From Wohlfahrtiimonas larvae (GTDB lineage Bacteria > Pseudomonadota > Gammaproteobacteria > Cardiobacteriales > Wohlfahrtiimonadaceae), in contig NZ_MVDO01000019.1 of the NCBI RefSeq assembly GCF_002006755.1, positions 1-64,000 on the forward strand: DNA of 64,000 bases, given 5' to 3'. Numbering within the stretch: position 1 is the stretch's first letter; every line of letters starts with the position of its first letter. A model generated the notes under the pieces. That model was not told the DNA's origin. It made no database searches and worked only from the letters and a program-made list of their open reading frames with translations. This document shows positions 1 to 64,000 of this stretch, piece after piece. Position numbers and translations under genes: made by a program.

Positions 1-11
1 GTTGATATCAG

Positions 12-1253
12 ATGATGGTATCAAAGGATATAAAAGTGAAACAGGCGCAAGAAAATTTTCATATTAATACAGCTTGGTTGTGTGTTATTAGCTTGGCATT
101 TGCGGCCTTTGTTTTTAATACAACAGAGTTCATTCCTATTGCATTATTAAGTGATATTGGTCGTGACTTTGGAATGTCTGCCGCTGAAGCTGGGATTATG
201 ATCACTATTTATGCCTGGATTGTTGCTTTAGCATCATTGCCATTATTGTTAATGGTGGGCAATGTGGAGCGTAAGAGATTGCTATTGTTCATTTTTATCA
301 TATTTATTATTAGCCATGTTATTTGCTTTTTTGCTAATTCTTTTACTACTTTGATTGTTGGGCGTATTGGTATTGCCATCGCACATGCGATTTTTTGGTC
401 TATTACAGCAGCGTTGTCAGTACGAGTAGCGCCTGTTGGACGAAAATCCCAAGCACTTGGTATTCTTGCGACTGGTACAGCATTAGCAACGGTTTTAGGT
501 ATTCCTATTGGGCGATTAATTGGGCAGGCTATCGGTTGGCGTTATACTTTTTTATGCATAGGCATTTTAGCACTGATAACTTTGGTTGTATTAATGCGAG
601 TATTACCGAAGCTGCCAAGCCAAAATGCAGGATCATTAAAAAGTTTACCAATCATCTTTAAAAGACCTGCTTTAGTTGGTATTTTCATCTTAACGGCTAT
701 TTGTGTCACAGCACATTTTACTGCATATAGTTACATTGAGCCATTCGCAGAACAGATTGCCAATATTTCTGCAAATTATACAACATTATTATTGTTGGTA
801 TTTGGTGGTGCGGGCATTGTGGGAAGTGTTTTATTTAGTCGATACAATGGTCACAATCCTTTAGTTTTTTTACCGTTATCCATTGTGTTATTAACAATAT
901 GTACAGTGTTATTATTACCCATTGCCTCATCTGCTATTGCGTTATTTGTTCTTTTATTTTTCTGGGGGATTGCAAGCATGTGTGTGATGTTAGCACTTCA
1001 AGTTAAAGTATTAGATTTAGCATCCGATGCCACAGATGTTTCTATGTCCATTTTTTCTGGCATCTTTAACATCGGAATTGGTGCTGGCGCTTTGATTGGT
1101 AATATAGTGATCACGCAGATTAATCTCGCATCCATAGGTTTTGTTGGGGCAGGGATTAGCATAGTTGCTTTATTATTAGCACTATTTTTATTTAAACGCT
1201 ATCAGCAGCAGTTTTTAAGTGTAACAAACTCTAAAGGAGTTGTTACACATTAA
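12..1253 (+). CDS. sotB: SotB-like sugar/drug efflux MFS transporter
   Basis: This is a 413-residue major facilitator of the DHA1 type with about 12 hydrophobic segments. It matches SotB/YdeA from end to end as I remember the family: an N-terminal FNTTEFIPIALLSDIGRDFG stretch, a GIMITIYAWIVALASLP helix, VERKRLL in the first cytoplasmic loop, HAIFWSITAALSVR and ATGTALATVLGIPIGR in TM4-5, and ATDVSMSIFSGIFNIGIGAG near the C-terminus. SotB proteins export arabinose and IPTG-like sugars by proton antiport at the inner membrane; the real substrate here is not known. Two ATG codons lie in tandem at the start (12 and 15), and I kept the first. The gene converges on the YccS-like gene, with only 12 bases between the stop codons. 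A hairpin overlaps its last codons (about 1220-1247). Confidence 0.88.
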   Translation: MMVSKDIKVKQAQENFHINTAWLCVISLAFAAFVFNTTEFIPIALLSDIGRDFGMSAAEAGIMITIYAWIVALASLPLLLMVGNVERKRLLLFIFIIFIISHVICFFANSFTTLIVGRIGIAIAHAIFWSITAALSVRVAPVGRKSQALGILATGTALATVLGIPIGRLIGQAIGWRYTFLCIGILALITLVVLMRVLPKLPSQNAGSLKSLPIIFKRPALVGIFILTAICVTAHFTAYSYIEPFAEQIANISANYTTLLLLVFGGAGIVGSVLFSRYNGHNPLVFLPLSIVLLTICTVLLLPIASSAIALFVLLFFWGIASMCVMLALQVKVLDLASDATDVSMSIFSGIFNIGIGAGALIGNIVITQINLASIGFVGAGISIVALLLALFLFKRYQQQFLSVTNSKGVVTH

Positions 1254-1265
1254 AAATTAAGACCG

Positions 1266-3395
1266 TTAATGTTTGAGTATGATTTTATTAGATGTTTCAA
1301 TAATTTCAGGCAGAATCTGTAACATTAATTGTAATTGTGAAATGACTTGATAATCAATATTCGTATAATCATGATCATTGAAAGTATCAAGAATTTCTTG
1401 TAGAGCATTGCAGTATTCATGATTTTTTACATCATCAATTGTATGGAGATGTAATGCATCATGGATAAAATGTTCTATGTTATTAAACATTATTTGGATA
1501 TCAGGTGAAAGCTTAGATGCTCTATGTACACCTAAAGTTGCAATATAGCTAATGAAAGTATGATTCAGTGTTAAAAATCTAAAAGCTTGATCAATTAAAT
1601 CATGATCAACTTTGGGTTCGTTGGACATAATGCTAATTAATTCTGATAAATCAGCTGAGTTTTCATGTGCTTCACGGCGAGCATAACGATAGTCTACATT
1701 ATCAATACGAGATTCTTGGTATTGCCGATGTGTTTGCTTGAGGTAATTGGCATTATCATGGTTTGCAGTTTCTACCAAGCTTGGTAATGTGCGATATTTC
1801 CAATCCGGCCATAATAAAAAGACTGCTAATAATGCGCCCACAGAGCCTATGATGGTTGCAATGATTCGTGACCAAGCAACATCCCAAGAACTTTCACCCG
1901 TTAAGCTGAAACTAAAAAAGACCAATAAAGTAATGAATACTGTTGCAGAAGCTTGGCGAGAATTTTTAAATATAAAATAGAGCCAAGCACTTGTAATGAT
2001 GGCGAATATTTGGGTGGGTAATGTATTAAAAAGATATACAAAAAATACACCTAAAAAGATTCCAGAGATTGTCCCTGCAAATCGGATTAAAACTCGTTTT
2101 TGTGTTGTTGAATAATTGGGTTGGCAAATGACGAGAGCAGTCATTAATATCCAATAACCATGCGGCAGATGTGTTAATAAGATAATAATATACCCAATCG
2201 CAAACACTAAGCTAATACGTACAGAATGTCTAAATAGTGCGGATTTTAAAGTTAAATGTTTTTTAATACGATCATAAGCATCTTTAAAGCTAGAAACTTC
2301 ATCTTCCACTATATTATTATTGGTAGAATCTTGTGAAATATAGTTAACTTGATTGATCTGGCGAAATTGCTTATCTATTTCAGTTAAATTTTTCAGAATA
2401 TTTTGTAAGGTTAATCGTAATGAAATAGAAATGTCAGCATTTTGTATTGATTCATCGAGTAACTTAAAATATTTTTCAAATAAGTGATTATGATGATAAG
2501 GCTGGTGGTATTTAATGCTATCAGCAATTTGAGCACAAGCTTTACCTTGTAAGGATAATATGCGCGATATTCTAAATAGAATGTCACTATTTTTAAGTTG
2601 ATGACTTAATTTTTGGTAACTGATGTGAGAAGAGGTTGCACGTTCGTGAATATCTTGGGCAACAAAATAGTAATTCAACATAATGCGCACACGTTTATGG
2701 CCCTGATCACCACGTAAGCGATTAAATAATGAGCGCTTACTTTCATTCATAGATTTGATTAATGCTTGATTAATCGTGGTGAGTTCAGATGTTTGAATTT
2801 TAAAATCATCTGTTTCATCAGGATCAAACATGTGAGATTTTGCTTGTAAAAATTTGCCTAATGTTTTGAATGAATGATTTAAATATTCATGCGTAGTGCG
2901 AATGGGTTGAACGATGGATTCAATCCAAGCAATGAGACCATACCAAAGAGCACCCAATATAAGTAAACATGATAGAACGTATTGATCTTTAAATAATCCA
3001 ACACCTAACATTGTATAAGTAGCCATTAACAATGTACCAAGGGATATTACAGAAAATTTCTGTCCTAATGCGCCGATGATGGTGAAAAAGAAGCCAGATA
3101 AAATAAGTCCGATTAAAAATAACCCAGGATAGGGAAACAATAACTCTACAGAAAATGCTGCAATTGCAAAACAAGTCAATAATAATGATAAATTAACAAT
3201 GCGCTGTTTTGGGCTTGCATCAATATCTGCAATTGCTGCTGCAATCACGCCTAAGGTTAGCGGAATAGTCGCATGTATTTCACCTAAAAAAGCAGGAATC
3301 AGTGTCGTACCTAATAATGCGATAATGATACGAATACTAAAAAGAAGATTGCTGTGATAGAAAATCTTTTTGGTACGATCGGTTTGAATTTTCAT
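1266..3395 (-). CDS. yccS: YccS-like FUSC-family inner membrane protein
   Basis: This 709-residue protein has the YccS/YhfK architecture: an N-terminal block of about six membrane helices (residues about 15-165), a soluble helical region (about 165-390), a second membrane block (about 390-525, with the FUSC-like HSVRISLVFAIGYII and GYWILMTALVICQPNYS stretches) and a cytoplasmic helical tail. The length matches E. coli YccS (about 717). FUSC proteins are related to aromatic-acid efflux pumps and aluminium-activated malate transporters, but the substrate of YccS is not established. The gene is transcribed alone, convergent with the SotB-like gene and divergent from the 3518 operon. Confidence 0.83.
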   Translation of the reverse strand: MKIQTDRTKKIFYHSNLLFSIRIIIALLGTTLIPAFLGEIHATIPLTLGVIAAAIADIDASPKQRIVNLSLLLTCFAIAAFSVELLFPYPGLFLIGLILSGFFFTIIGALGQKFSVISLGTLLMATYTMLGVGLFKDQYVLSCLLILGALWYGLIAWIESIVQPIRTTHEYLNHSFKTLGKFLQAKSHMFDPDETDDFKIQTSELTTINQALIKSMNESKRSLFNRLRGDQGHKRVRIMLNYYFVAQDIHERATSSHISYQKLSHQLKNSDILFRISRILSLQGKACAQIADSIKYHQPYHHNHLFEKYFKLLDESIQNADISISLRLTLQNILKNLTEIDKQFRQINQVNYISQDSTNNNIVEDEVSSFKDAYDRIKKHLTLKSALFRHSVRISLVFAIGYIIILLTHLPHGYWILMTALVICQPNYSTTQKRVLIRFAGTISGIFLGVFFVYLFNTLPTQIFAIITSAWLYFIFKNSRQASATVFITLLVFFSFSLTGESSWDVAWSRIIATIIGSVGALLAVFLLWPDWKYRTLPSLVETANHDNANYLKQTHRQYQESRIDNVDYRYARREAHENSADLSELISIMSNEPKVDHDLIDQAFRFLTLNHTFISYIATLGVHRASKLSPDIQIMFNNIEHFIHDALHLHTIDDVKNHEYCNALQEILDTFNDHDYTNIDYQVISQLQLMLQILPEIIETSNKIILKH

Positions 3396-3454
3396 AACTA
3401 TTTTGTATGCTCAGAATGATTTTATTGGCTATTTTACTAAATTTTACAGGTAAT

Positions 3455-3481
3455 TTGATAAAACTATTTTAGCTGTATAAT
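3455..3481 (+). promoter_or_regulatory. Candidate sigma-70 promoter of the 3518-8196 operon
   Basis: TTGATA (3455-3460) and a perfect TATAAT (3476-3481) are separated by 15 bases, with TG directly before the -10. Initiation near 3488 would leave a leader of about 30 bases before the ATG at 3518. The short spacer is the weak point. Confidence 0.5.
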
Positions 3482-3517
3482 GTTGACATCAGGATTATCA
3501 AGCTGGATGGATTACAA

Positions 3518-4675
3518 ATGAAGCAAAATGGATTGAAGTATTCACTTATGACACTAATTTTATCAGTGTACATTGGGCAAATATGTGCAGCACAATTAGA
3601 CCATAAAGGCTTAAGCATTTTAGATAAAGCAGAAAGTGTTTTAGGCGAATCTTTTAATCTACCTGAAAGCCAGTGGTTTGGTCGTGATAAAGTATCTGCT
3701 AATGCTGATATTGATGATTACTTAGATGATTTAATTATACGTTTAGAATTGCCTGAATTGGTTGGCCTTCGTCAAAATTACTTTAAAGTGGAAAAACGCA
3801 TTGGTGAAGAGCGTAAAATTTTACGTGATTTACGTGAAAAACGTCTTTTTTCTGTATCAGAAGAAGCCAGTACTTTGATGAAATACACGCCCACAGATAC
3901 ATTGAAAACTTGGACGGCATCAACGCGTGCGGACTTTGATCAATTGATTGAGGCACATGAAAAAAATTTACTTGAATTAGAAACCAGTTTATTGGAATTG
4001 CGTAGCAGTATGAGTGATGAACTGGCAAAAGCTGGTGTACAGTTAGATGCTGAGCAGTTAGATTTTCTCTATACGACAGTGACAGGCGAAGATACAATTC
4101 GCGCCATTATGTTATTTAATAGTGCAACAGCTGTATCTAAGCAGTTACAACATTTAATGGAAACCAATGCGCAAGATTTTGATGCTGTTAAACGCTATTA
4201 TGGTATGGCTACGATTTTACATCGTATGGTTGTAAAAATTCAGGAAAATTTTATTTATAAGTTAGAAAAAGTATATATGGTGCAGCTGGATAGCTATAAA
4301 ATTGAGGCCAGAAAAAGTTTAGAGGATGCAAAACGCCTAAAAACAACAGCAGATAAAGAGCAGCGTAAAATTTTAGATAAGAATATCGAAGCGAATCAAT
4401 TGGCTTTGGAAGCAATAGATCGCTATATGAAATATCTACAAGATCAAGCAAAGAATGCTCAAGCAATTTTGAAGAAGGCTCAATCTCGTGAAGCTATTGC
4501 TATGAATACTTATTCTACTGTTAAAGTATCTTTAGATGTTTTGTCATTGATGCAGGATAGTCAGCGTGATTTTCAGGCATTTTCTTCAATGCAAGTACCT
4601 GAGATTGTACCGTTTGATAATCCAGAGATTAGAAAAGAATTTTTAAATATTACACAAAAACTTAATCAGTCATAA
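3518..4675 (+). CDS. Exported coiled-coil protein of unknown function
   Basis: I do not recognise this 385-residue protein. It opens with a typical signal peptide (MKQNG then a hydrophobic run to about residue 25, cleavage likely near CAA|QLD). The mature part is almost entirely charged and helical, with heptad-like stretches at about residues 90-170 and 240-325, so it is probably a periplasmic coiled-coil rod. No enzymatic motif is visible. It is the first gene of a same-strand set with the Na/Pi-type carrier (gap 89 bases) and a two-TM protein, and a promoter-like sequence precedes it. The context suggests a periplasmic partner of those membrane proteins; this is inference only. Confidence 0.75.
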   Translation: MKQNGLKYSLMTLILSVYIGQICAAQLDHKGLSILDKAESVLGESFNLPESQWFGRDKVSANADIDDYLDDLIIRLELPELVGLRQNYFKVEKRIGEERKILRDLREKRLFSVSEEASTLMKYTPTDTLKTWTASTRADFDQLIEAHEKNLLELETSLLELRSSMSDELAKAGVQLDAEQLDFLYTTVTGEDTIRAIMLFNSATAVSKQLQHLMETNAQDFDAVKRYYGMATILHRMVVKIQENFIYKLEKVYMVQLDSYKIEARKSLEDAKRLKTTADKEQRKILDKNIEANQLALEAIDRYMKYLQDQAKNAQAILKKAQSREAIAMNTYSTVKVSLDVLSLMQDSQRDFQAFSSMQVPEIVPFDNPEIRKEFLNITQKLNQS

Positions 4676-4764
4676 TGTATTTGGGGTATAAATATTCCCT
4701 AAAACAAAATATTATCGCTACAATGGTAGCTCTCAATTAGTAATCTTCGTTCAATCAGTGGTGT

Positions 4765-6702
4765 ATGGATAAGAATCAAATTCGTAATGCGCTATTTTTA
4801 TCAGTCGCAGCAATACTTTTATATTCATTTAAAGGCAATCCAAGCTGGATTGAGCTGTGCTCTGGTTTAGCATTTTTCTTATTTGGTATGCAGTGTATGA
4901 CAGATGGTTTACAGCAATTAGCAGGCGGTAAACTTGAAAAGCTATTAGCTAAAAGTACATCTAAACGCTGGAAAGGTTTGGTGTTTGGTATTGCATCGAC
5001 GATGATTTTGCAATCCACAACGATAGTTTCACTATTAATCATTGCTTTTATTAGTTCATCATTGATCACCTTAGCTGGTGGTTTTATGATCATGTTAGGG
5101 GCATATTTAGGATCAAGTACAGGTGTTTGGTTATTGGCTATGGCAGGGCAAAGCGTAAGCTTAGCACCTTTTGCATATCCACTACTTGTGTTAGGTGTTT
5201 TAGCATCGTTCAATGGTGAAAAGAGTAAAGCATTAGGGCGTGTTGTCTTGGGGATTGCTTTTATCTTTTTAGCCATTACTCATATGAAAAATGGTTTTTC
5301 TGATTTTACGACAGATTTTGATTTAACAACTTTTCAGATATCCGGTATCCAACGATTCTTAATTTTAATTGTAGTGGGCTTTTTAGCAACAATGGTTTTG
5401 CAATCAAGCCATGCAACGATTATGTTGATATTAACAGCATTAGGCTTAAAACAAATTTCCTTGGATGATAGTTTTATTTTAACCGTTGGCGCCATCTGGG
5501 GCAGTACAGTAACAACTGCAGTGATTGGTTTTATTGGAGGAAGTCGAGAAGGCAAGCGGTTGGCAATTGCCCATATCCTTTTTAACTTTACAACGGGTTC
5601 ATTAGCATTAATTCTTTTGCATCCATTGACTTATATTGTTTTGTTTTTAGGGCAGCGGCTAGATTTAGATCATTTAACTCAGTTAGCCGTTTTCCATACA
5701 TTGTTTAATGTATTGGGCGTTTCTATTTTTTGGCAATTACAACGTAGGTTAATTGCTTGGTTAGAGAAGATCGTACCCAATGAAGTTAAATCTCCTGTTG
5801 TTGTGGAAACGGCCGAAACAGTTTATGAACCCATTGAATTAGATAAATCTATTCAGCCTAAATATTTACGTGAACAATCATTAGGTGTACCGCCTGCTGC
5901 AGTTGGAGCTGTATTTAAAGAAGTTCAGCATTTAGGTGAAGTCAGTAGTGAAGTATTGTGCTTATCTTTAAATATTCCTTTAGAGGATGTTACGAAAGAA
6001 ACTTTTGATGAACTCTGTTTTTTAGAGAGCCATGCTAAAGCATCGGTGGATGCGAATATTTTATATAAACGTTACGTTAAGGGACTATATGGCGATATCT
6101 TAATCTATATGAGTCGCATAGATTTTTCAGACTCAGAAGATGCGGATTATTACCAAGATTATTTGTTAAATTGCCAAATGGTGGCTTTATCGTTGGTGGA
6201 TGCGGTTAAATCTAGCCGACATTTACAGAAGAATTTTAATCGATATTTAACAGTACACGATAGTATTATGCGTGATTTTTATCAGGATTTAAAATTATTT
6301 GTTTATACAAATATGCGCTCACTGTACGCAATTTATAGCACTTTAGAAGATGATCTAACAGACCCTATCAAACGAGAAGAAGTGCTATTAAAAATTGATG
6401 GTTTATTAGAAAAAAGTAAGCAGTTTGAGCGTGTATTTCGTCGAGAGCTATTTTTGGCAAGTAGTCATGAAGAGGTGAATGCTTTTAGTACAAGTTCTGT
6501 GATGAATGATTTAAGTTATTGCCGACGTTTAATTAAAAGCTTGTATGGAATTTTACGTTTAACCATTGAAAGCCAAGCTTATCCTTTTGTAAATAGCGAT
6601 GAAACAAAAAATGAAAAAGAGGCTGAACCTGTGATGGCTGAAGATATCGATGTAAATTTACATCATATTACGGAACAAGAGGTTCAGACAGATGTAAAAT
6701 AG
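4765..6702 (+). CDS. Na/Pi-cotransporter (NptA/PhoU-tail) family protein
   Basis: This 645-residue protein has a membrane half (residues about 1-345) with the duplicated Na/Pi cotransporter fold. The two signature repeats are MILQSTTIVSLLII near residue 83 and VLQSSHATIMLIL near residue 213, so the first carries QST where QSS is usual. Residues about 375-610 are a cytoplasmic, acidic, helical region resembling the PhoU-like domain found in the YjbB/NptA group. The family exports or co-transports phosphate with sodium. It sits between two proteins of unknown function; the stop at 6702 is 15 bases before the next start, so co-translation is likely. No pho-type regulator is nearby, so a phosphate role is family knowledge, not shown here. 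Confidence 0.82.
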   Translation: MDKNQIRNALFLSVAAILLYSFKGNPSWIELCSGLAFFLFGMQCMTDGLQQLAGGKLEKLLAKSTSKRWKGLVFGIASTMILQSTTIVSLLIIAFISSSLITLAGGFMIMLGAYLGSSTGVWLLAMAGQSVSLAPFAYPLLVLGVLASFNGEKSKALGRVVLGIAFIFLAITHMKNGFSDFTTDFDLTTFQISGIQRFLILIVVGFLATMVLQSSHATIMLILTALGLKQISLDDSFILTVGAIWGSTVTTAVIGFIGGSREGKRLAIAHILFNFTTGSLALILLHPLTYIVLFLGQRLDLDHLTQLAVFHTLFNVLGVSIFWQLQRRLIAWLEKIVPNEVKSPVVVETAETVYEPIELDKSIQPKYLREQSLGVPPAAVGAVFKEVQHLGEVSSEVLCLSLNIPLEDVTKETFDELCFLESHAKASVDANILYKRYVKGLYGDILIYMSRIDFSDSEDADYYQDYLLNCQMVALSLVDAVKSSRHLQKNFNRYLTVHDSIMRDFYQDLKLFVYTNMRSLYAIYSTLEDDLTDPIKREEVLLKIDGLLEKSKQFERVFRRELFLASSHEEVNAFSTSSVMNDLSYCRRLIKSLYGILRLTIESQAYPFVNSDETKNEKEAEPVMAEDIDVNLHHITEQEVQTDVK

Positions 6703-6717
6703 TATAAAGAGGTGCAC

Positions 6718-8196
6718 ATGATTAAGGAATCATTGAAAATCCATGGCCACCGTCAGTTTGAGATTAAGCAACGTGTCTCGTTTGATCATGCCAAAACAAA
6801 AAATATTAAATACCAAGTGGAAACTTATTTCTTTTTACCCGTTGCGTTACAAATCAATCCACAATCATATTCCACAAAAGAATTTCAAAAATCTTTAAAA
6901 AATTATGTTCGATTAAGTCCAGCAACTCACAAATTGAAGTATTTTTATAAAAAAAAGGGAATGTTGGAAAAACTATCGATTGAGTTAGAACATTGGTCAA
7001 TAGAATCACCAGAGATTGAATATTATGAAAATGCATTAAAAAGAGTAGCATTAACTTATAAGCGTAGTTTACGTTTGGCAGTTAAATCTCTGTTAAAAGC
7101 ACCGAATCAAAAAACAGAAGATAATATTCTTCAATTATTATTGGATATTGAGAAAACGATCAAGGCTTATCGAGAATTAGAAATAAAGTGTCGGTCAATA
7201 GAAAAAAAGATCACTTCTAATGCTTTTGAGTATTGTGATGAGTATATTTCATGGGTAACAACATTCTATTTACGCAAGCTTATTACAGAGCGAGCCATTC
7301 CTTGTCGTGCTGAGATTAGCCATGCATGGAGAGAAGAAATCAACTATCGTGAACAGGAATATCCAGAAAGCATTGCAAAACCGGGCGAAAGCAATGAAGA
7401 GGTATTACATCGTTGGAGTTCTCTGCGTAGATATATTAATCGTTATCTTTTTTTAGATATTAATCATCGTAAAGGCGCCCCTTTATTATTGCATACGATC
7501 TATGCAACAATTGCGGCTATTTCTATGAGTATTACATTATTTGTCATGTTGAATATTCGTGGTGGACAATATGCGGATATCAGTATGAAAGTATTCATTG
7601 CACTTGTCTTAGCTTATATTTTTAGAGATCGTTTTAAAGATATTAGTAAGCGTAAAATGCAACAGTGGTTTCAGCGCTGGTTACCAGATCGTAAGTTGTT
7701 AATTTATAAGGAAGGTGTTAAAAGCCCTATTGGCATTTGCAAAGAGTCTTTTAGGTTTATTTATTATGGTATTTTGCCAGATGATGTTAAGGCGGTTTAT
7801 CAGCAAGCTAATGATGGCTTCTTAACTTATACCGAAAAGGATGTCGATATTCTTTTTTATAAAAAAGAAGTTCATTTGAAAAATCAGCCAAATTTATTTG
7901 AAAAAACGCGTTTTCCTATTGCTGATATTTCTCGTTTTAATATATCAGATTATCTGCGTTATATTGATATTGCATTCGAAGAATTGCCTTTTTTAGAAGA
8001 AGATGAAACTCCAGTATTGGGTGAGAAAATTTATCATGTGTATATGATTCGACGAATTCGTTTAAATAGTGATCAAAATGTTGCCACAGAGTTAGTTCGG
8101 TTGGTGATTAATGTTGATGGTATTAAAAGATTAGAAGTCCTAAAATCTTTAGACTTTTCTAAAGAACAAGATGCTTCTTTTCAAGATTTACAATAA
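6718..8196 (+). CDS. Two-TM membrane protein of unknown function
   Basis: This 492-residue protein is not one I recognise. A soluble, basic, helical N-terminal half (to about residue 260) is followed by two adjacent membrane segments (about 262-282 and 292-308) and a C-terminal soluble domain of about 180 residues rich in aromatic and acidic residues. I chose the ATG at 6718 because an AAAGAGG Shine-Dalgarno lies five bases upstream; a GTG six bases earlier overlaps that site. It directly follows the Na/Pi-type carrier and probably belongs to the same transcript. No catalytic motif is visible, and the topology suggests both soluble halves face the cytoplasm. Confidence 0.72.
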   Translation: MIKESLKIHGHRQFEIKQRVSFDHAKTKNIKYQVETYFFLPVALQINPQSYSTKEFQKSLKNYVRLSPATHKLKYFYKKKGMLEKLSIELEHWSIESPEIEYYENALKRVALTYKRSLRLAVKSLLKAPNQKTEDNILQLLLDIEKTIKAYRELEIKCRSIEKKITSNAFEYCDEYISWVTTFYLRKLITERAIPCRAEISHAWREEINYREQEYPESIAKPGESNEEVLHRWSSLRRYINRYLFLDINHRKGAPLLLHTIYATIAAISMSITLFVMLNIRGGQYADISMKVFIALVLAYIFRDRFKDISKRKMQQWFQRWLPDRKLLIYKEGVKSPIGICKESFRFIYYGILPDDVKAVYQQANDGFLTYTEKDVDILFYKKEVHLKNQPNLFEKTRFPIADISRFNISDYLRYIDIAFEELPFLEEDETPVLGEKIYHVYMIRRIRLNSDQNVATELVRLVINVDGIKRLEVLKSLDFSKEQDASFQDLQ

Positions 8197-8214
8197 TATA
8201 CAACTCAGTAAAAT

Positions 8215-8228
8215 ATGATATATATCAA
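8215..8228. promoter_or_regulatory. Possible FNR/ANR-like box
   Basis: ATGAT-ATAT-ATCAA differs at one base from the FNR consensus TTGAT-N4-ATCAA and contains a perfect 12-base palindrome. It lies about 190 bases upstream of the RidA-like gene. In AT-rich DNA such a match can arise by chance. Confidence 0.25.
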
Positions 8229-8329
8229 TAATATGTGATATTTTTTTTTTGAAAAAAATGATGATTTCTTATGCCAAGAGTACACGTAAAGCTATATTCA
8301 CGGTATAGTAGTACCCGGAATGTGATTTG

Positions 8330-8380
8330 ACATAAATCATATTTACCGCAATTTATGTGAATTATATGATCGTTGATCAT
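8330..8380. promoter_or_regulatory. Paired inverted repeats upstream of the RidA-like gene
   Basis: ACATAAAT (8330-8337) and ATTTATGT (8351-8358) form an 8-base inverted repeat with a 13-base spacer. Directly after it, ATGATC-GTT-GATCAT (8366-8380) is a second perfect inverted repeat. Together they cover the 33-83 bases upstream of the start codon, where an operator or leader structure would sit. No regulator is known for them. Confidence 0.4.
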
Positions 8381-8412
8381 TTACATGAGAAAGCAATTAG
8401 TTAAGGATTTAT

Positions 8413-8874
8413 ATGAAAAAGACATTAGCAGCATTAATTTGTGCATCAACTATTATGGGTGGCGCTATGGCAGAAAATATTGTGCGTACACCAGCACCTG
8501 GCAATTTTCCAATTTCAACTGTAGTTGAAGTTCCTAGCGCTGTTAAAACTTATTATTTAAGTGGTGTTGTACCTGCAAAACAGGAAGATGGTACTTTTGG
8601 TAATACAGAAGCTCAAACTGTTAGCGTTTTAAAAGGTATTGAAGCGCAATTGAAGGCAAAAGGTTTGGAAATGTCTGATATTGTTAAAATGCAAGTGTAT
8701 TTAGTGACAGATCCAGCTGTGGGTAAAATGGATTTTGATGGCTTTATGAAAGGTTATTCTCAGTTCTTTGGTACTGAAGCACAACCTAATACGCCTGCTC
8801 GTTCAGCATTTGAAGTTAAGGCTCTATACTTACCAGAATGGTTTGTTGAAATCGAAGTGATCGCAGTTAAATAA
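8413..8874 (+). CDS. RidA-family protein with signal peptide
   Basis: This 153-residue protein joins a cleavable signal peptide (residues 1-20, MKKTLAALICAS... ending AMA|E) to a complete RidA/YjgF domain. The conserved NTPARSAFEV segment keeps the arginine that binds the carboxylate of imine intermediates, and the IEVIAVK ending is typical. Cytoplasmic RidA hydrolyses reactive enamines/imines from PLP enzymes. Exported members exist but their role is unclear. A good AAGGA ribosome site precedes the ATG, paired inverted repeats lie upstream and a strong terminator follows, so it is probably a single-gene unit between the two envelope modules. Confidence 0.88.
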   Translation: MKKTLAALICASTIMGGAMAENIVRTPAPGNFPISTVVEVPSAVKTYYLSGVVPAKQEDGTFGNTEAQTVSVLKGIEAQLKAKGLEMSDIVKMQVYLVTDPAVGKMDFDGFMKGYSQFFGTEAQPNTPARSAFEVKALYLPEWFVEIEVIAVK

Positions 8875-8904
8875 TTTACCTTTAGGTTAATTACACACAA
8901 TTCT

Positions 8905-8932
8905 AAATAGCGCTTTCGGGCGCTATTTTTTT
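8905..8932 (+). terminator. Rho-independent terminator of the RidA-like gene
   Basis: A perfect 9-base stem AAATAGCGC/GCGCTATTT with a 6-base loop is followed by an unbroken T run. It separates the RidA unit from the YqiJ-YqiK-ATPase module. Confidence 0.85.
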
Positions 8933-9117
8933 ATTTGATATTTGAACAGTGTTTATTATATAATTCATTCATGATTTTATGACGTTGACTAAAGTTAGAA
9001 AAATATAAATAAAAAATATTGTTTAGTTAAATTTTTTTTATAATGTGCTATATTTCGTTGCCAATAGAGCGCCAAATGGTATAACCAGTCAAAAACTGAA
9101 TAAGGAACAGTAGCTGT

Positions 9118-9753
9118 ATGATGCTATTTTTAGAGACAATTTTTGCATTTCCAGTTGTGATTTATACAACTTTATTGCTGCTGTGTATTATGTTTTGGTT
9201 AATTGGTGCCATTGATATTTTCCAATTGGATAGTTTAGATATTTCCCCAGAAGGTGATGCGGGTTCTCTCAATGCGTTAGGCGGCATTTTATTAAAATTT
9301 AAATTGCATGAAATTCCTTTTACTGTGGTTGCCACATTTGTTGCTTTATTTGCATGGCTCACAAGTTATCTTATTTTCCGAATGATTCAAATGCCGATGA
9401 AAGACGTTGCTCTTTTATATTACGGCGTAGGCTTAGCCAATATATTTGTAAGTGGCGTTGTTGGCTTAATCGCAACATCTATATTCTTTCGACCATTTAA
9501 TAAATGGTTATCCAAATTAAATAAAGCAGTAACACATAAAGATATTTTAGGTGAAGTTGTGATTATTCGTAGTAGCGTTGTAAATGCTGAAAAAGGTGAA
9601 GCTACTTATGAAGATGGCGGCGCAGGTATGATTCTACAAGTTCGTTGTTTTAACAAAGATAATCAATTAACACGTGGTAGTGAGGCGATTATTGTTAAAT
9701 ATGATGCTGTTCATCACTATTATGAAGTAATTCCTAAAAAGAAATATTTTTAA
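9118..9753 (+). CDS. yqiJ: YqiJ-like OB-fold membrane protein (DUF1449-like)
   Basis: This 211-residue protein has about three membrane helices (residues about 5-32, 65-92 and 98-122) followed by a soluble C-terminal domain (about 135-211) with the NfeD/OB-fold-like pattern: ILGEVVIIRSSVVN, then AGMILQVRC and GSEAIIVKYDA. YqiJ proteins are encoded next to YqiK flotillins and resemble NfeD proteins, which help assemble flotillin membrane microdomains. The start lies after a GGAA ribosome site. The flotillin gene follows after 93 bases, giving the usual YqiJ-YqiK pair. Confidence 0.85.
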   Translation: MMLFLETIFAFPVVIYTTLLLLCIMFWLIGAIDIFQLDSLDISPEGDAGSLNALGGILLKFKLHEIPFTVVATFVALFAWLTSYLIFRMIQMPMKDVALLYYGVGLANIFVSGVVGLIATSIFFRPFNKWLSKLNKAVTHKDILGEVVIIRSSVVNAEKGEATYEDGGAGMILQVRCFNKDNQLTRGSEAIIVKYDAVHHYYEVIPKKKYF

Positions 9754-9846
9754 AAAATTAAGCATCAAAATCAGCAGTATTCAGCAGTATAAAAAGATAA
9801 GATTCAAAAGTTATTTTTAGATTAATTTAAAGGATAGGAAACTCGT

Positions 9847-11907
9847 ATGCCAGAAATTGTTGTGTTAGTTTTGTCAGTGATTGGTGTTTCACTGGTTGTG
9901 ATCTTTGGTTTATTTGCCATTATTAAATCATTTTATGTCAAAGTGCCACAAGGCACAGCTTTGATTCTGAATGATACGACGAGCAAACCAAAAGTATTCT
10001 TTACAGGTAAATTAGTGCTACCTGTGATCCATAAGAAAGAGTTCATGAAGATCTCTTTATTGACATTATTAGTAGATCGCCGTGGTAAGGAAGGTTTGAT
10101 CTGTAAAGATAACTTGCGTGCGGACATTGCTGTTGCATTCTATATTCGCGTGAATGAAACCACAGAAGATGTTTTAAAAGTAGCAAAATCTATTGGTGTA
10201 GATCGTGCATCGGATCATCATGCTGTGAGCGAATTATTCAGTGCAAAATTCTCTGAAGCATTGAAAACTGTTGGTAAGCAATTTGACTTAGCAAAATTGT
10301 TTGAAGATCGTCTAAACTTCCGTGAGCGTATTGTAGATGTCATCGGTAAAGATTTGAATGGTTATGCGCTAGAAGATGTGGCAATTGACTATTTAGAGCA
10401 AACGCCAATTGGTCATTTAGATCCAAACAATATCTTCGATGCGGAAGGTATCAATAAAATCACAGCAATTACAGCTGTTCATAAAGATGAAACTAATAAA
10501 CGTGAGCGCGATTTAGAATTGGCTTTGAAAAAGAAAGATACTGAAACATTTGAAGCAAAATTAGAATTAGAGCGTCAACAAGCAGATGCAGAAGCTCGAC
10601 AAAAACGTGAAATTGAAACGATTCGTGCACGCGAATTGGCAGAAACTCTGAAAGTGCAAGAAGAAGAACGTTTGAAAGCAGAACAAGCTCGAATCATTTC
10701 ACAACAAGAAATTGAAGTGCGTGAAGAGAATCGTTTGCGTGAAGTGGAAGTGGCACAACAAAATCGTATGCGTGCTGTAGCAATTGAAGAAGAACGTGTT
10801 ACTCGTGCTCGTGAATTAGAAGTGGTAGCGCGTGAACGTGAAATTGAATTACAAACGATTGATAAAGATAAAGCTGTTGAAGAAGAAAAACGTGTCATCG
10901 CTGATGTGATTCGTGAACGTATCTCTGTTGAAAAAACAGTGGCAATTGAAGAAGAACGTATTAAAGAAGTGCGAGAAGTTTCAGCGGCTGAACGTGATAA
11001 ACAAACGAAAATTTTAGCGGCACAAGCAAAAGCAGAAGAAGAATTAGTGAAGCAAGTGAAACAAGCGGAAGCTGATGAAACGGCTGCAAAACATCGTGCG
11101 GTTGAGATTAGCACGATTGCACAAGCGAATTTGGAAGCAGCAACGAAAGATGCTGAAGCACAAAAACGCATGGCAGAAGGTATGGAAGCTGAGCAAGCGG
11201 CACTTGGTTTGGCTGAAGCACGTGTAATGTTAGCAAAAGCAGAGGCAGAAGAGAAAGAAGGATTGGTGCAAGCTCATGTTGCTGGTGAAATGCGTATCGC
11301 AGAAGCAAAAGGTATTCAAGAGAAAGGTTCTGCTGAAGCTAAAGCAATTCAAGAAAAAGGTTTGGCAGAAGCTAAAGTTGTGGAGGCGAAAGCAACAGCA
11401 ACTGAAAAACAAGGCTTGGTGGAAGCTTCTATTATTCGTGAAAAACTCCGTGCAGAAGCAGAAGGTTTGATCGAGAAATTCCAAGCAATGGGTACAATGA
11501 CAGAAGATTCACGTGCGCATGAAGAATTCCGTTTAGCCTTAGAAAAAGGTTTTGATCAGGCAATTGCTTCAATCAGTGCTAATAAAGAAATTGCACGTGA
11601 ACAGGCAGAAGTATTGGGTGCAGCATTGAGTAATGCGAAAATGGAAATTGTGGGCGGTAATGATCAATTCTTCGAAAGTTTCTCTAAAGCGATTAGCGTA
11701 GGTAAAGCAATTGAAGGTTCTGTGAATCAAAGCCCAATTTTGCAAACAGCGTTGCAAACTGTATTGAGCCGTATTCAAGCACCGACACAAAATGGTGGTG
11801 CAGATGGTACTCCTCATAATCCTTTAAGTAATGTTGATTTAAATGCATTAGCAACACAATTTTTAGGTTATCAAGGCAACAAAGAGCGTAACGATGATCA
11901 ACCATAA
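9847..11907 (+). CDS. yqiK: YqiK-like flotillin (SPFH/Band 7 protein)
   Basis: This 686-residue flotillin has one N-terminal membrane anchor (residues about 4-27), an SPFH/Band 7 domain (about 28-210, including FYVKVPQGTALILN and DNLRADIAVAFYIRV) and a very long charged coiled coil (about 215-560) rich in E, A, K and R. Residues about 485-516 carry short tandem units built on AEAK-x-IQEKG. The tail (about 560-686) is typical of flotillin C-termini. Flotillins oligomerise at the inner membrane and organise functional microdomains. Its neighbours are a YqiJ-like membrane protein and a giant AAA+ ATPase, which suggests a shared membrane complex. The preceding sequence holds an AAAGGATAGGAA ribosome site. 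Confidence 0.9.
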   Translation: MPEIVVLVLSVIGVSLVVIFGLFAIIKSFYVKVPQGTALILNDTTSKPKVFFTGKLVLPVIHKKEFMKISLLTLLVDRRGKEGLICKDNLRADIAVAFYIRVNETTEDVLKVAKSIGVDRASDHHAVSELFSAKFSEALKTVGKQFDLAKLFEDRLNFRERIVDVIGKDLNGYALEDVAIDYLEQTPIGHLDPNNIFDAEGINKITAITAVHKDETNKRERDLELALKKKDTETFEAKLELERQQADAEARQKREIETIRARELAETLKVQEEERLKAEQARIISQQEIEVREENRLREVEVAQQNRMRAVAIEEERVTRARELEVVAREREIELQTIDKDKAVEEEKRVIADVIRERISVEKTVAIEEERIKEVREVSAAERDKQTKILAAQAKAEEELVKQVKQAEADETAAKHRAVEISTIAQANLEAATKDAEAQKRMAEGMEAEQAALGLAEARVMLAKAEAEEKEGLVQAHVAGEMRIAEAKGIQEKGSAEAKAIQEKGLAEAKVVEAKATATEKQGLVEASIIREKLRAEAEGLIEKFQAMGTMTEDSRAHEEFRLALEKGFDQAIASISANKEIAREQAEVLGAALSNAKMEIVGGNDQFFESFSKAISVGKAIEGSVNQSPILQTALQTVLSRIQAPTQNGGADGTPHNPLSNVDLNALATQFLGYQGNKERNDDQP

Positions 11908-11936
11908 TCATTGATGCATTTTTGAAAAATAAACAG

Positions 11937-11963
11937 AGCATAGCGAGGTTTTCTCGCTATGCT
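11937..11963 (+). other. Intercistronic perfect hairpin between flotillin and ATPase genes
   Basis: AGCATAGCGAG (11937-11947) and CTCGCTATGCT (11953-11963) form an 11-base perfect stem with loop GTTTT. No T run follows, so it is not a classical terminator. It could stabilise the upstream mRNA or limit readthrough into the ATPase gene. Confidence 0.6.
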
Positions 11964-11994
11964 GAGTTGATTGATTTTAAATAAAGTTGTGAAT

Positions 11995-14900
11995 ATGTCA
12001 GAAATCGAACAGAAAGATCAAAACCAAGAAGTCTTAGATAGCGCAGTTGCAGAAGGTGGTGCTTATGAAATATTAAGCCGTCGATTAAATGCATTGGGTA
12101 CAGAGCTTCAAGAAAATATCGATACCTTGAATGCCAAACGTTTAGAAGAGTTTGGTAAAAGTGATATGGAAGTAATCGGGCGAATCCGCATTCGTACCGA
12201 AAATAACTGTATTGCAAGGGATATTGTTCGTTTTGGTGATTGGTTGCTGTTTGGTTACAACGTTTTTTTAGGCTTAAAAAAAGAAACGCACGTTGAAGAT
12301 GTTTTCTCGCTCTACCGTTTAGTGGAGCATGATGATAGTTACGATGTTGAAACTGTACCTTTAGAGGGCACATTTTTAAGTATTGATCGTTTTGTTCAAG
12401 ATTTTAATGAGCTTTATACTTACTATAAAAATGCTCAGTTATTACAATTAGTTGAGCGTGATGGTAAGTTGTTGGCAAGCTTCCAAATGGGGGAACGATT
12501 AAGTGATATTCGTGTTTTCCGTTGGTCAATTTCTAGTGATAAACAGAAAATAGAATACATTGATAATCGTGGTGAGCGTGATATTTCATTGCCACCAGCT
12601 TATGATTTTGAATGGATTGCAACTGATCGAGAAAATATCGTCAATGGGCGTTTTCCGCACATTAACATTTTAGATACCGTATTTGTGGAAACAATTGGCG
12701 GTGATCTGACCGTTAAATGTGAAAATAATACAAATGATGGTTTGGGAATTTATCGTGAAGAAGTTTTGGATAAAAACCAATCTATTAACGATGCAAAAAT
12801 AGAATATGCCAAAGTCGGCTCATTGATTCTATTAAAAGTATTGCCTTATCGTGAAGATACATGGCGTTATCTTGTTTACAATATAATGACGCAAAAAGTG
12901 CAACGTATTGATTCAATAGGTTTTGCTTGTATTCAATTACCAGAGGATCACGGAATTATTTTTCCAGGTGGTTATTATTTGCAAAATGGTGATTTTAAAA
13001 CGTATGAACACAATATGAGTGGAATGCGTTTTCGCCGCATTCGCAGATCACCCAATGGTGAAGATGTGTTATACATTTTCTATGATGGCGCAGAAGGGCG
13101 CTTGGCATTGTTCAATTACAATATGATCGAGCGAACGCTAGCGAATCCTATTTTAGCGTTAGGTTATGCAGTGTTTGAAGATGGTCGTATGGTGGTTTTT
13201 GAATCGGTGGATAATGAAGCAACGCGTGTTCATCCGATGCAAATTTGGCAAACGCCATTTTTTAGTGATGAGTATTCAGCCAAACAACCAAATAATAATA
13301 GTTTATTAGGAAGAATTGGTAATCCTGATTTAGTGCGTGGGATTTCCGATTTATATCATGTTGTGCGTGAAATTGGTGATCAAAGTGTTTCATCAGATCG
13401 CTATAGCTTATTGAGTGAAAATACCAAGCAATTGTTTGATCGCTATTTTTGGCTCAATGATGAAAAGAATTTCCCATTTGCAGGCATTTTGCGTTCAATC
13501 TCTCAAACCAGTGAATTGGTTTTGGATGAATATGAAAAAGTAGAAGCGATTCGCAAGCAATCAGATAATGCGATGCGAGAAGCGATGACAATGCAAAAAA
13601 CATTGTTATCACAATTATATGCAGACAGTTGGCAAGAAACCGATGAATTTGTGGAAGCATTGCATTCCATTAATATGCAAATTGGTCGCTTAGTGACATT
13701 GCGTGGTTATCGTTACATTGATCTGAAAGAGATTGATGCAATGGAAGCGCAAATGAAAGAGCGACAAGCATTGATTTCTCGCGCAACAGCAGAGTTTTTA
13801 GCTGATGATCGCTCATTACAGCCGTTTTTGGATAAAATCCAAACAACAGAAACGGCAACGCAGCAAGCTGTTAATACCGCACAATTGCAAACATTGCTGA
13901 CAGAATCTGATGATATGTCGAGCGATTTGGATATGTTATCCAATTTGATGGCAACATTGAAGTTTGATGATGTGACACTGCAAACCAAAATTGTTGAATC
14001 CATTGCAGAGGTTTACGCTAAGTTAAATCAGATGAAGGCGCGCATCATTCAAAAGCGTAAGTCTTTATCATCGACAGAAATGGTGGCGCAGTTTGGCGCT
14101 CAATTTAAACTCTTTGGGCAAAGCGTTGCCAATGCTTTGAACTTAGCAACTACGCCCGAGCGCTGTGATGATGAATTATCCCGTTTATTGGTGCAATTAG
14201 AAGAGTTAGAAAATCAATTCAGCGAAAGTGATGAATTTTTAGCAGACATTCTTGCTAAGCGTGATGAAGTCTTAGAAAGCTTTGAAGGACATAAACAGCA
14301 ATTGTTAGAAGAGCGCCAACGCAGAGCGCAATCCTTGCAAATAGCAGCTGATCGTATTTTAGAAAGCATTCCAAGAAGAACCGCGAGATTCAGCGATACC
14401 ACCGAATTGAATGCTTTTTTTGTGACGGATGCTTTAGCTGTTAAGATTCGTGAAATCACAGAAAAACTCCGTGAATTGCATGATAACGTTAAAGCAGATG
14501 ATATTGAATCACGCTTTAAAAGTGCGAAAGATCAAGCAGTTCGTTCGCTTCGTGATAAATCAGAGATTTTTGAGTTAGGTGGTAATGTTATTCGTTTGGG
14601 TAAACATCGTTTCAGCGTGAATACACAAGAGCCTGATTTGACGATTTTACCGAAAGAAAATTATCTCTATTTGCAATTAACAGGCACAGATTATCAAGAA
14701 CGCATTCAAAATGAGATCTTAGCGCAATATCAGCCATTTTGGCATATGACGATGGAATCAGAATCGCCAGAGGTTTATCGTGCGGAATATTTGGCAAACA
14801 GCATCATCGTTGCAGCGCGCAATAATCAGGAAGGCTTAACCACAGGCATTTTGCATGCGGCGATTTCTATGCAAGAAAACTTGGATAAATTGGTGCGCGA

Positions 14901-17349
14901 TTTCGCAGCAAGCCGTTATCGTGATGGTTATGAAAAAGGGATTCATGATCACGATGCTGTACAAATTCTGAAAAAATTAGTGCCATTGAATGAAAGTGCA
15001 GATTTATTGCGTTTCAGTGCGATGGCAAGAAGTTTGGCAATGTTGTTTTGGAATTTTGAGCAAGAAGATGATGTGGCAAGCTCTTGGATTGATCGCGCGA
15101 AAACAAGTATGGATATTTATACCTTGTTTGGGCATCGTGATGGGTTAGATACGCTACAAGAAGAGATCGAAGTGACTTTATCTATGTTCTATGCAGAATA
15201 TCCGATCAAACATGAGCCACTGAATATAAAGCATGCGGCAGAATATTTGATTGATGTTTTAGCAAGAACACCACAAGAATTTGTCTGTAGCCATTATGGG
15301 CGTGATTTAGCAGCAGGATTACAGAAAAAATTAGAAGATGCACATATGTGGCACAACTTTAATCATTCACAAGCTGCGATGAATGGGCGGTTCGATGCTC
15401 GTTGGCAGTTAATCGAAAATTGGCTCAAGGGCTTATGTTCTTTGCCTGCATTTGAACATAAAGCTCGCTATATTCCTGAAGCGATTATGTTATTGATGCT
15501 TGGTAATGACAGTAAAGTGATTCAGAGATTCAGTGAAGTAGATTTAGATATTGAGATCACAGATTTATTGGGTGAACATGCTCGTGTTGTCCAAGGTAAA
15601 ATGAAAATCAACTTAGATGAATTCTTTAAGCGATTGCGTCGCCATCGTCTGTATGTTGTGCCAGAATTTAGGAAATATTTGACACTGCGCCAAGATATTT
15701 TGGCAGAGCAACGTAAGCAACTCCGTTTAGATGAATTTAAAGCTAAACCATTGAGTTCATTTGTACGCAATAGATTGATCAATGATGTGTATTTTACAAT
15801 CATTGGTGATAACTTGGCAAAACAAATGGGTACGGTTGGTGAAAATCGCCGCACAGATTTAATGGGATTATTGCTTCTGATTTCTCCACCGGGTTATGGT
15901 AAAACCACATTAATGGAATATGTGGCCAATCGTTTGGGTTTAATCTTTATGAAGGTAAATGGCCCAGCTTTGGGGCATGACGTTTTATCATTAGATCCTG
16001 ATCAAGCACCGAATGCAACAGCAAGGCAAGAGTTAGAAAAAGCTAACTTAGCCTTTGAAATGGGCAATAATGTGATGCTGTATATCGATGATATTCAGCA
16101 TACGAACCCTGAATTTTTGCAAAAATTCATTTCATTGTGTGATGGTACACGAAGAATTGAAGGTGTTTGGCATGGCAAAACTAAAACTTATGACATGCGC
16201 GGGAAGAAATTCTGCGTAGTGATGGCGGGTAACCCTTATACAGAATCGGGTGAAGTGTTTAAAATCCCTGATATGTTGGCAAACCGTGCGGATATTTATA
16301 ACTTGGGTGAAGTCTTGGGCGGTATGCAGGATGCATTCATTTCAAGCTACATCGAAAACTCATTAACATCTAATGCTGTGTTAGCACCTTTGGCGCTCCG
16401 AGATTTGAAGGATTTATATCAATTCATGGATCATGCAGAAGGTAAGCCAATCAATTCGAGTGCATTAAGTTATGCTTATAGTGGTGCAGAAATTGCAGAA
16501 ATCACAACAGTCTTAAAGCATTTGATGACCATTCGTGAAATTGTATTCAAAGTGAATCAGCAATACATCGTAAGTGCTGCACAATCAGATAAATATCGCA
16601 CAGAACCACCGTTCAAATTACAAGGTAGTTACCGTAATATGAATAAAATGGTGGAGAAAATCTCTGCCGTGATGAATGATGCTGAAATTAATCAAGTGAT
16701 TAATGACCACTACATTGGTGAGGCGCAGCTATTGACATCAGGTGCGGAAGAAAACTTATTAAAACTCAATGAAATTCGTGGCACTTTAACAGATGTTGAG
16801 AAAGAGCGCTGGGCACAGATTAAACGTGATTTTGCGCGTAATCAATCCATGGGTGGGGATGAAACGGATACAGGTATGAAGATTGTATCGCAGTTGGCGG
16901 AATTGGCAATGAGCGTTAAAGATCTGAATTTTGCGAATCATTTAGTGTCATTAACGGAAAGTCTTCGATTAATGGGTGATCATCAAGATGCAACGAATGC
17001 AAGCCTTAAAATTGCCGATGAAGTGACGAAATTATCTACGGCTTTGAGTACGAATGATCATCAAAAAGCCAATACAGAAGCTTCATTGTACATTGCTAAA
17101 CAGATCGAGCGCTTGAGCGAAGGATTAGTAACATTGAAAAATAATGATGAACAGCAACAAGTGAATCGTTATGTGGCAAAGCAAATGGGTGAGTTAGTTA
17201 AAGGTATGAATAGCTTGAAAGAAACAATGCAGATGAATAATCCGCAATATATTGTTCATCGTTTGGATGCACTTGTAAAAGGTGTTGAAGCATTGGGCGG
17301 CCGCCGAGAAATACGATTGATTAAAGAAAATAGAATTGTGACTGAATAA
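11995..17349 (+). CDS. Giant coiled-coil AAA+ ATPase (DUF3686-type, 'DNA repair ATPase')
   Basis: This 1,784-residue protein belongs to the large AAA+ family with an upstream DUF3686-like region, commonly labelled 'DNA repair ATPase' with little direct support. Residues about 40-480 are a beta-rich region; about 530-920 are long coiled coils; about 920-1270 are helical. The AAA+ module has Walker A SPPGYGKTT near residue 1299, Walker B NVMLYIDDIQH near 1364 and a sensor-1-like VVMAGNP near 1413. A coiled C-terminal tail (about 1600-1784) ends the protein. I chose ATG 11995 over the upstream in-frame TTG at 11971. It follows the flotillin gene by 87 bases containing a hairpin and is closed by a terminator. 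Family context with YqiJ/YqiK points to a membrane-associated remodelling role rather than DNA repair (inference). Confidence 0.85.
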   Translation: MSEIEQKDQNQEVLDSAVAEGGAYEILSRRLNALGTELQENIDTLNAKRLEEFGKSDMEVIGRIRIRTENNCIARDIVRFGDWLLFGYNVFLGLKKETHVEDVFSLYRLVEHDDSYDVETVPLEGTFLSIDRFVQDFNELYTYYKNAQLLQLVERDGKLLASFQMGERLSDIRVFRWSISSDKQKIEYIDNRGERDISLPPAYDFEWIATDRENIVNGRFPHINILDTVFVETIGGDLTVKCENNTNDGLGIYREEVLDKNQSINDAKIEYAKVGSLILLKVLPYREDTWRYLVYNIMTQKVQRIDSIGFACIQLPEDHGIIFPGGYYLQNGDFKTYEHNMSGMRFRRIRRSPNGEDVLYIFYDGAEGRLALFNYNMIERTLANPILALGYAVFEDGRMVVFESVDNEATRVHPMQIWQTPFFSDEYSAKQPNNNSLLGRIGNPDLVRGISDLYHVVREIGDQSVSSDRYSLLSENTKQLFDRYFWLNDEKNFPFAGILRSISQTSELVLDEYEKVEAIRKQSDNAMREAMTMQKTLLSQLYADSWQETDEFVEALHSINMQIGRLVTLRGYRYIDLKEIDAMEAQMKERQALISRATAEFLADDRSLQPFLDKIQTTETATQQAVNTAQLQTLLTESDDMSSDLDMLSNLMATLKFDDVTLQTKIVESIAEVYAKLNQMKARIIQKRKSLSSTEMVAQFGAQFKLFGQSVANALNLATTPERCDDELSRLLVQLEELENQFSESDEFLADILAKRDEVLESFEGHKQQLLEERQRRAQSLQIAADRILESIPRRTARFSDTTELNAFFVTDALAVKIREITEKLRELHDNVKADDIESRFKSAKDQAVRSLRDKSEIFELGGNVIRLGKHRFSVNTQEPDLTILPKENYLYLQLTGTDYQERIQNEILAQYQPFWHMTMESESPEVYRAEYLANSIIVAARNNQEGLTTGILHAAISMQENLDKLVRDFAASRYRDGYEKGIHDHDAVQILKKLVPLNESADLLRFSAMARSLAMLFWNFEQEDDVASSWIDRAKTSMDIYTLFGHRDGLDTLQEEIEVTLSMFYAEYPIKHEPLNIKHAAEYLIDVLARTPQEFVCSHYGRDLAAGLQKKLEDAHMWHNFNHSQAAMNGRFDARWQLIENWLKGLCSLPAFEHKARYIPEAIMLLMLGNDSKVIQRFSEVDLDIEITDLLGEHARVVQGKMKINLDEFFKRLRRHRLYVVPEFRKYLTLRQDILAEQRKQLRLDEFKAKPLSSFVRNRLINDVYFTIIGDNLAKQMGTVGENRRTDLMGLLLLISPPGYGKTTLMEYVANRLGLIFMKVNGPALGHDVLSLDPDQAPNATARQELEKANLAFEMGNNVMLYIDDIQHTNPEFLQKFISLCDGTRRIEGVWHGKTKTYDMRGKKFCVVMAGNPYTESGEVFKIPDMLANRADIYNLGEVLGGMQDAFISSYIENSLTSNAVLAPLALRDLKDLYQFMDHAEGKPINSSALSYAYSGAEIAEITTVLKHLMTIREIVFKVNQQYIVSAAQSDKYRTEPPFKLQGSYRNMNKMVEKISAVMNDAEINQVINDHYIGEAQLLTSGAEENLLKLNEIRGTLTDVEKERWAQIKRDFARNQSMGGDETDTGMKIVSQLAELAMSVKDLNFANHLVSLTESLRLMGDHQDATNASLKIADEVTKLSTALSTNDHQKANTEASLYIAKQIERLSEGLVTLKNNDEQQQVNRYVAKQMGELVKGMNSLKETMQMNNPQYIVHRLDALVKGVEALGGRREIRLIKENRIVTE

Positions 17350-17370
17350 GTAATAGTGTGAATAATAGGG

Positions 17371-17406
17371 AAGCCCAAATAGAAAAGCTATTTGGGTTTT
17401 TATTTT
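17371..17406 (+). terminator. Terminator of the flotillin-ATPase module
   Basis: AAGCCCAAATAG and CTATTTGGGTTT pair around the loop AAAAG, followed by a T-rich tract. The stem sequence recurs almost unchanged at 20186-20218, on the other side of the transporter-OCD gene pair. Confidence 0.85.
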
Positions 17407-17655
17407 TATAGTGAGCTATAAATTTTACAAAAAAACTACTAATTTGAATTTCTAAGTATCTAGATAAAATTATATATCTATTTGATATTTAAGTATCTAT
17501 AGAGTTTGTGATATTTTTCATTGCTTGCTTTTTCTATGACTTTCATATAAAAACTTAGTAAATGTAGTTAAATTAAATAAAAAACTACATTAAATGTATC
17601 CAACGACATAAATATAAATATGGATAAAAAATTAAATTTTTGGAGGATCGTAGCA
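17407..17655 (+). promoter_or_regulatory. AT-rich leader of the MHS-OCD unit with repeats
   Basis: This non-coding stretch holds a direct repeat TAAGTATCTA (17453-17462 and 17490-17499, offset 37 bases), of which the first overlaps the palindrome TATCTAGATA (17457-17466). An inverted repeat AATGTAGTT (17561-17569)/AACTACATT (17583-17591) lies 65-95 bases before the start codon. These are candidate regulatory sites; no adjacent regulator gene explains them. Confidence 0.35.
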
Positions 17656-18930
17656 ATGAAGCAAAATATTCAAAAGCGAGTGCTGCTCGCAAGTTTGGTT
17701 GGAAGTGCGATTGAGTGGTTTGATTATTTTTTATATGGCACAGTTGCAGCTTTAGTATTTAATCAGATTTTCTTTGTGAGTGAAAATCCCACAATTGGTT
17801 TGATGTTGGCTTATGCTTCTTTTGCTTTAACATTCTTTATCCGCCCGTTTGGTGGAATTTTCTTTAGCCACATTGGTGATAAAATTGGCCGAAAAAAGAC
17901 CTTAGTCTTAACACTCAGCATTATGGGCGTTGCCACAATGGCGATGGGTTTATTGCCAACTTATCAAGCGATTGGCATTTGGGCACCGATTATTTTGGTG
18001 TGTTTACGTTTGATACAAGGCTTAGGGATTGGCGGCGAATGGGGAGGCGCATTGTTATTAGCCGTTGAATATGCACCGAAAGAAGAGCGTGGGTTCTATG
18101 GCAGTATTCCGCAGGTTGGTATTCCTATTGGTATGGTAATGGGAACATTGGCGCTCACCATCATGTCTTTATTGCCTAATGAAGCATTCATTAGTTGGGG
18201 ATGGCGCGTGCCATTCATTCTCAGCATCTTTTTAGTATTTTTCGGCTTGTGGATTCGCCGTGGTATTGATGAAACACCATCATTCAAAACAGTTAAAGAA
18301 AAAGGGCAGATCGCTAAAGTGCCAATTGTGACAACATTAAAATATCATTGGCGTGAAGTATTGATTGCGATCGGTGCAAAATTTGTAGAAACCGCACCAT
18401 TTTATATTTTCAGTACCTTTATTGTTTCGTATGCTACGATCAACTTAGGTTTTAACCGAACAACTGTATTAACTGCCGTCATGATCGCGAGTATTGTGAC
18501 AAGTATTTTGATTCCGATGATGGGAAGATTGTCTGATAAAGTTGGCCGTAAACCGCTGTATGTATGGGGCTCGATTGCGATGATGCTTTATGCATTTCCA
18601 TACTTTTGGTTGATTCATCAAGGATCAGTGGTTTTATTATTCATTGCAACGATTATCGGATTAGGTGTGATTTGGGCACCCATCACAGCAGTTCTTGGAA
18701 CGATTTTTTCAGAAATTTTTTCTGCAGAAATTCGTTATACAGGTGTTTCTTTAGGTTATCAAATTGGTGCAGCTTTGGCAGGCGGTACAGCGCCATTAGT
18801 TGCCGTGGCACTATTGGCAGCTTTTGATAATTCTTATGTGCCCGTTGCAATTTATATCATGCTAACGGCTGCGATTTCCTTAGTTGCGATGAGCAGAGTG
18901 ACAGATAAATATAAAGCAACTTTAGATTAA
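17656..18930 (+). CDS. MHS-family MFS transporter (ProP/ShiA-like)
   Basis: This 424-residue protein has the metabolite:H+ symporter signature at its N-terminus (LVGSAIEWFDYFLYGTVAAL), the loop GDKIGRKKTLVLTL, and GLGIGGEWGGALLLAVEYAP in TM4, with 12 predicted helices. The family imports small organic acids, betaines, proline or shikimate. I chose ATG 17656 because GGAGG sits nine bases upstream; an ATG at 17620 has no ribosome site. The OCD-family enzyme starts 14 bases downstream, so the two are an operon and the substrate is probably an amino or imino acid handled by that enzyme (inference). Confidence 0.85.
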   Translation: MKQNIQKRVLLASLVGSAIEWFDYFLYGTVAALVFNQIFFVSENPTIGLMLAYASFALTFFIRPFGGIFFSHIGDKIGRKKTLVLTLSIMGVATMAMGLLPTYQAIGIWAPIILVCLRLIQGLGIGGEWGGALLLAVEYAPKEERGFYGSIPQVGIPIGMVMGTLALTIMSLLPNEAFISWGWRVPFILSIFLVFFGLWIRRGIDETPSFKTVKEKGQIAKVPIVTTLKYHWREVLIAIGAKFVETAPFYIFSTFIVSYATINLGFNRTTVLTAVMIASIVTSILIPMMGRLSDKVGRKPLYVWGSIAMMLYAFPYFWLIHQGSVVLLFIATIIGLGVIWAPITAVLGTIFSEIFSAEIRYTGVSLGYQIGAALAGGTAPLVAVALLAAFDNSYVPVAIYIMLTAAISLVAMSRVTDKYKATLD

Positions 18931-18944
18931 TTCATGGAGAAGAT

Positions 18945-19934
18945 ATGAAATTACTTAATGAATCCTTGATTCAATCCATTTACAGCATGAAAGATGCGAT
19001 TGCTGATGTCAAAGCAGTCTTAGAAGCAAAAATTGCGAATCAAATTGAAAATCCATTACGCACCGTGATCGAGTTTCCCAAAGAACACGCTTCAGTTTTG
19101 TATATGCCAAGTGCAGATTTAAATACTAATATTATGACGATGAAGGCTGTCACAATCTTTCCAAACAATCCTGCAAAAGGCAAAAAAACAACGCAAGGTG
19201 TTGTGTTGGTTTCTGATGCAACGAATGGCGATCATTTAGCATTGTTGAATGCATCTTACTTAACACGTTTACGTACAGGTGCATTGAGTGGATTGGCAAC
19301 GGATCAATTGGCAAAGAAAAATGCGCGTGTTCTAACGGTGATTGGCACAGGTGCAATGGCATTTGAGCAAGTTTTGGGCGTTTTGGCTGTGCGTGATATT
19401 CAAACGATTAATCTATTTAATCCAAGTAAAGATTCTGCGGTTGTTTTTAAAGAAAAATTGCGTGATTTTGGTGTTCCTGAATCAATTGCAATACACATCA
19501 CAGAAGATCGTGTGCAAGCTGTTAAGGATGCGGACATCATTAACTGTGCGACGCGTTCAAAAGATCCTGTATTCAATGGTGATGATCTTCAACCTGGTAC
19601 GCATGTAAATGGTGTGGGTTCATATTTACCTGACATGAGAGAAGTGGATTTCACGTTTATTCAACGTGCAGATAAAATCATTGTGGATGATTTTCATGGT
19701 GCAACTGAGGAAGCAGGTGAGCTTATTCACGCTAATCAGCAAGATGATTGGTCTTATGATGAGATTAAAGGCGAATTGGCAGCATTAGTTGTGAATCATA
19801 TTCAAGGTCGTGAAAATGATGATGAAATTACATTCTTTAAATGCGTAGGCGCAGCGTATTTTGATTTAGCAGTTGCTCAAGGTGTTTATCAAAAAGCAGT
19901 TAGAGAAAATGTGGGTGTAGATTTCGAAATTTAA
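18945..19934 (+). CDS. Ornithine cyclodeaminase/mu-crystallin family enzyme
   Basis: This 329-residue NAD(P)-dependent enzyme keeps the family landmarks: the lysine in MTMKAVTIFP (K67), the arginine in YLTRLRTGA (R110), the dinucleotide-binding VIGTGAMA (residues about 132-139), and INCATRSKDPVF followed by GTHVNGVGSYLPDMRE. Members include ornithine cyclodeaminase, alanine dehydrogenase and 1-pyrroline-2-carboxylate or related imine reductases. Sequence alone does not decide between these. It is translated just after the MHS transporter with a GGAGAAG ribosome site and is followed by a terminator, which makes a two-gene uptake-and-conversion cassette. Confidence 0.85.
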   Translation: MKLLNESLIQSIYSMKDAIADVKAVLEAKIANQIENPLRTVIEFPKEHASVLYMPSADLNTNIMTMKAVTIFPNNPAKGKKTTQGVVLVSDATNGDHLALLNASYLTRLRTGALSGLATDQLAKKNARVLTVIGTGAMAFEQVLGVLAVRDIQTINLFNPSKDSAVVFKEKLRDFGVPESIAIHITEDRVQAVKDADIINCATRSKDPVFNGDDLQPGTHVNGVGSYLPDMREVDFTFIQRADKIIVDDFHGATEEAGELIHANQQDDWSYDEIKGELAALVVNHIQGRENDDEITFFKCVGAAYFDLAVAQGVYQKAVRENVGVDFEI

Positions 19935-19953
19935 CACATCAGTTGAATAAAAT

Positions 19954-19996
19954 TATAGGGATAGATTGAGATTAAAGATTTATCTCTATTTTTTAT
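19954..19996. terminator. Terminator downstream of the OCD gene
   Basis: ATAGGGATAGAT and ATTTATCTCTAT pair with G-T wobbles around an 11-base loop, followed by a T-rich tract on the plus strand. The minus strand also has a T-rich exit, so it could serve both directions. Confidence 0.65.
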
Positions 19997-19997
19997 T

Positions 19998-20060
19998 TTA
20001 AGAATAAACAAACATTGCTGATGATAAAAGGCCTGTCATAAATAAAGATTTCAATTTCAT
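19998..20060 (-). CDS. Candidate 20-residue small membrane peptide
   Basis: On the minus strand an ATG at 20060 opens a 20-codon frame ending in TAA at 19998. It is preceded by GGAG eight bases upstream, a good Shine-Dalgarno. The peptide starts MKLKSLFMTG and continues as a hydrophobic segment, like a signal-peptide-sized membrane peptide or the remaining 5' end of a lost exported protein. It ends next to a hairpin with a T-rich exit on that strand. Nothing proves that it is translated. Confidence 0.35.
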   Translation of the reverse strand: MKLKSLFMTGLLSSAMFVYS

Positions 20061-20185
20061 GGGATGCTCCGTGTAATTAGTTATAAATTAAGTTGGTATA
20101 TTTATAATATTTTCCGTGAGATAAGAGAAGTTGAACTATTTTATGTGGTAGTTTGAAAAAACTTATGATGTGTTTTGAAGCATAA
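20061..20185. other. Gene-free stretch before the BCCT terminator
   Basis: AT-rich and non-coding. It would contain the promoter of the 20-residue frame if that is real. No other structure is evident. Confidence 0.3.
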
Positions 20186-20218
20186 AAAAGCCCAAATAGA
20201 AATACTATTTGGGCTTTT
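20186..20218. terminator. Bidirectional terminator downstream of the BCCT gene
   Basis: AAAAGCCCAAATAG (20186-20199) and CTATTTGGGCTTTT (20205-20218) make a perfect 14-base stem around AAATA. A run of T follows on the minus strand, as expected for the BCCT gene. The stem repeats the one at 17371-17399. Confidence 0.85.
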
Positions 20219-20239
20219 GTTAGAAGATAACTTTGCTAA

Positions 20240-22387
20240 TTATGCTTTGCTAGGTTGATCTTCTGTTGTTTCAGGAGTGCTATTAGAATTGTTATCATTA
20301 CTATTGCTAGTATCACTTTCCTTATTAATTGGCTTGTGATCACGGTTATAATCATGTTCCAATTGGAAGTTATGAATGAACTGTAGGTGATTCGTGTATT
20401 GATCCACAATGTCATTACTCAAGCTTTCTTTGCTGTAACCCATAATGTCATAACCTTGCGCACCATTATCCAAATGAACTTCCGCACGGAAATATTTTTG
20501 ATAATCAGGATCAATGTCCGATGCTTCAATGGAAGAGAAATTTGGTTTCAAATAATGGCGTGCTTTAATACGGTACATAAAGTTATCATTTTTACCATGT
20601 TCTACTTCAAAGAGAATGTCATCATCATTTTTCTTAGTAATGGTTGTTTTAATGCCTTGCTTTGATAGCTCAGATGCTACTTCTTCAAATGCAGGCTGAA
20701 CCACTTCTTCTATAAAACGAATAACATGATCGCGGCGAGGATATAATACCAAACTACGTAAACGTTTTTGCCAACCACCAGATGCCGCACTTGTTTGAAT
20801 ATTATTAATAGAGTTCATACGAATTTCTTTTTTACCGTAATCTACTCGAAGCGCTTTAAATAGCCCATATAATGATATCAATAGAATAATACTGAATGGG
20901 AAGGCGGATGCAATGGTTGCAGTTTGTAGAGCTTCCAATCCGTTGGCAGACATTAAGACTATCGCTATAACACCTGTGATGGAGCCCCAGTAAATGCGTT
21001 GCCATAATGGTGTTTGTGTTTTAGTTGAAGAAAGCATATCCATAACGATTGCACCAGAGTCAGCACTCGTAATAAAGAAAACGAAAACCATGACAATACT
21101 TAAACCTGATAAGACAGATGCCCATGGGAATGATTCTAAAAATACAAAGAGAGCTAAAGACTTGTCAGTATTGATTGCATCTGTAATCGCAATTACTCCA
21201 TCATTACGAATTAAATCAATTGCTGAGTTACCAAAAATTGTCATCCATAATAATGTAAAGCCTGCCGGTACTAATAATACGCCCAATAAGAATGTACGAA
21301 TGGTGCGGCCACGAGAAATACGTGCGATGAACATACCCACAAATGGAGACCATGATAACCACCAGCCCCAATATAGAATTGTCCAACCACCGATCCAGTC
21401 ACGAGGATCTTTTGGTTCATAAGCATATAAGTTAAAGGTTTTATTAACTAAATCTGATAAATAGCTACCAACATTTTGGATATATGCTTGGAAAAGCATG
21501 ACTGTTTTACCGCCCAAAAATAGAACGAGTAACATAAGAGCTAATGCCATATATAAGTTTGTTTCTGATAAGACTTTAATACCCTTATCCAGGCCTAAGC
21601 TAACAGATAATGTTGCGCCTGCAGTTGCTATGATCACAATGATAATTTTAATGCCTGTGACGGATAATAATGCGTTTGGATCTTGTGCATAGGCAGATAA
21701 TTTATAATTCATTAAATAATCTAATCCAGCAAAGATTTGTTCAACACCAAAACCTAAAGAGGTTGCAACACCGAATGCAGTACCAATCACAGCAAAAATA
21801 TCAATTGCATCCCCCATTCTTCCATAAATACGTTCACCAATTAAAGGGTAAAGGGCGGAACGTAAGGCGAGTGGTAATTTATGGCGGAAGCAGAAGTAAG
21901 CTAAAATTAAGCCAACAATTGCATAGATTGCCCAAGCATGTAATCCCCAATGGAAGAAAGTTAGGCGCATAGCTTCTGTTGCTGCTTTAACCGTTTCAGG
22001 TTCACCAACAGGTGGTGCAATATAGTGCATGACGGGTTCTGCAACACCGAAGAACATTAAACCAATCCCCATACCTGTAGAGAAAAGCATCGCAAACCAG
22101 CTAAAGTTACTGTAAGTTGGACGCGAATGGTCTGGGCCAAGTCGGATATCGCCGTAACGGCTAAAAATTATAAAAATGGCAGCACCTAAGATAATGGCCA
22201 CAGAAAGAATGTAATACCATTTTAGGTTGTCAACAATCCAAGATTGAATTGCACTAAAAAATTCTTTTGTATTAGGGACAAAAATTGTAATGCATAAAAG
22301 AGCTAATATTAATATATTGGCGCCTACGAACACGGGGATGTTTAGGCTTGTAAAAAACTTGCTTTGCGTCCTCATTGTTTTCGACAT
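20240..22387 (-). CDS. BCCT-family betaine/choline/carnitine transporter
   Basis: This 715-residue protein has the BCCT fold: 12 helices over about residues 20-510 with GMGIGLMFFGVAEPVMHY and the signature GWTILYWGWWLSWSPFVG region that forms the substrate-binding aromatic box. A long cytoplasmic C-terminal domain (about 510-715) resembles that of BetT, ending in a low-complexity N/S/T/E-rich tail. Such carriers import choline or betaine, usually for osmoprotection. I chose ATG 22387 because AAGGA lies eight bases upstream; an in-frame TTG at 22408 is less likely. It is a single-gene unit ending at the shared terminator; no bet genes are adjacent. Confidence 0.87.
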   Translation of the reverse strand: MSKTMRTQSKFFTSLNIPVFVGANILILALLCITIFVPNTKEFFSAIQSWIVDNLKWYYILSVAIILGAAIFIIFSRYGDIRLGPDHSRPTYSNFSWFAMLFSTGMGIGLMFFGVAEPVMHYIAPPVGEPETVKAATEAMRLTFFHWGLHAWAIYAIVGLILAYFCFRHKLPLALRSALYPLIGERIYGRMGDAIDIFAVIGTAFGVATSLGFGVEQIFAGLDYLMNYKLSAYAQDPNALLSVTGIKIIIVIIATAGATLSVSLGLDKGIKVLSETNLYMALALMLLVLFLGGKTVMLFQAYIQNVGSYLSDLVNKTFNLYAYEPKDPRDWIGGWTILYWGWWLSWSPFVGMFIARISRGRTIRTFLLGVLLVPAGFTLLWMTIFGNSAIDLIRNDGVIAITDAINTDKSLALFVFLESFPWASVLSGLSIVMVFVFFITSADSGAIVMDMLSSTKTQTPLWQRIYWGSITGVIAIVLMSANGLEALQTATIASAFPFSIILLISLYGLFKALRVDYGKKEIRMNSINNIQTSAASGGWQKRLRSLVLYPRRDHVIRFIEEVVQPAFEEVASELSKQGIKTTITKKNDDDILFEVEHGKNDNFMYRIKARHYLKPNFSSIEASDIDPDYQKYFRAEVHLDNGAQGYDIMGYSKESLSNDIVDQYTNHLQFIHNFQLEHDYNRDHKPINKESDTSNSNDNNSNSTPETTEDQPSKA

Positions 22388-22612
22388 AAAAGTTCCTTGA
22401 TCGTTCAAGTTAGGCCCTCATCGCAAGGGCGAAAAATTTGTGATGAATGATAAAAATGAGCAAATTCATTTGAAATCATTTATCATGCCTGATGGCTATA
22501 GATTTGGAAAATTTTCCAAAAAAAGGAAATATTATAGCACAAATGGTATATCATCCCAAAAGACAAAAATTTTTGATAATATTTCCGATTTAACACGAAA
22601 TTGATTAATTTA

Positions 22613-23026
22613 ATGAATAGACGACTAACTATGATACGAAGCACTTTATTCTTAGCTTTAATCACGCTATCATTTTCTAATGCACAATTAACGTTCAATG
22701 CATTAGAAAAGATGAAGCAGCCTTTTTCGTTTGCTCAGCAGAGCATCATCGCTAGATTGATGGCAACACAAGCTAAACAGATTGAAGAAGGTGTTATGAC
22801 AGAATTTGAATCTCGTTGTATTTCGAGTAATATTGTGATCATGATGGGTGATACAAACGCAGAGCGATTTACGGCCATTGCGGAAAAAGCTTATGCGCAT
22901 CAAATGGAATCTCTCTCTGTAGATGAGATTAGTTTTATGCAAACTGTTAACGACAAATACATGACTGTACTTGCCATTGTGGCAGAAGAATGTAGTCAAA
23001 AACCTCAAAAAGAGACACATGAGTAA
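22613..23026 (+). CDS. Small exported protein of unknown function
   Basis: A 137-residue protein with an RR-containing signal peptide (hydrophobic run to about residue 22, cleavage likely SNA|QLT). The mature part is helical with two cysteines (in SRCISSN and EECSQK) that could form a disulfide. I do not recognise a family. The start could also be ATG 22631. Its stop overlaps the engB start by 8 bases, which implies translational coupling. Confidence 0.65.
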   Translation: MNRRLTMIRSTLFLALITLSFSNAQLTFNALEKMKQPFSFAQQSIIARLMATQAKQIEEGVMTEFESRCISSNIVIMMGDTNAERFTAIAEKAYAHQMESLSVDEISFMQTVNDKYMTVLAIVAEECSQKPQKETHE

Positions 23027-23630
23027 TTTAATTCAACGCTTTCATGCGACAAAATTTTTAACGAGCGCAAATCAATTAAACCAATTGCCCGAAACAGAGG
23101 GGCATGAAGTCGCTTTTGCTGGTCGTTCTAATGCTGGTAAATCCAGTGCTTTAAATGCATTAACATCACAATCAACATTGGCTCGTACGAGTAAAACACC
23201 AGGGCGCACACAGTTGATTAACTATTTTGAAGTAGATCCACAAAACTTTTTAGTGGATTTACCAGGTTATGGTTATGCAAAAGTACCTGAACGTATTCGC
23301 TTGCATTGGCAGTCAGTGATTCAAGGTTATTTTGAAACACGTAAAAACTTAACAGGTTTAATTATGATGATGGATGTTCGTCATCCAATGACTGTTTTGG
23401 ATGAGCAAATGTTGCGATGGTGTGAATCTCAAGATTTACGTGTCCATATTTTGCTAACCAAGGCGGATAAATTAAAGCGTGGTCCTGCAAAAACCTCCCT
23501 ATTTAAAGTGCAAGAGGCATTAAAGGAGTTTGCAATGCCTGCAACTGTGCAGTTATTCTCGGCAACAGATCATACAATTGGTTTACAGGATGCTTTAAAA
23601 GTATTGAATGAATGGTTACCGCGTGACTAA
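23019..23630 (+). CDS. engB: Ribosome biogenesis GTP-binding protein EngB/YihA
   Basis: This 203-residue TrmE-Era-EngA-like GTPase has G1 GRSNAGKS (residues 35-42), a G2 region TPGRTQ, G3 DLPGYG (from residue 80) and G4 TKAD, the canonical set for EngB, an essential factor in 50S subunit assembly. The length and the N-terminal FLTSANQLNQLPE segment fit the family. I chose ATG 23019, which overlaps the upstream stop, rather than an upstream in-frame TTG at 22971. Its own stop overlaps the glk start by 8 bases. Confidence 0.95.
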   Translation: MSNLIQRFHATKFLTSANQLNQLPETEGHEVAFAGRSNAGKSSALNALTSQSTLARTSKTPGRTQLINYFEVDPQNFLVDLPGYGYAKVPERIRLHWQSVIQGYFETRKNLTGLIMMMDVRHPMTVLDEQMLRWCESQDLRVHILLTKADKLKRGPAKTSLFKVQEALKEFAMPATVQLFSATDHTIGLQDALKVLNEWLPRD

Positions 23631-24600
23631 AAAAATTCATGCTTTAATTGCAGATATCGGCGCGACAAATAGTCGTGTTGCTGTTATCTATGTTGATGAC
23701 TTAACAGAATATCACTCTGTTAAAATCTATGGTTCAAGTGATTTTAATAGCCCAGATGAAATTATTCGCCACTATTGTGCCGAGCATAATGCAGAGTTAC
23801 CTAATCTAATACTATTAGCCATTGCAGCGCCTGTTGATTTAAATGATATTCAGTTTGTGAATAATCACTGGGCTTTTAAATTAACAGATATTCAAGAAAA
23901 ATTATTACCTGCTAAAGTTTGCTTTTTTAATGATGTTGAGATGTTAGGCTATGCTTTGCCGTATTTGCCAGATACATCTCTATTACAAGTTGGTGATGGT
24001 GTCTTAGAAGAAAAAGCACCAAAGTTAGCTTTGTCATTAGGATCTGGTGTGGGGACAAGTTTAGTGGTTTTTCATCATGATTGGTTGGCCATTCCCTCAG
24101 AGGGTGGACATTCGGCAATGATGATGGGTGATGATTTTATTAGGAATTTTTGGGATTATTTAAAAAATTCTAATAAAAAAGCGTTAATTATTGAGGATTT
24201 TATTGCGGGTAGGCGAGGTATTCCACAGCTGATTGATTTTTTAACATCAGAAATTGTCCTACAAGATGAAAAGCCAACACCTATGGAGTTAGTTGAGCGT
24301 TTAATCAACAAAAAAGATGCATTTGCTGTACAACTTTTTACAAGATATTGTGCTATGATTGGCGAAGTAGCTAAAAACTACACTTTAATTACGGGAGCAA
24401 AGTCTGTTTATCTTGCTGGTGGAATTATTCCTAGATTTTTAGAGTTTTTTGCACAATCAGAATTTCGAGCATCATTTGAAGCCAGTTCATCTGTCGGGCA
24501 ATTACTAGAAAAAATACCAACATTTGTGGTAACAGATCCTTATCCTGCCTTAACTGGATTAACTCGAAAAGTTGCTTATATGGAGGATACAAAAGAGTGA
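23623..24600 (+). CDS. glk: Glucokinase (Glk family)
   Basis: This 325-residue protein is a hexokinase-fold glucokinase, which phosphorylates glucose with ATP. The phosphate-1 loop is ADIGATNSRVAVI, the catalytic-site segment FNDVEMLGYAL, the phosphate-2 region LSLGSGVGTSLVV, and the SEGGHS and AGGIIPRFLEFF segments are diagnostic of Glk rather than ROK kinases. The GTG start at 23623 gives the family-typical MTK beginning; an ATG at 23608 is an alternative. It overlaps engB by 8 bases and the next gene, hexR, by 4, so glucose phosphorylation and its probable regulator are translationally linked. Confidence 0.88.
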   Translation: MTKKIHALIADIGATNSRVAVIYVDDLTEYHSVKIYGSSDFNSPDEIIRHYCAEHNAELPNLILLAIAAPVDLNDIQFVNNHWAFKLTDIQEKLLPAKVCFFNDVEMLGYALPYLPDTSLLQVGDGVLEEKAPKLALSLGSGVGTSLVVFHHDWLAIPSEGGHSAMMMGDDFIRNFWDYLKNSNKKALIIEDFIAGRRGIPQLIDFLTSEIVLQDEKPTPMELVERLINKKDAFAVQLFTRYCAMIGEVAKNYTLITGAKSVYLAGGIIPRFLEFFAQSEFRASFEASSSVGQLLEKIPTFVVTDPYPALTGLTRKVAYMEDTKE

Positions 24601-25436
24601 TTTCACATATTAAAAGCCATCGTGACAAGCTAAGAAAATCAGAAAAATTAGTCGCAGATTGGATAATGAGTCACCCAAATGATGCAGCTTCTTTGTCTAT
24701 TGGTATGTTGGCAAAAACTGTGGGTGTTTCAGAACCAACAGTGATTCGTTTTTGTCGTGCGCTAGGATTTGACGGCTATCACGCATTTAAACAAGAGCTT
24801 GCAGAAGCATTAAATGCAGGTGTACCATTCATTCATAGCAATGTTTCTGAGTCTGATAATACAAAAGATATTGTTAATAAAGTTATTACTCAAGCATCAG
24901 CAGCATTATTGCGTACAAAAGAATCTATTTCTGTTAAGGCGATTGAGCAAGCAGTGAAGATTTTGTTGAAATCATCAAATGTGCTATGTATTGGTCATGG
25001 TGCATCGAATGTTGTAGCTTTGGATATTCAGCAAAAATTGTTACGAGTAGGTATCACTGTTTCAGTCTTTAGTGATCATCACGTGCACTCATTAGCAGCA
25101 TCATTAATGAAGAAAAAAGATGTATTGATTGCGGTTTCACACACTGGACGTAGTCAAGATATTTTGGATTCTGTTTCTTTTGCAAAAGAAAATGGTGCAT
25201 CTATTATTTCTTTCACAAGTAAAAATTCACCATTAGGTGAGTTATCAGATGTGGTGTTAGAATCGGGCGCAACAGAAGATACAAAAGAATATATTCCAAT
25301 GATTTCACGATTAGCGGATTTAGCCATTGTGGATGTGTTGTTGGTTAATCTTGCTTTAAAACGAGGCTCTTCGTTTATTGAAGAAATGAGTCGATCTAAG
25401 GCAATTATTGAGTCTAAGCGAGTGCGCGATCAATAA
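24597..25436 (+). CDS. hexR: RpiR-family regulator, HexR-like
   Basis: This 279-residue protein has an N-terminal RpiR-type helix-turn-helix (residues about 1-75, with SIGMLAKTVGVSEPTVIRFCRALG) and a SIS sugar-phosphate-binding domain (about 120-250, with VLCIGHGASNVVA and AVSHTGRSQDIL). HexR represses central carbon genes and is released by KDPG in gamma- and betaproteobacteria. Location directly after glk with a GTGA overlap, and a GGAGG site before the GTG start, supports the HexR assignment. The gap gene elsewhere in this window is a plausible target, but I did not identify an operator. Confidence 0.85.
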   Translation: MISHIKSHRDKLRKSEKLVADWIMSHPNDAASLSIGMLAKTVGVSEPTVIRFCRALGFDGYHAFKQELAEALNAGVPFIHSNVSESDNTKDIVNKVITQASAALLRTKESISVKAIEQAVKILLKSSNVLCIGHGASNVVALDIQQKLLRVGITVSVFSDHHVHSLAASLMKKKDVLIAVSHTGRSQDILDSVSFAKENGASIISFTSKNSPLGELSDVVLESGATEDTKEYIPMISRLADLAIVDVLLVNLALKRGSSFIEEMSRSKAIIESKRVRDQ

Positions 25437-26215
25437 TGTTGGGTAAAGAAAATGTCGTGCTATCAATTGCTTATGATGGTACAAACTTTCGTGGTTGGCA
25501 GGCGCAAAAAGTTCCTCCGGTGCGTTCAGTTGAATCAGTCTTGGTTAAAGCAATCGAAAAGGTTGCTAATCATTCTATTGATTTAATGTGTGCAGGTAGA
25601 ACTGATGCAGGCGTTCATGCACGCCATCAAGTGGTTAATTTTATTACGACATCTGAACGCACAGATTATTCATGGATTCGTGGTATTAATACAAATTTGC
25701 CAGATGATTGCGGTGTAACTGCTGTTTATCGTGCGCCTTTAGATTTTCATGCAAGATATAGCGCCCAAGGTCGTTTTTATCAATATGTTATTTGCAATCA
25801 GCCTTATCGATCAGTGATGGATCGCTTTTATACAACGCATATTGACTATCCATTAGATATTGAAGCTATGCAATTAGCTGCCAATGATTTAGTGGGAGAG
25901 CACGATTTTAACGCTTTTCGTTCAAGTGAGTGTCAAGCTCGAACATCCATTCGTGAAATATTTTCCATTAAGCTACATCAAAAAGATAGTTATATCTATA
26001 TTGATGTTCATGGTAATGCTTTTTTGCATCATATGGTTCGTAACATTGTTGGTGTATTATTGAAAGTAGGTAGTGGTAAAGCTCCCGTTTCTTACGCTAA
26101 AATGGTCCTAGAAAGTTTGGACCGCAAGCAGGGTGGAGTGACAGCACCTGCATCAGGATTATTCTTGGATCATATTGATTATGATTGGACGCTCTTAAAA
26201 GTCAGAGGTGAATAA
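25436..26215 (+). CDS. truA: tRNA pseudouridine(38-40) synthase TruA
   Basis: A 259-residue enzyme that isomerises uridines 38-40 of the tRNA anticodon arm. The catalytic aspartate is D57 in CAGRTDAGVHARHQV, and the N-terminal IAYDGTNFRGWQ and C-terminal NAFLHHMVRNIVGVL motifs are standard. The start codon shares one base with the hexR stop (TAATG), so it is the last gene of a fully overlapping chain. A bidirectional terminator begins at its stop codon. Confidence 0.95.
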   Translation: MLGKENVVLSIAYDGTNFRGWQAQKVPPVRSVESVLVKAIEKVANHSIDLMCAGRTDAGVHARHQVVNFITTSERTDYSWIRGINTNLPDDCGVTAVYRAPLDFHARYSAQGRFYQYVICNQPYRSVMDRFYTTHIDYPLDIEAMQLAANDLVGEHDFNAFRSSECQARTSIREIFSIKLHQKDSYIYIDVHGNAFLHHMVRNIVGVLLKVGSGKAPVSYAKMVLESLDRKQGGVTAPASGLFLDHIDYDWTLLKVRGE

Positions 26216-26246
26216 AAATAGTGAATACGATAGTATTCACTATTTT
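26215..26246. terminator. Bidirectional terminator between truA and the hut operon
   Basis: AAAATAGTGAATAC (26215-26228) and GTATTCACTATTTT (26233-26246) form a perfect 14-base stem around GATA, with A/T-rich flanks on both sides. It serves the convergent truA and yceI ends. Confidence 0.8.
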
Positions 26247-26261
26247 AAAATTGTTTCGATC

Positions 26262-26831
26262 TTACTCTTGAGCAATAGCTTCGACAGTAATATTGACTTT
26301 AATTTGATCGCTCACTGCAGGGACATAATCACCCATACTAAAGCTAGAGCGATTAAAATATGTTGTTGCATTAAAGCCAATAGCTTCATTGCCTGCCATT
26401 GGATGAATGGCTCTTTGATTCAGTTTTGCTTTGAGAGTAATAACTTTAGAAATCCCTTTAATAGTTAAAATACCTTCGACTTTATATTGGTCTTGATCTA
26501 ATGGCGTGATTTTGGTGCTATCAAATGTGATGATTGGAAAGTCTTTGGCATTGAACCATTCGGCTTCTTGTAATTTGATATCAAAGCTATCTACATTAGT
26601 ATTGATACTCTTTGTGTCAATTGTTACATTAACTTTTGATTGAGTAGGATTTTTATCATTAAAAATGATCTTGCCATTAATGGCTTTGAAGTTGGCGCTA
26701 GGTGTTGAATAACCCAAATGATCCCAACTAAAAATTGTTGCTGTATGTGTTGGATCAATGATGTAAGTAATCTCATCAGCAGCTGCAATAGAAGTAGTGA
26801 GTAATAAAGCAGGGATGATTATAGATTTCAT
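26262..26831 (-). CDS. YceI-family periplasmic protein
   Basis: A 189-residue protein with a signal peptide (MKSIIIPALLLTTSIAAA|DE) followed by a YceI lipocalin-like barrel: YIIDPTHTATIFSWDHLGYS at the N-terminus, then DSFDIKLQEAEWFNAKDFPI and LTIKGISKVITL. YceI proteins bind polyisoprenoid or amphiphilic ligands in the periplasm. GGAG lies upstream of ATG 26831, which is about 14 bases after the hutD stop, so it is the last gene of the hut transcript. A YceI protein in a histidine operon is unusual; its role there is unknown. Confidence 0.88.
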   Translation of the reverse strand: MKSIIIPALLLTTSIAAADEITYIIDPTHTATIFSWDHLGYSTPSANFKAINGKIIFNDKNPTQSKVNVTIDTKSINTNVDSFDIKLQEAEWFNAKDFPIITFDSTKITPLDQDQYKVEGILTIKGISKVITLKAKLNQRAIHPMAGNEAIGFNATTYFNRSSFSMGDYVPAVSDQIKVNITVEAIAQE

Positions 26832-26845
26832 TTTGGCTCCGCTGG

Positions 26846-27412
26846 TCAATATTCAGAAATTTCTGTAATTAATAATGATGTTATTTTTGTGGATACCTGA
26901 ATAGTAACATAATTGGGATCTGAAGCTGATAATAAAATAGCGTCAAATGTATCTAATTTTGTATGATTAATTGAACATGGGCTTTGAGCAAGGATTAATG
27001 TTATTGGAGATGTGCGATGATAAATTTCACCATCAGCAAAATGAGATTGATTGAGTGAGTGTTGAACAAAATGATCATTTGTCATTACACCAAAGTCCAA
27101 AGCAGGTGTTGGACACTCAATCATTGCTGTAGGAACTGATCCGCTGAATGAGACGGGCTGCCCATTGCGATGAAGTGGCACAACTTTTCCTTCAATGTCT
27201 AATGTGATGGATTCACCTGTCAATAATGCTAAGCTTCGTGTGACATGATCAAAGTTAGAGAAAGGACCAATAGCATTGACAGTGGCAGCACTGATTCTCC
27301 ATTGAAAATTAGAGATATCTGCATCTTTTGGGTGAATAGCAATCTGGCGCGTTGTGCCTTGTCCATTTTTCCATGGCATTTCAGCTAGGTTTTTAAATGT
27401 AATTTTTTCCAT
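26846..27412 (-). CDS. hutD: HutD-family protein
   Basis: This 188-residue bicupin starts with the HutD signature (LAEMPWKNGQGTTRQIA) and continues with WRISAATVNAIGPFSNF, which fits the family. HutD is not an enzyme of the pathway; in Pseudomonas it is thought to temper hut expression, possibly by binding formylglutamate or a related product. It lies downstream of the permease in the hut operon, separated from it by a perfect stem-loop, and its stop is close to the yceI start. Confidence 0.9.
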   Translation of the reverse strand: MEKITFKNLAEMPWKNGQGTTRQIAIHPKDADISNFQWRISAATVNAIGPFSNFDHVTRSLALLTGESITLDIEGKVVPLHRNGQPVSFSGSVPTAMIECPTPALDFGVMTNDHFVQHSLNQSHFADGEIYHRTSPITLILAQSPCSINHTKLDTFDAILLSASDPNYVTIQVSTKITSLLITEISEY

Positions 27413-27441
27413 AATCTACCTTGTATCAGCATGTTGGCTTT

Positions 27442-27484
27442 ATTCATAATTGGCTTCATCGATGCTCTGAAGCCAATTATGAAT
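27442..27484 (-). other. Perfect 17-bp stem-loop between permease and hutD
   Basis: ATTCATAATTGGCTTCA (27442-27458) pairs fully with 27468-27484 around a 9-base loop. No T run follows on the minus strand, so it is probably an mRNA-stability or partial-termination element rather than a terminator. Confidence 0.6.
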
Positions 27485-27493
27485 TGTTTACTA

Positions 27494-28894
27494 TTATTTA
27501 ATGGGTTTAAAGCTAGTTAATTCATCCGTATTTTGCATTTGATGAGGTTTTATCCAAATATAATAGCAAGTTAATAATAATACTAACCAAATTCCACCTG
27601 CATATAATGCTTTTCGAGCGGGTTCATAATAGCCTAAAATGCCAATTACAAAAATCATAAATCCGATAGCAAATGCAGGGCCAATTGGCCAGAATGGCAC
27701 AGGAAACTTGAGATTGTCTGCTTCTGAATTAGATAATTGTTTACGCATTGCCACTTGAGAAATGAGCACGGTTAACCATACCCAAACTGTTGCAAACGTT
27801 GCCATTGCGGCAATGACAAAGAATAAACCTTTAGGGAAGAGATAATTTAAAACAACACCTAAAATCATCACAAAGAACATCACAATGATCGGATAAATCG
27901 GCACACCACTTGTTGATAGTTTGCTGAATGATTTAGGTGCATGGCCTTGTTCTGCTAAACCGTACATCATTCTGCCTGCGCCAAAGATATCACTATTGAT
28001 TGCAGAAACTGCTGCAGTTATGACAACAACATTTAATAAATGCGCAGCAGATTCAATACCTAAGCTGCTAAAAATTGTCACAAATGGGCTGGCGCCTAAA
28101 CCAATTTGATTCCATGGAAACAGTGCCATTAATACCATTAATGCTAAGAAATAAAATAGTAGGATTTGTACAGGTACTACGTTAATAGACATTGGTAATG
28201 TTTTTTCAGGATTTTCAGCCTCTAAAGCTGTTAAGCCCAATGTTTCAATGCCTCCAAATGAAAACACAACAACGCTTAGTGCAATGATGATACCGTATAT
28301 GCCATTTGGCGCAAATCCGCCATGGGACCATAAATTACTGACTGCTGGTGCAGATTCTAGTGAAGAGCTTGTATCCATCCCTGAAAATAAAATATAGCCA
28401 CCTGCAAAGATCATTGCAATAATTGCTACGACCTTTAATAAGGAGAGCCAAAATCCTAATTCACCAAATAATTTAACAGAGCATAGGTTGATGCCGCATA
28501 ACAGTAATGTAATGCCTAGTGCCCAGATCCATGGTGCAATGTCGGGATACCAAAATCCCATGTATATGGCAAAAGCAGTAACGTCTGCAATGCAAACGAG
28601 TGCCATTTCAAAAACATATGTCCATCCTGTGAAAAATCCTGCTAATGGTCCTAAATATTTAGTGGCATAAGCGCCAAATGCACCTGGTAATGGATTGTGC
28701 ATGATCATTTCGCCCAATGCACGCATCACCATAAAAACTGCGATGCCTGATAATAGGTAAGCAATCAATACAGCAGGGCCTGCCATTTGAATAGCATTGG
28801 CAGAGCCATAGAATAATCCTGTGCCTACAGCAGAGCCTAATCCGATGAATAAAACATGGCGTGGAGTTAAGCCTCTCTTAAGTTGAGTAGCCAT
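27494..28894 (-). CDS. hutT: APC-family amino acid permease of the hut operon (probable histidine permease)
   Basis: A 466-residue amino acid-polyamine-organocation permease with 12 helices. It opens with the AnsP/GabP/ProY group pattern [36 protein letters not shown] and [18 protein letters not shown] chose ATG 28894 since GGAGG lies just upstream; the longer frame from 28957 would run through a stem-loop. Location between hutH and hutD makes histidine the likely substrate (HutT role); the sequence does not by itself exclude another amino acid. Confidence 0.82.
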
Positions 28895-28945
28895 TAATAA
28901 AATCCTCCAATGGATATGCAAAATATTTTGCACGAAAAAATCTGT

Positions 28946-28975
28946 TAAGCCTAACATATGATATTGTTAGGCTTA
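28946..28975 (-). other. Perfect 11-bp stem-loop between hutH and the permease gene
   Basis: TAAGCCTAACA (28946-28956) pairs with TGTTAGGCTTA (28965-28975) around an 8-base loop. A short T run follows some bases later on the minus strand, so partial termination or attenuation is possible. Confidence 0.55.
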
Positions 28976-29010
28976 TATTTATAATAAAATCTTGCAAATA
29001 ATTTATGCGC

Positions 29011-30549
29011 TTAACTCAATGAGAAACCGAGTGCAGTTTCAACATTTTTGACAAGATCTGTTTCTAATAAATCGGCTGCTTTATGGATATCAGGATAAAT
29101 TACGCGATCTTCCGTCAAGGTTGGAATTTGTGAGCGAATAGTATCGTACGCAGCTTGTGTGCCTGTACCTAAAGCTTTATCTGAGTCTTTCTTGTTTAAA
29201 TCTACAGCTTGGCTTGCTAGCATCAATTCCATGCCCACAACTGCTTTAGCGTTTTTATAGATGCTCTGTGCTTTACGTGCTGCAATTGTTCCCATGCTTA
29301 CATGATCTTCTTGGTTTGCTGATGATGGTATAGAATCCACGCTTGCAGGATGTGCCAATACTTTATTTTCAGAAACTAAAGATGCTGCTGCATATTGCAC
29401 AATCATAAAGCCAGAATGTAAGCCGCCTTGTTCTGTTAAGAATGCAGGTAAGCCATTATTCAACGCAGGATTCACTAGGCGCTCAATGCGGCGTTCACTT
29501 ACATTGGCCAATTCAGCCAATGCAATGCCTAAGAAATCAAAGGCTAATGCCATTGGTTGACCGTGGAAATGGCCGCCAGAGATGCCCATTTTTTTATCCA
29601 CGAGAATGATAGGGTTGTCTGTCACAGAGTTGATTTCAATATCCACTTTGTGGCGAACGTATTCAATCGCATCATGGCTAGCACCATGAATTTGTGGTGC
29701 GCAACGCAATACATAAGCATCTTGTACGCGAATATCACCTTGATGTGTTGTGCGTTCACTGTTGGCTAATAAGGATAGTAAGTTTTTCGCTGAAGCACCT
29801 TGTCCTGGATGTGGGCGAAGTGTATGCAATTCTGGAATGAACGGGTCTGTGATGCCGTTTAAAGCTTCCATTGTCAATGCAACTGCGATATCACTTGCTT
29901 TTAATAGTTGGATAGCATCATGACATGTTAATGCTCCTACAGCTGTCATTGCTTGTGTGCCGTTGATGAGTGCTAAACCTTCTTTTGACGTGAGTTCAAT
30001 GACAGGAATACCTGCTCTTGCCATCGCTTCTTTGCCGGGTAAAATTTCACCTTGATATTCTGCTTCACCTTCGCCGATCATGGGTAAAACCATGTGTGCT
30101 AATGGGACTAAGTCACCACTTGCACCTAAAGAACCTTTTTCAAAAATCTTTGGATGAACCCCTTTGTTAAGCATATTCATCAGTGTTTCCATTGTGCTCA
30201 GGCGAATACCAGAATAACCTTTGGCTAAGTTATTTAAGCGGAGTAGCATCATTGCACGTACAGCATCTGTCGGTAAATAATCACCCACACCACAAGAGTG
30301 GCTAATGATCAAATTACGCTGTAAATCTTTGGCTTGATCTTTAGAAATATGAACATTACTAAAGTTGCCAAAACCTGTTGTAATCCCATAGACAATTTCA
30401 CCAGATTCAACAAGTTCATCAACATATTGACGAGAAATTTCAATGTTTTTGATAGATTCAGGGGTAAGTTCAACTGTTGCGCCACAACGAGCAACTTCTA
30501 CAACGTTATCAAGCGTTAAGCTATTTCCGTCAATTTTAATTACAGTCAT
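29011..30549 (-). CDS. hutH: Histidine ammonia-lyase
   Basis: A 512-residue enzyme that converts histidine to urocanate and ammonia. The Ala-Ser-Gly triad that cyclises into the MIO cofactor is at residues 143-145 (GSLGASGDLVPL). The substrate-site tyrosine segment VYGITTGFG, the NGTQAM loop and the SSANQEDHVSMG region are intact, and the length is standard for HutH. It lies in the minus-strand hut operon, with stem-loops in both flanking gaps. Confidence 0.96.
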   Translation of the reverse strand: MTVIKIDGNSLTLDNVVEVARCGATVELTPESIKNIEISRQYVDELVESGEIVYGITTGFGNFSNVHISKDQAKDLQRNLIISHSCGVGDYLPTDAVRAMMLLRLNNLAKGYSGIRLSTMETLMNMLNKGVHPKIFEKGSLGASGDLVPLAHMVLPMIGEGEAEYQGEILPGKEAMARAGIPVIELTSKEGLALINGTQAMTAVGALTCHDAIQLLKASDIAVALTMEALNGITDPFIPELHTLRPHPGQGASAKNLLSLLANSERTTHQGDIRVQDAYVLRCAPQIHGASHDAIEYVRHKVDIEINSVTDNPIILVDKKMGISGGHFHGQPMALAFDFLGIALAELANVSERRIERLVNPALNNGLPAFLTEQGGLHSGFMIVQYAAASLVSENKVLAHPASVDSIPSSANQEDHVSMGTIAARKAQSIYKNAKAVVGMELMLASQAVDLNKKDSDKALGTGTQAAYDTIRSQIPTLTEDRVIYPDIHKAADLLETDLVKNVETALGFSLS

Positions 30550-30619
30550 AATGGATCCTTTACTAAACGTAACTGTGTGTAAGGTATTGATGATATTGAA
30601 ATGGGCATTAAATATGCCT

Positions 30620-30658
30620 GTCTAAATCTCTCGCCTTTAAATTTGGAGAGATTTAGAC
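30620..30658 (-). other. Perfect 13-bp stem-loop between hutG and hutH
   Basis: GTCTAAATCTCTC (30620-30632) pairs with GAGAGATTTAGAC (30646-30658) around a 13-base loop. No T run follows on the minus strand. Confidence 0.55.
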
Positions 30659-30677
30659 TATGAGTTTGATAACTATT

Positions 30678-31640
30678 TTAGTTATTGGCCCAGCTATTGT
30701 AGATATGCCATGCAATGCGTGCAGCTGTTTTAGCGCACAACATGTCACGATCTAAGCTTGGGTTGTACTCAACTAAATCGACAGCTTTTAATTTGCCAGA
30801 GCTGATGATGGTTTCTGCTAAAGACAAATAAATTTGTGTATGAACGCCCAAAGTACTTGGTGCGGACACTGCAAACATTTCAGCAAATGGTAGGGCATCT
30901 AAGTCAATTGTTAAATATACAACATCCAAATCTGCTAAAAATGTATTCACTTGAGTGTTTAGATTAGCAATATTACCCTCTGTGCATTCTGTATCCCAAA
31001 TGATTTTGACATTCAATTCATTGGCAGTATCTAATAATGCTTTTGTGTTGGAAGCACGGCTGACACCAACGCATAAATAGTTGAATGGGCGATTGCTATT
31101 TTGGCACTCTTCTGCCAATTGTTTAAATGGTGTGCCAGATGAAGCTGTATTGGCTTTACGAACATCCAAGTGCGCATCAAAATTGATGATGCCAATGCGA
31201 GCATTTGGATATGCATCATATAGGCCTTTTGCATGTGCATAAGCAGTTTCATGACCACCGCCAAACACTAATGTCGGTAAGCCATTTCGGTGGCATGCAG
31301 TGATGTGTTCAGCGAATGCAGTTTGTACTGCAGGTAAAGAGTCACCTTGGAAAATGATATTGCCTAAATCCACTAATGGTTTAGTTGCTTCGTGATCAGC
31401 AAAGTTTGCCATGCCTTGGCGAATGATATTAGGTGCAGTGGCAGCACCTACGCGACCTTTATTCAACTCTACACCTTTATCACACATGAATCCCATTAAT
31501 GCGATATGATCAGGGTATTTTTCAGGTGTAAAAGACGTAGTTTTTTGAATGGTTTGGAAAATCCTTTTGGCGCTTGGGCTTTCCGCTGAATCATCGCGGC
31601 CTTGCCAAATATTTTCTGGTGTTTGTTCCCAAAACTGCAT
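30678..31640 (-). CDS. hutG: Formimidoylglutamase (arginase family)
   Basis: A 320-residue ureohydrolase-fold enzyme, the last step of the pathway, hydrolysing formimidoylglutamate to glutamate and formamide. Manganese-binding motifs FGGGHETAYA, NFDAHLDVR and TIDLDALPF are present in order. ATG 31640 is preceded by AGGAGAAAC and lies 19 bases after the hutI stop, so I preferred it to an upstream in-frame start at 31685 that overlaps hutI. Formamide, not N-formylglutamate, is therefore the expected by-product. Confidence 0.93.
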   Translation of the reverse strand: MQFWEQTPENIWQGRDDSAESPSAKRIFQTIQKTTSFTPEKYPDHIALMGFMCDKGVELNKGRVGAATAPNIIRQGMANFADHEATKPLVDLGNIIFQGDSLPAVQTAFAEHITACHRNGLPTLVFGGGHETAYAHAKGLYDAYPNARIGIINFDAHLDVRKANTASSGTPFKQLAEECQNSNRPFNYLCVGVSRASNTKALLDTANELNVKIIWDTECTEGNIANLNTQVNTFLADLDVVYLTIDLDALPFAEMFAVSAPSTLGVHTQIYLSLAETIISSGKLKAVDLVEYNPSLDRDMLCAKTAARIAWHIYNSWANN

Positions 31641-31659
31641 GGTGTTTCTCCTAAAAGTA

Positions 31660-32892
31660 TTATGCATTATTCGCGATTTTGCCATGAAAAACGCGATGAA
31701 CTAATGGGTTGTGTCCAAGTTCATAAAATATTTCGACAGGATTTTGTACATTCCAAACTGCAAAGTTTGCCACAAAATCTTGTTTTAATTGTCCGTGTGT
31801 GTGTTGGCGGCCTAATGCTTGTGCTGCATTTCGTGTTACACCTTCCATCACTTCTAATGGTGTTAAGCCAAACTGTACAGAAGCTGCATTCATTGCAAAG
31901 CGAATTGAAGTGAAGGGGCTTGTGCCAGGATTGAAATCTGTAGAAATTGCCATTGGTACTTTGTATTGTCTGAGTAAGGCAATAGGTGGTTTTTGAGTTT
32001 CGCGCAAGAAATAGAAAGCGAGTGGTAATAGTGTTGCGACTGTGCCAGATTGTGAAATGGCTTTAATTGCCGATTCATCTAAAAATTCAATATGATCTAC
32101 TGATAAGCCATTGTATTGCGCAATTAATTTACTGCCGCCTAAGTTAGACATTTGTTCCATGTGGCCTTTAACAGGAATGCCTAATTCTTTAGCTCGATCA
32201 AATACTTTTTTAGTTTGCTCTAATGAGAATCCAACGGACTCACAAAATACATCTACAGCTTCATATAAGCCTTCTTGCCATAATGTTGGCATGATGGTTT
32301 CACAAATAAGATCAATATATTCATCCGCTTTGTCTTTATATTCAGGTGGTACAGCATGCGCAGATAATAGTGTCGAAGCAATTTCGATTGGGTAATTTTT
32401 AGCTAAATCTTGCGATACTTTTAATTGTTTACGTTCGTTTTCTAAATCTAAGCCATAACCTGATTTGGATTCAATTGTAGTTACGCCTTCATTTGCTAGT
32501 GATTGCATACGAGGGAATGCAAGCTTATATAAAGCTTGCTCTGACAATTCACGTGTATTGCGAACTGTTGAGTTAATGCCGCCCCCTTGTTGTGCAATTT
32601 CAATATAAGGCACGCCATTTAAGCGCATTTCCCACTCTTTTGCGCGATTACCACCAAAAACTAAATGAGTATGACAGTCAATAAAGCCGGGGGTGACCAA
32701 GTGATTTTCTAAATCAACAATTGTTGCATCGATTGGCTTTGTATAGGAAGTAGATGGTAATACGGCAATAATTTGATCATTGTGAGTAATGATGTCATGT
32801 TGATCTAATAAACCATACTCATGATCAATTGTTGAGTCCATTGTCATTAAACGACCATTGGTCCAAATTGTACAGTTGTTTGGGAATTCCAT
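31660..32892 (-). CDS. hutI: Imidazolonepropionase
   Basis: A 410-residue amidohydrolase, the third step of histidine breakdown, opening the imidazolone ring to formimidoylglutamate. The metal ligands are in GFIDCHTHLVFGG and later histidines (SAHAVPP, KGHMEQ), with the substrate-recognition region GGGINSTVRNTRE. ATG 32892 has AAGGCGG at proper spacing; ATG 32898 sits directly against that site. It is the first gene of the minus-strand hut operon, divergent from hutU. Confidence 0.94.
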   Translation of the reverse strand: MEFPNNCTIWTNGRLMTMDSTIDHEYGLLDQHDIITHNDQIIAVLPSTSYTKPIDATIVDLENHLVTPGFIDCHTHLVFGGNRAKEWEMRLNGVPYIEIAQQGGGINSTVRNTRELSEQALYKLAFPRMQSLANEGVTTIESKSGYGLDLENERKQLKVSQDLAKNYPIEIASTLLSAHAVPPEYKDKADEYIDLICETIMPTLWQEGLYEAVDVFCESVGFSLEQTKKVFDRAKELGIPVKGHMEQMSNLGGSKLIAQYNGLSVDHIEFLDESAIKAISQSGTVATLLPLAFYFLRETQKPPIALLRQYKVPMAISTDFNPGTSPFTSIRFAMNAASVQFGLTPLEVMEGVTRNAAQALGRQHTHGQLKQDFVANFAVWNVQNPVEIFYELGHNPLVHRVFHGKIANNA

Positions 32893-33363
32893 TGCCATCC
32901 GCCTTTATAAATACTAATTCAGTCTTGATATTATAGATTCAGATCATACGAATGTATAACCATTAAAGTTTTATCTACAAACTTTTAACTACAATATTTT
33001 GTATATACATTTGCAATTAAGCTGAATTGATTAGATCACTAATGAATAAAATTATCAAGAATTTTATAAAAAATAATAATTTTTCAGTTTTATATCAATT
33101 AGTTGATGTTTTTTAGGTCTATTTTTAAATGTATATAAGTATTGGTTTTTAATTTATATTCATCATTCTCATGAAGTGAGAATGTAATTTTTAGATCTGA
33201 TATTTAAAACTTTAAAGGTAATAATTTTCAATGATTTGAGTTGTATATTACCTTAATTTAAGAAAAGATTAATTTTATTATTAGACAAAAAATTTTTTTG
33301 CTTTATATTTGTATAGACAATGTTTATGGTTAAAATTGATTTAAAAATTTTAGGAGAGTAGTC
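32893..33363. promoter_or_regulatory. hutI-hutU divergent control region with five TGTATA elements
   Basis: This very AT-rich gap separates the divergent hutI and hutU genes and must hold both promoters. It contains the perfect palindrome TGTATATACA (33000-33009), which has the TGTA-N2-TACA form of HutC operators. TGTATAGACA (33310-33319), inside TTGTATAGACAA, misses that form by one base and lies 45 bases before hutU. Three weaker TGTATA copies are at 32953, 33130 and 33242. HutC is encoded nearby, so these are candidate operators. Confidence 0.6.
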
Positions 33364-35391
33364 ATGACAACGAATTACGATGTATCTCAGGCAATGGAAA
33401 TTAAATTAGATAATATCTTACCTGAATATCCTGAGTTTGATCCACAATATAGACGTGCTCCAAATCGTGGTTTTCGCCTCACGCAAGCACAAGCAGAAGT
33501 GGCATTAAAAAATGCTTTGCGCTATGTACCGGAAGAGCTGCATGAAATATTAGCGCCAGAATTCATGGATGAATTGGTTACTTATGGTCGTATTTATGCC
33601 TATCGTTTCCGTCCTGAAGGGCGTATTTATGGTAAGCCTTTAGAAGAGTATAAAGGTGCTTGTGTTGAAGGTAAATCCATGCAGGTGATGATGGATAACA
33701 ACTTGGATTTCGAAATCTGTTTATATCCATATGAATTAGTGACCTATGGTGAAACAGGCCAAGTGTGTCAAAACTGGTTGCAATATAGATTATTGAAAAA
33801 ATACTTAGAAGTGATGACACAGGATCAAACATTGGTGGTTCAGTCTGGACATCCTTTAGGTTTGTTTCCATCAAAACCTGATGCACCGCGTGTCATTATC
33901 ACGAATGCTTTGATGGTGGGTATGTTTGATAATCCTAAAGACTGGGAAATTGCTGAACAAATGGGTGTTGCAAACTATGGCCAAATGACAGCAGGTGGTT
34001 GGATGTATATCGGCCCACAAGGAATTGTTCACGGTACATTCAACACAATTTTGAATGCAGGCCGTTTGAAACTAGGTTTGAAAGATGATCAAGATTTAAA
34101 AGGCGTATTATTTGTCACTAGTGGTTTGGGGGGAATGAGTGGTGCTCAACCAAAAGCAATCGAAATTGCTAATGGTGTTGGCATCATTGCAGAAGTGGAT
34201 TATTCACGTATTCAAACACGTTTGGATCAGGGGTGGGTTTCTTTAGCAAGCGCCAACTTAAAAGAAGTCTTTGATACAGCACAAGAGTATTTAGATAAGA
34301 AAGAAACGATTTCTATCGCTTATCACGGTAATATTGTGGATCTATTGGAATATGCGGTAGAACATAATATTCACATTCCTTTATTGTCTGATCAAACCTC
34401 ATGCCATAATGTTTATGATGGTGGTTATTGCCCGCAAGGTATTTCTTTTGAAGAAAGAACAGAAATGTTAGCAAATGATCGTGAGAAATTTGTGGAGTTA
34501 GTGGATGCATCGTTGCGTAAGCATTTCGACATGATCCAAAAATTATCTGACAATGGTTCTTACTTCTTCGATTATGGCAATGCATTTTTGAAATCAGTTT
34601 ATGATGCTGGTGTGACAGAAGTTTCTAAAAATGGTTATGATGAAAAAGATGGCTTTATCTATCCATCATATGTTGAAGATATTTTAGGGCCTGAATTGTT
34701 TGACTATGGTTATGGTCCATTCCGCTGGGTGTGTTTATCAGGTAATCCTGAAGATTTACGTAAAACTGACCAAGCTGCAATGGATTGTATTGATCCTAAT
34801 CGCCGTGGTCAGGATCGTGATAATTGGATCTGGATTCGTGATGCTGAGAAAAACAAAATGGTTGTAGGGACACAAGCGCGTATTTTGTATCAAGATGCCG
34901 AAGGTCGTACAAAGATTGCATTGCGTTTTAATGAAATGATCAAAAATGGTGAAATTGGCCCAGTAATGTTGGGGCGAGATCATCATGACGTTTCAGGCAC
35001 TGATTCACCATTCCGTGAAACATCTAATATTAAAGATGGTAGTAATGTAATGGCAGATATGGCAACACATTGTTTTGCAGGAAATGCTGCGCGTGGTATG
35101 AGTTTAGTAGCATTACATAATGGTGGTGGTGTTGGGATTGGTAAATCCATCAATGGTGGTTTTGGTATGGTGTTGGATGGCTCTGATCGTGCTGCTAAGA
35201 TCATCGAATCAGCAATGATGTGGGATGTAATGGGCGGTGTTGCAAGAAGAAGTTGGGCAAGAAATCCTAACTCAATCGCAACGAGTGTAGAATATAATAA
35301 AAACTACGCAGGTAAAGGTCATATCACATTGCCATATATTCCTTCAGAAGATTTAGTTAAGCGTGTTGTTGCAGAGAAAACAAAGAAATAA
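33364..35391 (+). CDS. hutU: Urocanate hydratase (long form)
   Basis: A 675-residue urocanase, which hydrates urocanate to imidazolonepropionate using a tightly bound NAD+. NAD-binding GLGGMSGAQPKA and the conserved cysteine (C457) in PFRWVCLSGNPEDL are present. Classical gammaproteobacterial HutU is about 556 residues; this one has the length and N-terminal extension of the long class that includes animal urocanases. A GGAG ribosome site precedes the ATG. It is divergent from hutI and followed by a terminator, then hutC. Confidence 0.95.
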   Translation: MTTNYDVSQAMEIKLDNILPEYPEFDPQYRRAPNRGFRLTQAQAEVALKNALRYVPEELHEILAPEFMDELVTYGRIYAYRFRPEGRIYGKPLEEYKGACVEGKSMQVMMDNNLDFEICLYPYELVTYGETGQVCQNWLQYRLLKKYLEVMTQDQTLVVQSGHPLGLFPSKPDAPRVIITNALMVGMFDNPKDWEIAEQMGVANYGQMTAGGWMYIGPQGIVHGTFNTILNAGRLKLGLKDDQDLKGVLFVTSGLGGMSGAQPKAIEIANGVGIIAEVDYSRIQTRLDQGWVSLASANLKEVFDTAQEYLDKKETISIAYHGNIVDLLEYAVEHNIHIPLLSDQTSCHNVYDGGYCPQGISFEERTEMLANDREKFVELVDASLRKHFDMIQKLSDNGSYFFDYGNAFLKSVYDAGVTEVSKNGYDEKDGFIYPSYVEDILGPELFDYGYGPFRWVCLSGNPEDLRKTDQAAMDCIDPNRRGQDRDNWIWIRDAEKNKMVVGTQARILYQDAEGRTKIALRFNEMIKNGEIGPVMLGRDHHDVSGTDSPFRETSNIKDGSNVMADMATHCFAGNAARGMSLVALHNGGGVGIGKSINGGFGMVLDGSDRAAKIIESAMMWDVMGGVARRSWARNPNSIATSVEYNKNYAGKGHITLPYIPSEDLVKRVVAEKTKK

Positions 35392-35460
35392 TCTACATTT
35401 AACTAAAGAATTCATCTTTCGCTCAGGCGGATGAGAGATTTAAATAAAATTTTAAGAGAA

Positions 35461-35510
35461 AAAGGTGTTAGATTTTGGTGATAAACTGAAATCTAGCACC
35501 TTTCTATTAT
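35461..35510 (+). terminator. Terminator between hutU and hutC
   Basis: AAAGGTGTTAGATTT (35461-35475) pairs with AAATCTAGCACCTTT (35489-35503) with one G-T wobble and a 13-base loop, followed by a T-rich stretch. Confidence 0.7.
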
Positions 35511-35566
35511 GTTGTATGCAATAATAGGAGAATCACTGATTAACTTAATTTGGCTAAAGAGAAATT

Positions 35567-36289
35567 ATGCAGAAAGTCACCATGGCAATTCCTAAATATA
35601 AAAATATCAAAAATTACATCTTAAGCGGAATTACTTCTGGTTTATTCAAACAAGGTGGGCAGATTCCAACAGAACTAGAGTTATCTTCCATGTTTAGTGT
35701 CAGCAGAATGACGGTGAATCGTGCCATTACAGATTTAACTGCACAAAATGTTTTAACGCGCATTCCAGGCAAGGGTACATTTGTGACAGCCGAAAAAGCC
35801 GCAGCTTCTGCAACGAATGTGACAGATATCGCCTTAGAAGTCACAAAACGCGGTAATAAACACTCTTTGAATATTATCGCTCAGGAAGTTGTCAGTGCTG
35901 ATGAAAATGTCGCATTAGGTTTAGGGATTTTCACAGGTTCTAGTGTACATTTTTGCCATATTGTACATTATGAAAATGGCATACCATTGATTATAGAGAA
36001 GCGCTATGTGAATCCTATTTTTGTGCCAAATTTCATAGAACAGGATTTTACAAAAACTACACCGAGTGGCTATTTATTAGAGAAGCATGGCTTAAGCCGT
36101 ATGGAGCAAACGATCGAAGCAGTTGCAGCGACAGAGGTTCATGCTGATTTGTTAGAAATCCCAGCGGGTGAACCATGTCTATACATTACAAGAAGAACAT
36201 GGGATCGTAATAATATCATCAGTGTTGCCCAATTCTTAGCACCCGGCATGCGTTATAAGTACTTTGTGAGCACAGATTTCTCGAGTTAA
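35567..36289 (+). CDS. hutC: HutC, GntR-family histidine utilisation repressor
   Basis: This 240-residue regulator has a winged helix (residues about 8-75, with IPTELELSSMFSVSRMTVNRAI and RIPGKGTFV) and a UTRA ligand domain (about 95-235, with RRTWDRNNIISVAQFLAPG, typical of HutC). HutC represses hut genes and is released by urocanate. The start may be ATG 35567 or 35582. It follows hutU after a terminator; a TTGTATGCAA element about 45 bases upstream could be part of autoregulation. Confidence 0.9.
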   Translation: MQKVTMAIPKYKNIKNYILSGITSGLFKQGGQIPTELELSSMFSVSRMTVNRAITDLTAQNVLTRIPGKGTFVTAEKAAASATNVTDIALEVTKRGNKHSLNIIAQEVVSADENVALGLGIFTGSSVHFCHIVHYENGIPLIIEKRYVNPIFVPNFIEQDFTKTTPSGYLLEKHGLSRMEQTIEAVAATEVHADLLEIPAGEPCLYITRRTWDRNNIISVAQFLAPGMRYKYFVSTDFSS

Positions 36290-36309
36290 TTGATATTAAG
36301 GAATCGATC

Positions 36310-36765
36310 ATGTATTTACGAGATGACAAGACAATATTCAGAATGAAAATTCTTGGATATGAATTTCCATTGTCCAAACAATATGATGATAGTAACTGGT
36401 TAGTTCTACAAATAGCAGTAGAATCAGATGTAGGAAATTTATTTTTTGAAGCACAAGATGCTTGTTTACAGGCAGGCGAACTTATTATGATCCGTGATTG
36501 GCTTCAGAAGTTAAAGAGTGAAAATATTAATTCAGCATTAAATTTTTTTGAGCCAGAGCTATCTTTTTCGTATTCTAGCTATCCAAAATCACAGTTATTT
36601 GTTCATTTGAAATATTCTTTATATCCAGAAGAGGATAGTAAGAATGCTGAATCTGGTGCAGAAAAAACGTTAATTTTTGATTTGAAAGATCATAAAATCT
36701 TAGAGGATAATATTCATACTTTAAATAAAATGATTGATAAATATCCTAGCAGATATAGCCCATAA
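36310..36765 (+). CDS. WapI-like immunity protein, orphan
   Basis: This 151-residue protein resembles the WapI-type immunity family as I recall it: KILGYEFP near the start, NWLVLQIAVES, a DACLQAGELIMIRDWLQKL core and a FFEPELSFSY strand. Such proteins neutralise the toxic tips of contact-dependent or WapA-like polymorphic toxins. No toxin gene is adjacent, so it would be an orphan immunity gene. GGAATC precedes the ATG. The last four codons and the stop lie inside the decayed yeiH copy that begins near 36757, so the C-terminus has been set by that fusion. Family assignment is moderate. Confidence 0.6.
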   Translation: MYLRDDKTIFRMKILGYEFPLSKQYDDSNWLVLQIAVESDVGNLFFEAQDACLQAGELIMIRDWLQKLKSENINSALNFFEPELSFSYSSYPKSQLFVHLKYSLYPEEDSKNAESGAEKTLIFDLKDHKILEDNIHTLNKMIDKYPSRYSP

Positions 36766-36905
36766 AATGCAGCATAATTAAACTAACGATGATAATACCA
36801 TCTCGCATCTCAAACCATGATGATTGGTTTAACGTCATTTCTAAGTAATTTGGTCGGAACTGTATTTAAAATCAATAGCAATCATTGTAAGAATTAAAAA
36901 TTACC
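36757..36905 (-). pseudogene. Decayed duplicate of the yeiH 3' end
   Basis: About 150 bases here align by eye, on the minus strand, to the last part of the intact yeiH gene at about 37576-37730. Shared landmarks in the same order include ATATAGCCCATAAAAT followed by CAGCATAATTAA, then CATGATGATGGGTTTAA against CATGATGATTGGTTTAA, then CATTTCT, GTATTTAAA and AACCATTGCAACG-like sequence. The copy has several in-frame stops and gaps, so it cannot encode protein. It lies downstream of the YiiX-like gene, so that gene is bracketed by intact and relic yeiH ends. Confidence 0.8.
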
Positions 36906-36942
36906 GAAATTATTGCTTATTGTATGAGTTGATTTATTATAC

Positions 36943-37554
36943 TTAATTGCTAATTACGGTTTCCAATAATGAGCTCTCAAACATTGATTGAGGGCTAATC
37001 ACTGTTTCATTCATGGGAATGTTTTTGCCATAGCGTTCTTTGATTTTTTGTTGCACGATCGGGTGGGATAAATCAAAATCCCCTAAACGTTCTAATGTAC
37101 CGATTTCAATGCCAGTTGCTCGTTGGTAAATTTTCCAAACAATTTCAGAGCAATACATTTTCTCATCATTCCACTCAAAGGTTAGATCATAAGGCTTACC
37201 TAAAAAACTTTGGGCAATTTTCTGCATTTTTAATTTATTTTGTGGTGTAAGTACTTCTTTTGAATTTTTGAGGCGTTTAACAACATAATGACCTTTTTCA
37301 CCACGATTAATCCATTCTTTTAAAGGCGTTGATTTAACAGGTTGAACAGCTTCAAAAACATAAGGCTGGCCTTTTTTATGAAAAATGATGCCCATGTGAG
37401 AATATTTAGATTTCGTCACAAGTTGTATGGCTTGGCTTTGTGATGATTGAGAAGTTTGAAAAATAATATCGCCATCTTGCAGAGATTTTGCATCAGTAAT
37501 GGTTATAAGGATAGCAATGATCAAAAGAGCAATTGTGTATAGATAACGGCGCAT
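36943..37554 (-). CDS. YiiX/YebB-like permuted papain-fold cysteine hydrolase
   Basis: A 203-residue protein with an N-terminal signal or anchor (MRRYLYTIALLIIAILITI) and a YiiX-type NlpC/P60-related domain: LQDGDIIFQTS, the histidine in KSKYSHMGIIF and the cysteine in KMYCSEIVWKIYQ, the permuted His-then-Cys order of this group. It probably cleaves an amide bond in the periplasm; the substrate is not known. AAGGGAG precedes ATG 37554. It follows yeiH by 17 bases and lies between that gene and the relic yeiH fragment. Confidence 0.8.
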   Translation of the reverse strand: MRRYLYTIALLIIAILITITDAKSLQDGDIIFQTSQSSQSQAIQLVTKSKYSHMGIIFHKKGQPYVFEAVQPVKSTPLKEWINRGEKGHYVVKRLKNSKEVLTPQNKLKMQKIAQSFLGKPYDLTFEWNDEKMYCSEIVWKIYQRATGIEIGTLERLGDFDLSHPIVQQKIKERYGKNIPMNETVISPQSMFESSLLETVISN

Positions 37555-37571
37555 AATATTCTCCCTTGCTA

Positions 37572-38567
37572 TTAAATATAGCCCATAAAATACAGCATAA
37601 TTAACGCAACGATAGAAAGCACAGTCCAACAAACTAAGCCCATGATGATGGGTTTAATACCATTTCTGAGCAATTTTGCTAAATCAGTATTTAAACCAAT
37701 GCCAACCATTGCAACGATGATTAAAAACTTCCCTGATTGTGCTAAAAAATGCGTGATGCTACTTGGAATGAAACCTAAAGAATTAATGATGGTTGTGATG
37801 ACAAAGCCAGTAATGAAATAGGGAATTGCTTTAGTGAGCTCAAATTTATAATCTGTATTGGCAGTTTGCGCTTTGGCCATATAAATGGATAAGCCAAAGG
37901 TGATTGGGATGATTATCAAGGTGCGCGTGAGTTTAACAATGGTTGCTAAAGCGCCTGATTCATCACTGTAAGAATACGCCGCAGCTAATACAGAAGAAGT
38001 ATCGTTAATCGCTGTGCCTGCCCAAATGCCAAAGGCTTCATTGTGCATGTGAAGCAAATGACCTAATGCAGGAAAGAGAAAAACAGCGATGATGTTGAAT
38101 AAAAAGATTGTCGCAATTGCATAAGATATTTGTTGATTGCTTGCATTCACAACAGGTGCAGTGGCGGCGATTGCTGAACCGCCACAAATACTTGTGCCAA
38201 CGCCGATCAATGTACCTGTGATAAAATCTATTTTTAATATTTTGGCAACGATATAAGCTGTGATGAAGGTTGCTAGTAATGTGAACAACATAATCCATAA
38301 TGAACTTAAGCCTACTGAAATAACATCAGAGATGCTCATCTCAAAGCCTAATAAAATAATGGCATAATGTAAGAATTTTTTCCCCGTAAAATTTGTACCA
38401 ATGCTGATACTTTCTGCTTGTTTAGAAAAAATCGCATTTAAAGCGATACCAATCGTGATACCAAAAACAGCGCCACCAATGAGTGGAAAGCTTTTGCCTA
38501 AATAAAATGCGATGATCCCAATGATAAAACAGATCAAGATACCCGTAATTATATGATTATTTTTCAT
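37572..38567 (-). CDS. yeiH: YeiH-family (UPF0324) putative sulfate exporter
   Basis: This 331-residue membrane protein has about 10 helices and the YeiH/PSE landmarks GTSICGGSAIAATAPVV, GIWAGTAINDTSSVLAAAYSY and KLTRTLIIIPITFGLSI. Members have been proposed as sulfate or sulfite exporters; function is not firmly established. ATG 38567 lies inside the last codons of ftsB (11-base overlap), so translation is probably coupled. A decayed second copy of its 3' end lies at 36757-36905. Confidence 0.85.
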   Translation of the reverse strand: MKNNHIITGILICFIIGIIAFYLGKSFPLIGGAVFGITIGIALNAIFSKQAESISIGTNFTGKKFLHYAIILLGFEMSISDVISVGLSSLWIMLFTLLATFITAYIVAKILKIDFITGTLIGVGTSICGGSAIAATAPVVNASNQQISYAIATIFLFNIIAVFLFPALGHLLHMHNEAFGIWAGTAINDTSSVLAAAYSYSDESGALATIVKLTRTLIIIPITFGLSIYMAKAQTANTDYKFELTKAIPYFITGFVITTIINSLGFIPSSITHFLAQSGKFLIIVAMVGIGLNTDLAKLLRNGIKPIIMGLVCWTVLSIVALIMLYFMGYI

Positions 38568-38865
38568 TTTTATTTTCTTCCTCTTCAGGGAGAATTTGAT
38601 AGAAGGTTTCATCTTCTTGAATTAAGCCGAGTTTGTAGCGGGCTAATTCTTCCTGTGAATTGACATCATTTTTTAAACTGGAAATAGTGATTTCTAGGGC
38701 ATTATTGCGCTCTTCTAGTTGTTTATTTTGTGCTTCTAGATCAGCAATTTGTGCCTCTAAATGAGTAATGGCGTGAACGCCTTGTTCTTCATCAAACCAA
38801 AGATGATGAATAAAATAAAAAACAATCCCAGCCATAAAAGCTAAGAAAACATGCAGCCATTTCAT
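38557..38865 (-). CDS. ftsB: Cell division protein FtsB
   Basis: A 102-residue septal protein: short cytoplasmic start (MKWLH), one membrane helix (residues about 5-20) and a periplasmic coiled coil (about 30-75, LEAQIADLEAQNKQLEERNN) followed by a conserved EELARYKLGLIQEDE segment. FtsB forms the FtsQLB complex that licenses septal peptidoglycan synthesis. It is divergent from prfA here rather than next to eno or ispD. Confidence 0.9.
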   Translation of the reverse strand: MKWLHVFLAFMAGIVFYFIHHLWFDEEQGVHAITHLEAQIADLEAQNKQLEERNNALEITISSLKNDVNSQEELARYKLGLIQEDETFYQILPEEEENKNEK

Positions 38866-38892
38866 AAATTTTGTCCTATCGGGTACACGAAG

Positions 38893-38907
38893 CGCAAATA
38901 TTTTGCG
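38893..38907. promoter_or_regulatory. Inverted repeat in the ftsB-prfA divergent gap
   Basis: CGCAAA-TAT-TTTGCG is a perfect inverted repeat about midway between the divergent start codons. It could be an operator, but nothing links it to a regulator. Confidence 0.3.
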
Positions 38908-38952
38908 ATAATAACCATTTTATCTATTTCTAGAATAATATAGTAGAACTTT

Positions 38953-40041
38953 ATGAATCCATCGATTATCCATAAATTAGATCAGTTGATTGAGCGCCAT
39001 CAAGAAGTGGGCGTGTTGCTATCTGAGCCAGATATTATCAGCGATCAAAACAAATTTCGTGAGCTATCACAAGAATATGCTCAGTTATCGCCTGTTGTGG
39101 ATGAATTCACAGCATGGAAAACTAATGAATTTAATTTAACAGAAGCTAAAGACATGTTGGATAGTGGCGACGCTGAATTAAAAGAAATGGCAAAAGAAGA
39201 GTTGCCGTTATTACAAGCGCGCCAAGAAGAGTTAGAAAAGAATTTGCAGATTTTGTTATTACCAAAAGATCCTAACGATGATAGTAATATCTTCCTAGAA
39301 GTTCGTGCGGGTACAGGCGGTGATGAAGCTGCAATCTTTGCGGGTGACTTATTTAATATGTATGCACGTTATGCTGAAGAGCGTCGTTGGCAGGTTGAAA
39401 TTATCTCTGAAAACCGTGGTGAACATGGTGGCTTTAAAGAGATCATTGCACGCGTGATCGGTCATGGTGCATATTCCCGCTTGAAGTTTGAATCAGGCGC
39501 ACATCGTGTTCAACGTGTGCCTGAAACAGAATCACAAGGCCGTGTGCATACATCTGCTGCAACTGTTGCAATTTTACCAGAAGTACCTGAAACAGAGGTA
39601 GTGAATATTAATCCTGCTGATTTGAAAGTGGATACATTCCGTGCGTCAGGTGCAGGTGGTCAGCACGTTAACAAAACTGACTCAGCGATTCGTATCACAC
39701 ATTTACCAACAGGCACAGTAGTAGAATGTCAGGATGAGCGCTCGCAACATAAAAACCGTGCACGTGCAATGAGTTTATTGGCATCACGCTTGCTGGAAGC
39801 TGAGCGTGAAAAAGAGCAAAAAGCAATGAGTGACAGCCGTCGTAGCTTGGTTGGTTCAGGGGATCGCTCTGAACGTATCCGTACTTATAACTACCCGCAA
39901 GGTCGCATTACAGATCACCGTATCAACTTAACATTGTATAAGTTAGAAGATGTGACGGGCGGCGATTTGGATCAAGTGATCGAACCATTGATTCAAGAAC
40001 ACCAAGCAGATATGTTAGCTGCATTAAGTGAGCAATCATAA
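38953..40041 (+). CDS. prfA: Peptide chain release factor 1
   Basis: A 362-residue RF1, which releases nascent peptides at UAA and UAG. The GGQ motif is in [21 protein letters not shown], the domain 2 stop-recognition tripeptide is PET in [18 protein letters not shown] (PxT form, as expected for RF1 rather than the SPF of RF2), and [17 protein letters not shown] is conserved. A strong terminator follows; prmC is not adjacent. Confidence 0.96.
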
Positions 40042-40049
40042 GTAGTTTG

Positions 40050-40074
40050 AAACCGCCTTTGGGCGGTTTTGTGT
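40050..40074 (+). terminator. Terminator of prfA
   Basis: AAACCGCC (40050-40057) and GGCGGTTT (40062-40069) form an 8-base GC-rich stem with a TTTG loop and a short T-rich exit. Confidence 0.85.
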
Positions 40075-40103
40075 TATATGGTTAGTAATATAATTATTAA
40101 TGT

Positions 40104-41966
40104 ATGAGGAATATTTTGAATAAGCAGCGTGCCCAATTAAAAATTTTAGCAACCACAGATCTTCATGCGCATGTAACCAATTATGATTACTACCGTGATG
40201 ATGTTTTGGCAGATTTTGGTTTAATGGGTTTAGCTGATGTGATTCAAGATATTCGAGCAAATTACCCCAATACATTATTAGTGGATAACGGTGATTTCCT
40301 ACAAGGAAACCCGATTGGTAATTATCTGCGTGATTATTCATTAGAGAACATGCATCCTATGGTGCGTATCATGAATGAGCTTAAATATGATGTGGGAACG
40401 CTGGGCAATCATGAATTTGATTTTGGTATCGAATTTTTAGAAAAAATGATGAACGATATTCAATATCCAATTGTGAATGCCAATATCATCAATGGCCATA
40501 ATAAACCTTGGATTCAGCCTTATGTGATTTTAGATAAAGCTATCATATTGGATTCAGGTGAAGTTAAAACAATGAAAATTGGTGTGATTGGTGCTTTGCC
40601 ACCGCAAGTGACAATGTGGAACCACAAAATTTTTGCGGACTATGCAAAAGATCATGAAGAGCTATATGTTGAAGATATTATAGAAACGATCACTTCAACA
40701 ATTCCTAAAATAAAGGTAGAAGGAGCTGATTTAATCATCGTGTTGGCACATTCAGGTTTTGCAACTCGCCCTTATGAATTGGGCGCTGAAAATGTGATCC
40801 AATTTTTAGCAGAAATTAAAGATATTGATGTAATCGTAGCAGGGCATGCACACAGCACTTTTCCAGATGATGAATATCATTTTGATCTACCAATTGTAAT
40901 GGCTGGTTCCTTTGGGCAATATCTTGGTGTGATTGATTTTGATTTGGAATATTGTGATCAGAAGTGGGGTATTATTCAAGGCTCAGCATCACTGATAGAG
41001 AATCAACAGCGTGAGCAATTTCAATCGCTATTATTTCGCCTCATAGAACCTGCACATGAATTAGCTAAAGAGCGGATGAATGCACCGATTGGAGAAAATC
41101 AAACGCTATTTTCAAGCTCATTGTCTTTAATTCAAGATGATGCTTGTACGCAATTAGTTGCAGATGCTCAACTTTGGTATGCCAAACAGTTATTGCACGA
41201 ATTGGGTCAAGCTGAATATTCTGATTTGCCACTATTAAGCGCTGTGCCTGCTTTTAAAGTGGGAGGGCGAAAGAATGCACCTTATGATTTTACTTGGATC
41301 GAAAAAGGCGTATTCACTTTCAAAAATGTTGCAGATCTCTATCCTTTTAATAATCAATTGGCGTTGATCAAAGTCACAGGGAAAGAGTTAAAAGAATGGT
41401 TGGAATGCGCTAACAGCATTTATCATCAAATTCATGAGCACAATGAAGAACAATATTTGATTAATTGGGAAAGTCATCGAGGGTATAATCGAGATGTGAT
41501 TAAGGGAGGCTTAAGTTATCGGGTTGATGCTAGGCATCCTCGCCGTTATAACGGTGATTGTATGCTTATTAACCCTGATAGTGAGCGGATTTTTGATTTA
41601 ACGTACAAAGGTGAGCCAGTTTTGAGTGATGCTGAGTTTATGTTGGCAACGAATCAGTATCGTGCTTATTCAGGCAAATTTCCCGGCAGTGGAGAAGCGA
41701 AGGTAGTAGCGCTTTCCTCTGATGAAATACCTGCAATTATTGAACTATACTTACAAAATATTGTGCAAGGTTCTGGTGTAGTTAATGTAGTGGCTGAGCG
41801 AAATTGGTCTTTATTTATGGGTAAAGCTAATAATGTGATTTATGAAACATCGCCAACGTCGCAAGACTTCGATTATATTATTGGAAATAACCCTAAAGTT
41901 ACATTTAGTGGTCTGTATGACGCACAAAAGTTTGCTTTGTATAAAATACGGTCATATATTTTGTAA
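40104..41966 (+). CDS. CpdB/UshA-family metallophosphoesterase without signal peptide
   Basis: This 620-residue protein has the two-domain 5'-nucleotidase/2',3'-cyclic phosphodiesterase structure. Metal-binding motifs TTDLHAH, DNGDFLQGNP, GNHEFDFG, LAHSG and AGHAHSTFP lie in the N-terminal half, and the nucleotide-binding C-terminal domain starts near residue 340. Relatives are mostly periplasmic, but the chain here reaches the catalytic fold within about 12 residues and shows no signal peptide. The ATG at 40104 has no ribosome site; a TTG at 40116 has GAGGA five bases upstream and may be the real start. Neither choice adds an export signal. Confidence 0.83.
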   Translation: MRNILNKQRAQLKILATTDLHAHVTNYDYYRDDVLADFGLMGLADVIQDIRANYPNTLLVDNGDFLQGNPIGNYLRDYSLENMHPMVRIMNELKYDVGTLGNHEFDFGIEFLEKMMNDIQYPIVNANIINGHNKPWIQPYVILDKAIILDSGEVKTMKIGVIGALPPQVTMWNHKIFADYAKDHEELYVEDIIETITSTIPKIKVEGADLIIVLAHSGFATRPYELGAENVIQFLAEIKDIDVIVAGHAHSTFPDDEYHFDLPIVMAGSFGQYLGVIDFDLEYCDQKWGIIQGSASLIENQQREQFQSLLFRLIEPAHELAKERMNAPIGENQTLFSSSLSLIQDDACTQLVADAQLWYAKQLLHELGQAEYSDLPLLSAVPAFKVGGRKNAPYDFTWIEKGVFTFKNVADLYPFNNQLALIKVTGKELKEWLECANSIYHQIHEHNEEQYLINWESHRGYNRDVIKGGLSYRVDARHPRRYNGDCMLINPDSERIFDLTYKGEPVLSDAEFMLATNQYRAYSGKFPGSGEAKVVALSSDEIPAIIELYLQNIVQGSGVVNVVAERNWSLFMGKANNVIYETSPTSQDFDYIIGNNPKVTFSGLYDAQKFALYKIRSYIL

Positions 41967-42436
41967 TTATGTACTATTATTCATGTAAGGCTAATTTTTT
42001 TGACTTGGCTCAAAGTGCATATATGGAAAGCTGTTAATATAATAGAATTATATGTATAAATTTTAGACAAAAATATATTGTTGATTATTAGTTAAAAATA
42101 TGAATAAAAGGTAGCTGATTATTAGAATATTCCTATGTAAATTTACATAGATTAAATATTGAATAAAAATATAATAAAAACAAAGAGAAATAAGTATATT
42201 TTAATAGTCTAATTGTTAATCAATGTATTCTGATTGTATGCATTTTATGCTAAATGTAATATTTTGAAACTGAATGAAAGCTGAAATGTATAAGTTATTT
42301 TTACATCAATATTTTTAGATCATTATAAAAATTATAAATCAATCTCATAAATGTTTTTTATTTTGACTGCTATTTTATTGGCTATATTATGCCTCGCAGA
42401 AACAATGATTTAATATAAGTATTAAAAGGTTTGCCA
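41967..42436 (+). promoter_or_regulatory. AT-rich leader of rpoS with an 18-bp palindrome
   Basis: This 470-base stretch has no gene. It contains a perfect palindrome CTATGTAAATTTACATAG (42133-42150) and, near its end, TTGACT (42363-42368) and TATTAT (42385-42390) spaced by 16 bases, a good sigma-70 promoter about 45 bases before the rpoS ATG. Nothing resembling a terminator for the upstream gene is evident. Confidence 0.55.
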
Positions 42437-43372
42437 ATGAATAAGCAGGGGTTAGATTGCGATTTTGATAATGAGATTGTGCCACATGATCAAGTCAATA
42501 ATGTTGAAGAGTTTTCAAGTATTATTACTAGTCATGATAAGCGCAGTAATATAGATGTTTCAGATTCTTTAAGTATGTACTTTAGTGAATTAGCAAGTAA
42601 TAAGTTGCTGACGGCAGATGAGGAAAAACAGCTCGCTTATTTAGTAAAACAAGGCGATGAAAAAGCACGTCAGAAAATGATTGAAAGTAATTTGCGATTA
42701 GTCATTGCTGTTGCTAAGCGTTATAGCAATAGAGATGTGGCATTATCTGATTTAGTCTCTGAAGGTAATCTCGGCTTGATGCAAGCAGTAGAAAAATTTG
42801 ATCCTGAAATGAATTATAGATTTTCAACATATGCAGTTTGGTGGATTCGCCATGCTATTGAGCGAGATATTATGAATACGGGACGGGCAGTGCGTTTGCC
42901 GATTCATTTACATAAAGCAATCAATAGAGTACTGAAAGTACAACGTGAATTGTCATCAACATTGAATAGAGAGCCAACACATGCTGAGTTGGCAGAAGCT
43001 TGTAATAAGTCGATCGCTGAAGTTGAAGAGTTATTGTTAGATAATGAGATGATTTTATCACTAGATATGGAAGTGAATGAAGATCAAGGCTCATTATTGG
43101 ATATGTTGTCCAGTGAAAATCGTACGGATAATGCTTTGGGGATGATGGAAGAGGACTCTTTATTAAATACCCTAGATCAAGGTTTACGTATTTTAGATCA
43201 TGAAGCTAGAGCGGTAATTGTGGAGCGTTTTGGTTTACGAGATGATGTGGCGAAAACTTATGCTGAAGTTGGTAACTTATTAAATATGACCAGTGAAAAA
43301 GTGCGTAGAGTTCAGATGAAAGCATTGAAAGAGATTAGAGAGTATTTGATTAAACAATACGAAGTTTGTTAA
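42437..43372 (+). CDS. rpoS: RpoS-type sigma factor
   Basis: A 311-residue group 2 sigma-70 factor. Regions 1.2-2.4 are strong: LTADEEKQLAYLVKQGD, MIESNLRLVIAVAKRYSNR, DLVSEGNLGLMQAVEKFDPE and YRFSTYAVWWIRHAIERDIM, followed by an RLPIH segment typical of RpoS; region 4 is in the last 55 residues. The -10-recognition segment reads NTGRAVRLPIH where E. coli RpoS has NQTRTIRLPIH. It is the general stress/stationary-phase sigma, but no nlpD precedes it. ATG 42437 with an upstream AAAGG was preferred to a TTG two codons earlier. Confidence 0.82.
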   Translation: MNKQGLDCDFDNEIVPHDQVNNVEEFSSIITSHDKRSNIDVSDSLSMYFSELASNKLLTADEEKQLAYLVKQGDEKARQKMIESNLRLVIAVAKRYSNRDVALSDLVSEGNLGLMQAVEKFDPEMNYRFSTYAVWWIRHAIERDIMNTGRAVRLPIHLHKAINRVLKVQRELSSTLNREPTHAELAEACNKSIAEVEELLLDNEMILSLDMEVNEDQGSLLDMLSSENRTDNALGMMEEDSLLNTLDQGLRILDHEARAVIVERFGLRDDVAKTYAEVGNLLNMTSEKVRRVQMKALKEIREYLIKQYEVC

Positions 43373-43381
43373 TGATTATAA

Positions 43382-43410
43382 AAAAGTCCCTATGATAGGG
43401 ACTTTTATGA
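43382..43410. terminator. Bidirectional terminator between rpoS and the usp gene
   Basis: AAAAGTCCCTA (43382-43392) and TAGGGACTTTT (43396-43406) form a perfect 11-base stem with a TGA loop, serving the convergent rpoS and usp genes. Confidence 0.85.
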
Positions 43411-43427
43411 TTAAATTGGTGTGATGA

Positions 43428-43847
43428 TTATTTTACTAATAATACTGGCATGGTTGCTTTTTGTACAACTTCATTGCTGACGCCACCCAATACAAATTTC
43501 TGTACAGCATTTAGGCCACGACTTCCGATAACAATAATATCTGCATCAGTTGTATTGGCATGTTGAATAATGGTTGGAGAAGCTTCGCCTGTTACAATAG
43601 AAACTTTATTTTTAATACCAGCATCGTTCAAGATTTTTTCAACTGGGCTAATGCGAGCTTGTCTAGCTTTATCTTGTTCTTCTTTAGAAGGTTCTAATAA
43701 AATTTCACGTGCAGTTTTAGGTGGAACATTCACATAAAGAATATCAACGATTGCATCTGATTCAATTTTTGCTAGTTTTGTTGCTTCTTCTGTTGCACGT
43801 AAAGAGTTTTCAGAACCATCAACAGCCAATAGGATTTTTTTATACAT
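43428..43847 (-). CDS. Universal stress protein, UspA family
   Basis: A 139-residue single Usp domain: ILLAVDGSENSLRATEEA at the start and the nucleotide-binding GSRGLNAVQKFVLGGVSNEVV (G-x2-G-x9-G-[S/T] type, so probably an ATP-binding member) near the end. These proteins support survival under stress. It stands alone between rpoS and gap; co-location with rpoS hints at stationary-phase expression. Confidence 0.9.
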   Translation of the reverse strand: MYKKILLAVDGSENSLRATEEATKLAKIESDAIVDILYVNVPPKTAREILLEPSKEEQDKARQARISPVEKILNDAGIKNKVSIVTGEASPTIIQHANTTDADIIVIGSRGLNAVQKFVLGGVSNEVVQKATMPVLLVK

Positions 43848-43980
43848 GTGCTCTCCTTTTAGATTAAATATACTTACTTCGGTTGTGTCTTATTAGTATA
43901 GGATATTACCATTAAAATGTCCTTGATAATAGGCATATCAACTCTTTCTTATTTAATGAATTTTTTCTAATACCTAAGAA

Positions 43981-44005
43981 AAAAGCTTCGCAGTGCGAAG
44001 CTTTT
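43981..44005 (-). terminator. Terminator of gap
   Basis: AAAAGCTTCG (43981-43990) and CGAAGCTTTT (43996-44005) pair perfectly around CAGTG, with a T run following on the minus strand. Confidence 0.85.
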
Positions 44006-44030
44006 GTGTTACAGGTTTATATATCAAACA

Positions 44031-45044
<1,014 letters not shown>

Positions 45045-45070
45045 TTAATGGGCATTTACACTATAATTAA

Positions 45071-45090
45071 TGGCTATATTACTATAGCCA
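45071..45090. other. Inverted repeat between pepA and gap
   Basis: TGGCTATA (45071-45078) and TATAGCCA (45083-45090) are a perfect inverted repeat with a 4-base spacer, about 45 bases upstream of the gap start. It could be an operator or an intercistronic hairpin; no T run follows. Confidence 0.4.
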
Positions 45091-45131
45091 GAAAATATTA
45101 AATTGAATTATCTCATTTATTGATTAAATAA

Positions 45132-46625
45132 TTAGGCTTTGCTTTGTTTGACAATATAATCAAGCAATAAACCAACAGGGCGACCTGTTGCACCTTTATT
45201 TGCACCTGCTGAATTCCATGCTGTGCCTGCAATATCTAAATGTGCCCATGCATATTTCTCAGTGAAACGAGATAGGAAGCATGCTGCTGTGATTGAACCG
45301 CCCGCACGACCCGCACCAATATTAGCAATGTCTGCAAATGGGCTGTCTAATTGTGATTGATATTCATCCCAGATAGGTAATTGCCATACGCGATCAGATG
45401 TTGCTTGACTGCTTTCGATGATTTGGTCGGCTAACTCTTGGTTATTTGCAAATAAGCCTGTAGGAATGTGACCCAATGCAACAATGATTGCACCTGTTAA
45501 AGTTGCAACATTGATGACAGCTTTAGGCTCATATTGTTCTGCATAAGTTAACGCATCACATAGAATTAAACGACCTTCAGCATCAGTGTTTAAAATTTCG
45601 ATGGTTTTGCCAGACATTGATGTCACAACATCGCCAGGTTTAATGGCTGAGCCAGATGGCATATTTTCAACAGCAGGAATCAATGCAACAACATTGATTG
45701 GTAATTGTAATTCAGCAATAGATTGCATTGTGCCTAATACAGTTGCGGCACCACACATATCATATTTCATTTCATCCATGCCGGCGCCCGGTTTTAATGA
45801 AATACCGCCTGAATCAAAGGTTACCCCTTTACCCACTAAAACAATTGGCGCAGCTTCGCGATCTTCCGCGCCTTGATATTCCAAGATAATAAAGTTTGGT
45901 GCTTCTACGCTACCTTGTGAAACAGCTACAATTGCACCCATACCTTGGCGTTTAATCGCGCTATCATTAAGAATTTTGCAATATAGATTATCATATTTAC
46001 GTGCTAAATTATCAGCAACATCAGATAAGTCTGTTGGTGTTAGATGGTTAGCTGGTGTATTACCTAAATCTTTAGCAAGGTCGATACCTTTTTCAAGAGC
46101 TAAGCCATATGTAAATGCGCTTTTGACCTCATCAGTAATGGTTGAAACATTAATGTTATAAGTTTGCGCATGCTGTTCATCTTTTTTGCTTTTATAATCA
46201 TTAAAAGTATAAGTTGCATGGCTAATTGTTTCGATGATTTTAGGAATCGAATAAGTTTTTTTACCGCAGTTACTTAAAATTGAAAATGTGATGTTTGTTG
46301 CAGGTGTTTTTTTTGCCCATAAAGTAGCTGTTTCTACTGCTTTAGCAACGCTTTCGATGGATGCTTTGTCGCGTGCGCCAAACCCCACCATTACTAAGTA
46401 ACGCGCTTTTAAATTGACAGGTTTGAAAATAGGGAAGATTGAACCTGTTTTACCTGTGATTTCGCCAGAATCTAATAAAGCTTGTAATTCACCATTCATA
46501 ATTGCATCAAGTGCTTTTGCATCTGGTGATAACTCTTCTTCGTAGCAGTTAACAACTAAAATATCAGTATCTAGCGATTGAATTTCATCACTACTTAATT
46601 GATATGAAACTGGTTGAATTTTCAT
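45132..46625 (-). CDS. pepA: Leucyl aminopeptidase (PepA)
   Basis: A 497-residue M17 aminopeptidase with two-zinc active-site motifs VGKGVTFDSGGISLKP (K266, D271) and NTDAEGRL (346-353). It removes N-terminal residues and, in E. coli, also binds DNA in Xer recombination. It lies between miaB and gap on the same strand. The common neighbour holC is elsewhere in this window (63.4 kb), so the usual pepA-holC pair is split. Confidence 0.95.
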   Translation of the reverse strand: MKIQPVSYQLSSDEIQSLDTDILVVNCYEEELSPDAKALDAIMNGELQALLDSGEITGKTGSIFPIFKPVNLKARYLVMVGFGARDKASIESVAKAVETATLWAKKTPATNITFSILSNCGKKTYSIPKIIETISHATYTFNDYKSKKDEQHAQTYNINVSTITDEVKSAFTYGLALEKGIDLAKDLGNTPANHLTPTDLSDVADNLARKYDNLYCKILNDSAIKRQGMGAIVAVSQGSVEAPNFIILEYQGAEDREAAPIVLVGKGVTFDSGGISLKPGAGMDEMKYDMCGAATVLGTMQSIAELQLPINVVALIPAVENMPSGSAIKPGDVVTSMSGKTIEILNTDAEGRLILCDALTYAEQYEPKAVINVATLTGAIIVALGHIPTGLFANNQELADQIIESSQATSDRVWQLPIWDEYQSQLDSPFADIANIGAGRAGGSITAACFLSRFTEKYAWAHLDIAGTAWNSAGANKGATGRPVGLLLDYIVKQSKA

Positions 46626-46655
46626 GAATATCCTTCCTATATTTTTATCAATGGG

Positions 46656-48005
46656 TTACTCTAAAACTAAACGACCACGTAAAGAATTTGGCAATGCTTC
46701 TGTAATAACAACATTACAGAATTGCCCAATTAACTCTTCTGGGCCTTCAAAGTTTACAACGCGGTTATTTTCAGTGCGGCCTGCTAAAATTTTTGGATCA
46801 TTTCTGGAAGGGCGACTCACTAAGATTCTCTGTGTTGTGCCGACCATGCTTTCAGAAATTGCATTGACTTGGGATGTAATTTGCGCTTGTAAACGTGCTA
46901 AGCGTTCTTTCTTTTCCTCCATGGATACATTATCTGGTAAAGATGCTGCCGGTGTACCTGGACGTGGAGAATATATGAAGCTAAATGACATGTCGTAATT
47001 TAATTCTTTCACTAAATCCATTGTTCTTTCGAAATCTTCAGCAGTTTCGCCAGGGAAACCAACGATGATATCAGTTGATAATGAAATATCAGGACGAACT
47101 TTTTGTAATTTACGAATTTTTGATTTGTATTCAAGTGCGGTGTGATTACGCTTCATCGCCATCAAAATTTTATCTGAGCCTGATTGAATCGGTAAATGTA
47201 AATGAGAAACTAGTTCGGGTACACGTCCATAAACTTCAATCAAACGATCAGAAAATGCGATAGGGTGAGAGGTGGTGAAACGGATGCGCTCAATGCCTTC
47301 TACTTTTGCCACATATTCGATCAATAGGGCTAAGTCACAGATGGATTCATCAGGCATTTCACCTTGGTAATCATTCACATTTTGACCCAAAAGATTGATC
47401 TCTTTTACGCCTTGTTCTGCTAATAATGAAATTTCACCAATGACATCTAGCACAGGGCGAGAAATTTCTTCACCACGTGTATAAGGTACAATACAGAATG
47501 AACAATATTTATTACAGCCTTCCATAATAGAAACAAATGCTGAAGGCCCTTCTGCGCGCGGCTCGGGCAAATGGTCAAATTTTTCAATTTCAGGGAAGGT
47601 GACATCCACTTGTGCTCCGTTGCCTTTCCAAACATCATTCAGCATTTTTGGTAAGCGGTGTAATGTTTGTGGGCCAAAGACAATGTCAACATAAGGTGCG
47701 CGTTTGCGGATTAGTTCACCTTCTTGGCTAGCAACACAACCGCCTACACAGATAACAATATTAGGATTGACAGCTTTGAGTTCGCGCCAACGGCCTAATT
47801 CTGAGAATACTTTTTCTTGTGCTTTTTCACGAATAGAACAAGTGTTTAAAATGATGACATCTGCATTTTGTACGTCATCAGTTTTTTCTAATTGACAGAA
47901 TACTTTTAAGCTATCTGCCATTTTGTTTGAGTCATACTCATTCATTTGGCAGCCTTGCGTTTGTATGTAGAAAGTTTTAGAAGGGGATAATTCGGTGGTT
48001 GTCAT
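46656..48005 (-). CDS. miaB: tRNA-2-methylthio-N6-dimethylallyladenosine synthase MiaB
   Basis: A 449-residue radical-SAM methylthiotransferase. An N-terminal MTTase domain with cysteines in [22 protein letters not shown] and CVGGCVASQ binds one cluster. The radical-SAM CxxxCxxC is in [15 protein letters not shown], and a C-terminal TRAM domain ends with [16 protein letters not shown]. It adds the 2-methylthio group to i6A37 of tRNAs. ATG 48005 gives the family-like beginning. It is divergent from the YwqG-like gene. Confidence 0.95.
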
Positions 48006-48086
48006 AAAATTCAAATAATAAAAACTTGTGAGTTAAATAACGTGAATTCTACACGGTTTTCAGAAAAAATTCTGAAAGAAATAATT

Positions 48087-49001
48087 ATGGCATACTATGC
48101 GCTTTATCTATTCGAATATGAACTTATGATGATTACTGAAATTCAATATCCTGAAGCATTGTCACAAACATTGATTGATTTACTTAAAAAGATGGAACAG
48201 TTGACCATTAGTTTATCAGCAAATGAATCTATAGATGTAGAAAGTCATATTTATTCTAGTAAGTTATGTGGTGTTGCATATTTCCCTAAAGAACAAGAAT
48301 ATCCACGCAATAAAGATGGCCAGCCATTAGCATTAATTGCTCAGTTAAATTTGGATGAAATTTTTGCTGATATAGAGATGCTTGAAGCATGCAATACAGA
48401 TAATTTTTTAAGACATTATCCGAAAACGGGTATGTTGAGCTTTTTTAATGATGCCACAGATGATTTGATGGGGTTAGAATTTAAAGAACCTTTCAGTAAA
48501 ACAGGTTATAAAGTGATTTATTTTCCTGAAGTTATCCAGAATGATGAGAATATTGCATTAGCAGAATTCAACGAACTTTCAGCAATTGTAGGTGATGATT
48601 GCTATGGTGCTTTGAGCATGGGTCAAAGTTATCTCATTACATCTTCATTGAAATATACAATTCCATCATTGGAAATCTCAACATTGAATGATGAGAATCT
48701 TTTGAAATTCCATGATTACACTGAAAATCAGTTGGATGAAGAAAGCAGTGAGGATGTTATGGAGGCCTTATATGATCAGGCTACTGAAGTGTGCCAAGGT
48801 CATGCAATTGGTGGCTATCCTATGTTGACGCAATTTGATCCTCGTGGTGATAATGATGATCGGACAATCTTATTATTCCAGTTAGATAGTGTGGGTGATG
48901 TAATGCTGGGGGATTGTGGTTCGATGCAGTTTTTCATCTCTGAACAAGATCTAAAAAATAGAGATTTCTCTAATGTTTTATATGATTGGGCTTGTTGTTA
49001 G
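48087..49001 (+). CDS. YwqG-like DUF1963 protein
   Basis: About 304 residues resembling the YwqG/DUF1963 family: SKLCGVAYFPKEQEYPRNKDGQ, PLALIAQLNLDEI, GMLSFFNDATDD, then GHAIGGYPMLTQFDPR and a C-terminal LGDCGSMQFFISEQDL. The family is widespread and sometimes linked to polymorphic-toxin loci, but its function is not established. The start is uncertain: GTG 48042, ATG 48087 and ATG 48126 are all possible, and none has a strong ribosome site. A strong terminator follows. Confidence 0.72.
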   Translation: MAYYALYLFEYELMMITEIQYPEALSQTLIDLLKKMEQLTISLSANESIDVESHIYSSKLCGVAYFPKEQEYPRNKDGQPLALIAQLNLDEIFADIEMLEACNTDNFLRHYPKTGMLSFFNDATDDLMGLEFKEPFSKTGYKVIYFPEVIQNDENIALAEFNELSAIVGDDCYGALSMGQSYLITSSLKYTIPSLEISTLNDENLLKFHDYTENQLDEESSEDVMEALYDQATEVCQGHAIGGYPMLTQFDPRGDNDDRTILLFQLDSVGDVMLGDCGSMQFFISEQDLKNRDFSNVLYDWACC

Positions 49002-49028
49002 TTATATAATATAAAAAGTTATTTTATG

Positions 49029-49055
49029 AAAAGGCGCTGTCTGCGCCTTTTGATG
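49029..49055. terminator. Terminator downstream of the YwqG-like gene
   Basis: AAAAGGCGC (49029-49037) and GCGCCTTTT (49043-49051) form a perfect 9-base stem around TGTCT. It also lies at the end of the convergent lipoprotein gene. Confidence 0.8.
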
Positions 49056-49065
49056 GATTAGAATA

Positions 49066-49458
49066 TTAAATTTGTTCGTATGTGCCTGCTAAACTTGCTC
49101 CACCAGAGCAATAATAGAATAGAGGGGCTTCAGCTCCTGCAATAATCAGAGAAGTATCTTTAAAGGAAAATTCAATATTTTCTTGGGTAATATATTGTCC
49201 TTTGCCATTCCATGTAGCAGTGCCTTCATAACGACATGTTTGTCGTATTTTGACATCATTGCGAGAATAAACTTTGATCGCAAGGTGATTGGCAGAAGGT
49301 TGAGGTGTTATTTGTACTGCAACCCAGTCATATTGTTTGGTACGTTTTTCAAGGTCTGCATTTGCATAAGTTGTTATAGCTCTTGGTGCTGTAGGGTGGG
49401 TTGTGCAGGCAGATACTATTGCTATAATTAAAACAGGAAATGTGTAATAAATTTTCAT
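49066..49458 (-). CDS. Small putative lipoprotein
   Basis: A 130-residue protein with a lipoprotein signal (MKIYYTFPVLIIAIVSA|C, lipobox VSAC at about residues 15-18). The mature part has two further cysteine-containing segments (RQTCRYEG, FYYCSGG) and beta-strand character. I do not recognise a family. AAGGATC precedes ATG 49458, which lies inside the 3' end of pgeF, so it is the last gene of the rluD-pgeF set. Confidence 0.7.
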   Translation of the reverse strand: MKIYYTFPVLIIAIVSACTTHPTAPRAITTYANADLEKRTKQYDWVAVQITPQPSANHLAIKVYSRNDVKIRQTCRYEGTATWNGKGQYITQENIEFSFKDTSLIIAGAEAPLFYYCSGGASLAGTYEQI

Positions 49459-50228
49459 ATTGATCCTTCCATCCAAATCAATGTCGCCTGTCTGCCTGAA
49501 TCCTTGCCATCTCTACGATGGGAATAGAAATGTGTCGCATCTGTATAGGTGCAGTGATCTCCGCCTGATATTTGATGTTTAGGGATGCCAAAATTTTCCA
49601 GCTTTTGTCGAGCAATGCCATATAGATCGGCAAAATAGTGATTTGTTCGTGTGCTATTGATAAAAAAAGATTCATAGCTTTCATCGCTACATAAAAAAGC
49701 TTCTCTCACTTCAGGGCCAACTTCAAATGCTTTTTGCGAAATGGCAGGGGCTAACCAAGCCATCATTGTATGATTTGAAAAAGACGAAACTTTGAGTGTA
49801 TTCTCTAATATCCCATTTAATAAACCGCGCCAGCCAGCATGGATTGCCGCCACAAAAGATCCTTGTTGATTGGTTAATAAAATGGGTAGGCAATCGGCTG
49901 TTAATATTGCACAAACTTGATGCGTTTCTGTTGTAAATGTTGCATCAGCTTCACAGGTTGCTTCCATTTGGCTAACATCATGCACAATTGTGCTATGAGT
50001 CTGAGATACCCAACGAGGAGGTTCAGGTAGCTTTAATGTTCGAATTAATTGCTCACGGTTATTGATCGTTGCATCACGATTTTCATCAATATTTAAAGCA
50101 AGATTAAAAGAATCAAATGGTTGGTGGCTTTTGCCACCAATACGGGTTGTTGTAAAAGCTTTGATGTTTTTAGGTGCATTCCAATCAGGTTGCACAACAG
50201 ATAAATCACCAATTTTGACAATAGCCAT
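49455..50228 (-). CDS. pgeF: Peptidoglycan editing factor PgeF (YfiH)
   Basis: A 257-residue laccase-domain protein with metal-site motifs WVSQTHSTIVHDV, AILTADCLPILL (Cys) and AAIHAGWRGLLNG (His). PgeF/YfiH removes mis-incorporated L-Ser from peptidoglycan precursors in E. coli; purine nucleosidase-like activities are reported for relatives. It starts 2 bases after the rluD stop, the usual rluD-pgeF pair. Confidence 0.92.
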   Translation of the reverse strand: MAIVKIGDLSVVQPDWNAPKNIKAFTTTRIGGKSHQPFDSFNLALNIDENRDATINNREQLIRTLKLPEPPRWVSQTHSTIVHDVSQMEATCEADATFTTETHQVCAILTADCLPILLTNQQGSFVAAIHAGWRGLLNGILENTLKVSSFSNHTMMAWLAPAISQKAFEVGPEVREAFLCSDESYESFFINSTRTNHYFADLYGIARQKLENFGIPKHQISGGDHCTYTDATHFYSHRRDGKDSGRQATLIWMEGSI

Positions 50229-50230
50229 GA

Positions 50231-51199
50231 TTAGTCCTCAAGCTGTTTTTGATCTTCTTGAAAAATACGAATAAGGTTTTCAAAATCCTCTGGATAATCA
50301 CATTCGAAAAGCATTCTTTTCTCAGTTTTGGGATGTGTTAATTCTAATTTTTTTGCATGCAGAGCTTGGCGTTTAAACTGGCGTAATTCTTCTGCTAATT
50401 CTGGCGCCATCTTAGCAGGTAGTTTTAATCGCCAGCCATATGTACTATCGCCAAATAACGGATGATGAATAAAATTCATATGCACACGAATTTGATGGGT
50501 TCGACCTGTTTCAAGTTGACATTCAATAAGGGTATGCCCACGATAATGGTCTAAAATACGATAATGAGTAATGGCAGGTTTGCCAATTGCTTGTGCGCTC
50601 ATTTTTTTGCGATCAGTTTTATGGCGGCCAATTGGTACATCAATGGTTTGGCCCGAAATCATTTCACCGCTTGCGATGGCGTGATAAGTTCTGCCCATAG
50701 AATGATCACTGAGTTGCTCGATGAGGTGATAGTAAGCATCTAGATTTTTAGATACAACCATCAGACCTGTAGTATCTTTATCTAAACGATGGACAATACC
50801 TGCTCTTGGCAAAAGATGCGCATTTTTATTATGATACAGTAATGCATTCAATAAGGTACCATCAGGGTTGCCTGCTGCAGGATGTACGACTAAACCTGCT
50901 GGTTTATTGATGATCAAAATATCATCATCTTCATAAACAATATCTAGAGGGATGTCTTCTGCTTTAGCGTCATTCAAATAATCTTGTTCTAAAGTTAATG
51001 TAATGGTAATGTTTTCCCCACCATACACTTTATCGCGGATTTTTGGTACTTTACCATTCAAGGTTGCTTCACCATTTTTGATGGCATCTTGAATTTTACT
51101 GCGGGAAAAAGAAGGCAATAGTTGGCTTAAAACAACATCTAAGCGGCTGCCTGCGGAAGTCATAGGGACGATCAATGAAAAAGTTTCTGTAGCTTGCAT
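50231..51199 (-). CDS. rluD: 23S rRNA pseudouridine(1911/1915/1917) synthase RluD
   Basis: A 322-residue enzyme with an N-terminal S4 RNA-binding domain (residues about 18-75, GSRLDVVLSQLLPSFSRSKI) and an RsuA/RluA catalytic domain with D140 in GIVHRLDKDTTGLMVV. It modifies helix 69 of 23S rRNA. It is divergent from bamD, the classical gammaproteobacterial arrangement. Confidence 0.95.
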   Translation of the reverse strand: MQATETFSLIVPMTSAGSRLDVVLSQLLPSFSRSKIQDAIKNGEATLNGKVPKIRDKVYGGENITITLTLEQDYLNDAKAEDIPLDIVYEDDDILIINKPAGLVVHPAAGNPDGTLLNALLYHNKNAHLLPRAGIVHRLDKDTTGLMVVSKNLDAYYHLIEQLSDHSMGRTYHAIASGEMISGQTIDVPIGRHKTDRKKMSAQAIGKPAITHYRILDHYRGHTLIECQLETGRTHQIRVHMNFIHHPLFGDSTYGWRLKLPAKMAPELAEELRQFKRQALHAKKLELTHPKTEKRMLFECDYPEDFENLIRIFQEDQKQLED

Positions 51200-51262
51200 A
51201 AATTTGAGTATAATAGCGGGTTAAAATTTCTGTTAAATCACTAAATCACATGGATTTGAGAT

Positions 51263-52027
51263 ATGAATAAAACTGTTGTGCATTGTAGCGTACTTTTATC
51301 CGCAATGTTGTTGATTGTTGGATGTTCTGCTACCAAAAAAGAAGATCGTTACAGAATGATGTCAGGAAGTGATCTTCTGCAAGAAGGAAAAAGTAGCTTA
51401 GAAGGCGGTAGTTATAAAGAATCAATTGAGCGATTTGATGTGATTGAGGCGCGTTTTCCTCAAGGAAGTTATGCAGAACAGGCTAAGTTGAATAAAATGT
51501 ATGCATATTATTTGAATCGTGATCATAAAGAAGCATTACAAGAAGCCAATGATTTTATTAAATTGTATCCTAATCATCCTAATACTGCGTATGCATGGTA
51601 TATGAAAGGTTTAGTGAATTTTGATAAAGCGCGCTCTATTATTGATAAATTCTTGCCACCAGATCATAGTAAAGTCGATCAGAAACAGTTAACAGAATCA
51701 TTAGAAGCATTCTTAGTGATTTTAGATAAATATCCAAATAGTATTTATGCTGAAGATTCAGCTAAGCGAGTGGCTTATTTGAGAAATATTTTGGCGCAGT
51801 CTGAGATTCATATAGCAAATTTCTACATGGATCGTAAGGCTTATGTCGGTGCAGCGAATCGAGCTCAATATGTCATTGATAACTATGATGGTGCTCCTGC
51901 AATACAAGAAGCATTATTGATTCAAATTAAAGCATATCGTGCGTTAGGCTTAGACAGTATGGCGAATGATCGATTGCGTATTTTGCAGTTAAACTATCCT
52001 GAATATGAAGGCTTGGCAACTTTGTAA
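51263..52027 (+). CDS. bamD: Outer membrane assembly lipoprotein BamD
   Basis: A 254-residue lipoprotein with lipobox LIVGC (Cys 21) and TPR-like repeats over residues about 35-245, including LLQEGKSSLEGGSYKESIERF and the family-typical FPQGSYAEQAKLNKMYAYY. BamD is the essential lipoprotein of the BAM complex that inserts outer-membrane barrels. A TATAAT (51209-51214) lies in the gap with rluD. The waaA gene follows after 6 bases, linking two outer-membrane biogenesis steps. Confidence 0.95.
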   Translation: MNKTVVHCSVLLSAMLLIVGCSATKKEDRYRMMSGSDLLQEGKSSLEGGSYKESIERFDVIEARFPQGSYAEQAKLNKMYAYYLNRDHKEALQEANDFIKLYPNHPNTAYAWYMKGLVNFDKARSIIDKFLPPDHSKVDQKQLTESLEAFLVILDKYPNSIYAEDSAKRVAYLRNILAQSEIHIANFYMDRKAYVGAANRAQYVIDNYDGAPAIQEALLIQIKAYRALGLDSMANDRLRILQLNYPEYEGLATL

Positions 52028-52033
52028 ATAACT

Positions 52034-53302
52034 ATGTTATTGCGTATTTATAAAATCCTATGGTGGATTATTCTGCCATGGGTTTTGTTGTTTAGATATT
52101 TTAAAGATAAAAAATCTGGTCATGGGTTTTGTTATCTATTTGAACGTTTAGGCTTGAGCCGAACAACTCGGCCGCATGATATTATTTTACATGCAGTATC
52201 TTTAGGTGAAGTGCGTGCAATGACGCCTTTGGTATTTGAAATTCAAAAGCAATTGCCAGATTTGTCCATTTTAATCACCACAACAACATTGACAGGTAGA
52301 AAGCAGATCGAACAAAGTTTTGGTAATACTGTTTCTGTTGCATTTTTGCCTCATGACATTGGTTTTTTTATTCATCGATTTTTAAAAAAAGTGCAACCAA
52401 AAATATTGATGATTATGGAAACTGAGATTTGGCCTAATTTACTTGATTCATGTCAAAAGTTAAATATTTCAACATTTATTATTAGTGCGTGTTTATCTGA
52501 TCGTTCACAAAAAGGTTATGCAAAAATCCCAAAAACAATTCAACAATTATTAAAGAATGTAAATATTCTAGCGCAGACAGTAGAGGATCAGAATAGATTC
52601 TTGGCCGTTGGCGCGCGCAAAGTTTCTGTAATGGGGAATTTAAAATATATCACTGTGTTGCCAGATGATTTTAATGCTAAAACTCAAACATTATTGTTGG
52701 CGAAACAAAATTATTTGTTGTGGTGTGTTGCAAGTACTCATGAAGGTGAAGAGAAAATTATTTTAGATGAATTTAAAAAAATTCATAAAGAATTTCCCCA
52801 AGTTAAATTAGCAATTGCACCAAGACACCCTGAAAGATTTTCATCCGTAGAAAGTTTAATACAAGATCATGGCTATCGTTATCAAAAGCGTAGTGATATG
52901 GGATTTGATGAATTATCGTTTGAACATACAGATGTTTGGTTATGGAATAGCATAGGAGAGTTGTTATACCTTTATGGCGTTGCAGATATTATCACTGTAG
53001 GTGGGAGTTTTGTACCTATCGGGGGGCATAATATCTTGGAGCCAGCTTATTTGCATAAAGTGATTACAGTAGGGCCGTGCATTGATAATATCCAGGATAT
53101 GGTGACTCAATTTATGGAATATCATGCGATTATAATTTTGGAGCAACAGGATTTATATGCCCAACTGACACCTTTGATCAAAGATCCTAAAATGCGTAAT
53201 ATGATGGGGCAAAATGCATATTTGTGTATTATGAAAAATCAAGATTCATTATCGCATATTATGGACGCTTTGCATCAATGTGTAAGTCAGGAGGGGCAAT
53301 GA
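52034..53302 (+). CDS. waaA: Kdo transferase WaaA (KdtA)
   Basis: A 422-residue GT30 glycosyltransferase that adds Kdo to lipid A precursors at the inner membrane. There is an N-terminal anchor (residues about 8-22), the catalytic glutamate in HAVSLGEVRAMTPL (E59), METEIWPNL, and the CMP-Kdo-binding GGSFVPIGGHNILEPA. It starts 6 bases after bamD and overlaps the next gene by ATGA. Confidence 0.94.
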   Translation: MLLRIYKILWWIILPWVLLFRYFKDKKSGHGFCYLFERLGLSRTTRPHDIILHAVSLGEVRAMTPLVFEIQKQLPDLSILITTTTLTGRKQIEQSFGNTVSVAFLPHDIGFFIHRFLKKVQPKILMIMETEIWPNLLDSCQKLNISTFIISACLSDRSQKGYAKIPKTIQQLLKNVNILAQTVEDQNRFLAVGARKVSVMGNLKYITVLPDDFNAKTQTLLLAKQNYLLWCVASTHEGEEKIILDEFKKIHKEFPQVKLAIAPRHPERFSSVESLIQDHGYRYQKRSDMGFDELSFEHTDVWLWNSIGELLYLYGVADIITVGGSFVPIGGHNILEPAYLHKVITVGPCIDNIQDMVTQFMEYHAIIILEQQDLYAQLTPLIKDPKMRNMMGQNAYLCIMKNQDSLSHIMDALHQCVSQEGQ

Positions 53303-53991
53303 AAAAGTTAATACAAGAATTGAAACAGTTTTACATTCCTCCTTTGACCAATTTGTATTTTGAGAGGATTGCTTTAGAAAAAATAGTTTTTCGTTTACCT
53401 TTGTTTGTTCGTATTTCTGATCCTGATAGTTGGCGGATAAAATCGGCTTATCAGAAATTTTATTCATTTTCTGATATAGCATTAACCCATCATCTAGAAA
53501 ATATTAAGGCATATTTATCTTTGGAGCAGGGTGGTTCCATTTTTGAAGGTAATCGTGTTTTATCTTTAAATGAGCCTATTCCTTACATTGAGTGGCAATC
53601 TTCAGTAGGATTGTCTGCGTCTACTGATTTATTAGGTAAATATTGTCTATTTATTGATTTATTGGATTTTGTGGAAGAAATAGATATATTGAGCCAGTAC
53701 ATTAATGCTATGCAATCAAGTTTTAATGAGTCATTGCAGTTAGTATTGATTGGCTCATCTGAGTTAAGCTTAAATTTTCAAGGGTATAAAAACTTAGTCT
53801 GTATTGATCCAGATAAAACCACAAATTTATCATTTGCCGAACGATTTAAATTTAAATATAAAAATACATTGCCATTATTTAATTTTAGTAGTAAACCTTA
53901 TTTTTTAATTAATCATCAAGGGCGATTGATAACATTTTTTACAAAGTTAGATCAGCAGAGTTTGCTGATAGAAATAAAAAAATATATTTAA
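53299..53991 (+). CDS. Unknown protein coupled to waaA
   Basis: I do not recognise this 230-residue protein. It has no signal peptide or membrane helix and looks like an alpha/beta cytoplasmic protein with many aromatic residues; LQLVLIGSSELSLNFQGYKN and FKYKNTLPLFNF stand out, but no catalytic motif is visible. ATG 53299 overlaps the waaA stop (ATGA) and has GGAGG upstream, so translation is coupled to waaA. A role in LPS core or lipid A handling is a guess from position; kinases such as KdkA are not matched. Confidence 0.65.
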   Translation: MKKLIQELKQFYIPPLTNLYFERIALEKIVFRLPLFVRISDPDSWRIKSAYQKFYSFSDIALTHHLENIKAYLSLEQGGSIFEGNRVLSLNEPIPYIEWQSSVGLSASTDLLGKYCLFIDLLDFVEEIDILSQYINAMQSSFNESLQLVLIGSSELSLNFQGYKNLVCIDPDKTTNLSFAERFKFKYKNTLPLFNFSSKPYFLINHQGRLITFFTKLDQQSLLIEIKKYI

Positions 53992-54068
53992 ATATTATTA
54001 AGTTTAATACATATTTTGCATACAAAAATAAGGCTTGATAGAAGCATTATCTTATAAAGGTTCATGCA

Positions 54069-55964
54069 ATGAAAAATTGGGAAAATAGGCGTTCTTATCT
54101 TCTGCATAGTTCGATCTTCTTGTTTGTATTTTTAGTGATCTATGCAATCACATCTATTGTTATGGGGCTATTTTTAGCCTGGGCGACTCCTGTTGAATTG
54201 TGGGTTTGGGTCATCATTTGTAATGCTTTTATGTTGCTGATGGTCTGGACAAAATTCATGGAAATGCGAGAAGGTGTGGATTATGTTATGCAAAAATTAG
54301 GGGCAATTGAGATTAATCAATTTAATCAAAACCCTATTGTTGCAAGATATATGCAAGTAGTTATAGAAATGTCTATTGCAGCTGGTATCGTATCCCCGCG
54401 TTTATTTATCTTACCTTCTTATGATATTAATGCATTTGCGATTGCAAAGGGGCAAAAAGATACTGCTATAGCGGTAACGGAAGGTGCTATCAGTCGTTTA
54501 ACTCGTTCAGAATTACAAGCTTTGGTCGGCCATGAGATCAGCCATATTTTACACCAAGATCCTGTACTTAATTTTAAATTAATAGGATGGTTATATGGTT
54601 TACAAAGTATTTATTTATATGGTTATACTATGTTTAGCTTTTTTACGCGCCATTTTCTAGGAGATTTTGATCGGGTTAATCGTTTTTGTTTAGGTTATAG
54701 CATGCGCACAATCGGAGCGGGTAGTCGAGAGTTTGGTGATGGTAATGGACTTTTTCCTATCTTTTTAATGATGATTATGTCCCCCGTCATTGTGCTTAGT
54801 TTAATGATTATGTGTGTTGGTGCTGTTGGTGCAATTTTTGCAAGGAGTGTGAAAGCACTCATTTCTCGTCAGCGGGAATATTTGGCTGATGCTGAATCAG
54901 TGCGATTTGTTCGTGGACACTATATTGTACAAGTATTGGAGAAAATTGCATTATTAGAGGGCGATGAAGAGCAATATAATACAACATCTATGGATGCAAC
55001 TCACCAAGAGTTTTCTCATTTTTATATACAAAATTACCAAGAAAAAACAAGTATTTTCGATACGCATCCACCGATATTAAAACGCATTCGTAAAATTCAA
55101 CCAACTTATCGTTTTCCAAGTGGGAAAATGGTTAATATTTTGGATCAAAAATTTGTTGATAAGAGTGAAAGTACCGATGAAATTTTAGTATCTGCGCTGC
55201 ATGATTACGCTAAAAGTCGAATAAATAATGTGAGTCATAATATAGTGATTGAGTTGGGATTAGATAAAAATAGTGAGCATGTCTTTATGCAATTAGCTAA
55301 ATCTTATGCCACATTTATTACGACACATAATTTGGAGATACGGCAACAACAGTTAGATTACCTATATTCAGTATTATCTTCTCATTTATTTAATTTTGTG
55401 AATCGGGAGGCTGAACATCTGAGAAAAATGTCTGATTTTCAACGTTTACAGCTATTGACACATGAATTGCCTAGAATGGATCATTTAGCAAAATTTCAAA
55501 TTCAAGAAATTGAGAATATATGTCAGGCTTTAGTCGATATGGATCAGAAAATTTCATTATCTGAATATTGTATGATTTTAGTGGTTCGCGTGCATATTTC
55601 TAAAATTGGCCGTGAAGGAAGTATTGATTATTCAACACATTTTCAATCAATACAGGTTTTAGAAAAGCCTTTGGCTAAATTGTTGAGCGCAACAACTGTA
55701 ATAATTTTTAGACACAATGCACAGTCAGCACAGCGTTGTTATGATGATATTGCTGAGTTTTTAAATATCAGTCAACCATTTGATGGCAATTTATGTTGGC
55801 AGTCAGTATTTGATGAAACTTTACCAATGATGAAGGAGTTATCAGTTTCTGAGCAATCAAAGATAAAAGAAGTATTGTTTCAGTTAAGCAATATGCCTAA
55901 ATTGAATTCTGATGCCCAATGTCTGCTGTTTATTTTGCAAAGGGCATTCAATTTATTGTATTGA
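54069..55964 (+). CDS. M48-family membrane metalloprotease with long C-terminal extension
   Basis: This 631-residue protein has two N-terminal membrane helices (residues about 12-38 and 43-62), the HEXXH zinc site VGHEISHILH (H155, E156, H159), further helices (about 225-265) and the third-ligand glutamate segment REYLADAESVRFV, the HtpX/Ste24 pattern. Residues about 300-631 are a helical extension with no motif I recognise. HtpX removes damaged membrane proteins in E. coli; this is longer than HtpX (about 290) and closer to the large M48 group, so I give no symbol. Confidence 0.83.
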   Translation: MKNWENRRSYLLHSSIFLFVFLVIYAITSIVMGLFLAWATPVELWVWVIICNAFMLLMVWTKFMEMREGVDYVMQKLGAIEINQFNQNPIVARYMQVVIEMSIAAGIVSPRLFILPSYDINAFAIAKGQKDTAIAVTEGAISRLTRSELQALVGHEISHILHQDPVLNFKLIGWLYGLQSIYLYGYTMFSFFTRHFLGDFDRVNRFCLGYSMRTIGAGSREFGDGNGLFPIFLMMIMSPVIVLSLMIMCVGAVGAIFARSVKALISRQREYLADAESVRFVRGHYIVQVLEKIALLEGDEEQYNTTSMDATHQEFSHFYIQNYQEKTSIFDTHPPILKRIRKIQPTYRFPSGKMVNILDQKFVDKSESTDEILVSALHDYAKSRINNVSHNIVIELGLDKNSEHVFMQLAKSYATFITTHNLEIRQQQLDYLYSVLSSHLFNFVNREAEHLRKMSDFQRLQLLTHELPRMDHLAKFQIQEIENICQALVDMDQKISLSEYCMILVVRVHISKIGREGSIDYSTHFQSIQVLEKPLAKLLSATTVIIFRHNAQSAQRCYDDIAEFLNISQPFDGNLCWQSVFDETLPMMKELSVSEQSKIKEVLFQLSNMPKLNSDAQCLLFILQRAFNLLY

Positions 55965-56256
55965 TATTAGTCTTTATATGAAAAAATTTTATAAAAATCG
56001 TTTTTAATATAAACAAATTAAATAATATGATGTGTTAGTATTTTTATAAGATTATATTTATAATCATAACTATATAAAATTATTGATATATTTTATTGTT
56101 CAGTGATTAATTATATTATTTAGACAGCATAAGCTTAAAGCTTTATCATAATAACTGTTACTTCTTAACGCCTAATTGAGAAGTAACATCATAATTATTA
56201 CTTAACGTTGATTTTGCTAATGGTTTTAAAGAGTCATTAGCTTTTTTTTATTTAAA
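55965..56256. other. Convergent gap with two stem-loops
   Basis: TGTTACTTCT (56156-56165) pairs with AGAAGTAACA (56179-56188), and GCTAATG (56216-56222) pairs with CATTAGC (56235-56241) followed by a run of at least seven T. The second could terminate the M48 transcript, although it is 250 bases from that stop codon. The remainder is AT-rich without visible features. Confidence 0.45.
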
Positions 56257-56688
56257 TTATTTTTGAAATAAAAATAGCCATTGACCATAGCCTAAATCAT
56301 CCATTTGTTCTACAGGGATAAATTTTAATGCATTGCCATTGACACAATGACGGAGCCCGCCGCTTTCTCGCGGGCCATCTGGAAAGACATGGCCTAAATG
56401 AGAGTTCGCAATAGGGCTTCTAATTTCTGTCCTGATCATACCGTGGCTATGATCTTGAATATTAATGAGGTTAGTTAATGATTGGCTAAAGGATGGCCAG
56501 CCACAACCTGCATCAAATTTATCTTTAGAAGAGTATAATGCCTCACCGCTGACAATATCAACATAGATTCCATCTTCAAATAAATCATTATATTCACTAG
56601 AAAATGGTCGTTCTGTGCCATTTTCTTGAGTGACATAATATTGAAGATCAGTAAGAAACATTTTGAGGTTATGTTTTTGATCAGACAT
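56257..56688 (-). CDS. msrB: Methionine-R-sulfoxide reductase MsrB, zinc-free type
   Basis: This 143-residue enzyme has the catalytic cysteine in [14 protein letters not shown] and the [18 protein letters not shown] and [11 protein letters not shown] motifs. Both CxxC pairs that hold structural zinc in E. coli-type MsrB are absent: the positions read YVDIVSG and SPIANS. That places it in the zinc-free class. It repairs oxidised methionine. It follows sirB2 with a 17-base gap. Confidence 0.93.
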
Positions 56689-56705
56689 TTATTGGTTCTC
56701 GATAT

Positions 56706-57083
56706 TTAAAATGGTTTCATTATGGCTAAATAAATCATAAAGCCAACGGATAACATTGATAAAACATATCCCATCCATGCCTTAGATGAGCGAGAAGGGG
56801 ATTTAATCGCCATAAACCCAAAGCCGATATAAACTAATAAGAGAATGAGTTTTGTGCCCAACCAATTTGCATTTGCAAATGGAATAAATTTAACGGTATA
56901 AGCCATCATAGCGCCGGTGATTAACAATAATGTATCGTTAATGTGTGGAATGATACGAAAGATTTTATGCAAAGGTTTATTGGGAACGCACTGTTTCCAA
57001 AAAAAGCGAAAATTTAATAAACACAATGTGATGATAACAAACATTAAGTGGGAGTGTTTCATCGCAGTGTAATAAGCAAACAT
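56706..57083 (-). CDS. SirB2-family membrane protein
   Basis: A 125-residue protein with four membrane helices covering most of its length and the SirB2 pattern: KHSHLMFVIITLCLLNFRF, HINDTLLLITGAMMAY and a C-terminal GYVLSMLSVGFMIYLA. Function is not known. It is cotranscribed with msrB. Confidence 0.85.
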   Translation of the reverse strand: MFAYYTAMKHSHLMFVIITLCLLNFRFFWKQCVPNKPLHKIFRIIPHINDTLLLITGAMMAYTVKFIPFANANWLGTKLILLLVYIGFGFMAIKSPSRSSKAWMGYVLSMLSVGFMIYLAIMKPF

Positions 57084-57159
57084 AGTAGCCTCAAATATGA
57101 TTCCTAGAATAAGGAGTGTATTCTAGTACTTTTTTAAGGTTATTGCTAAAGATCATGAT

Positions 57160-58626
57160 TCATTCTTCGATCACACCTAGTATTTCACCTGCTTTTAATG
57201 CAATCCATAATTCTACAATATCTGCAGTAATATTGAGTTGTCGTTGCGTAATTTCTTGGATTTTTTGAATACGATAAACGAGCGTCTGTTTATGGATGTG
57301 TAAAATTTTGGCAGTTTTTTCCCATGCGCGATCATTTTCAAGAAACATTTTAAGAGTATAAATATAACGAGTATTTTTACTTTGATCATTTGTATACAGT
57401 TTGCCTAAATTTAAGTCAAAGATCTTTTGTGCTTCTTCAATGCTTTTAGGTAATGTTTGGTTGGAATAGTTCTGTTCTGCATAGTACTGTGTCGGGAATT
57501 CTTTAGAGCAATTTTTAAAGGCTAAAGATGCTTCTCGGAATGCATTGTGGATTCTGTGTGTTTTTTGAATAGCATCGCTGATACCAATGAATGGAAATAT
57601 TGTTATCAGCTTGGTTAGGTGAGATTTGTCTGCTAGTAAAATCACTCGATCTTTTTTGAATAAAACTAGACCATTGATACTAAATTTAAAAAGAAGTTTT
57701 TTGTAATTGATATTTTTTTGAAGTTTAGCAATAAAAATACAACAATGACTGATGTTAATGTGAAAGCTTGGAAGTTTCTTATCAATATAATTTTCATTCA
57801 CCCCTTCATTTAAAATGTCATCTAATAGTTCACCGCTTTGGATTATCCTTTGATAAAAGTGATCTTTTTTACTTTCTAAGTATAGGCTAAAGAGTAGTGC
57901 TAGGTTTTGTAATAGATCTAAGCTGATTGTATTATCTGCAACAATCAACATGAATCCTTGAGCTTTTAATGGAATGGTATGTAATGTGGTCGATGATTTT
58001 TGATAAATTTTTTGAATGTCTGTTGTTTTAAAATCAAAGTCTAATAAGCGGCTTTGAATACTCTCAGGTACAGGCGTGCAATTAAATAAGGTTTCTGTAG
58101 GGTCATCTGTATTAATGAGATATACAGGCATATTTAAAAGATTATGAATACGAACCATTAAATCTTTGACATTATGTTCTTTGATCAACTCTTGGGTATT
58201 TTCATAAAGTACTTTGCTGAGTTGATGATTAATTAAGTCTTTATTGTCTTTATTAGCTTCATGAACGATGCGCGCAATCTCTATAAATGGTGTGTGGTAA
58301 TCAATGAATAACACAGGGAACTTATATTGATTAGCCACCTCGATTAATGTACTTAAATCATCTGGTGCACTCATATTGTCTGAGATCATTAAGCCTGATA
58401 AATCAGCATCTATAATTCTTTTTATGTAGTCTTTCTGTTTTTCAGGCGTTTTTGGGATACCTAATCCTGTTGTCATGATTAAGTAATTAGGTTGAACCCA
58501 TTCACTCGGATTTTCTAATTCAGAAGTATGTGCCCAAACAATTTTTCTATCTATCCCTTTGTTTTCACTTAATAATTTTATTTTAAGTGCTGGCATATTA
58601 ATTAGGTTTCTGATGGTGAGTTGCAT
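57160..58626 (-). CDS. PucR-family transcriptional regulator, probable gab regulator
   Basis: This 488-residue protein has an N-terminal PucR ligand domain (residues about 1-125, starting MQLTIRNLINMPALKIKLLS) and a C-terminal PucR helix-turn-helix (about 420-480, WEKTAKILHIHKQTLVYRIQKI). A GGDEF-like linker lies between. Such regulators often control adjacent amine or amino-acid catabolic genes. It is divergent from the permease-gabT-gabD operon, with an 18-base palindrome at 58646-58663 just upstream of its start, so autoregulation and gab control are likely. Confidence 0.85.
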   Translation of the reverse strand: MQLTIRNLINMPALKIKLLSENKGIDRKIVWAHTSELENPSEWVQPNYLIMTTGLGIPKTPEKQKDYIKRIIDADLSGLMISDNMSAPDDLSTLIEVANQYKFPVLFIDYHTPFIEIARIVHEANKDNKDLINHQLSKVLYENTQELIKEHNVKDLMVRIHNLLNMPVYLINTDDPTETLFNCTPVPESIQSRLLDFDFKTTDIQKIYQKSSTTLHTIPLKAQGFMLIVADNTISLDLLQNLALLFSLYLESKKDHFYQRIIQSGELLDDILNEGVNENYIDKKLPSFHINISHCCIFIAKLQKNINYKKLLFKFSINGLVLFKKDRVILLADKSHLTKLITIFPFIGISDAIQKTHRIHNAFREASLAFKNCSKEFPTQYYAEQNYSNQTLPKSIEEAQKIFDLNLGKLYTNDQSKNTRYIYTLKMFLENDRAWEKTAKILHIHKQTLVYRIQKIQEITQRQLNITADIVELWIALKAGEILGVIEE

Positions 58627-58645
58627 GCTATCCTTTCATATTAAT

Positions 58646-58663
58646 TTCATACGATCGTATGAA
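58646..58663. promoter_or_regulatory. 18-bp perfect palindrome upstream of pucR-like gene
   Basis: TTCATACGATCGTATGAA is a perfect palindrome 20 bases upstream of the PucR start and about 220 bases before the permease start. It is a strong operator candidate for the dimeric PucR regulator. A smaller repeat, ATTGC-ATAAC-GCAAT (58703-58717), lies further into the gap. Confidence 0.6.
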
Positions 58664-58883
58664 TTTACCATAAATTTCATTATTTTTATCTAATTGTTAT
58701 AAATTGCATAACGCAATACTATCACTCGGTCAGAAAAATTATGATTTTGAGAGGTGTTGTTAAGTAAAGGTATCAGTAAAATGGCTTGAAATAGAGATTA
58801 ATTGCAAATATATGAGACTTCACACTAGCTACAATTAGCATACTAATATTAAGAAGCTCACTAAAGAGAAACGAGGAGAGGAT

Positions 58884-60218
58884 ATGAATTCTATAAATAC
58901 GGAAGGCTTGGTTCAGCCTGCCAATGGTTTTGCGAGTGCAGAACCTATTGAGCGAGAGGGCAACAAGGCAACAGAAACTTTGGTTGCAAAGAAATTAACA
59001 TTGCTAGAAGGTGTGGCAATGATTGTAGGAACAAATATTGGTGCGGGCGTTTTAGCGATTCCTTATGCATCAAGAAATTCAGGATTTTTACCACTGTTTT
59101 TATGGCTGATTGTGATCGGAACAATCACAACGATTACGATGCTTTATGTGGCGGAAGCATCTTTACGCACCAAATCACATTTCCAATTAAGCGGTTTAGC
59201 GCGTAAATACGTGGGTAAAATTGGCTCTTGGTTCATTTTTATTTCAATTTTTGCCAACAGCACAGGTGCGTTGATCGCATATATGGCGGGCAGTGGCCGT
59301 TTGATGAATCAGCTATTTGGTATTCCTAATCAGTTTGGTAGTTTGATCTTTGCTGTGCCAGCCATTGGTATTTTATATGCAGGTTTAAAAGCTATTGGTA
59401 AAGGTGAAAAATATATCAGTATTACGATGGTTGCGCTTATTATCGTTTTATCTTTAGCAACAATTTTTAATGTGAACACCAAAATTGAGAATTTAATGGA
59501 AGGCCAATGGTCTTACATGATTCCAATCATTTATCTAGTTGTATTTGCATATTCTGCACAGTACATTGTGCCTGAAATAGCTCGTGGTTTTGCACATAAA
59601 CCGAAACAATTGCCAAAAGCGATAGTGATCGGCATGATCTGTACATTCTTATTATTATCAACAGTTGCTTTATCTGTGATTTCCTTAGCAGGTATCAATG
59701 AAGTGGATGAAATTGCAACGATCACTTGGGGACGTTATTTAGGTTCTTGGGCTGCATTAACGGCTAATTTATTTGCATTATGTGCGATGTTGACATCTTA
59801 TTGGGGATTGGGCGGTAGCTATTTTACTAATATCTTTGATCAGTTCAAGTTGGGTTCAGAAACCAATAAATTACGTCGTTTAACTGTTTTAGCAATCATT
59901 TCTGTACCACCATTCATTTTAGCTTATAGAGAAATGGTTTCATTTGGTCGTGCATTGGAGTTTGCAGGTGCTGTGGGCGGTGTGATTTTAGCGATCGTAC
60001 CAATTCTTATGCTGAGAAGTTCACGCAAGCATGGTGATTTAACACCTGAATGGCAGTGTAATCGTTTCATTACAAGCCCAATGATCCAAACAATCATAGT
60101 TTTACTATATAGCTTTGCAGCCATCTATGCTGTGTGTGACTTGCTATATAACATCGATTTGTTACCAACATCCATTGAAGAGATGTTGATCAGCTTGAAT
60201 GTGTTTGTTCCTAAATAA
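58884..60218 (+). CDS. HAAAP-family permease in the gab operon
   Basis: A 444-residue permease with about 11 helices that starts like the Trp/Tyr/aromatic permease family: LLEGVAMIVGTNIGAGVLAIPYAS, then GSWFIFISIFANSTGALIAYMAGSG. An unusual polar N-terminal tail of about 45 residues precedes it. The location 5' of gabT and gabD points to GABA (or a precursor) as substrate, although known GABA permeases of the GabP type belong to a different family. GAGGAGAGG is the ribosome site. Confidence 0.82.
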   Translation: MNSINTEGLVQPANGFASAEPIEREGNKATETLVAKKLTLLEGVAMIVGTNIGAGVLAIPYASRNSGFLPLFLWLIVIGTITTITMLYVAEASLRTKSHFQLSGLARKYVGKIGSWFIFISIFANSTGALIAYMAGSGRLMNQLFGIPNQFGSLIFAVPAIGILYAGLKAIGKGEKYISITMVALIIVLSLATIFNVNTKIENLMEGQWSYMIPIIYLVVFAYSAQYIVPEIARGFAHKPKQLPKAIVIGMICTFLLLSTVALSVISLAGINEVDEIATITWGRYLGSWAALTANLFALCAMLTSYWGLGGSYFTNIFDQFKLGSETNKLRRLTVLAIISVPPFILAYREMVSFGRALEFAGAVGGVILAIVPILMLRSSRKHGDLTPEWQCNRFITSPMIQTIIVLLYSFAAIYAVCDLLYNIDLLPTSIEEMLISLNVFVPK

Positions 60219-60282
60219 TTTTATCTACTAAATCATTCAAAAATTTTAAATTTATTTAATATTATATTTCAGGAGTTTTATC

Positions 60283-61575
60283 ATGAGTAATTTACAAGCA
60301 TTGCGTGAAAAATATGTTGCGCGTGGCGTGAGTACTGGTAATTTGAATGTTGCAGTGACAGCAAAAAATGCAACCGTAGTGATGGAAGATGGTAGAGAAT
60401 ATATCGATTTTGCAGGTGCAATCGGTGTGATGAATGTAGGCCATAGCCATCCAAAAGTAATCGAAGCTGTTAAAGCACAATTAGAACATTTTACGCATCC
60501 AGGTTTTAACGTTGTGATGTATGAAGGTTACATTCAAGTGTGTAAAAAGCTTTGTGAAATTACAGCAGGTGATCATGAAAAGAAAGCGATTTTATTAAAT
60601 TCAGGTGCTGAAGCGGTAGAAAATGCTGTAAAAATTGCGCGTCGTTTTACAGGTAAATCAGGTGTTGTTGTATTTAACCGAGCATTTCATGGCCGTACAA
60701 ACTTAACAATGGGCATGACAAGCAAAGTTAAACCTTATAAAGAAGGTTTCGGTCCATTTAACTCAGATGTATTCCAAGCACCGTTCCCATTCACTTATGA
60801 ACGTCCAAAAGGCATGAGTGAAGATCAATATATTGATGGTGTGATTGCTGCTTTTGATGAATTCTTTAGAGGTACAACTTGCCCAAGCATGGTTGCTTGC
60901 GTGGTGATGGAGCCTGTTCAAGGTGAAGGTGGATTCATCATTCCACCTAAACGCTTTGTTGAACATGTTTATAATTTCTGCCAAGAAAATGGCATTGTGT
61001 TTGTGGCAGATGAAATACAAGCAGGTTTTAGCCGTACAGGTAAATTATTTGCAATGGAACACTTCGGTATCGTGCCTGATTTGATGACAACATCTAAATC
61101 ATTAGCAGCAGGTATGCCTTTAAGTGCTGTAGTTGGTCGTGCGGAAATCGTGAATGAGCCAACTGCTGGTCAATTAGGTGGTACATTTGCAGGTAATCCA
61201 TTGGCTTGTGCTGCAGCGTTGGCTGTGATGGATATTGTTGAAGAAGAAAAATTGAACGAAAAATCTGAAATCTTGGGGGCTAAATTAGAAGCATTCTTGG
61301 TTGATATGCAAAAAACACATACTTACATCGGTGATATCCGCCGTTTAGGGGCAATGGTTGCTGCTGAATTGACAGATCCAGAAACAGGATTGCCTGATGC
61401 AAAACGCACAGCGATTATTACAAAATATGCAAATGATAATGGCTTATTATTGCTATCAGCGGGCTTAAATTATAATGTTATCCGTTTCTTATCACCATTA
61501 ACCATCAGCGATGAAGAATTGGCAAAAGGTTTGGCAATTCTAGAAGCAGGTTTAGTAGAAGCAAGTAAAAACTAA
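60283..61575 (+). CDS. gabT: 4-aminobutyrate-2-oxoglutarate aminotransferase
   Basis: A 430-residue class III PLP transaminase that moves the amino group of GABA to 2-oxoglutarate. The PLP lysine is K272 in [13 protein letters not shown] and the ring-binding aspartate D243 in [29 protein letters not shown] and [13 protein letters not shown] are standard. It has a GGAG ribosome site and is followed by gabD after 17 bases. Confidence 0.94.
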
Positions 61576-61592
61576 TAAAGGATCATAATTCA

Positions 61593-62981
61593 ATGAATGA
61601 ATTGAAAGTTTATAATCCTGCAACAGGTGATCTATTGGCAACTTTGCCAATGGATACTCAGGATGAAATTATTGCAAAGTTAAAGTCAGGGCATGATGCA
61701 TTAGCAACTTGGCGTAATACTTCTGCTTATGAGCGTTCTACTTTGATTTCAAAATGGGCTGATTTGATCATGCAACACAAAGAGTCCATTGCAAAAATTA
61801 TGACGGAAGAAAATGGCAAACCTTATAAAGAATCATTGGGTGAGGTTGCTTATGCAGTCAGTTACCTAACTTGGTATGCAGAAGAAGCGAAACGAGTTTA
61901 TGGTCGCACCATTCCAGCAGGTTCAATGAATAAACGTATCATTGTAACGCGGCAAGGTGTTGGATTGGTTGCGGCTATTACTCCTTGGAATTTTCCAGCT
62001 GCAATGATGACACGTAAAGCAGGGCCGGCCTTGGCAGCTGGCTGCACGTTTATCGTAAAACCAGCAGAAGATACACCATTGACGATGATTCGTTTAGTGG
62101 AGTTAGCACATGAGGCAGGTATTCCCAAAGATGTTGTGCAGTGTGTGATTGGTGAAGGTGCTAAAGTTGGCCCTGTGTTCACAGAGAGTCAATATGTGCG
62201 CAAGATTACATTCACAGGTTCAACGCCAGTAGGCAAACGTTTAATCAGTGAAAGTTCCAATACCGTAAAACATGTTTCTATGGAATTGGGTGGGCATGCA
62301 CCATTCATCATCTGTGAAGATACTGATATTGATTTTGTGATTGGTCAGGCTATTGCATCTAAGTTCCGTAATGCTGGCCAAACTTGTGTATGTGCGAATC
62401 GTTTCATTGTGCATAAGAATGTATTGGCTGAATTCAGTGAGAAATTTGCTGCAGCAGCCAAGGCGTTAAAAGTTGGTAATGGCATGGATGAAAGCACTGA
62501 TATTGGTCCTTTGATCAATAAAAAAGGTTTTGACAAGGTTGCTGCACAAATTGAAGATGCCAAAGCAAAAGGTGCTTCTGTATTGGCGGGTGGTAATGTG
62601 ATTGTGGATACAGAGAAAAATACATTTTTTGTCGAGCCAACAGTATTGGGAAATGTCACATTGGACATGGATATTATGTGCGATGAAACATTTGGCCCTG
62701 TTGCACCAATCATTGGTTTTGAATCCATTGATGAAGCTTTGGAAATTGCTAATGGTACACCATTTGGATTAGCAGCTTACTATTTCACAAATAATTACAA
62801 AACAGGCATTTATCTTCAAGATAACCTTGATTTTGGTATTATTGGTTGGAATGATGGCTTGCCAAGTGCTGCACAAGTGCCGTTTGGTGGTTTTAAAGAA
62901 AGTGGCTTAGGCCGGGAAGGTGGAATCGAAGGCATTGAGCCTTACTTAGAAACTAAATATTTATCTATAGGTAATTTATAG
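61593..62981 (+). CDS. gabD: Succinate-semialdehyde dehydrogenase
   Basis: A 462-residue NAD(P)-dependent aldehyde dehydrogenase completing GABA breakdown to succinate. Catalytic residues are E231 ([11 protein letters not shown]) and C265 ([11 protein letters not shown]); [14 protein letters not shown] binds cofactor. The neighbouring second cysteine (CVC) is the redox-sensing pair seen in GabD enzymes. AAAGGATC precedes the ATG and a long terminator follows. Confidence 0.94.
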
Positions 62982-62990
62982 TTTTCTATG

Positions 62991-63033
62991 AAAAAAGCGT
63001 TATATATTTTTAATAATATATAACGCTTTTTTG
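62991..63033 (+). terminator. Terminator of the gab operon
   Basis: AAAAAAGCGTTATATATT (62991-63008) is fully paired with 63015-63032 around a 6-base loop, an 18-base stem ending in T6. Confidence 0.88.
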
Positions 63034-63106
63034 TGTTAAGGTGTTGTGCATAAATAAGATATATGTCGCTGACTGTCAATAATAGCAAGAAGGGAGGGTT
63101 ATATAA

Positions 63107-63400
63107 ATGTTCAAAAAACTTTGTATAGTAACTTTAGTAGTTGCATCGTTGAATTATGCCAATGCCGTTGAAATAGATGAAACTCATGCTTCAATACTAC
63201 CTGAGGATGTTCAGTTACTATTAAAAAAATCACAAGAATGTGCATATTGGATTGATCAATGGGATCATAACTTAGATGAACCACATAAAAAACATATTGA
63301 GATTAATGTCAATAATATATGTTTTTCAATCATTGAGGAACGAACACATTTGATGGAAAAATATAAAGATTCACCTGAAATTCTTGAACATTTACAATAG
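63107..63400 (+). CDS. Small exported protein of unknown function
   Basis: A 97-residue protein with a signal peptide (MFKKLCIVTLVVASLNYANA|VE) and a helical mature part with two cysteines (in SQECAYW and NNICFSI) that could form a disulfide. GGGAGG precedes the ATG. The size and two-cysteine helical layout recall the small protein at 22613, but I see no clear sequence relationship. Confidence 0.7.
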   Translation: MFKKLCIVTLVVASLNYANAVEIDETHASILPEDVQLLLKKSQECAYWIDQWDHNLDEPHKKHIEINVNNICFSIIEERTHLMEKYKDSPEILEHLQ

Positions 63401-63414
63401 AAAATATAATGTAT

Positions 63415-63846
63415 TCATAGCTTTATTGTTTTAGGCTCGATACCTTGTTGACGATAGAATTTGAATCTCTCACGACCACGCGCTAAATAACTAGGTTCAC
63501 TGTATAAGATTTCAATGATGCGATTATATTGATTGAAATTTTCAGGTACATGATCTGCTAATTGAATGAGTAGGTCTTTTTTAGGTGTATTAGGTTCAAA
63601 GTTTGCGAGAATGATATGATCAATATCATCTACTTCATCATTACTATTGACTAAAATATGTGGAATAAAACTCGTTTCTGAAAATGACCATAAATAATCA
63701 TCGATAGGCTGTAGTATTTGAGGATGGTTACTGTAAATAAGGACTTGATTCTCTGCGGCATAAGCCTTAATGGTTAGTTTTACAATAGTTTTATAAAAGT
63801 CCTTGATATTGTTGCTTTCTAGTACATAAAAAGATACATTTGGCAT
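63415..63846 (-). CDS. holC: DNA polymerase III chi subunit HolC
   Basis: A 143-residue protein with the HolC fold pattern: VSFYVLES at the start, LTIKAYAAENQVLIYSN, DDYLWSFSETSFIPH and the C-terminal RGRERFKFYRQQGIEP, which is diagnostic. Chi connects the clamp loader to SSB. It is not next to pepA or valS here; it lies alone, divergent from tgt. Confidence 0.85.
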   Translation of the reverse strand: MPNVSFYVLESNNIKDFYKTIVKLTIKAYAAENQVLIYSNHPQILQPIDDYLWSFSETSFIPHILVNSNDEVDDIDHIILANFEPNTPKKDLLIQLADHVPENFNQYNRIIEILYSEPSYLARGRERFKFYRQQGIEPKTIKL

Positions 63847-63959
63847 AATTCTTTCACAAAATAAAAGTATTGTATGAAGTTTTTCTGAAAAAATCAGGAT
63901 TAAAGGTTAAAATCCACGGTTTATATTTATTCCTATTGTAGATTAGGACATTAGAATTC

Positions 63960-64000
63960 ATGAAATTTTCATTATTATCGACAGATGGCAATGCTCGCCG
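63960..64000 (+). CDS. tgt: tRNA-guanine transglycosylase, 5' end only
   Basis: The window ends 13 codons into a frame that opens MKFSLLSTDGNAR. This matches the Tgt N-terminus as I know it (MKFELDTTDGRARRG in E. coli). AGGA lies about 10 bases upstream. Tgt exchanges guanine-34 for preQ1 in queuosine tRNAs. The rest of the gene is outside the window. Confidence 0.7.
   Translation, partial: MKFSLLSTDGNAR

Follow-up and report, generated by a model that had tools for sequence, protein, structure and literature searches.

The locus described here raises the question of why a giant AAA+ ATPase, which many databases label a DNA repair ATPase, is encoded directly behind a flotillin and a small membrane protein, and what the three might do together. 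It occupies positions 9118-17349 of a 64,000-nucleotide stretch of the Wohlfahrtiimonas larvae genome (hereafter the window). Flotillins are widespread and their function is still debated, and the bacterial flotillin–NfeD type has been described as ATP-independent; a family in which the flotillin is always paired to a giant ATPase offers a handle on the role of energy in an SPFH scaffold. The same operon has already been described computationally, with membrane dynamics as the proposed role (Ravi et al. 2024; PMC11237479), and the idea of an ATPase and a flotillin acting at the membrane is not new; the linkage rates, the specificity for a flotillin subtype and the presence/absence site given below appear in none of the available passages of that paper. 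We consider it probable, on balance, that the three genes specify one membrane machine in which the DUF3686 protein is the dedicated AAA+ motor of a flotillin–YqiJ scaffold and remodels membrane proteins or the membrane.

The three reading frames lie in the order, at the positions and on the single strand given in the preliminary description (Table 1), with gaps of 93 and 87 bp between them, and are flanked by a predicted promoter on the 5′ side and a terminator on the 3′ side. The closing hairpin is strong, in keeping with the single terminator that had been claimed for the unit, and terminator-like sites across the region numbered 4 against 0.1 expected. The promoter is a candidate only, because promoter-like sites across the region did not exceed chance (4 found, 5.8 expected). 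The upstream genes encoding a Na/Pi transporter, a 494-aa protein and a RidA-like protein were examined as possible parts of the operon and excluded, since a terminator-like hairpin intervenes; the first two also showed no linkage to the triad outside the genus.

Table 1. Features of the three-gene operon and its boundaries in the window
Feature	Position	Strand	Basis and remarks
Terminator-like hairpin	8905..8928	+	10-pair stem followed by a T-run, consensus scan only; lies between the RidA-like gene and the operon
Sigma-70-like promoter (candidate), TTGATA-18-TATAAT	8935..8964	+	11/12 matches
YqiJ/NfeD-like inner-membrane protein, 211 aa	9118..9753	+	Hydropathy, conserved position, weak match to E. 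coli YqiJ
Flotillin (SPFH), 686 aa, with a single TM segment at the N-terminus and a long, charged coiled coil	9847..11907	+	Band_7, similarity to YqiK
Giant AAA+ ATPase, 1,784 aa	11995..17349	+	Pfam matches, AlphaFold models, invariant catalytic residues
DUF3686 domain, predicted beta-propeller-like, residues 37-485	12103..13449	+	PF12458; AlphaFold model
AAA+ core and lid, approximately residues 1257-1643	15763..16923	+	Motifs invariant in 96-97/97 loci; Foldseek
Rho-independent terminator-like hairpin, operon end	17369..17401	+	14-pair stem, T-rich tail

The first gene product contains three hydrophobic segments (hydropathy peaks at residues 8-26, 63-81 and 106-124), and YqiJ-like homologs hold the same position at 78 of the 79 testable Pseudomonadota loci. 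No Pfam model matched this protein, YqiJ_N and YqiJ_OB included, and its resemblance to E. coli YqiJ is weak (23% identity, E 0.007; hhalign E 1.6e-5, probability 79); the OB-fold of its C-terminal domain is therefore presumed, so that of the OB-fold membrane protein first described, the membrane part stands and the fold is a presumption.

The second protein combines the N-terminal membrane segment (residues 4-22) and the Band_7/SPFH domain that define the SPFH/flotillin superfamily. Band_7 was matched when the N-terminal 228 residues were submitted alone (E 9.5e-8), and a Pfam scan with the whole protein gave no match. The similarity to E. coli YqiK extends over 442 aa (29% identity, E 1e-46); the 553-aa YqiK has a recognizable Flotillin domain (PF15975, 6e-41), whereas residues 450-686 of the window protein yielded no match to this model, which therefore places it as an SPFH protein of the flotillin type and of a divergent subtype. 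Its uninterrupted stretch free of Pro and Gly spans 243 residues (202-444) and Gly-containing charged repeats extend to about residue 555, making the coiled coil of roughly 350 residues claimed earlier a fair estimate. A search with the full protein against the sequences of solved structures returned nothing useful.

The third protein consists of a beta-propeller-like DUF3686 domain, a helical and coiled-coil middle with DUF7902, an AAA+ core and a variable tail. It bears the full-length DUF3686 and C-terminal AAA+ module of the PF12458 family, with 662.5 bits for DUF3686 (cut-off 25; full length, positions 1-448), 73.5 bits for DUF7902 and 33.2 bits for AAA (cut-off 21.2). An upstream TTG at 11971 provides an alternative start that would add eight residues. 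The Walker A and Walker B motifs noted near residues 1299 and 1364 are intact (SPPGYGKTT at 1297-1305 and LYIDDIQH at 1362-1369) and, with sensor 1 and Arg1431, are invariant in 97/97 loci; the core also carries a sensor-2-like GSYRN. AlphaFold models were made for residues 1-520 and 860-1650. The N-terminus (mean pLDDT 88.7) models as a beta-propeller, its Foldseek matches being mostly propeller proteins (Sec12, Ski8, Elp1) at E about 1e-6 with TM-scores of only about 0.2, while the best matches of the AAA+ core model were ClpA, ClpB and RuvB, mainly Clp and RuvB motors, with a beta-hairpin preceding the sensor-1 strand. Because the TM-scores of the models to known structures are low, both folds are assigned only at the superfamily level. 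A match to AAA_5 had suggested the helix-2-insert (MoxR-like) clade, which was rejected as the model has no insert hairpin at helix 2. The DUF3686 profile found nothing useful among the sequences of solved structures, and Pfam and hydropathy predicted neither a TM segment nor a protease domain in the ATPase.

The preliminary description had called for a gene-neighborhood survey and anticipated, should the idea be wrong, ATPases that usually occur without a flotillin. Instead, a flotillin adjoins the ATPase at 81 of the 82 testable Pseudomonadota loci and accompanies it in all ten plasmid-collection records (Pseudomonadota, Deinococcota, Actinomycetota and Bacteroidota). The ATPase occurs in 8 of 299 sampled Pseudomonadota genomes, each of which has a flotillin of at least 51% identity, and all other flotillins in this sample are at most 34% identical and lie in genomes without the ATPase. 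At two contig-edge loci the flotillin is located elsewhere in the same assemblies, and in one MAG (L068) the ATPase was found but no flotillin of this subtype. The linkage of the ATPase with the flotillin subtype is thus near-obligate. The 80 loci taken from the collection are those of the top-scoring relatives, and more distant DUF3686 proteins are therefore covered only by the 299-genome and 32-genome order samples and by 12 plasmid records. No protease or known client was constantly linked to the ATPase; a rhomboid gene lies downstream of the triad in 30 of 75 loci.

Since the ATPase nearly always travels with a membrane scaffold, it probably acts at the cell membrane rather than in DNA repair. 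The label of DNA repair ATPase derives from the Pfam description and NCBI product names, and the AAA+ core does have RuvB as one of its best matches in both sequence and fold, but the RuvB equivalog models score far under their cut-offs (NF000868, 20.3 bits against 282; TIGR00635, 18.6 against 299), no DNA-binding Pfam domain was detected in the ATPase, its constant partners are membrane proteins and none of the papers searched mentions DUF3686. We give a repair function almost no credence and regard the label, carried by DUF3686 proteins in many genomes, as probably a mislabeling; the thin evidence already ascribed to it gained no support from our analysis. The earlier proposal that the ATPase works with the flotillin scaffold holds as a genetic tie, which links the ATPase to YqiJ and the flotillin subtype rather than to genes of DNA repair; the physical flotillin–ATPase complex, like the hexamer and the type of client, is inferred.

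Within the genus, the window genome, G351 and G354 have both the ATPase and the flotillin, and G350, G352 and G353 have neither. In G354 the triad lies between the genes for a LysR and a BCCT protein, which are directly adjacent in G353, so this one genome pair shows the triad gained or lost as a single block; of flanking repeats that could mark a mobile element, only short, weak pairs were found. Such exact three-gene presence and absence, the patchy distribution (8/299) and the occurrence of the triad on plasmids would fit a mobile conflict or phage-defense system sensing membrane damage. We judge this quite improbable: PADLOC found nothing beyond a P-loop fragment in the three genes, the window neighbors are metabolic and transport genes (ten were checked, with only a partial RidA-like match), no phage record contains the triad and there is no toxic effector domain.

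In PMC11237479, as far as its available passages go, the PSP-associated operon also has an abbreviated form without PspA. The window has the flotillin, the YqiJ-type protein and the propeller/coiled-coil AAA+ ATPase, the same three gene types, and lacks the CesT/Tir–PspA dyad of the full form; with no PspA in its genome, it represents the abbreviated form only. It differs from that form, as presented there, in that the absence of PspA extends beyond the operon to the entire genome and the entire family (18 genomes, of which 5 carry the ATPase). Elsewhere PspA is a frequent neighbor: YjfI–PspA lies directly upstream of the triad in 57 of 77 loci, and PspA is encoded by all seven remaining ATPase carriers in the 299-genome sample (103/299 overall) and by 23 of 26 further carriers. 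These figures, and the parallel drawn between PspA with AAA+ ATPases and ESCRT-III in the available parts of PMC11237479, favor a reading in which PspA polymers are taken apart by the ATPase, as ESCRT-III is by Vps4, and the flotillin is merely a membrane anchor. We find this rather unlikely, as PspA accompanies the ATPase less constantly than flotillin does, the evolutionary distances of the two show no tracking after accounting for flotillin (partial r -0.37), the best matches of the modeled AAA+ core are Clp/RuvB-like rather than like the classic-clade core of Vps4, and Pfam detected no MIT domain in the ATPase. The window family has no PspA, yet purifying selection on its triad is strong (window versus W. 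populi, dN/dS 0.066 for yqiJ, 0.031 for the flotillin, 0.040 for the ATPase and 0.014 for its AAA+ part), and flotillin, not PspA, is therefore the constant partner. The triad is thus shown to be independent of PspA in the Wohlfahrtiimonas lineage, which, unlike a host with PspA, allows what the motor does to be told apart from the phage-shock protein.

In the membrane machine that we favor, the YqiJ-like protein and the flotillin would, as family knowledge suggests, build an SPFH scaffold at the inner membrane, on its cytoplasmic side; the propeller and coiled-coil arms of the ATPase may dock or recognize partners, and its AAA+ cores, assumed to assemble into a hexameric ring, would spend ATP in pulling on or remodeling clients that the scaffold holds. 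The likeliest clients are membrane proteins that have been damaged or have misfolded. The PspA–YjfI pair and the rhomboid protease would be frequent, nonessential add-ons for membrane repair and clean-up, and these neighbors are the sole basis on which an envelope-stress role may be inferred. More specifically, and only tentatively, the flotillin scaffold with its obligate motor may be an ATP-driven, protease-free disaggregase or extractor of membrane proteins on an SPFH platform, able to work without PspA.

The motor might alternatively have no separate client and open or disassemble the flotillin–YqiJ assembly itself. The one-to-one pairing with a single flotillin subtype, the high conservation of the partner's coiled coil and the strong co-variation of the two proteins speak for it, the evolutionary distances of the ATPase correlating with those of flotillin at r 0.915 (PspA, 0.748), mostly through shared inheritance and not independently; the closer tracking of flotillin than of PspA also speaks for the favored machine. 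This is nevertheless unlikely, given that other flotillin–NfeD pairs exist without such an ATPase and disassembly by one is therefore not a general need. E. coli YqiJ–YqiK, in which, as in the window, a flotillin follows a membrane protein of the YqiJ type, is such a pair with no ATPase; E. coli genomes searched by DNA with the Providencia AAA+ region gave no match, and thus no strain of this species was found to carry the ATPase.

The proposed machine of scaffold, motor and client can be likened to HflK/HflC–FtsH, in which an SPFH assembly and an AAA+ machine are paired at the inner membrane (PMC13220708, abstract), minus the protease domain: FtsH is a membrane protease, unlike the window ATPase. 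In Staphylococcus aureus, FloA–NfeD, likewise a flotillin with an OB-fold membrane partner (the OB-fold of the window protein being presumed), acts as a holdase that stabilizes unfolded proteins without ATP (PMC11222466). The window operon would add a motor to this ATP-independent type, and differs from it in encoding a dedicated ATPase beside the scaffold.

Across 299 evenly sampled Pseudomonadota genomes, searched with both the ATPase and the flotillin, the ATPase was rare (8/299) and was adjoined by a flotillin of the same subtype in all eight carriers. These eight ATPase-linked flotillins are 51-100% identical to the window flotillin; the remaining flotillins of the 299 genomes reach at most 34% identity to the window protein and all lie in ATPase-less genomes. 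The neighborhood survey of DUF3686 ATPases suggested in the preliminary description was run as profile searches at 80 loci from named genomes (the best-scoring ATPase relatives) and 7 sampled loci. Among the testable ones, 81 of 82 have a co-oriented flotillin gene upstream of the ATPase, and 78 of 79 have YqiJ. An ATPase usually lacking a flotillin, the pattern that the same description had set against its reading, was therefore not what we observed. Records from plasmid collections pair the two genes in 10/10 cases (gammaproteobacteria, Deinococcus, Streptomyces/Nonomuraea, Hymenobacter). For two loci truncated by contig ends, the flotillin is encoded at another place in the same assembly, and no such flotillin was found in the assembly of one ATPase-encoding MAG (L068). 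In a Pseudomonas locus (L033, 9097-9336), the flotillin and ATPase genes are separated by a 79-aa ORF weakly similar to EF-hand and TerB, and a gap of this kind, 500-600 bp long, recurs in several further Pseudomonas loci.

The proposed same-strand order of YqiJ-like, flotillin and ATPase genes, closed by a terminator, agrees with the coordinates, the intergenic gaps being 93 and 87 bp.

Features of the flotillin/ATPase gene unit in the window
Feature	Coordinates	Strand	Basis
Terminator-like hairpin 5' of first triad gene	8905-8928	+	sequence scan
Candidate near-consensus promoter 5' of first triad gene	8935-8964	+	sequence scan
YqiJ-like gene	9118-9753	+	ORF
Flotillin gene	9847-11907	+	ORF
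Giant AAA+ ATPase gene	11995-17349	+	ORF
Strong terminator-like hairpin 3' of ATPase gene	17369-17401	+	sequence scan

Within the genus, the ATPase occurs in three of six Wohlfahrtiimonas genomes; a flotillin is present in the carriers W. populi (G351), G354 and the window, and was not found in the ATPase-less G350, G352 and G353. In G354 the triad is bordered by the genes of a LysR-type regulator and of a BCCT transporter, which in G353 directly adjoin each other. Since this site is filled in one genome and empty in the other, and flotillin and ATPase presence matches, the three triad genes are gained or lost as one block. Upstream of the triad in the window (4765-8196), a Na/Pi-cotransporter-like gene precedes one for a 494-aa protein without a Pfam family, a pair kept in all Wohlfahrtiimonas genomes checked, triad present or not; one triad-less genome has a TelA gene for toxic-anion resistance (L121, 7491-8591) in the vicinity of the gene for the 494-aa protein.

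YjfI and PspA are encoded upstream of the triad in 57/77 loci, and PspA is encoded by all seven other carriers of the 299-genome sample, versus 103/299 overall, and by 23 of 26 additional carrier genomes tested. Pairwise evolutionary distances among the 54 loci with all five genes correlated at 0.915 for ATPase-flotillin and 0.748 for ATPase-PspA. With the other genes held constant, the signal persisted for ATPase-flotillin (0.76), was lost for ATPase-PspA (-0.37) and was 0.61 for flotillin-PspA. Together these values suggest a chain PspA-flotillin-ATPase, a reading limited by the largely common history of these genes and the non-independence of the pairs. PspA was not found in the window genome (99.8% complete), and all 18 genomes of the family, including five ATPase carriers, lack it as well. 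Comparison of the window with W. populi gives dN/dS values of 0.066 for yqiJ, 0.031 for the flotillin and 0.040 for the ATPase (0.014 in its AAA+ part), indicating strong purifying selection; as the family lacks PspA, the triad has a selected, PspA-independent function in this lineage.

Elsewhere in the window genome (L109, contig C141, 952-2385), a DUF350 (YjfL-like) gene adjoins one whose SPFH product carries a SHOCT domain at its C-terminus. This protein might be a PspA stand-in, because a variant described by Ravi et al. 2024 (PMC11237479) carries a band-7-SHOCT protein in place of the YjfI-PspA dyad. A rhomboid-family intramembrane protease gene follows the ATPase in 30/75 loci (including L022-L027, L032-L036, L038-L044 and L048), and is not mentioned in the available part of that paper. 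Plasmid pQBR103 of P. fluorescens SBW25 (L096) encodes YjfI-PspA-rhomboid-DUF2491-DUF350-DUF1190-glutathionylspermidine-synthase-like and then the triad; on this large plasmid (1043-14247 of L096), an E. coli-type yjfI-pspA(yjfJ)-yjfKLMC cluster and yqiJ-flotillin-DUF3686 ATPase form one run.

As Ravi et al. 2024 precede us, the triad is a further case of an already known operon type: the available part of their computational study covers the operon as well as abbreviated versions that lack PspA, and proposes membrane dynamics (PMC11237479). The present analysis adds to this how strong and specific the ATPase-flotillin pairing is, the exact site of block presence/absence and a lineage keeping the module without any PspA. 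The openly available literature searched yielded no mention of DUF3686 and no experiments on the flotillin/DUF3686 ATPase system.

The window ATPase, whose closest named relative is that of W. populi (95%), is a clear DUF3686 member (PF12458, 662.5 bits), followed by DUF7902 and AAA (Pfam). This similarity to W. populi places the window within Wohlfahrtiimonas or close beside it. The intact Walker motifs anticipated near residues 1299 and 1364 were located at 1297-1305 (SPPGYGKTT) and 1362-1369 (LYIDDIQH), and 97/97 loci retain both unchanged, along with the sensor-1 Asn and Arg1431. The Walker B terminates in Asp-Asp, as does that of DnaA, so that, judged from these residues, the motor is probably active. 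In the predicted structure, residues 860-1650 (pLDDT 83.5) contain a single AAA+ core besides a small beta unit and an extended helical arm. A beta-hairpin separates the Walker-B helix of the core from its sensor-1 strand, and the closest fold matches of the core are ClpA, ClpB and RuvB. The model of residues 1-520 (mean pLDDT 88.7) has matches that are for the most part beta-propellers (Sec12, Ski8 and Elp1, at E about 1e-6 with TM-scores of about 0.2), in agreement with the propeller that Ravi et al. also name for this ATPase (PMC11237479). The last 140 residues are variable among relatives and under weaker constraint (dN/dS 0.18, window versus W. populi).

The YqiJ-like protein has three hydrophobic segments and weak resemblance to E. 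coli YqiJ. The window flotillin, 29% identical to E. coli YqiK over 442 aligned residues, gave no match in a whole-protein Pfam scan, and its N-terminal part alone matches Band_7. Among carriers, its coiled coil (residues 201 to 480) has a majority-residue frequency of about 0.75-0.87 per 40-residue block, a high conservation compatible with a specific partner, short of proof. Mammalian flotillins are described as large cages with their wide end on the membrane (PMC11260169), the FloA-NfeD pair of S. aureus holds unfolded proteins independently of ATP (PMC11222466), and HflKC complexes with the AAA+ protease FtsH (PMC13220708). The simplest reading would be that the DUF3686 family equips the flotillin-YqiJ scaffold with an AAA+ motor of its own, the candidate targets of the motor being, in descending rank, clients held by the scaffold, the scaffold itself, or PspA where present. 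In L052 (7002-7658) and L050 (6091-7017), two loci in relatives, a second, shorter SPFH gene lies 5' of the long flotillin, which suggests hetero-oligomeric scaffolds.
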